This document shows, in pieces, positions 1-23,005 of a DNA stretch of 23,005 nucleotides. How positions within the stretch are numbered: position 1 is the stretch's first letter; each line of letters opens with the position of its first letter. The notes beneath the pieces are model-generated. The model made no database searches, was not told where the DNA came from, and was given only the letters and a program-made list of their open reading frames with translations. Where the stretch lies: the IMG/VR virus record IMGVR_UViG_3300044641_009303, positions 1-23,005 of that record, one strand, 5' to 3'. The DNA comes from a virus. A program made the position numbers and the translations under genes.

Positions 1-570
1 AGCATCTCCAATACCACCAGCCGATTTTCTTCTATAAAGTGTGTTACCATCAATAACTTTTTTCTCATACATAACAGGATTTTCAATATTTTGTTCTGTA
101 TCAGTTTTTAATAATTCTTCTTTTGTTACCCAATTACCTTCTCTTTTTGTTTTTTCAATATTACCTTTAATTTGGTCTTCAACAGGTTTTGTTAATGCAG
201 GACAACCCCATTTTTTATTCTTGGCTGATAATATTTTATTACCTGAAGCATTTTTTGAAACAACATCAAGAGTAAAATCATCTTTAATATATAATTCGTC
301 ACCTTTTTTATAATATCCCTTAGGAGAATCGTAATCCGCAACTTTATATAAAACTAATGGTTTACCAGGTGCGCTTTTAATAACACCACCAACAGCGATT
401 TTACATTTTTCTCTAGCTGCAATTAAAAATTCACGACCACCACCTGTAGATTGTGTTTGTTCGTTAACCATAACTCTAGTTACTTTTGATTGTAAAACTT
501 TTTTAAATAAATTATGTTGCTCAAGAATTTCGTTTTTTTCTTGTTCGTTAGCGTCAAATATTAGTTTCAT
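1..570 (-). CDS. Partial late protein with EKxxILxQH-type N-terminal tag (C-terminus beyond window)
   Basis: An open minus-strand frame of 190 codons runs from an ATG at 570 off the left edge. I do not recognise the family. The N-terminus reads MKLIFDANEQEKNEILEQHN, and its EKNEILEQH resembles EKSDILDQH at the start of the acidic protein ending at 5334. It is followed by V-N-E-Q, a (small/hydrophobic)-x-E site like those T4-type prohead proteases cleave. The rest is Lys-rich, with a KKGDELYIKDDF stretch and two cysteines. Its start lies 23 nt past the stop of the upstream minus gene with no promoter box between, so it is probably co-transcribed with the 402- and 494-residue proteins. Role in the virion is inferred only from the tag and the neighbours. 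Confidence 0.8.
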   Translation of the reverse strand, partial: MKLIFDANEQEKNEILEQHNLFKKVLQSKVTRVMVNEQTQSTGGGREFLIAAREKCKIAVGGVIKSAPGKPLVLYKVADYDSPKGYYKKGDELYIKDDFTLDVVSKNASGNKILSAKNKKWGCPALTKPVEDQIKGNIEKTKREGNWVTKEELLKTDTEQNIENPVMYEKKVIDGNTLYRRKSAGGIGDA

Positions 571-593
571 ATTGTTATTTCTTATTTTAATAA

Positions 594-1802
594 TTAATAT
601 TCAATCTCGTCTGAATCCATCGTTCGATTTGTAAATGATTTTTTACTTGATTGTAAACCAGGTATTTCAGATGAGAATGGAGGTGCCGATTTAGGAGTTG
701 AAGGTGATGCGGATGATGGTGTGGTTGATTTAGGTGTTGAAGGTGATACGGGTTGTGGAGTATCCGATTTAGTGTTTTGAACATCATCTGAATATTCAAT
801 TTCATCTGTTGTATAATCTTCATACCCTGTTTTTTCTGCGTTTGACCCTGTAATACCATTATTAGTACCACAAACTGCTATAATTGTTTCGGTTGTAATT
901 GTCGTACCGTTTTGACCTTTTCCTTCTAAATATCCTTGAGTTATTGGTCCAAAATTACCTGTTTGATAGTTTGCCGGCATCGCTAAACAAGCTTGAACTT
1001 TTCTAATTGTTTCGTTTTTACAAAATTGTTTAATTGGTAGTTCTTCAGAACACTTAGTATATTTACTTCCTGATGTTCCTGATGTTCCTGAACCATCTAA
1101 ATTTGAATTGTTTTCAGGGATATCTGAAGGAGCTGGGTCTTCGTCGTTATCATGAAAAAACCACCATAATGCTATTGCGCCAACACCCAATCCTGCGGCC
1201 CATTTAAGAGTTCTAGCCCAATTCCAACCTTTTTTAGTTACACCTACAAATAACTCTTGCTCTTCTTTAGCTCCGATTTTAGCCATTTGACTTTCAACTT
1301 GTGATGTTTTTGCAACTGTTGGTTTTAATTCTTTTGTACCACCATTAACCAATTTTTTAATTTTAGTTGTAATATTTTTAACACCTGTCTTAACATCTGA
1401 TACTATTTTACCGGCAAATGATTTTGTCTCTCTTGATGCAATTGTTTTTTGTTCTTGTTGAATAACTTTTTTAATTTCGGCTTGTAAAGATAGTTTTTCA
1501 CTTTGTTTTAATTCTCTACCAAGAGATGTTTCAGCTGCTTTATATGCATTATCAAATGCAACACCAGCAGCTTTTGATAAATCTCTTGTACCATTAGCGA
1601 TTTCAGTTTTAACCACCTCAGCACCGTCTTTTGCAATCGCAGTTCTAATTGCGGTAGTAACTTCTTTTTGTACAATTTTTTTTAATTCGTTATTTACAAA
1701 TTGTCTTAATTCTGCACTAATGGACTCATTTAATTGGAACATTATTTCAGATATTCTTGTAAGTTCTTCAATTAACAAGTTGTTATTTAAATTTGATTTC
1801 AT
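594..1802 (-). CDS. Tagged membrane-anchored late protein with PG-binding-like module (probable virion protein)
   Basis: 402 residues, family unrecognised. Visible order: an N-terminal tag (10-27, LIEELTRISEIMFQLNES) matching the start of the PPK2 protein at 18523-19623 in spacing and residues (LLxE-x-x-R-I-x-x-[IV]-M); a long amphipathic Lys/Ala/Glu helical region (30-190, likely coiled coil); one clear membrane segment (about 197-216, Trp/Gly/Ala rich, ending WWFF); a flexible Gly/Thr/Ser linker (237-247); a Cys-containing module (251-311, Cys at 251, 261, 272, 311) resembling a peptidoglycan-binding repeat; then an acidic and Ser/Thr/Pro tail in which SPSTPKS occurs twice and DEIEY occurs twice. 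A TATTTATA box lies 13 nt before the ATG. I infer a late-expressed internal or envelope-contacting virion protein. Experimental function is unknown. Confidence 0.85.
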   Translation of the reverse strand: MKSNLNNNLLIEELTRISEIMFQLNESISAELRQFVNNELKKIVQKEVTTAIRTAIAKDGAEVVKTEIANGTRDLSKAAGVAFDNAYKAAETSLGRELKQSEKLSLQAEIKKVIQQEQKTIASRETKSFAGKIVSDVKTGVKNITTKIKKLVNGGTKELKPTVAKTSQVESQMAKIGAKEEQELFVGVTKKGWNWARTLKWAAGLGVGAIALWWFFHDNDEDPAPSDIPENNSNLDGSGTSGTSGSKYTKCSEELPIKQFCKNETIRKVQACLAMPANYQTGNFGPITQGYLEGKGQNGTTITTETIIAVCGTNNGITGSNAEKTGYEDYTTDEIEYSDDVQNTKSDTPQPVSPSTPKSTTPSSASPSTPKSAPPFSSEIPGLQSSKKSFTNRTMDSDEIEY

Positions 1803-1815
1803 GTTAGTATTTTAT

Positions 1816-1823
1816 TATAAATA
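1816..1823 (-). promoter_or_regulatory. TATTTATA late-type promoter box
   Basis: On the coding (minus) strand TATTTATA ends 13 nt before the ATG at 1802. It is one of about ten copies of the same box found directly upstream of probable late genes on both strands. Promoter function is inferred from recurrence and position. Confidence 0.55.
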
Positions 1824-1853
1824 TTATTAGTTTGTTTAAATTTGTATTTACGT

Positions 1854-3338
1854 TTAATTAGTTTTACCACCAATTCTATTTTGCATTTGAGATAATTTGT
1901 TAGCTTCTTTTTTATCACCAGCTAAACTCGCAATTGTTTTTGAAGCACTAATCATTGTTGAGGCGATTTTATCTTTGGTTTTTTGTGGAATCCATTTCAT
2001 AATACCTGATTCATCCATAGTTCCACCAATTGCAGATAATTGTGCGGCATCAATAACACCTTCTTTAGGTAATTTTGTTCCATCTAATTTTGCAATACAT
2101 TTTTGCCATATTTTAACCGCGTTTAATGTATTTTCGTCAAAATCATTACCTCCTGTGATTTTTTTAGTATCAATTGTTGGACAATAACCTTTATATGTAA
2201 AATTATAACCATTAGGACTTGAGAAAAATTGATTGACTACGGCAACGTCTTGACCACTTGAACCCAATGAAAGTTCTCGTTGTTTTACCATCCAAGCTGT
2301 TGCAACACCTGCCACCGCAGCGGTTGCACCTCTTTTACTAAAAAGTTGAGATATAAATTTTTCAACATTAAGTAAAATGTTATCAATAAACCCAAAAACC
2401 GCATTTATAACAGGTTTTGCTTTTGGAATGTACTTAATGATTAAATCTCCAAAACTTTTAATTGTACTTTTTAACCACGGCATTTTTTCTAATAAAGCCT
2501 TTAACATTTTAACTGTGGCAGATGGGGCTTTTTTAATTCCTTGTTTTAATCCAATTTTAGTTGCTGACCCTGCTGCGGCGGTAAATGCTAAAGATATTAA
2601 ATCTGTCACTAAGTACATATAAGGGCTTGCCGCTCTATCCGGGTCTTCAGGGTCATAATTTTTATTTTTAATCTCCCACATATCCAAAATAACAATCATT
2701 GCCCAAACTAATTTATTAGCACCTGTTGTTAATGGTATCATTGCTGTAACAACATCAACTACAATTCCAATTGATGTCATTGAATTCCTTCTAATCCATC
2801 TTAAAGCTGGAATAAAAGCTCCCATCATTAATTTGCTTGCAAATTGTTTACCAATACTTAAGACTTTATTTCCAATTTTTGATGCGTTTTTTGTTGACCA
2901 AAAATCTTTATTAAATGGATTATAAGTTTGTTCTAAGATAACATCACTCGTATGGTATTCTTTAATAATTTGGGATACAGTTTCTTTTGTCCATTCAATA
3001 CCTTCCAAAACAAATTCAACCGTTTTTGATGCTTCTTCACGTAACATATCAAATGGTGCCGTTGACATTAAAGTTTCTTTAATAATTTCTGTTATTACCC
3101 AAGTGTTTTCCCATATACTACCAATAAGTTTTCCACCTGAAAAAACTTCGTCCATGTAAATGACATATTTTTTATTTTCGGTCATTACAAAATCAAACAC
3201 ATAGTCATTCAATTTAAGGGAAGTCGTTTGTGAATTTAAAGAATTTAAGTTTTCATTCAAGGTTTTTGATGAATCATAATTCATCCTTAATTTAATGGCT
3301 TGTAATGCTTCTTCAGGAGAATATTTAGGTTGTATCAT
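1854..3338 (-). CDS. Large tagged hydrophobic late protein with PG-binding-like domain (probable internal virion protein)
   Basis: 494 residues, no family recognised. The N-terminus (7-30) contains EEALQAIKLRMNYDSSKTLNE, a putative targeting tag ending in L-N-E, which fits an (I/L)-x-E prohead-protease site. Residues about 165-260 are largely hydrophobic, with likely membrane-active helices near 186-203, 209-221 and 241-258; a Lys-rich amphipathic stretch follows (265-335), then an Ala/Gly-rich helix (337-350). Residues about 357-437 resemble a PG_binding_1-type repeat (LGSSGQDVAVVNQFF, then a NAVKIWQK core) with an insertion bearing Cys386 and Cys413. The box TATTTATA ends just 3 nt before the ATG. 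Hydrophobic helices plus a wall-binding-like domain would suit an ejected protein that helps DNA cross the envelope; that is inference. Confidence 0.85.
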   Translation of the reverse strand: MIQPKYSPEEALQAIKLRMNYDSSKTLNENLNSLNSQTTSLKLNDYVFDFVMTENKKYVIYMDEVFSGGKLIGSIWENTWVITEIIKETLMSTAPFDMLREEASKTVEFVLEGIEWTKETVSQIIKEYHTSDVILEQTYNPFNKDFWSTKNASKIGNKVLSIGKQFASKLMMGAFIPALRWIRRNSMTSIGIVVDVVTAMIPLTTGANKLVWAMIVILDMWEIKNKNYDPEDPDRAASPYMYLVTDLISLAFTAAAGSATKIGLKQGIKKAPSATVKMLKALLEKMPWLKSTIKSFGDLIIKYIPKAKPVINAVFGFIDNILLNVEKFISQLFSKRGATAAVAGVATAWMVKQRELSLGSSGQDVAVVNQFFSSPNGYNFTYKGYCPTIDTKKITGGNDFDENTLNAVKIWQKCIAKLDGTKLPKEGVIDAAQLSAIGGTMDESGIMKWIPQKTKDKIASTMISASKTIASLAGDKKEANKLSQMQNRIGGKTN

Positions 3339-3341
3339 TCT

Positions 3342-3349
3342 TATAAATA
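3342..3349 (-). promoter_or_regulatory. TATTTATA late-type promoter box, 3 nt before ATG
   Basis: The coding strand reads TATTTATA-AGA-ATG. The spacing leaves no room for a leader or ribosome-binding site if this is a -7/-10 element. Confidence 0.6.
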
Positions 3350-3357
3350 TGTTTTGT

Positions 3358-3597
3358 TTACCAAATTTGATTTGCCGAGCCCCTAGCCAACCCCGTTGTC
3401 CATTTTTCTCCGGCTTTTGTTAATGGATTTGCTTTACCTCTTTTTGTTTGATAGGAATCAGCCCATTTTGGGATATTCCCTCCACCTCCGCCACCTGATG
3501 ATGGTGCCGAAGCGGCTTGTTCTCCCATTTCTTTCCTGTAACCCTTACCCGAGTACTTATTGAAAAAATCAATTAAAAAATCTACATCTAAAATCAT
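3358..3597 (-). CDS. Small phage protein with Gly-rich linker
   Basis: 79 residues, family not recognised. A hydrophobic/acidic N-terminus (MILDVDFLIDFFNKYSGKGY) is joined by an Ala/Ser and six-Gly linker (about 29-40) to a basic, Trp-containing C-terminal part (KWADSYQTKRGKANPLTKAGEKW) that looks like a compact binding motif. The stop lies 19 nt before the start of the 494-residue gene, and the box TACTTATT ends 3 nt before the ATG, the same spacing as its neighbour. This argues for a late, probably virion-associated small protein. The Gly run could be a spacer between an assembly anchor and a binding end. Confidence 0.75.
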   Translation of the reverse strand: MILDVDFLIDFFNKYSGKGYRKEMGEQAASAPSSGGGGGGNIPKWADSYQTKRGKANPLTKAGEKWTTGLARGSANQIW

Positions 3598-3600
3598 AAC

Positions 3601-3608
3601 AATAAGTA
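3601..3608 (-). promoter_or_regulatory. TACTTATT late-type promoter box (one mismatch)
   Basis: The coding strand reads TACTTATT-GTT-ATG, almost identical to the TATTTATT-GTT-ATG before the DUF4314 gene at 12726. The matching GTT spacer supports a shared element. Confidence 0.5.
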
Positions 3609-3648
3609 TTTTTGTATTTGGAAAAAATTTGGTATATATACTTTTTTC

Positions 3649-3954
3649 TTAATAAGATTCTGCCTTTGGTAACGAATCAGGATTGATTGTATAATATTCA
3701 TTCAAGAAAGAAACCAATTCATCCTCATCCAATTCAATCGTTGTTTTTTCCTCAAACAAATCATCTTCTTCAAACTCATCGTCGTAAAAACCAAAATCAT
3801 CAGATTCAAGAACAAATCCGTATTCTTCAGTTAATAAATAGTCAATGCTATCAGTCCTAAGGACATCCTCGTCATCTTCAATTGTTCTGAAAGATACTTC
3901 CAAAATATTTGATTCTTCATTTAAAAAATATGATACGATTTCTTTAATTTCCAT
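3649..3954 (-). CDS. Small acidic protein, possible tagged late protein
   Basis: 101 residues from the ATG at 3954. An ATG 39 nt upstream (3993) is possible, but its extra residues (MVSSIIFHYKKSI) sit in AT-rich leader-like sequence. The N-terminus MEIKEIVSYFLNEES ends in L-N-E, like the tags on neighbouring late proteins. The rest is strongly acidic, with a run of Asp/Glu and aromatic residues (FGFYDDEFEEDDLFEE) around 50-68. No family recognised. It stands alone between the Gly-linker gene and the terminator of the 427-residue gene. I see neither promoter class clearly upstream. High acidity is typical of phage scaffold, DNA-mimic or inhibitor proteins, but nothing distinguishes these here. 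Confidence 0.7.
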   Translation of the reverse strand: MEIKEIVSYFLNEESNILEVSFRTIEDDEDVLRTDSIDYLLTEEYGFVLESDDFGFYDDEFEEDDLFEEKTTIELDEDELVSFLNEYYTINPDSLPKAESY

Positions 3955-4005
3955 AATACTCTTTTTATAATGAAATATTATGGAACTTACCAAAAGTCAA
4001 ATAAT

Positions 4006-4046
4006 TTTTCAAAAAAATAAAAAATCCCTCGTATTAGGAGGGATTT
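4006..4046 (-). terminator. Intrinsic terminator of the 427-residue acidic protein gene
   Basis: The minus strand has AAATCCCTC, a 7-nt loop and GAGGGATTT (arms 4038-4046 and 4022-4030, nine perfect pairs), followed by a T-rich run to 4006. It begins 4 nt past the stop at 4051. This is a textbook Rho-independent terminator. Confidence 0.85.
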
Positions 4047-4050
4047 ACTT

Positions 4051-5334
4051 TTAATTATATTTATTCATTCTGTTGAGCATTTCTGAGATTTTGTTCTTTT
4101 GTATGAGGAACGATTCTTTTAAGTCCTCATCAACTTCTTCAAACTCATCTTCTTCATCTAATTCACTTTCGTAAGAAAATTCTTGATATGGTCCGCCTTT
4201 ACCAGGTCCTTCAGAGTCAAAGTCATATGCTTTGTCCATTGCTCCATAGATTCCTTGAACTCCTGAAATATCTGGTTGTTCATCCAATTCTCCGTCATTG
4301 TCAGCCCATGCAGATTCCATTGTTTCGTAATCTTTTTCTGGGTCATAACCATACATATCATCTTCAAAAACAGGGTATCCTGTGTTAGGTCCGTCTGATT
4401 GGAAATTGTATGCTGGTTCTATGTTGCTGATATCCATATCAGGAGCGTTTCCTCCGCCACCGTAACCTTGTTCATCAATCTCACCTTCACTATCCAAATG
4501 TCTTAAGAAATCCTCAACTCCTTTTTTACCTAAAGAATATCCTGTGTCACGACCTTTGAATCCATACATGTTTTTTCCATCAGGATGTTCACGCTCGGTA
4601 TCAAATTCAATATCATCTTCATGTGAAGGAGTTTTATACTTGTATTTTTTTCCTTTAACTAAATCTTTAATATCAATTTCATCCATTTCACCATCCGTTA
4701 CTTCAGATGCGTTCATATCTTCATAACCATCATCTTCGTTGTCTGTATCATCCACTCCGTCTTCAGTGTATGACGATTCATAATCCATAAAATCATTATC
4801 AGATTGTTCTTTGTAAAGGTTTTTGTGCATTCCTTCAAATGTTCCGTAGTCATTTCCACCACCTTCAACATAATCAAAATCACCTTTTTTAAGATTTAAA
4901 TCTCTAACATTATAGATATCATCTAAATGACCTGTCTCTTCTTCCATATGACCATAACCACATTCATTACATACACCTTCGTACATTTTACCGCCACATT
5001 CACACATATTACCTTCTTCAAGTTCTGATTCTTCCATATGTCCGTAGTTACATTCGGTGCACATACCGTCCATAATCATTGCACCACACTCATCACAAAC
5101 TTCTTTAGTTTCAACTTGTTCGTTGATTCCCATGTTTGTGTATTTTTTAACTTCACCTTTATTATTAACAACTAAACCTTCTTTATCTCCGGCAAAGTCA
5201 TATACTGTTAATGGTTGAGTATTTGACACCTGTGGTTGCATTGTTTGGTATCCGTTATATAAACTCTTATGTTGGTCTAAAATATCTGATTTCTCAGTTG
5301 CAGATAATTGACCTAATCCGAAATATCCTCTCAT
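4051..5334 (-). CDS. Acidic late protein with two zinc-ribbon motifs and C-terminal repeats
   Basis: 427 residues, very acidic. The N-terminal tag (SATEKSDILDQHKSLYN, 11-27) resembles the start of the partial protein at 1-570. Residues 80-95 (CDEC...CTEC) and 111-125 (CEC...CNEC) form two tandem zinc-ribbon-like knuckles, each followed by YGHMEE, so they are an internal duplication. A basic/acidic central segment (about 218-282) contains GKKYKYKTPSHEDD. Near the C-terminus PAYNFQSDGP recurs as KAYDFDSEGP about 66 residues later. The last 20 residues form a basic helix (NKISEMLNRMN). It is a single-gene unit with its own TATTTATA box and terminator, implying high, separate expression. Tag plus acidity suggests a head-core, scaffold or decoration component; this is inferred. 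Confidence 0.85.
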   Translation of the reverse strand: MRGYFGLGQLSATEKSDILDQHKSLYNGYQTMQPQVSNTQPLTVYDFAGDKEGLVVNNKGEVKKYTNMGINEQVETKEVCDECGAMIMDGMCTECNYGHMEESELEEGNMCECGGKMYEGVCNECGYGHMEEETGHLDDIYNVRDLNLKKGDFDYVEGGGNDYGTFEGMHKNLYKEQSDNDFMDYESSYTEDGVDDTDNEDDGYEDMNASEVTDGEMDEIDIKDLVKGKKYKYKTPSHEDDIEFDTEREHPDGKNMYGFKGRDTGYSLGKKGVEDFLRHLDSEGEIDEQGYGGGGNAPDMDISNIEPAYNFQSDGPNTGYPVFEDDMYGYDPEKDYETMESAWADNDGELDEQPDISGVQGIYGAMDKAYDFDSEGPGKGGPYQEFSYESELDEEDEFEEVDEDLKESFLIQKNKISEMLNRMNKYN

Positions 5335-5341
5335 AGTTTTT

Positions 5342-5353
5342 TATTTATAAATA
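5342..5353. promoter_or_regulatory. Palindromic TATTTATAAATA box between divergent genes
   Basis: The minus-strand copy of TATTTATA (5346-5353) ends 11 nt before the ATG at 5334. Because the 12-mer is its own reverse complement, a plus-strand copy (5342-5349) also points to the gene starting at 5411, 61 nt away. The minus direction is better supported. Confidence 0.5.
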
Positions 5354-5410
5354 CCAAGAAATTTTCATTTTTTGTTTGATGTTGTTAAGTTTAATAATTA
5401 TTATTGTTTA

Positions 5411-5668
5411 ATGAATATTTTAGAAGAATACGATATTAATGAAATCGCTGATGGTGCAATATTATTGGACGGACTTGAAGAGGCAATTATCGGAGTTGTT
5501 GAGGAGTTTGGTAGTGGTCCAAGAGTTCTTTATTCAAAAAATAAAATCTTGGAAATTCTTTCCAAAAGGGATGGAATGACTTGGTCTGAATCTGAAGAGT
5601 TCTATGACTATAACATTTTAGGTCTTTATGCTGGAGAACAAAATCCAATTTTTTTAATTACAGAATAA
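5411..5668 (+). CDS. Small conserved-looking phage protein, unknown function
   Basis: 85 residues from the ATG at 5411 (MNILEEYDINEIADG). An in-frame TTG at 5372 would add 13 unconvincing residues, so the ATG is preferred. The sequence looks like a compact alpha/beta fold with many hydrophobic residues (GAILLDGLEEAIIGVVEEFG), a GPRVLYSKNKI strand-turn, and an acidic WSESEEFYDYN helix. It is probably the first gene of the plus-strand early block. Its 3' end carries the promoter of the next gene (-33 box at 5650-5653 inside the coding sequence). No function can be assigned. Confidence 0.75.
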   Translation: MNILEEYDINEIADGAILLDGLEEAIIGVVEEFGSGPRVLYSKNKILEILSKRDGMTWSESEEFYDYNILGLYAGEQNPIFLITE

Positions 5669-5680
5669 TTCATACCTTTG
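5650..5680 (+). promoter_or_regulatory. Bacteroidota-type promoter TTTT-19-TACCTTTG
   Basis: TTTT at 5650-5653, 19 nt, then TACCTTTG at 5673-5680, matching the known Bacteroidota consensus (TTTG, about 19 nt, TAnnTTTG). Only four bases (GCAT) separate the box from the ATG at 5685, which predicts a leaderless transcript. Confidence 0.75.
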
Positions 5681-5684
5681 GCAT

Positions 5685-6194
5685 ATGAATATATTTTTCC
5701 TTGATTACGATGTAAAAAAATGTGCGCAATATCATGTGGACAAACATGTTGTTAAAATGATACTGGAAACCGCTCAGCTTTTATGTGGAGTTCATCATGT
5801 CACCGCACATGTCACCGCACATGATACCGCACATGTACCGTACAAGTTATCCCACAAAAATCACCCCTGTTCAATTTGGACAAGAAAGTCATTGTCAAAT
5901 TATCTCTATTTGTGTGAGTTAGGTTTAGAATTATGTGAAGAATACACTTACCGATATGGAAAAAGACATAAATCTCAGGATGTGATTGAGTGGTGTTTAA
6001 TTAACAAACCAAACATTCCTGATATTGGATTTACAGAACCTGCGATGGCAATGCCAGATGAATATAAAGTTAAATCGGTAATAGAATCTTACAGAAATTA
6101 CTATATGGGAGCAAAATCAGGATTTGCGGTATGGAAAAATAGAGAAACACCTTATTGGTTTGAAAAAAAAGTATTAGATTTGTGTCATGATTAA
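5685..6194 (+). CDS. HxDKHVVKMILE-family conserved phage protein
   Basis: 169 residues. The N-terminal MNIFFLDYD is followed by AQYHVDKHVVKMILETAQLL, then NHPCSIWTRKS, EEYTYRYGKRHKS, MPDEYK and YRNYY with K/W/R near the end. I recognise this as a widespread tailed-phage family with invariant His, Lys, Glu and Arg residues. I recall it sometimes being annotated as pyrimidine-dimer glycosylase-like, which I consider unproven. The clustered His/Asp/Lys suggests an enzyme acting on nucleic acid or nucleotides. Between the first conserved block and NHPC lies a tandem in-frame repeat (TAHV-like, DNA 5799-5840) where family members normally have a short loop. It has its own host-type promoter and is closed by a terminator at 6207, so it is monocistronic. 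Confidence 0.85.
   Translation: MNIFFLDYDVKKCAQYHVDKHVVKMILETAQLLCGVHHVTAHVTAHDTAHVPYKLSHKNHPCSIWTRKSLSNYLYLCELGLELCEEYTYRYGKRHKSQDVIEWCLINKPNIPDIGFTEPAMAMPDEYKVKSVIESYRNYYMGAKSGFAVWKNRETPYWFEKKVLDLCHD
5799..5840 (+). repeat. 12-bp in-frame tandem repeat, about 3.5 copies
   Basis: GTCACCGCACAT occurs at 5799-5810 and 5811-5822, then GATACCGCACAT at 5823-5834 and a partial GTACCG. It encodes a His/Thr/Ala-rich loop and is more GC-rich than its surroundings. Confidence 0.9.
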
Positions 6195-6206
6195 GATTGT
6201 TGAACT

Positions 6207-6236
6207 ACCCACGAACTAAAGATTTGTGGGTTTTTC
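6207..6236 (+). terminator. Intrinsic terminator after the HxDKHVVKM gene
   Basis: ACCCACGAA (6207-6215) pairs with TTTGTGGGT (6223-6231) with one G-U pair and a 7-nt loop, followed by a T run. It lies 12 nt past the stop codon. Confidence 0.8.
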
Positions 6237-6294
6237 GGTGGAGTTATATAAAAACCAATTATATGTTAATGGTTAAAATGTTTTACCAATTAAA

Positions 6295-6325
6295 TTTGGA
6301 AGTTCTTGTAGAATTACTATCTTTG
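6295..6325 (+). promoter_or_regulatory. Bacteroidota-type promoter TTTG-19-TATCTTTG
   Basis: A perfect match to the host consensus: TTTG at 6295-6298, a 19-nt spacer, TATCTTTG at 6318-6325. A 26-nt A-rich leader (GGAAACAAACAAAACAAAAG and on) precedes the ATG at 6352. Confidence 0.8.
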
Positions 6326-6351
6326 GGAAACAAACAAAACAAAAGAACAAT

Positions 6352-6582
6352 ATGGAAGGAATTTTAAAATTTAATTTGCTGGAAGAAAGGTCTGAATTTG
6401 AATTGGCGGTTAATGCATCTAAATGGTATTCAGTATGCTGGGATATGGACCAATATTTGAGAAGTCAAACAAAATACGCTCCTGATGATATGCCCGAGGA
6501 AGTATATAAAGCACTAGATGAAACACGCACTAAATTACATGAACTTTTATCGGAAAATGGTGTTGATTTCAGTAACCACTAA
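6352..6582 (+). CDS. Small helical phage protein, unknown
   Basis: 76 residues, rich in Glu, Lys and aromatic residues and almost entirely helical in character (LLEERSEFELAVNASKWY; MPEEVYKALDETRTKLHELL). The arrangement VCWDMDQYLRSQTKYAPDDMPEEV looks like a conserved helix-turn-helix hairpin of the kind seen in many small T4-like early proteins. I do not recognise a named family. It follows a perfect host-type promoter with an A-rich leader, indicating strong early expression. No DNA-binding or catalytic motif is evident. Confidence 0.75.
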   Translation: MEGILKFNLLEERSEFELAVNASKWYSVCWDMDQYLRSQTKYAPDDMPEEVYKALDETRTKLHELLSENGVDFSNH

Positions 6583-6602
6583 AAATAAATTATGTGAAAT
6601 AT

Positions 6603-6633
6603 TTTTTTTATTTAAAAAATATACCTATATTTG
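6603..6633 (+). promoter_or_regulatory. Bacteroidota-type promoter TTTT-19-TATATTTG
   Basis: TTTT at 6603-6606, a 19-nt spacer and TATATTTG at 6626-6633, with an 18-nt AT-only leader before the ATG at 6652. Confidence 0.65.
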
Positions 6634-6651
6634 TTTTATAAAATATATAAT

Positions 6652-6888
6652 ATGTCAACAGTATCACTACAAACCTTAACTTTCAACACAACAACAAAAC
6701 AAGTTAAACTATTAGATAGTTCAAGAGGGATTTCAACCATCTTAGAATTATTTGAAAACGTATCTACAGTAAAATTCTCTGAATTTGGATTTTATGAAGT
6801 TATGCAAAGACAAGGTGAGGGAACTAATTCATCACTTCCTGTTATGAGAGTTCCAATCGCTAACACAAACATGATAATTACAAAATAA
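6652..6888 (+). CDS. Small beta-rich phage protein, unknown
   Basis: 78 residues from the ATG at 6652 (MSTVSLQTLTF). An in-frame TTG at 6631 lies inside the promoter box and is rejected. The chain is Thr/Ser/Val-rich, with alternating beta-like segments (QTLTFNTTTKQVKLLDS; STVKFSEFGFYEVMQRQ) and a loop ending PVMRVPIANTNMIITK. It looks like a small beta-barrel or sandwich. No named family is recognised. It is followed after 7 nt by a membrane-protein gene, so the two probably share a transcript. Confidence 0.75.
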   Translation: MSTVSLQTLTFNTTTKQVKLLDSSRGISTILELFENVSTVKFSEFGFYEVMQRQGEGTNSSLPVMRVPIANTNMIITK

Positions 6889-6895
6889 TCAGATT

Positions 6896-7132
6896 ATGAA
6901 AAATCCAATAGTAAATTTTTTATTTGTAATTACTTTTTCAATTGCAATTATTATGGGAATCCAATTTGGATTTCATCTCATGAAATTACCCGATACACTA
7001 TTCTTTTATGTTGGATTAACCATCGTGATGGTAATTGCATTTATAATTGGTTGGTTTGTAATCAAAGAACTAAATAAAATATTTTCAGATGATAAAGAAA
7101 AATCTGAAAAAAATGAGGGTAACAAAGAATAA
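6896..7132 (+). CDS. Small two-helix membrane protein
   Basis: 78 residues with two clear membrane segments (about 8-27, VNFLFVITFSIAIIMGIQFG, and 36-57) and a charged Lys/Glu cytoplasmic tail. The short loop between them (FHLMKLPDTL) implies a hairpin with both ends on the same side, most likely cytoplasmic given the basic tail. Early phage proteins of this shape commonly modify the host envelope or block superinfection; a holin is possible but less likely because the gene lies far from the endolysin. It is co-transcribed with the preceding gene. Confidence 0.75.
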   Translation: MKNPIVNFLFVITFSIAIIMGIQFGFHLMKLPDTLFFYVGLTIVMVIAFIIGWFVIKELNKIFSDDKEKSEKNEGNKE

Positions 7133-7137
7133 TTTAC

Positions 7138-7145
7138 TACCTTTG
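7138..7145 (+). promoter_or_regulatory. TACCTTTG -7 box, 4 nt before RNA ligase ATG
   Basis: TACCTTTG-TTAT-ATG repeats exactly the spacing seen at 5685 and 18320. No convincing -33 TTTG is present, so the promoter may be weaker or need an activator. Confidence 0.6.
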
Positions 7146-7149
7146 TTAT

Positions 7150-8193
7150 ATGAATAAATTTCTATACAAATTAGAGCAATATAGTAGAACTGGTCATCTG
7201 TTCAAACAGAACCATCCTACCCTACCTTTATCTATATGGAACTACTCACCTGAAGTTCAATATCGCCAATTGTGGGATGATATTACTTTGCAATGTCGTG
7301 GAAAGGTTACAGATAATGAAGGTAATGTTGTTGCTCGTCCATTCAAAAAATTCTTTAACATAGAAGAAGGAAAACACAATCCAACGGAAGAGTTTGAGGT
7401 GTTTGAAAAAATGGATGGTTCTTTGGGGATTTTATTTAATTATAAAGATGAGTGGATATTGGCAACAAGAGGTTCATTTACCTCTGACCAGTCAAAAAAG
7501 GGTCGTGAATTACTTGAGAAGTATCCATTAGAAAAATTAGATAAAAATAATACCTATCTATTTGAAATAATCTACCCTGAAAACAGAATCGTTGTTGATT
7601 ATGGTGGTGAAGAAAAATTGGTATTACTTGGTATCATCAATACCGAAACTGGGGAGGAATTACCATATTCAGAACTTAAATTGTTAGAAGGATTTGATGT
7701 TGTTAAAAAATATGATGGGATTAAAGATTATACAACATTAAAATCTTTAATTGACAATAACGCCGAAGGATTTGTTGTTCGTTTCTCCAATGGAGACCGA
7801 ATGAAAATCAAAGGTGAGGAATACCTACGTCTTCACAAAATAATGACCAATATATCAACTACTGGTGTGTGGGAACACCTATCTACTGGTGGCGACATCA
7901 ACGAGTTATTGAAGAATGTACCTGACGAATTTTACAAAAAAGTGAAGCAGTATTCAGACACATTGAAATATGGTTTCTACCAGATTTCTGAAGATTGTGG
8001 TAAATCTCACGACTATTTCCGATATGGAAAGTATAATGACATAGAAGTTGAGCCAACAAAGAAAGAATATGCAGAATATGTAATGAAAAACTCACATCCA
8101 CCTTATCGCTCAGTAATGTTCGCAATGTGGGATAGAAAACCATATAACAAACTAATATGGAATATACTTAAACCTCAATTCAAAAAACTTTAA
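7150..8193 (+). CDS. RNA ligase, T4 Rnl1 type
   Basis: 347 residues, close to T4 Rnl1 (374). It should adenylate itself with ATP and join RNA 3'-OH and 5'-phosphate ends, typically to repair tRNA cut by host anticodon nucleases. The nucleotidyltransferase motifs are in order: CRGKV (49-53) and ARPFKKFFN (62-70) before the active site; motif I EKMDGSLG with nucleophile Lys87; TRGSF (107-111); motif III/IIIa FEIIYPENRIV (138-148); motif IV EGFVVRF (206-212); motif V MKIKGEEY (218-225). The C-terminal helical part (about 235-347) is Rnl1-like but diverged. No polynucleotide kinase-phosphatase gene lies in this window, so the partner must be elsewhere. It has its own promoter box with 4-nt spacing; the next small gene starts 2 nt after its stop. 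Confidence 0.93.
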   Translation: MNKFLYKLEQYSRTGHLFKQNHPTLPLSIWNYSPEVQYRQLWDDITLQCRGKVTDNEGNVVARPFKKFFNIEEGKHNPTEEFEVFEKMDGSLGILFNYKDEWILATRGSFTSDQSKKGRELLEKYPLEKLDKNNTYLFEIIYPENRIVVDYGGEEKLVLLGIINTETGEELPYSELKLLEGFDVVKKYDGIKDYTTLKSLIDNNAEGFVVRFSNGDRMKIKGEEYLRLHKIMTNISTTGVWEHLSTGGDINELLKNVPDEFYKKVKQYSDTLKYGFYQISEDCGKSHDYFRYGKYNDIEVEPTKKEYAEYVMKNSHPPYRSVMFAMWDRKPYNKLIWNILKPQFKKL

Positions 8194-8195
8194 CC

Positions 8196-8396
8196 ATGCA
8201 AAAGAAACTAGAAGAAATCTATGAACAAAATATAAATAACAATTTTATCTTGGATAAAAATGGTGTAATAAAATGTATGGAAGAGTCGTATGAATTGGGG
8301 TCTAAAGAATTTATTAATTGGTTATCAGAGATGGATTATTTATCCGATAACATAACCTACATTATTGAGGAGTGGAATAACATCAGAAATATATAA
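8196..8396 (+). CDS. Small acidic protein downstream of RNA ligase
   Basis: 66 residues starting 2 nt after the RNA ligase stop, therefore co-transcribed and probably translationally coupled. The sequence is helical and acidic with conserved-looking Trp and Tyr (MEESYELGSKEFINWLSEMDYLSDNI, in part). No family is recognised. The tight coupling could mean a job with the ligase, but small fillers in this position are common in T4-like phages, so I infer no function. Confidence 0.7.
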   Translation: MQKKLEEIYEQNINNNFILDKNGVIKCMEESYELGSKEFINWLSEMDYLSDNITYIIEEWNNIRNI

Positions 8397-8423
8397 CTTA
8401 ACACTAAAAATAAAAAAAAAATA

Positions 8424-8612
8424 ATGAAAAAATGGTTCACATCACAGAATAGTTTTGTATCTGTTAAAGGAAGAATTTGGCTCTTTCCATGTATCAGTAT
8501 TTGGTATGATAGAAACACTTTCTTGGAAACAGGAGTGGTATCACCAGCCTTTGGAATACAAATCTCATTCTTAAGATGGTCGTATAGTTTAACAATACAA
8601 CAAGGATATTAA
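8424..8612 (+). CDS. Small Trp/Phe-rich phage protein
   Basis: 62 residues, start preceded by an A-rich run (AAAAAAAAATA) typical of Bacteroidota initiation sites. It is rich in Trp, Phe and Ser with alternating beta-like strands (GRIWLFPCISIWYDRNTF; FGIQISFLRWSYSL) and a central TGVVSPAFG turn. I recognise the overall look of a short beta-strand protein family in phages but cannot name it. A longer opposite-strand frame overlaps this stretch, but the plus frame fits the operon. Confidence 0.65.
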   Translation: MKKWFTSQNSFVSVKGRIWLFPCISIWYDRNTFLETGVVSPAFGIQISFLRWSYSLTIQQGY

Positions 8613-8630
8613 AAAATAAAAAGTCATGAT

Positions 8631-9011
8631 ATGAATAACGAACAACAAGAATTATTGGGTGAGGCTTATGAGAACTATTGGAATAGTAATCCAGGTGAGG
8701 AGAAAACATTTCAATATGAGGGACATAATATTGAAACAAGAAGAATGACTAAGTACGAGTTTGTTGATATGGTTAAAACTGATAAAGAGTATGGTAGAAG
8801 GTGGGGATTAAAGATTGAAGAACGAGAGTTGAGTTGGGAAGAGAGAGTAGAGATTACCAGAAAAACATTAAGTGAAGAAAAATTTAATGAATATGGATAT
8901 CTTAGTCCATTTACAACACCAATTATAACTTATTGGCTTAATCAATATAACATCCCAACCAAACTAATCACAATAACATACAACGATAAAACAATAGAAA
9001 GTTATGAATAA
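8631..9011 (+). CDS. Hypothetical early phage protein, 126 aa
   Basis: 126 residues, strongly charged with many Glu and aromatic residues. The N-terminal third (NEQQELLGEAYENYWNSNPG) is helical; the middle contains a basic MTKYEFVDMVKTDKEYGRRWG segment, and the C-terminal third is beta-like (TKLITITYNDKTIESYE). No catalytic motif is seen. Its stop overlaps the next start by 8 nt (ATG at 9004), and the overlap lies within a 25-nt sequence repeated at 9760. Confidence 0.75.
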   Translation: MNNEQQELLGEAYENYWNSNPGEEKTFQYEGHNIETRRMTKYEFVDMVKTDKEYGRRWGLKIEERELSWEERVEITRKTLSEEKFNEYGYLSPFTTPIITYWLNQYNIPTKLITITYNDKTIESYE

Positions 9012-9012
9012 A
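8988..9012 (+). repeat. 25-nt gene-junction repeat, copy 1
   Basis: Begins AAAACAATAGAAA and spans the end of one gene and the start (ATGAATAAA) of the next. It matches 9760-9784 at 24 of 25 positions and 9467-9479 over its first 13. Confidence 0.85.
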
Positions 9013-9255
9013 GACCTTGTTTATCCATATAAAGATTGGGACGGAATCGTTAATCTTGGAGAAGTTGATGGTGTTAAGATATACTACGATAGTTATCATC
9101 CTGACCAAACATTAACAGTAGAACTGAATAAAGATAAAACCGAAATGGTTTATATTATCGGTCCTTATGATGATATTGAAATATTTGATGGAATTAAAAA
9201 AAATATTATTGTATCTGAAAAACCGACCACACTAGAAAAAACAATTAAAATATGA
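9004..9255 (+). CDS. Hypothetical phage protein, 83 aa
   Basis: 83 residues with predicted alternating strands (GVKIYYDSYHPDQTLTVELN; EMVYIIGPYDDIEIF). No recognised family or catalytic motif. The start overlaps the previous gene by 8 nt, and its stop overlaps the next start (ATGA at 9252-9255), so translation is probably coupled along this string of small genes. Confidence 0.72.
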   Translation: MNKDLVYPYKDWDGIVNLGEVDGVKIYYDSYHPDQTLTVELNKDKTEMVYIIGPYDDIEIFDGIKKNIIVSEKPTTLEKTIKI

Positions 9256-9476
9256 ACAAAAAAGAAATCATCAAAAAATGGAAAAAAAGCGGTCTATTAG
9301 ATAACCTTACTAAAATGGATGAAAATATGAATAAACAGAGAATAATTAAAGTACCTGTCCCAAAAGAGATTTGGGACGCTGATATGTCAATATGGAATGT
9401 GTTATTTGGTAGAAGAGATATTATGGGTGCTTGGATGAATAGTATAAAGGATGTAATTAAACAAATAAAACAATAG
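9252..9476 (+). CDS. Hypothetical basic phage protein, 74 aa
   Basis: 74 residues, Lys-rich helical N-terminus (KKEIIKKWKKSGLLDNL) then a Pro-containing PVPKEIWDADMSIWNV segment and a basic C-terminal helix. The ATG is fused to the upstream stop as ATGA. The basic N-terminal helix could bind nucleic acid or a partner, but nothing specific is recognisable. Confidence 0.7.
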   Translation: MNKKEIIKKWKKSGLLDNLTKMDENMNKQRIIKVPVPKEIWDADMSIWNVLFGRRDIMGAWMNSIKDVIKQIKQ

Positions 9477-9479
9477 AAA
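9467..9479 (+). repeat. Gene-junction repeat, short copy 2
   Basis: AAAACAATAGAAA, identical to the first 13 nt of the 8988 and 9760 copies. Here TAG is the stop of the upstream gene. Confidence 0.75.
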
Positions 9480-9502
9480 AAACAATTACAAATATAGAAC
9501 CA

Positions 9503-9769
9503 ATGAATAAAGTAAACGAGGCTGGTTACAATGAATCAACCAAATTTGGTCCTTCAGAAAACAACCCACCATACATCTCAGACGACTTTCAAATAGGTCC
9601 TGATGGTGCTTATGAATCTGTTGAATACTCAATTCCAATTTATGAAAATGGAGTAAAGACAGAATGGAGTGTTGATGGTATTGTTGGAGATGAAAAATAT
9701 TATCAATTATTAGAATTTGGTAATGGTAAAGATTTACCTGATATAATTAATACAACAACAAAACAATAG
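9503..9769 (+). CDS. Hypothetical acidic phage protein, 88 aa
   Basis: 88 residues, acidic, rich in Gly, Asn, Pro and Tyr (FGPSENNPPYISDDFQIGPDG), with a beta-like EYSIPIYENGVKTEWSVDG stretch. Family not recognised. It sits immediately upstream of thymidylate synthase (6 nt between stop and ATG), inside the repeat-bearing junction, and is probably co-transcribed with it. Confidence 0.7.
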   Translation: MNKVNEAGYNESTKFGPSENNPPYISDDFQIGPDGAYESVEYSIPIYENGVKTEWSVDGIVGDEKYYQLLEFGNGKDLPDIINTTTKQ

Positions 9770-9784
9770 AAAATTATGAATAAA
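9760..9784 (+). repeat. 25-nt gene-junction repeat, copy 3
   Basis: Second full copy: contains the TAG stop of the 88-residue gene and the ATGAATAAA start of thymidylate synthase. It matches 8988-9012 at 24 of 25 positions. Confidence 0.85.
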
Positions 9785-10945
9785 TTAGACAAACAATACA
9801 CAGACCTACTTCAAGACATTCTTGATAGTGGTGTAAAAAAAGAAACAAGAAATGGCGGAACAATCTCAGTATTCGGTAGACAAATCCGTCATAAAATGAG
9901 TGATGGATTTCCACTTCTTACAACTAAAAAGATGGCTTGGAAGACAATGGTGACTGAGTTGTTATGGTTTCTAAGAGGAGATACAAACATTAAGTTCCTT
10001 GTTGATAACAATTGTCATATTTGGGATGGGGACTGTTACGCTAACTATCTCGTAAAAACAAAAAATCAAATTGAAGACCCAAACGACTTGAATTGGGACC
10101 TCAGCTCACCTAAAGACCCGAAAATAACCCAATTAACACAAGAACAATTCATCAACAAAATAAAAACAGATGATGAGTTTGCTAAGAAGTGGGGTTCACT
10201 CGGGCCCGTGTATGGTAAACAATGGAGAAGTTGGGCTAAGTTTAATGAGAAAGTGTACACTAGACAAGTTAGAGAAGTTCCTGAAGGAGGTAGATTTGCT
10301 GAAACGAGAAATGTTAATTGGGTTGGGGGAAGTGAAGTTGTTTACATAGACCAAATCGCAAATCTAATCAACGACCTTAAAACAAATCCAGACTCAAGAC
10401 GATTACTTGTATCTGCGTGGAATGTGGCTGATGTTGAAAGTGGCAGTATGGTACTTCCACCCTGTCATTATGGATTTCAAGTTTATACAAGAGAGTTGAG
10501 TAATGAGGAAATTGCGTTTGAAGCGAATAAGAGAGGTTTTAATCTTAAAGGTATGACAATTAGTGGCAAACTATTGATTGACCCTAAAGAAGTTAAAGAA
10601 AAGAATTTACCAACTAGAGCAATCTCTTTAATGTGGAATCAACGCAGTTGCGATTTTCCGCTTGGGATTCCCGCAAACATAATGTCATATGCATTATTAT
10701 TAACGATGTTTGCTAAACAACTTAATATGGTTCCTGATGAACTAATTGGAAATTTGGGTGACTGTCACATATATTTAAACCAAATTGAAGGTGTTAAAGA
10801 ACAATTAACAAGAGAACCATATCCGTTACCAACAGTAAAATTATCTGATAGAGTTGTGAATGATATTTCAGAATATACTTTGGATGATATTGTTTTAGAA
10901 AATTATCAATCACATCCATCCATAAAAATGCCGTTGTCAAATTAA
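9776..10945 (+). CDS. thyA: Thymidylate synthase (ThyA family), enlarged phage form
   Basis: 389 residues versus about 264-286 in E. coli and T4. ThyA methylates dUMP to dTMP using methylenetetrahydrofolate. Seen here: N-terminal FPLLTTKKMAWKTMVTELLWFL (45-66), GPVYGKQWR (143-151), SRRLLVSAWN (207-216), catalytic Cys230 in LPPCHYGFQ, QRSCDFPLGIP (289-299), NIMSYALL and GDCHIYLNQ (328-336). The extra length comes mainly from insertions around 97-135, 155-186 and 240-282, the last directly after the Cys loop. The dUMP-contacting Asn is kept (A-N-I), but the preceding Phe found in most ThyA proteins is Ala. dCMP hydroxymethylases usually have Asp at that Asn position, so a dUMP enzyme is favoured; whether it methylates or hydroxymethylates cannot be told. 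Confidence 0.92.
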   Translation: MNKLDKQYTDLLQDILDSGVKKETRNGGTISVFGRQIRHKMSDGFPLLTTKKMAWKTMVTELLWFLRGDTNIKFLVDNNCHIWDGDCYANYLVKTKNQIEDPNDLNWDLSSPKDPKITQLTQEQFINKIKTDDEFAKKWGSLGPVYGKQWRSWAKFNEKVYTRQVREVPEGGRFAETRNVNWVGGSEVVYIDQIANLINDLKTNPDSRRLLVSAWNVADVESGSMVLPPCHYGFQVYTRELSNEEIAFEANKRGFNLKGMTISGKLLIDPKEVKEKNLPTRAISLMWNQRSCDFPLGIPANIMSYALLLTMFAKQLNMVPDELIGNLGDCHIYLNQIEGVKEQLTREPYPLPTVKLSDRVVNDISEYTLDDIVLENYQSHPSIKMPLSN

Positions 10946-10959
10946 ATTAAAAATTTAAT

Positions 10960-11307
10960 ATGGAAATTAGAAAGGTAACATATAAAGAAATAGAAGGGGA
11001 GTTCATCAAATTAAAACCTGATTTATTAGATGAATATGCAACATACTATGGATGTTTCATTAAAGATGAATTAGTTGGTATTGTTTCATATGTTGAGCAC
11101 CCATCAGTTATTTATCTTTGTCATGCGTATGTTAAAGAAGAACATAGAAATAAAGGTATATATAAATTATTATGGAATTATCGTGACTCCAAAATAAAAG
11201 AATCTAATAAACCCGTATACGCACATTGTAATGTGGATAGTTTAAAGTATTTTATTAATAACGGATATACAATTGAGAAGGCATTATTTAAAGTAATAAA
11301 ATTATAA
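10960..11307 (+). CDS. GNAT-family N-acetyltransferase (short)
   Basis: 115 residues, shorter than typical GNATs (140-160). The acetyl-CoA binding motif A is visible: beta strand YLCHAYVKEEHRNKGIYKLL (52-71), with R63-N-K-G66 matching R/Q-x-x-G. Upstream, GCFIKDELVGIVSYVEHPS (31-49) is the usual central strand pair, and HCNVDSLKYFINNGYTIEK matches the C-terminal Asn/helix/strand with the hallmark F-x-x-x-G-Y. Substrate unknown. It follows thymidylate synthase by 14 nt and precedes the thioesterase by 1 nt, so two acyl-CoA-linked genes sit together. Confidence 0.85.
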   Translation: MEIRKVTYKEIEGEFIKLKPDLLDEYATYYGCFIKDELVGIVSYVEHPSVIYLCHAYVKEEHRNKGIYKLLWNYRDSKIKESNKPVYAHCNVDSLKYFINNGYTIEKALFKVIKL

Positions 11308-11308
11308 T

Positions 11309-11728
11309 ATGGAATTAATATCAACACATGTCTGTAAAGCTTCGGATATTGGAGTACATAGTAATATGTTCGGAGGAACAATGATGTCTTTAGTAGATGA
11401 GGCATCCGCAGCATACGCTTGTCAAATATGTGACACACCACGAATGGTAACAATTAAAATTGATGAATTGGTTTTTAAAAAACCAGTTAAATTAGGGAAT
11501 GTTGTTAAAATATACGGTGAAGTAAAAGAGTTTGGAAATACATCAATAACTTTATATATTGAAGTTAGAAAACATAGTGTTTATAATGGTAATCAAGATG
11601 TAGTTACACATACCAATATTAAATTTGTTCGTATTGATGAAGAAGGTACCCCATTAGTTATATCTGATAGGGTTAAGGTTCGTTATACGGAAAGAATGAA
11701 AGAATTTGGGAAAGGTCTATTAACTTAA
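11309..11728 (+). CDS. Acyl-CoA thioesterase, hotdog fold (YciA/ACOT type)
   Basis: 139 residues, normal for a single hotdog domain. The signature H-S-N-M-F-G-G-T-M-M-S-L-V-D-E (17-31) matches the YciA-like pattern N-x-F-G-G-x-x-x-x-x-x-D-E, where the Asp/Glu pair (D30, E31) lies on the long helix at the active site. TIKIDELVFKKPVKLGNVVKI (48-68) matches the second-strand PV-x-x-G-x-x-V motif. The enzyme would hydrolyse acyl-CoA thioesters in the cytoplasm, probably as a dimer-based multimer. A thioesterase in a phage metabolic block suggests control of host acyl-CoA or lipid pools; this is inference. It is co-transcribed with the GNAT gene. Confidence 0.88.
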   Translation: MELISTHVCKASDIGVHSNMFGGTMMSLVDEASAAYACQICDTPRMVTIKIDELVFKKPVKLGNVVKIYGEVKEFGNTSITLYIEVRKHSVYNGNQDVVTHTNIKFVRIDEEGTPLVISDRVKVRYTERMKEFGKGLLT

Positions 11729-11762
11729 TAGGACTAAAATTAAACACGATAAAAACATCAAA

Positions 11763-12077
11763 ATGAGTAGACAACCAAAATATAAAAAAATAATTAAAGA
11801 ATGGAATGAGGCAACACCTTATGAAGTTTGGGAAGGGTTTAGAGATAATTTTATTTTTGCCTTTATTGGTGCAACTTTAGTTGTTTTTATTGCAACTAAA
11901 ACCGATATTGCGGTACTATTTGGTTATTTATTTTACTATTTTTTTATGGGTAGGATTTTGAATAGACCAAAATATGTTACCGATTTAGGTAAACTTATAG
12001 TATTTCCAATACCATCTGCTTTAGGGGCATTTACAGGTTATAAGATATCGTATTATTTAATACAATTGTTATCATAA
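11763..12077 (+). CDS. Small membrane protein, about three helices
   Basis: 104 residues. A charged N-terminus (SRQPKYKKIIKEWNEATPYE) is followed by hydrophobic segments at about 29-45, 49-64 and 79-101; the middle loop GRILNRPKYVTDLGK is positively charged and thus likely cytoplasmic. No recognised family. It ends the plus-strand block 31 nt before a convergent gene. A role in altering the host envelope is plausible but unsupported. Confidence 0.72.
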   Translation: MSRQPKYKKIIKEWNEATPYEVWEGFRDNFIFAFIGATLVVFIATKTDIAVLFGYLFYYFFMGRILNRPKYVTDLGKLIVFPIPSALGAFTGYKISYYLIQLLS

Positions 12078-12108
12078 TTGATAATGAGTATGGGATAAAT
12101 TAAATTTT

Positions 12109-12726
12109 TTAAAAAAAACTAATATAAAGTTGTAAAATCTTCATTGCAAACTTTTGCATAAGTCGGTTAACTTTATCTAATTCAATTTCAATACCTTCAG
12201 ATTTCATATATTTCAGAACACCTTGAATCATTTTATCTTTAGCTTTGTCAGCCATATCTAAAACATCCTGAAAATCTTCATTATCTTCTTGATTTTCACC
12301 ATAATGTCTGTCAATCCAATCTTTACCTGAATATAAAAATTTTGCAGATTCAAACATGTTAACAGGTCCCGCATCTCTCAACTTTTTCAAAAATTCTCTC
12401 AAAAATCTCCAATCAAAGTTTTCAAACACTTCGGGATTTTTATCAAAATAATTATATTCAGAAGAAAATATCTGATTCCGTTGCTCATCAAGAGTTTCTT
12501 GAGCAATTTTAACCCAACTATCTGTTATAGATAATAATCCTAAATCACTTCCATTATCCCATTTAACATTTATAATTTCGCTATCTTTCTCAAACGGGTC
12601 TTTGGTTACCCCTCTTACTGTTCCTGTTGTCATAGGAGGTACTGAAGTTTCACCATCCATATGAAGACACATAATTCTATCCCCTTTAATTACTTTTGGG
12701 TTTAATTCTTTCTTTGTTTTAAGCAT
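12109..12726 (-). CDS. DUF4314-containing phage protein
   Basis: 205 residues. The N-terminal 10-75 (KVIKGDRIMCLHMDGE, MTTGTVRGVTKDP, INVKWDNGSDLGLLSITDSW) matches the DUF4314 pattern GDRI-x-C-x-x-M-x-G-E ... G-T-V ... V-x-W-D-N-G-S, a small SH3-like barrel common in phage and plasmid proteins. The remainder (76-205) is helical and acidic, with FEFLKKLRDAG-like and KDKMIQGVLKYMKSEG segments. The C-terminus is hydrophobic (ILQLYISFF). The promoter box TATTTATT ends 3 nt before the ATG, so it is expressed as a late gene. The DUF4314 domain has no established biochemical role that I know of. Confidence 0.85.
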   Translation of the reverse strand: MLKTKKELNPKVIKGDRIMCLHMDGETSVPPMTTGTVRGVTKDPFEKDSEIINVKWDNGSDLGLLSITDSWVKIAQETLDEQRNQIFSSEYNYFDKNPEVFENFDWRFLREFLKKLRDAGPVNMFESAKFLYSGKDWIDRHYGENQEDNEDFQDVLDMADKAKDKMIQGVLKYMKSEGIEIELDKVNRLMQKFAMKILQLYISFF

Positions 12727-12729
12727 AAC

Positions 12730-12758
12730 AATAAATATCTTTAATGTAACAATAAATA
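12730..12758 (-). promoter_or_regulatory. Two TATTTATT boxes reading leftward
   Basis: Coding-strand TATTTATT copies occupy 12730-12737 (ending 3 nt before the ATG at 12726) and 12751-12758. The proximal one has the standard short spacing; the distal one forms an inverted repeat with the rightward box. Confidence 0.6.
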
Positions 12759-12777
12759 TTTATGATATATTTATTGT
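12749..12777. repeat. Perfect 11-bp inverted repeat between divergent late genes
   Basis: ACAATAAATAT (12749-12759) and ATATTTATTGT (12767-12777) flank a 7-nt spacer. Each arm holds a late-type promoter box, in opposite orientations. Confidence 0.8.
12768..12775 (+). promoter_or_regulatory. TATTTATT late-type promoter box, 5 nt before ATG
   Basis: The plus strand reads TATTTATT-GTCAT-ATG before the tagged membrane protein at 12781. This fixes the functional orientation of the motif as TATTTAT on the coding strand. Confidence 0.6.
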
Positions 12778-12780
12778 CAT

Positions 12781-13401
12781 ATGGATTTTTTAATTAACGA
12801 ATCTCAACTGAAAGTTATCTTACAGGAGCAGGACCAATCAAAGATGAGTAATTACATGAAAGAATTATATTCTTTTACGAGTAATCTTGTTAATAAGTTT
12901 AAAAAGGCTTATGGATTAAACTTGAAGTTACTTTTAACTTGGGGTGCATCCGTTGGTGGTTTACTTATGCCATTAGATAATTTTATTAGAACAGGTAGAT
13001 TTAACCTAACCGACGAACAAGCGACTTTAATCTTAATTGGTATTGCTTGTTCATTTTTTTACGATAATTCCAAATCACTCAAATCGGTATTAACTAAAAT
13101 CAAGGAAGAAGGTTTAGAAGATACATTTAAAGAAATACTGGTAAAATCAAAAAATTTAAAAGAATCATTTTCAAAATTTTTGAAATCTGCAAATGTAACT
13201 TTAAATTCAACAATGGACTTAATGAGTTATTCATTTTTGATTCCAATTGTTACTGATATTCAATCTTTATTGGTTGATGGCGGTGATTTACAAACAATTG
13301 CAATGAGAGTTACCAAAAGATTAATAGCATCAGGTGTTGTAATTGTTAGTCAAATTGAATTGACAGAAACAATCAAAAAAATCCTTAAGAAGCTTGAGTA
13401 A
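12781..13401 (+). CDS. Tagged multi-helix membrane protein (INESQLKVILQEQ N-terminus)
   Basis: 206 residues. The N-terminus MDFLINESQLKVILQEQ resembles a recurrent ITESQL-x-x-I-like opening I associate with Bacteroidota and marine phage proteins; it contains possible (I/L)-x-E cleavage points at I-N-E and L-Q-E. Hydrophobic segments lie at about 47-64, 81-94, 146-158 and 181-193, separated by a Lys/Glu/Ser-rich amphipathic region (98-137). No named family. Its late-type promoter and tag suggest an internal virion or ejection-associated membrane protein; an alternative is a late host-envelope protein. It converges on the next minus gene with a 17-nt tail overlap. Confidence 0.8.
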   Translation: MDFLINESQLKVILQEQDQSKMSNYMKELYSFTSNLVNKFKKAYGLNLKLLLTWGASVGGLLMPLDNFIRTGRFNLTDEQATLILIGIACSFFYDNSKSLKSVLTKIKEEGLEDTFKEILVKSKNLKESFSKFLKSANVTLNSTMDLMSYSFLIPIVTDIQSLLVDGGDLQTIAMRVTKRLIASGVVIVSQIELTETIKKILKKLE

Positions 13402-14140
13402 ACATATCTTCTGAAAAATCTGTGGTACGACTATCACCCATTGAATGAACTTCAATACCATCTACTTTATCAATCCAATATTGGGCATTATAATACACCT
13501 CAAGAAATTCAATATGGAAACTTGGTTCCAACACACGATAAATTATATCTTGTAATTTATCACGAAATCTATCTGAATATAGTAATTTTTCATTAAACAC
13601 TTCGGCAAATTCATCAATCTTTTTAAGATTTATATTTACAGGAGTGTCGTTGTATTCAAAATTACTAACACTATATTTAAGGAAAATATCAATATATTGA
13701 TGGGAATCCATTAAATAAAATTTATTTCTTTCTTTGTTACGAGAAAATGAAATATTCGCACGAACAGATGAAACATCCCTATCGTTAGATACTTCCACAG
13801 ATTTTACATTTTCGTTTAACGCTCTAATAATTTCATCACAATCTTCATCATTAATGTATAATCCATTTTCAGGAAATGGTTTACCCTCAACTAATATTTT
13901 TTCAGAATATGAAACCCCTTGACCAAGAAATTTAGACATATCTTCAATAATGTCTCTAATATCATAACTGAATTTTTCATCAACAAATGATTGTCCTTTT
14001 TTTGGTAACAATACATTTACAGTGAATTTGATTGCACCATATGAACCATCCTCAACTGAAATGAATTGATATTCAAAACCATCATTATAGAATGGTTCCG
14101 ACATTAAGAATTTTTTTGCGAATTTTAAAATTTGATTCAT
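13385..14140 (-). CDS. Hypothetical late protein, 251 aa, coupled to metallopeptidase gene
   Basis: 251 residues, family unrecognised. It opens MNQILKFAKKFLMSEPFYN, with a basic helix and an L-M-S-E element. It then has a mixed alpha/beta core (YQFISVEDGSYGAIKFTVNVLLP; EKILVEGKPFPENGLYINDEDCDEII) and a second half with FHIEFLEVYYNAQYWIDKVDG. The general arrangement of a strand-rich stretch with long acidic loops is reminiscent of the N-terminal half of the upstream gene product. Its ATG overlaps the upstream stop as TAATG, so it is translated from the same mRNA as the HExxH protein and may be its substrate, partner or a paralogue of its first domain. Confidence 0.78.
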   Translation of the reverse strand: MNQILKFAKKFLMSEPFYNDGFEYQFISVEDGSYGAIKFTVNVLLPKKGQSFVDEKFSYDIRDIIEDMSKFLGQGVSYSEKILVEGKPFPENGLYINDEDCDEIIRALNENVKSVEVSNDRDVSSVRANISFSRNKERNKFYLMDSHQYIDIFLKYSVSNFEYNDTPVNINLKKIDEFAEVFNEKLLYSDRFRDKLQDIIYRVLEPSFHIEFLEVYYNAQYWIDKVDGIEVHSMGDSRTTDFSEDMFTQAS

Positions 14141-15135
14141 TAATTAAGTTCAAGAATTCGGTTTATCATAACCTCAATATTTTTTGGTGATAATCTATGT
14201 TTTAATTTGTTGTTTGCAAACCAACTTCTAATTACATCTTCCAAAGGTTTTTTTTCCTTTTGCGCTCTTCTTTTGAATCCTGCAATTTGTGCTTGTAATT
14301 CATGGGGTTGAGTGTAATACTTTATAGGTTTTTTCGGTTCTTTTTTAGGAATATCATCACCTCTTTCAAATTGGATGATGTGTTCCAATTCATGTCTGAT
14401 TATTTCATTAAGTTCAAAATGAAGTTCTTCTAATATTTCTCTATTTAAATTTGGGTTGGTAACTATTGAAATTTCTATAACTTCTTCATCAGGATAATAA
14501 TCCGCATCAACATCGACAGTTTTAACATCATCACTAGTCTCCAAATTTAGTTTTATTGTGAATGAAGTGTTTAATTGTGGAAAAATATATATCATTTTTT
14601 CACTGATATCTTCAGGTAATGTAAACTCACCTTCTTTTTTAAACTTTGCAACAGATAACACATCTTTAACCAACTGTCTAACAACTCCATCGTACTTACC
14701 TTCCATAATCAAACTTTCATTCATATATTTTTGGTTCTCGTTTGCAATATTATTAACAATTCTATTACAATTCACATAATTTTTAATGCTCCAATACTTC
14801 AAAAAATCTCGTAAAAGTTCACTAACTTTTGATGTTAATAGATAAAATGTCGTATCGGTATTTGATAATTTATAATCGTTTGTTTTTAACGCATCAAATT
14901 GATAACCAAATACTTGACTGCCAAGCTTACTATCTATATCTTCTAAAAATAAAGTATATTCTATAAAATCTTTCCAGTCACCAACTGAAATCATGGGCTT
15001 AACTCCCGTTATTCGTACTTTAACGGTAAGGTTTATGTTTTGATTCATCCCGTCTCCAAACGGGTTTTGAACAACAAATGAATGGTCTTTTAAAAACTCA
15101 TTTAATCTTTCTATTGGGAAATCTATTGGTGTCAT
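14140..15135 (-). CDS. Two-part late protein with C-terminal HExxH zinc metallopeptidase domain
   Basis: 331 residues. Residues 1-138 are a strand-rich domain of unknown type. From about 141 a second part begins with SLIMEGKYDGVVRQLVKDVL, which looks like the start of an independent phage protein. It carries the zinc motif HELEHIIQFERG (His248, Glu249, His252) and, 27 residues on, YYTQPHELQAQIAGFKRRA, whose Glu279 could be the third ligand. This is a zincin-like layout. YMNE at the junction (137-140) fits an (M/I/L)-x-E processing site, so the two parts could be separated by a prohead-type protease. The TATTTATA box ends 4 nt before the ATG. The substrate is unknown: head protein, host wall or host proteins are all possible. 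Confidence 0.83.
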   Translation of the reverse strand: MTPIDFPIERLNEFLKDHSFVVQNPFGDGMNQNINLTVKVRITGVKPMISVGDWKDFIEYTLFLEDIDSKLGSQVFGYQFDALKTNDYKLSNTDTTFYLLTSKVSELLRDFLKYWSIKNYVNCNRIVNNIANENQKYMNESLIMEGKYDGVVRQLVKDVLSVAKFKKEGEFTLPEDISEKMIYIFPQLNTSFTIKLNLETSDDVKTVDVDADYYPDEEVIEISIVTNPNLNREILEELHFELNEIIRHELEHIIQFERGDDIPKKEPKKPIKYYTQPHELQAQIAGFKRRAQKEKKPLEDVIRSWFANNKLKHRLSPKNIEVMINRILELN

Positions 15136-15139
15136 TACT

Positions 15140-15147
15140 TATAAATA
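15140..15147 (-). promoter_or_regulatory. TATTTATA late-type promoter box, 4 nt before ATG
   Basis: The coding strand reads TATTTATA-AGTA-ATG, starting the 331/251-residue two-gene unit. Confidence 0.6.
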
Positions 15148-15277
15148 CCTAAGAGTAGGATTGATGTCTAAAATCTTCAAATAATTTAATGCAAAAGTCT
15201 GGCACAACCTCAGTTCCTTAAAAATATTTGATTTTAAAAAAATTTTCTATTATACTTTTAAAAAATGAAATAACACT

Positions 15278-16258
15278 ATGTCTCGTATTGAAGAATTGAA
15301 AAAACAAAATCCAAGTTATACCATTGAAATTATTGACATAATCAACAATTTATTTGAAAAGGTAAAATATACCGAGTTGTCCGTTAATTTAATTAAAAAT
15401 AAACGAAATTCATACGGTAGAAATTCCGAAAGTTTGATTTCTGAATTGGTTAGTGAATATGGTCTAGACAAAAAAGAGTTGGAATCAAAAACCTATGAAG
15501 AACTTATCAACATTATAAGGGTATTGTCGGACTTTTTTGGGTACCATGATTTTACTACAATGAAAAAATTTATCAAATTCAACGAAAATAATTTAATACA
15601 ACAAAACGATTTGAGTAAATACAAATCTTTTGAAGAATTGGAACTTCAAGTTTCATTGGCTGAACTTAAAATGATTGATAAAGATTTTGAAAAACAAATC
15701 ATCAAATTATATGAAAATAATGAGTGGCTGGTACTTAAACCTATGTCATTTTTATCTTCAAAAAAATATGGAGCTAATACAAAATGGTGTACAATACAAG
15801 AAAATAATCCTGACTACTTTTTAAAATATTCAAGAAGGGGTATCCTAATTTATTGTATTAATAAAATCTCAGGTGAAAAAGTTGCTACATTCAAAAATCT
15901 TGATGATGATTATGATAGGGAAACTTCATTTTGGAATATGGTTGACCATAGAATTGACTCAATGGAAAGTGGATTGTCATATGAGGTTATGGAAGTTATC
16001 AAATCTGAATTCAAAATTACGACTAAACCAAATTGGGAGTTGTTATCAGAAGATGAAAGAAATAAACAATTGATGTGGATTGATAAAGAGTATTATGGAG
16101 TAAAATCTCATAGGCTTCCAATATCTATGGAAGAGCCATATGAATTACTAATTAGAAGTGATGAACCTGAATCACTAAGAAACGAAGTGGCAGAAAGAAC
16201 AAGAATTATACCAATGAATACCCATATTGATGACAATGTTCCAAACCAGGCCGGTTAA
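15278..16258 (+). CDS. TKWCT-motif phage protein, unknown function
   Basis: 326 residues. The N-terminal 100 residues are helical and Lys/Glu-rich, with Leu repeats. The core 150-220 has WLVLKPMSFLSSKKYGANTKWCTIQE, then YFLKYSRRGILIYCINKISGEKVATF. The G-A-N-T-K-W-C-T (165-172) plus later strand pair is a pattern I associate with a family scattered through large T4-like and metagenomic phages, with no established function. The central W-C dipeptide and following aromatic residues look like an active or binding site. The C-terminal part (EEPYELLIRSDEPESLRNEVAER) is helical. Neither promoter class is a good match upstream (TACTTTTA at about 15255 is the nearest). A strong terminator follows the stop. 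Confidence 0.8.
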   Translation: MSRIEELKKQNPSYTIEIIDIINNLFEKVKYTELSVNLIKNKRNSYGRNSESLISELVSEYGLDKKELESKTYEELINIIRVLSDFFGYHDFTTMKKFIKFNENNLIQQNDLSKYKSFEELELQVSLAELKMIDKDFEKQIIKLYENNEWLVLKPMSFLSSKKYGANTKWCTIQENNPDYFLKYSRRGILIYCINKISGEKVATFKNLDDDYDRETSFWNMVDHRIDSMESGLSYEVMEVIKSEFKITTKPNWELLSEDERNKQLMWIDKEYYGVKSHRLPISMEEPYELLIRSDEPESLRNEVAERTRIIPMNTHIDDNVPNQAG

Positions 16259-16271
16259 ACCATAAATAAAA

Positions 16272-16299
16272 AACCCACCTATGAGTGGGTTCTTGTTTT
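16272..16299 (+). terminator. Intrinsic terminator after the TKWCT gene
   Basis: AACCCAC (16272-16278), a 6-nt loop and GTGGGTT (16285-16291), then CTTGTTTT. It starts 13 nt past the stop and insulates the next gene. Confidence 0.85.
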
Positions 16300-16310
16300 A
16301 ACTTACATAC

Positions 16311-16318
16311 TATTTATA
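16311..16318 (+). promoter_or_regulatory. TATTTATA late-type promoter box, 4 nt before ATG
   Basis: The plus strand reads TATTTATA-TAAG-ATG, placed between a terminator and the flavodoxin-fold gene. Confidence 0.6.
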
Positions 16319-16322
16319 TAAG

Positions 16323-17093
16323 ATGGATAATAGATTACAAGAAATATTTGACAAATACAACATTACCGAGAAAAACAACTCAATTGGTAATTTGAAAAAA
16401 CTCAAAAAAACAATATCTGAATTACAAAAATTAGATAAGGTATTACTATTAACATGCTCCAACAGATATAATTGGGACCCAAACAATGTTGATATTCCAA
16501 AATCAACAATTCTTGCTATGGCAATAGATGAATATCTAAATGATAAATCTGTTTTGATTGATGTTCCTGAATTAAATATTGTTCCTTGTGAAGGTAATGT
16601 TTCAAGAAAAGATGGAAACTCTTGTGGTTTGATGAAAGCCAAATTAAAAGATGATAAGAAAAATCCAACAGGATTTCACAGATGTTGGGCAAGTTTAAAT
16701 GAAAAAGATGATGAACTTTGGAAAATCTCCAAAGAATTATTTGAATCAAACGCTGTTATATTTTTTACTTCGGTAAGATGGGGTCAAGCCAATATGTTCT
16801 ACCAAAAATTAATTGAAAGATTAACTTGGATTGAAAATAGACACGCAACTTTGGGTGAATCCAATATTGTTGAAAATATCCAAAGTGGTTTTATTTGTTG
16901 TGGTCAAAACTGGAAAGGTATGGATGTTGTGGATACCCAAAAAAGGGTTCACACATTTTACGGATTCAAACCAAATGATAATTTCTATTGGAATTGGCAG
17001 TATACAAATAAGATAACTGATGAAACAAAAGAATCTTACAAAGACGCGTTTCCTGCGTTTGTGAAGAAATTTGATTTGGACAATTTATATTAA
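16323..17093 (+). CDS. Flavodoxin-fold NAD(P)H/FMN oxidoreductase-like protein
   Basis: 256 residues. After a helical N-terminus, KVLLLTCSNRYNWDPNNVDIPKST (39-62) resembles the phosphate-binding strand-loop of flavin reductases; VLIDVPELNIVPCEGNVS (77-94) is the second strand with Cys89, followed by Cys101 and Cys121, a spacing reminiscent of the cysteine insert of iron-sulphur flavoproteins but wider. AVIFFTSVRWGQANMFYQKLIERL (144-167) and GFICCGQNWKG (189-199) match the flavodoxin-like lid and third strand. I expect FMN binding and NAD(P)H-dependent electron transfer in the cytoplasm. It is alone in its transcript, under a late-type box and after a terminator. A late flavoenzyme is unusual; a role in redox protection of the virion or lysis timing is only a thought. 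Confidence 0.75.
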   Translation: MDNRLQEIFDKYNITEKNNSIGNLKKLKKTISELQKLDKVLLLTCSNRYNWDPNNVDIPKSTILAMAIDEYLNDKSVLIDVPELNIVPCEGNVSRKDGNSCGLMKAKLKDDKKNPTGFHRCWASLNEKDDELWKISKELFESNAVIFFTSVRWGQANMFYQKLIERLTWIENRHATLGESNIVENIQSGFICCGQNWKGMDVVDTQKRVHTFYGFKPNDNFYWNWQYTNKITDETKESYKDAFPAFVKKFDLDNLY

Positions 17094-17356
17094 AATTCTT
17101 CAATTTCAACAACTAATTCTTCTTCTCCTTTTATAACTCTATGCCAAGCTAATTTCGGGATAAATAATTGTTTGGTATTTTCTAATTTGTTTGGCAATTC
17201 ATTTTCCATTTGAAATAACCATCCTCCTGACTTAATTATCGTTACCTTCCTATCGTTAAGGTCTTGATGCCATTTTAATTCATCTTCCTCAACATCAGGA
17301 CTGAAAGTTCTAATTTTTTTATTATCTACTATGATTTGTTCAAAGGGAAAATCCAT
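17090..17356 (-). CDS. Cupin-like small phage protein
   Basis: 88 residues from the ATG at 17356, 1 nt after the upstream stop; a more upstream ATG (17404) would overlap the preceding gene by 47 nt and is rejected. Features: KWHQDLNDRKVTIIKSGGWLF (29-49) and LFIPKLAWHRVIKGEEELVVEI (64-85). The pattern H-x-D-x-x-x-R, then G-x-x-x-Q and I-P-x-x-x-x-H-R-x-I-x-G resembles the two halves of a small cupin barrel, with His30 and His72 possible metal ligands, but a full metal-binding motif is not visible. Family function unknown. Last gene of a three-gene minus unit; its stop overlaps the convergent flavodoxin-like gene by 4 nt. Confidence 0.72.
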   Translation of the reverse strand: MDFPFEQIIVDNKKIRTFSPDVEEDELKWHQDLNDRKVTIIKSGGWLFQMENELPNKLENTKQLFIPKLAWHRVIKGEEELVVEIEEF

Positions 17357-17357
17357 A

Positions 17358-17654
17358 TTAAAATAGAGGTCTTTTATTCCAATAAATGTGTAAGTTTTTA
17401 TCAATACTTAACATTTTGAAAAAGTTTGATATTTCATGGTTTATTTCATGAGTAATACTGTCGTCTTTAGACCAATCTGGGTCCATATCAATAAAAAAAT
17501 TTATTCTATTTGGATTTGATTCTCCGTAATTTACTTTATACACTTTAAGTGTTATTGGTTCATCATTTTTACCAACTAGCACATCATTAATTTTAGGTGA
17601 AATTACATCGTCCAAAAAAGTTTGTAAATAACTTTCAATTTTTTTTGTATCCAT
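17358..17654 (-). CDS. Hypothetical protein, 98 aa, coupled in minus operon
   Basis: 98 residues from the ATG at 17654, which overlaps the preceding stop as TAATG; the longer in-frame start at 17717 would sit inside the upstream gene. Sequence: KKIESYLQTFLDDVISPKIND, then a strand pair around TLKVYKVNYGESNPNRINFFI and a HEINHEISNFFKML helix. The His/Glu-rich HEINHE is similar to a metal-binding motif but does not fit HExxH. No family recognised. Tight coupling suggests it acts with the FRARH protein upstream or the cupin-like protein downstream. Confidence 0.7.
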   Translation of the reverse strand: MDTKKIESYLQTFLDDVISPKINDVLVGKNDEPITLKVYKVNYGESNPNRINFFIDMDPDWSKDDSITHEINHEISNFFKMLSIDKNLHIYWNKRPLF

Positions 17655-18277
17655 TACCAAGAGTTTGAAGACGAAAGACCTAATTGTTTCGCATATCGTC
17701 CAATTGAACAACTCCAATATCCTGCAGTAGTTCTATCTGTTTTTTGTGAACATTTGTGACGAGCTCTAAATGATTTTGCTCTTTTTTTATTTGAATTTTT
17801 AACCCTTAAATTTGGGTCGCCAAATGTAACTTTTTTAATACCTCCACCTGGTTTTCTAACATAAACTGCGAATTTTTTTGGTCCACCTGGTGTTCTGAAT
17901 GGTTTGCCAAGTTTTACATTTTTACCACGATGTTTTGCCTCAGATAAAATATCTTCTTCAGTTTCTACTTCAGAAATATAAGGAGCGTCTAAATAAATGT
18001 ATTCATTACCAATTTTAACTTTTTTACCTAAATCTGATTCAACCATTAATCGGTCTTCCTCATTAAGGTCAATTTTACCTTCATTATAAAGTTCTCTAAC
18101 TTCATTAACCAAATCAAAATAACTTTCAGAATAAACTCTAAAAACATTATCAGTTAATGATAATCCGTTATCAATATGATATTTCAACGATTCAGAAATG
18201 TCTACATCTTCTTTCAACACCAAAGTTTTATCAAGATGTGTCTCTAAAGCTTCTTTTATAATTTCGCGTAAATTCAT
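17654..18277 (-). CDS. FRARHxC/YWSC-domain phage protein, probable virion or head-core component
   Basis: 207 residues in two parts. An acidic helical first half (1-113; LREIIKEALETHLDKTLVL, EVRELYNEGKIDLNEEDR) is followed by a very basic domain from about 114 (EAKHRGKNVKLGKPFRTPGG, VTFGDPNLRVK, SFRARHKC, GYWSC). The PGGPKKF, GDPN, SFRARHxC and YWSC motifs are a set I recall from conserved proteins of T4-like cyanophages and other marine phages, often labelled virion-associated. Cys176, Cys190 and His174 could bind zinc. I-L-S-E just before the basic domain is a candidate prohead-protease site; cleavage would release a small DNA-binding protein, as with T4 internal proteins. Its TATTTATT box lies 19 nt upstream, overlapping an opposing early promoter. 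Confidence 0.8.
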   Translation of the reverse strand: MNLREIIKEALETHLDKTLVLKEDVDISESLKYHIDNGLSLTDNVFRVYSESYFDLVNEVRELYNEGKIDLNEEDRLMVESDLGKKVKIGNEYIYLDAPYISEVETEEDILSEAKHRGKNVKLGKPFRTPGGPKKFAVYVRKPGGGIKKVTFGDPNLRVKNSNKKRAKSFRARHKCSQKTDRTTAGYWSCSIGRYAKQLGLSSSNSW

Positions 18278-18284
18278 GATATTT

Positions 18285-18315
18285 TTTTTCTTTCCAAATA
18301 AATAGTTTATATTTG
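18285..18315 (+). promoter_or_regulatory. Bacteroidota-type promoter TTTT-19-TATATTTG, 4 nt before ATG
   Basis: TTTT at 18285-18288, a 19-nt spacer and TATATTTG at 18308-18315. CACT separates it from the ATG at 18320. The spacer contains the leftward late-type box. Confidence 0.7.
18297..18304 (-). promoter_or_regulatory. TATTTATT late-type box inside an opposing early promoter
   Basis: The coding-strand TATTTATT lies 19 nt before the ATG at 18277 and within the -33/-7 spacer of the rightward promoter, so the two probably cannot be used at once. Confidence 0.5.
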
Positions 18316-18319
18316 CACT

Positions 18320-18526
18320 ATGAAACTACTTTTAGCACTTTTTTTAATTATAATCCGAATTTTTGTTGGATTCAAGATATTAGTATGGTTATTTCAGGAA
18401 AGTAGATATCCCGAACTTCATTCAATATCTGAAATTGAATTTTATTTGGTGATTTTAATTCTTGACACTTGGGTTGCAATTTCCCACGCTGGAATTGACG
18501 TATCTGTAAAAAAAGAAGATAATTAA
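18320..18526 (+). CDS. Small membrane protein, early
   Basis: 68 residues. The first 24 are a membrane segment (LLLALFLIIIRIFVGFKILVWL) that could be a signal anchor; a second hydrophobic stretch follows at about 41-57 (EFYLVILILDTWVAIS), with a charged tail VSVKKEDN. It lies as a single plus-strand gene between two minus-strand late genes and has a host-type promoter with 4-nt spacing to the ATG, so it is predicted to be early and leaderless. Its stop overlaps that of PPK2 by 4 nt. A superinfection-exclusion or envelope role is plausible but not shown. Confidence 0.72.
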   Translation: MKLLLALFLIIIRIFVGFKILVWLFQESRYPELHSISEIEFYLVILILDTWVAISHAGIDVSVKKEDN

Positions 18527-19623
18527 GGTTTCAACACCGCAAGTGCTTCGGGATAATCCTTATCTAACACTTGTTCATTTTTACCTTCATAAGGTATGTT
18601 TTGTAAAACATATCTCATAGCGTTTAGACCTGAAACTCTTTTGTCTTCAGCATCAACAATAACCCATGGGTTATTTACGGTTGATGTTTTGTCAAATAGT
18701 TTTTCTTTGAACTCAGTGAACCTATCCCATAAATCTTGCATTTTAGAATCGTTTGGTGAATATTTCCAATATTTTAAAGGAGATTGTTGTCTAATGTCAA
18801 ATCTTCTTTTTTGTGTGTCTTTGTCAATTGAAAACCATAATTTGAATAAGTAATCACCTTCTTTAACTAAATCACTTTCAAAGTTTTCAACATTTTCCAT
18901 AAAGTCCTCATATTCTTCAGGAGAACCATAACCCATTACAGGTTCAATTAATCCTCTATTGTACCAACTTCTATCAAATAAATTAATCATACCAGGTTTA
19001 ATTTGGTTTTTATATCTACCCCACCAATCGGCCCTATCCTCAGGTGTAGGTACACCTAAAGCAATAATATTATAATATCTTGGGTTTAAATTTTCAACAA
19101 ACTTTTTAATTGTTGAACCCTTACCTGCTGAATCTCTACCTTCAAAAACAATGATTACAGTTTTACCTGTATTCTTTAACCATTCTTGAAGTTTCAATAA
19201 CTCAACTTGCATTTCATAAAGTTCTTTCTTAAAAACTTTCTTTGGGATAATTGATGGTTCCTCAATTTCAAACTCATAGTCCTCACTTTCAGGTTCTGAA
19301 CCGTATCCACTGCGTTCTCTATATTTTAATGAGTTAACAATTTTACCCAAATAATCTTGAGCGTTTTTCTTTTTGTCGCCCTTTTTAAGTAAGATTTTTC
19401 TTAACCCTCTTTCTAATAAACCAAAATCAATAACTTGTTCTTTTGCTAATACGCTAATTTCCATTAACATATTCTCAATAGTTTTGTTGTATAATTTCAA
19501 ATATTTCAAAATATCAACCGTTTTACGTAAGTTGATATTCATTTGTTTATTACTTTCTTTATCCGTTTCGGTAATAATTCCCATAACGGATTGGATTCTC
19601 TCTATTTCACTTAATAATTTCAT
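18523..19623 (-). CDS. ppk2: Polyphosphate kinase 2 family protein with phage-specific N-terminal tag and extension
   Basis: 366 residues. The PPK2 catalytic domain (about 130-350) transfers phosphate between polyphosphate and nucleotides. Walker A GRDSAGKGS (162-170), Walker B DRSWYNRG (217-224), GVPTPEDRADWWGRY (190-204), and lid KRRFDIRQQSPLKYWKYSPND (272-292) are intact, arguing for an active enzyme. The lid type is usual for ADP- or AMP-phosphorylating PPK2s. The first 125 residues are not part of normal PPK2: they begin with LLSEIERIQSVMGIITET, matching the tag of the 402-residue late protein, then have a Lys-rich helical stretch and an acidic linker. I-T-E (17-19) is a candidate prohead-protease site. 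A TATTTACA box lies 18 nt before the ATG. Packaging in the head is inferred; a normal cytosolic late enzyme is the alternative. Confidence 0.93.
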   Translation of the reverse strand: MKLLSEIERIQSVMGIITETDKESNKQMNINLRKTVDILKYLKLYNKTIENMLMEISVLAKEQVIDFGLLERGLRKILLKKGDKKKNAQDYLGKIVNSLKYRERSGYGSEPESEDYEFEIEEPSIIPKKVFKKELYEMQVELLKLQEWLKNTGKTVIIVFEGRDSAGKGSTIKKFVENLNPRYYNIIALGVPTPEDRADWWGRYKNQIKPGMINLFDRSWYNRGLIEPVMGYGSPEEYEDFMENVENFESDLVKEGDYLFKLWFSIDKDTQKRRFDIRQQSPLKYWKYSPNDSKMQDLWDRFTEFKEKLFDKTSTVNNPWVIVDAEDKRVSGLNAMRYVLQNIPYEGKNEQVLDKDYPEALAVLKP

Positions 19624-19641
19624 TATTGTTCCTACTTTAAT

Positions 19642-19649
19642 TGTAAATA
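19642..19649 (-). promoter_or_regulatory. TATTTACA late-type box (one mismatch) before PPK2
   Basis: The coding-strand TATTTACA lies 18 nt before the ATG at 19623. It is weaker than the other boxes. Confidence 0.4.
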
Positions 19650-19673
19650 TCTAACAATTTAATCTTTTCAGAA

Positions 19674-19681
19674 TATTTATT
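19674..19681 (+). promoter_or_regulatory. TATTTATT late-type box upstream of the lysis cassette
   Basis: The plus-strand TATTTATT (followed by TG) lies 79 nt before the ATG of the PAS gene. The long leader, with ATCTAA/TTAGAT arms around 19697-19725, is unlike most other late genes here and could carry regulation. Confidence 0.45.
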
Positions 19682-19760
19682 TGAACCAAGGCACCATCTA
19701 AATAGTTTTTCTAACTTCTTAGATTTAATAAAGGCCATTAATAAAAAAAAATAAATAAAA

Positions 19761-20873
19761 ATGAAAAATCTATCAAAGGAAGAACTATTGAGCAGAATGG
19801 AGGCAATAAATAGAAGTAATGCAATTATCTATTTTGACCTCAACGGAATAATTTTAGGTGTTAACTCTATCTTTTTACAATCAATGGGATATGGTGTAGT
19901 TGAAGAGATTATTGGTAAACATCATAGTATTTTTGTGTGTGAAGATTATGCCAAGTCATCAGAGTATGAAAAGTTTTGGGATATATTAAGAAGTGGTAAA
20001 TATTATCAAGGAGAATTTGAGAGAAGAAGAATAGATGGGAGTATTATAAACTTGCAAGCAACATATAATCCTATTTTTGATGAAAATGGTAAGATAACCA
20101 AAATAATGAAAGTTGCAACTGACATCACTACGATTATAAATAGTAAAAAACAAATAGATGCAATTAACCGAAGTACCGCAACAATCACTTTTGATATGAA
20201 TGGGATTATTTTGGATGTAAATGAAATATTCCTTGAAACAATGGGTTATAAATCCAGTGAAAAAAAACAAGTAGTTGGGAAACACCACAGTATTTTTGTA
20301 AGTTATGAGTATTCAAAAACTGACGAATATCGTAAATTTTGGGAAAATTTAAATAGTGGTAAAATTTTAGAAGGGATATTTGAGAGAAAAAAAGTGGACG
20401 GTTCCACTGTTTATTTACAATCAACCTACAATCCGGTCTTTGATAATAAAGGGAATGTTATAAATGTAATAAAAATTGCAACTGACGTTACCGAATCCGT
20501 GAATAATAAAAAAGAAATTGATTTATTATCAAATAATTTACAAGTAGAGTTAGACAATTCAAAAAAACTCAAAGATGCGATTGAAATAGAAAGAAACACC
20601 GCATTAAATGATTTGGACTCAACTCTCAAAAAAAGTCAAAATGAGTTAATTGGGACTATTGTTAAATCCGCATTGGGCGTCATTCTTAGTGTTGGAATTA
20701 TAACCACTACAATGTATTCATTTGCAATTCTTTCAAATAAAGACACTCAAATAATTGGTTCAACTTGGAGTAACATGTTTAGTGTTTTACTAACAAATGC
20801 ATTTTCAATAGTCGGTACAATTATGGGAATTAAATACGCAACTCAAGAAGAGAGAAAAGATAATATTAAATAA
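19761..20873 (+). CDS. Twin-PAS sensor protein with C-terminal two-helix membrane module; candidate regulated holin
   Basis: 370 residues. Two PAS domains lie at about 12-123 and 134-245, each beginning AINRS and ending ATDIT or ATDVT, with the pattern W-x-x-L-x-S-G-K ... G-x-F-E-R+xDGS ... L-Q-x-T-Y-N-P found in chemoreceptor-like PAS domains. They are clearly a duplication. A coiled coil (246-296) leads to two membrane helices (about 299-322 and 336-358) and a short charged tail. There is no kinase, cyclase, HAMP or methyl-accepting output domain. The gene starts the cassette, 26 nt before the endolysin, where phages place holins. I infer a membrane protein whose pore or signal activity is governed by PAS ligand state. 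Alternatives: a host chemotaxis decoy or a membrane sensor unrelated to lysis. Confidence 0.8.
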   Translation: MKNLSKEELLSRMEAINRSNAIIYFDLNGIILGVNSIFLQSMGYGVVEEIIGKHHSIFVCEDYAKSSEYEKFWDILRSGKYYQGEFERRRIDGSIINLQATYNPIFDENGKITKIMKVATDITTIINSKKQIDAINRSTATITFDMNGIILDVNEIFLETMGYKSSEKKQVVGKHHSIFVSYEYSKTDEYRKFWENLNSGKILEGIFERKKVDGSTVYLQSTYNPVFDNKGNVINVIKIATDVTESVNNKKEIDLLSNNLQVELDNSKKLKDAIEIERNTALNDLDSTLKKSQNELIGTIVKSALGVILSVGIITTTMYSFAILSNKDTQIIGSTWSNMFSVLLTNAFSIVGTIMGIKYATQEERKDNIK

Positions 20874-20899
20874 ATCTAAATAAATAAACACTTAAAAGT

Positions 20900-21742
20900 A
20901 TGTTACTAAAAATTGGGTCTAAAGGAGAAGACGTAAAAAAACTCCAATCAAAGTTAAATCTTAGTGCCGATGGTATCTTTGGTGCAGGTACTGCCGCTGC
21001 AGTTAAAAAATGGCAATCAGAAAATGGTTTGGACTCTGACGGTATTGTCGGTGATGGAACATGGGGTAAAATGTTTGGAGTAGAAACTATTAAAGAAGAT
21101 AAAATTATAATCCCAACTGTTGTTAATGTTTCATCAGTAGGTGGTTTAAAGATTGATAAACTAAAAGGTCATATTCCAGATTCAGTTATTGCTCAAATCC
21201 CTGAAACTGCGGTAAAGTTTAATATCACAACTAATTTACGATTGGCTCATTTCTTGGCACAATGTAGTCACGAATCAGTTAACTTTAAAGCTGTGTCTGA
21301 AAACTTAAACTATTCTGCGGACGGATTGAAAAAAATCTTCCCTAAGTATTTCCCTGGTAATATTGCTGAGTCATACGCAAGAAACCCTGAAAAAATTGCA
21401 TCCAAAGTATATGGTAGTAGAATGGGCAATGGTGATGAAACAACAAAAGAAGGTTTTAAATTTCGTGGAAGAGGTTATATCCAATTAACCGGAAAACAAA
21501 ATTATACTAACTTTGCAAAGTTCATTGGTGAAGATACTGTAAGTAATCCTGATTTAGTTGCAACCAAATACCCTTTGGCTTCTGCGGCTTTCTTTTTTGA
21601 CACAAATAAGTTATGGTCTATTTGTGATAAAGGTGCTGATGACGCCACTGTAACCGCAGTAACAAAAAGAGTTAATGGTGGTACTATAGGGCTGAATGAC
21701 CGTATCAAACATTTTAATGAATACTATAAATTATTATCATAA
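20900..21742 (+). CDS. Endolysin: PG-binding domain plus GH19 catalytic domain
   Basis: 280 residues. Residues 1-60 are a PG_binding_1 repeat (LLKIGSKGEDVKKLQSKLN ... DGIFGAGTAAAVKKWQ ... DGIVGDGTWGKM). After a short linker the GH19 (chitinase-like) domain runs about 85-280: FLAQCSHESVNFKAVSEN with catalytic Glu125, EGFKFRGRGYIQLTG with second Glu184, and NYTNFAKFIG, NPDLVA and TKRVNGG, all family hallmarks. It would cleave glycan bonds in peptidoglycan. There is no signal peptide or signal-anchor, so export needs a holin, which supports the upstream PAS/membrane gene in that role. The next gene starts in its stop (TAATG). Confidence 0.95.
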   Translation: MLLKIGSKGEDVKKLQSKLNLSADGIFGAGTAAAVKKWQSENGLDSDGIVGDGTWGKMFGVETIKEDKIIIPTVVNVSSVGGLKIDKLKGHIPDSVIAQIPETAVKFNITTNLRLAHFLAQCSHESVNFKAVSENLNYSADGLKKIFPKYFPGNIAESYARNPEKIASKVYGSRMGNGDETTKEGFKFRGRGYIQLTGKQNYTNFAKFIGEDTVSNPDLVATKYPLASAAFFFDTNKLWSICDKGADDATVTAVTKRVNGGTIGLNDRIKHFNEYYKLLS

Positions 21743-22161
21743 TGCAAAACTCAGAACCATTTGTTTACAATAGTGAATTTTTACCGAGTGTACAAATTGC
21801 AGTGGTTTTTGAGGAAGACCCTCAGTATGAAAATTTGAGAGAATTCTTTCAGGACTATGGTTATGGGTTTATGGTTCCTGGTAAGAATTTAGTAATTGTT
21901 GATGGTGAACAATTGGTGAACGGTTTTGGACATGAAGTTTTAAAGTTCATTGAGGCTCATGAAATAGCACACATTATCATGGGTCACGATGGTCCAAGAA
22001 GTGAAGATGATGAAATAGATGCTGATTTAGGGGCTTATATTTTATTATCAAAATCAGGTAAAACCGATTCTATTAAAACATTGTTAAAACAATTTAAACA
22101 TAGACACGGAATAAAATTTGAGGAAAAATTATTGGATAGAGTAAAAAATTACTTTTCTTGA
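21742..22161 (+). CDS. HExxH metallopeptidase-like protein (HEIAH/EIDAD), coupled to endolysin
   Basis: 139 residues, overlapping the endolysin stop as TAATG. The motif FIEAHEIAHIIMGH (70-83) gives His73, Glu74 and His77, and 14 residues on EIDADLGAY (91-99) fits an E-x-x-A-D third-ligand helix, as in gluzincins and ImmA-like domains. LREFFQDYGYGFMVPGKNLVIVDG (32-55) is the typical preceding strand. No helix-turn-helix is fused, so it is not a complete ImmA/repressor unit. Position suggests a peptidase used at lysis (peptide bonds of the wall or a host protein), or an injected or late protease; it might equally be a passenger gene. The cassette terminator lies downstream. Confidence 0.8.
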   Translation: MQNSEPFVYNSEFLPSVQIAVVFEEDPQYENLREFFQDYGYGFMVPGKNLVIVDGEQLVNGFGHEVLKFIEAHEIAHIIMGHDGPRSEDDEIDADLGAYILLSKSGKTDSIKTLLKQFKHRHGIKFEEKLLDRVKNYFS

Positions 22162-22195
22162 TAGTGTGAGTTGGAATTTTTTTTAATATTTAGTA

Positions 22196-22203
22196 TATTT
22201 ATT
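22196..22203 (+). promoter_or_regulatory. TATTTATT late-type box upstream of candidate small RNA
   Basis: The plus-strand TATTTATT (followed by TG) sits in an intergenic stretch, with a terminator about 45-80 nt downstream and no plausible start codon at the usual distance. Confidence 0.45.
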
Positions 22204-22207
22204 TGTA

Positions 22208-22287
22208 CATCGCTCCTCGGAGTGTTCTCATATATCCCTTTTCCAAAAGACCCGTGAAATTTATTTTGACGGGTCTTATTTTTTTAC
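22208..22287 (+). ncRNA. Candidate small phage RNA between lysis cassette and next gene
   Basis: About 80 nt bounded by a TATTTATT box and an intrinsic terminator. It contains CGCTC-CTCG-GAGTG, a hairpin of five pairs (one G-U) closing a 4-nt loop, then an unpaired CTCATATATCCCTTTTCC stretch, then the terminator stem. No convincing reading frame fits. It could be a regulatory RNA, a tail of the lysis mRNA, or a relic of a gene; no covariance is available here. Confidence 0.35.
22247..22285 (+). terminator. Strong intrinsic terminator of the lysis cassette / small RNA
   Basis: AAGACCCGT (22247-22255), a 13-nt loop, ACGGGTCTT (22269-22277), then ATTTTTTT. Nine perfect pairs. The -33 box of the next promoter lies in its loop. 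Confidence 0.85.
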
Positions 22288-22295
22288 TATCTTTG
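22265..22295 (+). promoter_or_regulatory. Bacteroidota-type promoter TTTG-19-TATCTTTG, nested in a terminator
   Basis: TTTG at 22265-22268, a 19-nt spacer and TATCTTTG at 22288-22295: a perfect consensus. A 20-nt A-rich leader precedes the ATG at 22316. The spacer is the terminator's 3' arm plus T run. Confidence 0.75.
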
Positions 22296-22315
22296 TATTC
22301 TAAAACAAAAATAAA

Positions 22316-22531
22316 ATGGCAGCAACAAGTAGACATCACGGAGACATATCAATTTGGATTGAAAAAGTTATTGATTCGTGCGAAACTCCGTCACAAGAAC
22401 TTTCGGTAAGAAGATTAGTTCGTTTATACGAAAAACAATATTCTTATTTAGAGTATCCTGTTTACAGGGAATTAACTCTACGTCTTCAAAATAAACTTAA
22501 TAGTAAGTTTGTTTCAAGGATTCAAAACTAA
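22316..22531 (+). CDS. Small conserved phage protein, unknown
   Basis: 71 residues. MAATSRHHGDISIWIEKVID is followed by helical segments SVRRLVRLYEKQY and YRELTLRLQNKL with alternating Arg and Leu. The HGDI-x-x-WIEKVI-x-S opening and RRLVRLYEKQY look like a conserved small-protein family of T4-like marine phages, but I cannot name a function. The many Arg residues on helices suggest nucleic acid or protein binding. It has a perfect host-type promoter with a typical A-rich leader; the next gene begins 19 nt after its stop, so they form an operon. Confidence 0.75.
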   Translation: MAATSRHHGDISIWIEKVIDSCETPSQELSVRRLVRLYEKQYSYLEYPVYRELTLRLQNKLNSKFVSRIQN

Positions 22532-22550
22532 TTACAACAAAACAATTAAT

Positions 22551-23005
22551 ATGGATATAAAATTTGCAGATTCTTTTGGTAAAAGTATCAAAAGATTAAT
22601 ACGGCATAACACTTGGTGGTATAAGGCATACGAATTATTTCGTTATGACCTACCACGCTTTTTCAAAAATATTTGGACATTTAGAAAGGCATTATGGAAT
22701 CATTATTGGTTTGACCATCACGGAACCTTAATGTTTCTTGAGACAGGTTTGACTCACATTTCTGATACCGTTGAGAAATATGGTAATGAGATTGATGGTC
22801 CCAGATTAAAGAAAGTTGTTGCAATGCGTAGAGTTATTGAGTTGATTAAAAACTACAATGAGGATAAGTACATTGATATGGCGGAAACAGAATTGGGTGA
22901 GTTAGTTCTTCACGATTTGGAATTTGAATCAGTTCCCGATAAACCAGAATATTCTCAGTTGGTTGATAAAAACACTCCTGAAGAAAAAGAACACAATCGT
23001 AAAGT
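22551..23005 (+). CDS. Partial phage protein (3' end cut by window edge)
   Basis: 151 complete codons are open from the ATG at 22551 to the right edge, with no stop. It begins MDIKFADSFGKSIKRLIRHN, then TWWYKAYELFRYDLPRFFKNIW and a FRKALWNHYWFDHHG segment rich in Trp, His and Arg. It continues with a helical TVEKYGNEIDGPRLKKVVAM and a Glu/Leu-rich ELGELVLHDLEFE. I recognise the look of a conserved family in large T4-like phages, without a known role. It follows the 71-residue gene in the same transcript. The rest lies outside the window. Confidence 0.8.
   Translation, partial: MDIKFADSFGKSIKRLIRHNTWWYKAYELFRYDLPRFFKNIWTFRKALWNHYWFDHHGTLMFLETGLTHISDTVEKYGNEIDGPRLKKVVAMRRVIELIKNYNEDKYIDMAETELGELVLHDLEFESVPDKPEYSQLVDKNTPEEKEHNRK

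Follow-up and report, generated by a model that had tools for sequence, protein, structure and literature searches.

A viral gene that encodes two PAS domains followed by a membrane hairpin, and that ends 26 bp upstream of an endolysin gene, raises the question of whether its product opens the membrane itself, as a holin timed by a sensed cue, or acts on lysis in another way. When to lyse is the chief life-history decision that a lytic phage makes, and, to our knowledge, sensing is known to influence it only in cases such as lysis inhibition triggered by superinfection. The gene lies in a 23,005-nucleotide fragment of an IMG/VR virus record (hereafter, the window), and its features are listed in Table 1. 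We consider it slightly more likely than not that the PAS–hairpin protein serves as a sensor-to-membrane switch by which the phage modulates lysis; it is probably not the holin itself.

The sequence-only reading had described two PAS domains, a coiled coil and a C-terminal membrane hairpin with no signalling output domain, and this architecture is confirmed by the open reading frame, Pfam, hydropathy and an AlphaFold2 model. Two stretches of the protein match PAS families (PAS_3, 2e-24, and PAS_9, 2.9e-21); the PAS_3 score of 86 bits, against a Pfam cut-off of 25.6, places it among PAS-domain proteins, and the fold obtained with AlphaFold2 and Foldseek agrees. In the model (mean pLDDT 83, pTM 0.45, with 29 homologues as input), the two PAS folds are followed by an unbroken helix spanning residues 244–324, in which the coiled coil runs into TM1, and by a second helix at residues 330–362. 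The top Foldseek matches include MmoS, a tandem PAS protein, as well as DosP, NifL and FixL. Pfam detected no output domain, and neither an H-box nor a HATPase, so the protein does not classify as a histidine kinase. No curated holin family in Pfam, PHROGs or NCBIfam matched it, family searches returned no antiholin family, and no PADLOC model assigned it to anti-phage defence. The membrane module is itself unrecognised by Pfam and NCBIfam and is weakly matched by one PHROG of unknown function. TM2 bears a stripe of polar and small residues (helical moment p 0.013, nominal). An FAD-type PAS looks unlikely, as the Trp and Asn of Aer are replaced in the alignment, judged by eye.

Table 1. Features of the lysis region in the window (positions in nucleotides of the window)
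Feature	Position	Strand	Basis
68-aa two-TM protein, rival holin candidate	18320..18526	+	hydropathy; no family match; same family in 9 loci
PAS-PAS-coiled coil-membrane module protein, 370 aa	19761..20873	+	ORF, Pfam, hydropathy, AlphaFold2 model, 269 viral relatives
PAS 1, residues ~16-125	19806..20135	+	Pfam; ~55% identity to phage histidine kinase PAS
PAS 2, residues ~139-248	20175..20504	+	Pfam; missing in one-PAS (~248 aa) form, ~45 loci
Signalling coiled coil, residues ~249-295	20505..20645	+	AlphaFold2 model: continuous with TM1
Conserved membrane module, common to PAS-fused and two-component-linked forms	20610..20855	+	module profile A5, E 7.5e-46; alignment
TM helix 1, residues 296-314	20646..20702	+	hydropathy
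TQIIGSTWSNMFSVLLTNAFSIVGTIMGIKYAT, residues 329-361, invariant, n=54 unique homologues	20745..20843	+	contains TM helix 2
TM helix 2, residues 339-357	20775..20831	+	hydropathy
Endolysin, PG_binding_1 and GH19	20900..21742	+	Pfam; no membrane segment by hydropathy

An initial IMG/VR scan with the PAS protein retrieved the viral relatives counted in Table 1, the best 80 of them at 74–100% identity, and since full-length relatives exist at this level, the open reading frame is not a chance one. The membrane part alone retrieved 298 relatives. Among them is the one-PAS form, whose start and membrane end match those of the two-PAS form. The 54 closest unique homologues vary in the PAS domains and coil but not in residues 329–361, which comprise TM2 and the segment preceding it; the sample was gathered through conserved peptide seeds, with the best 80 kept per scan, and is thus biased to conserved members. 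Synonymous codons within this stretch differ as often as elsewhere, which points to selection on the protein and rules out a DNA-level element behind the 33 invariant residues. Using exact peptide seeds, we found no bacterial or archaeal relatives in one genome each of about 85,000 species. The module was also absent from the INPHARED phages, so no cultured representative was found; all module-bearing loci are metagenomic contigs, and the hosts of these phages are probably Bacteroidota.

The genomic setting ties the gene strongly to lysis. Among 60 dereplicated loci with enough flanking sequence, 53 carry an endolysin gene within three genes of the PAS gene, always on the same strand, and it is on this count that the strength of the tie rests. 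By a rough estimate, which takes about 200 genes of which one or two encode endolysins, such proximity would be expected by chance in a few percent of loci. The endolysins fall into four sequence clusters (GH19, 24; Peptidase M15, 15; GH24 phage lysozyme, 7; and PG_binding GH19-like, 7) and are found on either side of the PAS gene, the gene order varying among loci. In several loci, the PAS gene is also flanked by spanin-like proteins, with a lipobox or as one-TM coiled-coil proteins, judged by eye. The position in the lysis cassette that was originally noted for the window is conserved across the family. In the window's endolysin, which the sequence-only reading described as having no secretion signal, the hydropathy scan shows no membrane segment. 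Other genes were observed around the window's lysis genes. A polyphosphate kinase 2 gene (PPK2, 9e-70; 18523–19623, minus strand) adjoins them, and in one relative (L006) a PPK2 copy separates the PAS gene from the endolysin. Directly 3' of the endolysin, a gene on the plus strand (21742–22161) encodes an M48-like metalloprotease, below the Pfam cut-off, with the HExxH-like motif EAHEIAH; such a protein is also found near the endolysin in several relatives.

Whether the hairpin is the hole-former depends on what else the cassettes encode. The initial claim that the cassette had no other candidate holin proved too strong: the window has a 68-aa two-TM gene, whose family directly precedes the PAS gene in one relative (L004), and the fragment ends before the place where its sisters carry c1, a protein of about 85 aa with two TM helices and no database family, predicted to be a holin or holin partner. 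In sisters of the window's lineage, about 6.4 kb separates the PAS gene from c1, which is on the opposite strand and falls beyond the window's end. This c1 gene is found within four genes of the PAS gene in 44 of the 60 dereplicated loci, and proteins of the Phage_holin_4_1 type (PF05105) are present in the cassettes of 9 of the 60. Of 16 module-bearing records tested for c1, PF05105 and Phage_holin_10 (PF23987), 15 have at least one: 14 carry c1, and one of the 16 carries PF05105. The remaining two records lack c1: G018 encodes PF23987, and G001 stops short of the position that c1 occupies in its sister G002. In a further locus (L330), PF23987 directly follows the endolysin.

The hairpin is thus not the only candidate hole-former in the relatives, which carry PF05105, PF23987 or c1 in the same cassette or record, and its proposed part as a stand-in holin is not supported by them; for the window, the comparison extends to a 23-kb fragment. 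The sequence-only reading had itself named a conventional holin elsewhere in the genome as the finding that would speak against a holin role. Such holins are present in relatives, which weakens that role for the family; the window's own fragment yielded none that is recognised. Comparison with the neighbouring membrane proteins gave no origin for the hairpin: descent as a c1 paralogue (hhalign probability 2%) and kinship with the other neighbouring TM proteins were both rejected for now. Profile comparison thus lends no support to an antiholin paralogous to c1. c1 itself is likely a new holin or holin-partner family. It has at least 590 viral relatives, including L007:7474-7731 and 111 other loci, and in INPHARED it occurs only in Flavobacterium phage immuto, where it adjoins the endolysin and is annotated as 'hypothetical protein'. 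Elsewhere in the window, two adjacent minus-strand genes (594–1802 and 1854–3338) each encode a protein with what resembles, on inspection by eye, a peptidoglycan-binding-type stretch, and a weak, sub-threshold PF23987 signal lies at 1146–1241.

A search for the same module with and without PAS had been proposed at the outset, and PAS-less forms do exist, fed by a two-component pair. A scan with c1 led to jumbo-phage contigs that have neighbour genes in common with the window but in which the module sits on a PAS-less coiled-coil protein of 225 aa. Proteins of this form measure about 190–228 aa, with the module at the C-terminal end of a coiled coil and no Pfam match. Upstream of them come a histidine kinase (GAF, PAS, HATPase) and a response-regulator receiver of 145 aa (PF00072); downstream, many loci have a GH19 endolysin. 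In each of the 79 retained loci where the gene directly 3' of the response regulator is readable, that gene encodes the module protein. Relatives of the receiver occur in at least 588 contigs, and a degenerate module profile matches at least 552; the stand-alone receiver has no match among INPHARED phages. One operon (L541) reads kinase, regulator, module protein, a 179-aa protein, c1, an M15 endolysin and a 4-TM holin-like protein. In three marine loci (L552, L564 and L594), the kinase–regulator–module unit stands beside virion-like genes, with no adjacent endolysin. The signalling residues are well kept: the H-box RHDMHSGI is present in each of the 146 unique kinases, a set gathered with a less strict version of the motif, and the phospho-Asp in 100 of 101 unique receivers. 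Most of the 124 unique module proteins have a core of the type W[SA]N..GILLTN[AS]FSI[VI]GTI[ML]G[IV]KY. Phage-encoded histidine kinases were seen, for example, at L285:6726-8849 and L330:3342-7593, and some loci have two kinases together with a protein of about 200 aa.

The two forms appear to be alternative inputs to one module. Across 35 records, they are mutually exclusive: 20 are PAS-fused, with a single module each and without such a receiver, 11 combine a single module with a single receiver, and 4 lack both. Moreover, PAS 1 of the window is 55–57% identical to the PAS of module-linked kinases (E about 1e-42). Most simply, a kinase-like PAS would have fused straight onto the hairpin protein, with loss of the relay; the relay form may instead derive from the PAS fusion. 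PAS domains 41% identical to the window's were also observed in a human faecal phage fragment (MT836939.1; L155:920-1690), in a 630-aa open reading frame, where the match spans the PAS part only (residues 13–264).

These data bear on three other explanations. It is unlikely that the protein itself is a holin or a pinholin-like channel gated by PAS input. A two-TM hairpin directly 5' of an endolysin lacking a membrane segment, in a window with no family-recognised holin, would fit such a role, as would the nominally significant stripe on TM2; against this, most module-bearing records have recognised holins or c1, in two loci (L330 and L541) holin-type genes share the operon, and the hairpin is almost invariant, unlike holins, which are usually very variable. 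It is because recognised or candidate holins usually coexist with the module protein that we regard it as probably not the hole-former.

Slightly less likely still is a membrane effector unrelated to lysis, acting, for example, in superinfection exclusion or on host membrane energetics and travelling with the late genes. Abortive-infection layouts also combine a sensor with a TM effector, some of the units stand beside virion-like genes, and TM2 is invariant, as though its partner were a conserved host component. Nevertheless, PADLOC returned no match, and same-strand linkage to four endolysin clusters, maintained through shuffled gene order, speaks against it. A decoy that damps host PAS or chemoreceptor signalling, with no direct membrane output, would suit PAS domains of a general bacterial sensor type, yet seems very improbable, given that the membrane hairpin rather than the PAS is the most conserved part, that it persists in PAS-less proteins and that a dedicated kinase and regulator are encoded alongside it.

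We therefore return to the sensor-to-membrane switch. For it, the analysis shows the architecture and its conservation, the exchange of sensors between mutually exclusive forms, the linkage to lysis cassettes and, in relatives, the coexistence with holins; the direction of control, the cue, the ligand and the action of the hairpin on the membrane are what we infer. In the proposed mechanism, the cytoplasmic PAS domains would sense a cue, and the signal would travel along the continuous coiled-coil helix into TM1. The near-invariant TM1–TM2 hairpin, in the inner membrane, would then restrain or trigger a separate holin, which releases the endolysin. In the other form, a phage histidine kinase and a stand-alone response regulator would drive the same hairpin on a PAS-less protein, and the window protein would represent a one-gene short circuit of this two-component relay. 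The hairpin might either block the holin, in an antiholin-like manner, or leak ions and so trigger it; the stripe on TM2 is compatible with both. Collapse of the proton motive force sets off lysis in inhibited cells (PMC7182436). Near-invariance of the hairpin in phages whose holins differ greatly is unexpected for a protein that binds the holin, and could reflect a conserved host partner.

Taken more broadly, there is perhaps an even chance that hundreds of aquatic phages tie holin–endolysin lysis to a sensed cue, through either a kinase–receiver–hairpin or a one-gene PAS–hairpin, with the hairpin as a new membrane signal output. If so, many phages would measure the state of the cell before lysing it, by PAS or two-component input. 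The module would define one testable family, as only the sensor is swapped, with a membrane output that Pfam and NCBIfam had not previously recognised. What is new is the system as assembled, the PAS, kinase and receiver parts being of already known kinds. Searches of the open-access literature returned no description of phage lysis under PAS or two-component control, and in a survey of jumbo phages a Rec domain was never found in kinase systems (PMC7824862).

The closest functional parallels are lysis inhibition in T4, with holin T and antiholins RI and RIII, and the TeaA/ArrA system of ICP1, in which, as proposed here, holin–endolysin timing is adjusted to a sensed condition (PMC11413866, PMC7182436). 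Of the T4 antiholins, RI reaches the periplasm by export and RIII stays in the cytoplasm; by description, the T4 and ICP1 systems have no PAS, no coiled coil running into a TM hairpin and no kinase or response regulator. Phage_holin_4_1 and Phage_holin_10, likewise small TM proteins, occur in cassettes or records that carry the module and are encoded by genes of their own. On the sensor side, MmoS, DosP, NifL and FixL share with the window protein tandem PAS folds followed by signalling helices. The output differs: in bacterial PAS sensors, it is a kinase, cyclase, phosphodiesterase or chemoreceptor domain, whereas in the window protein it is a viral membrane hairpin. Similarly, the PAS-less form resembles bacterial two-component systems in its kinase, with H-box and ATPase (HATPase_c), and in its PF00072 receiver with a phospho-site, but the dedicated gene after the receiver, which often belongs to a lysis cassette, encodes a coiled-coil membrane hairpin rather than a DNA-binding protein.
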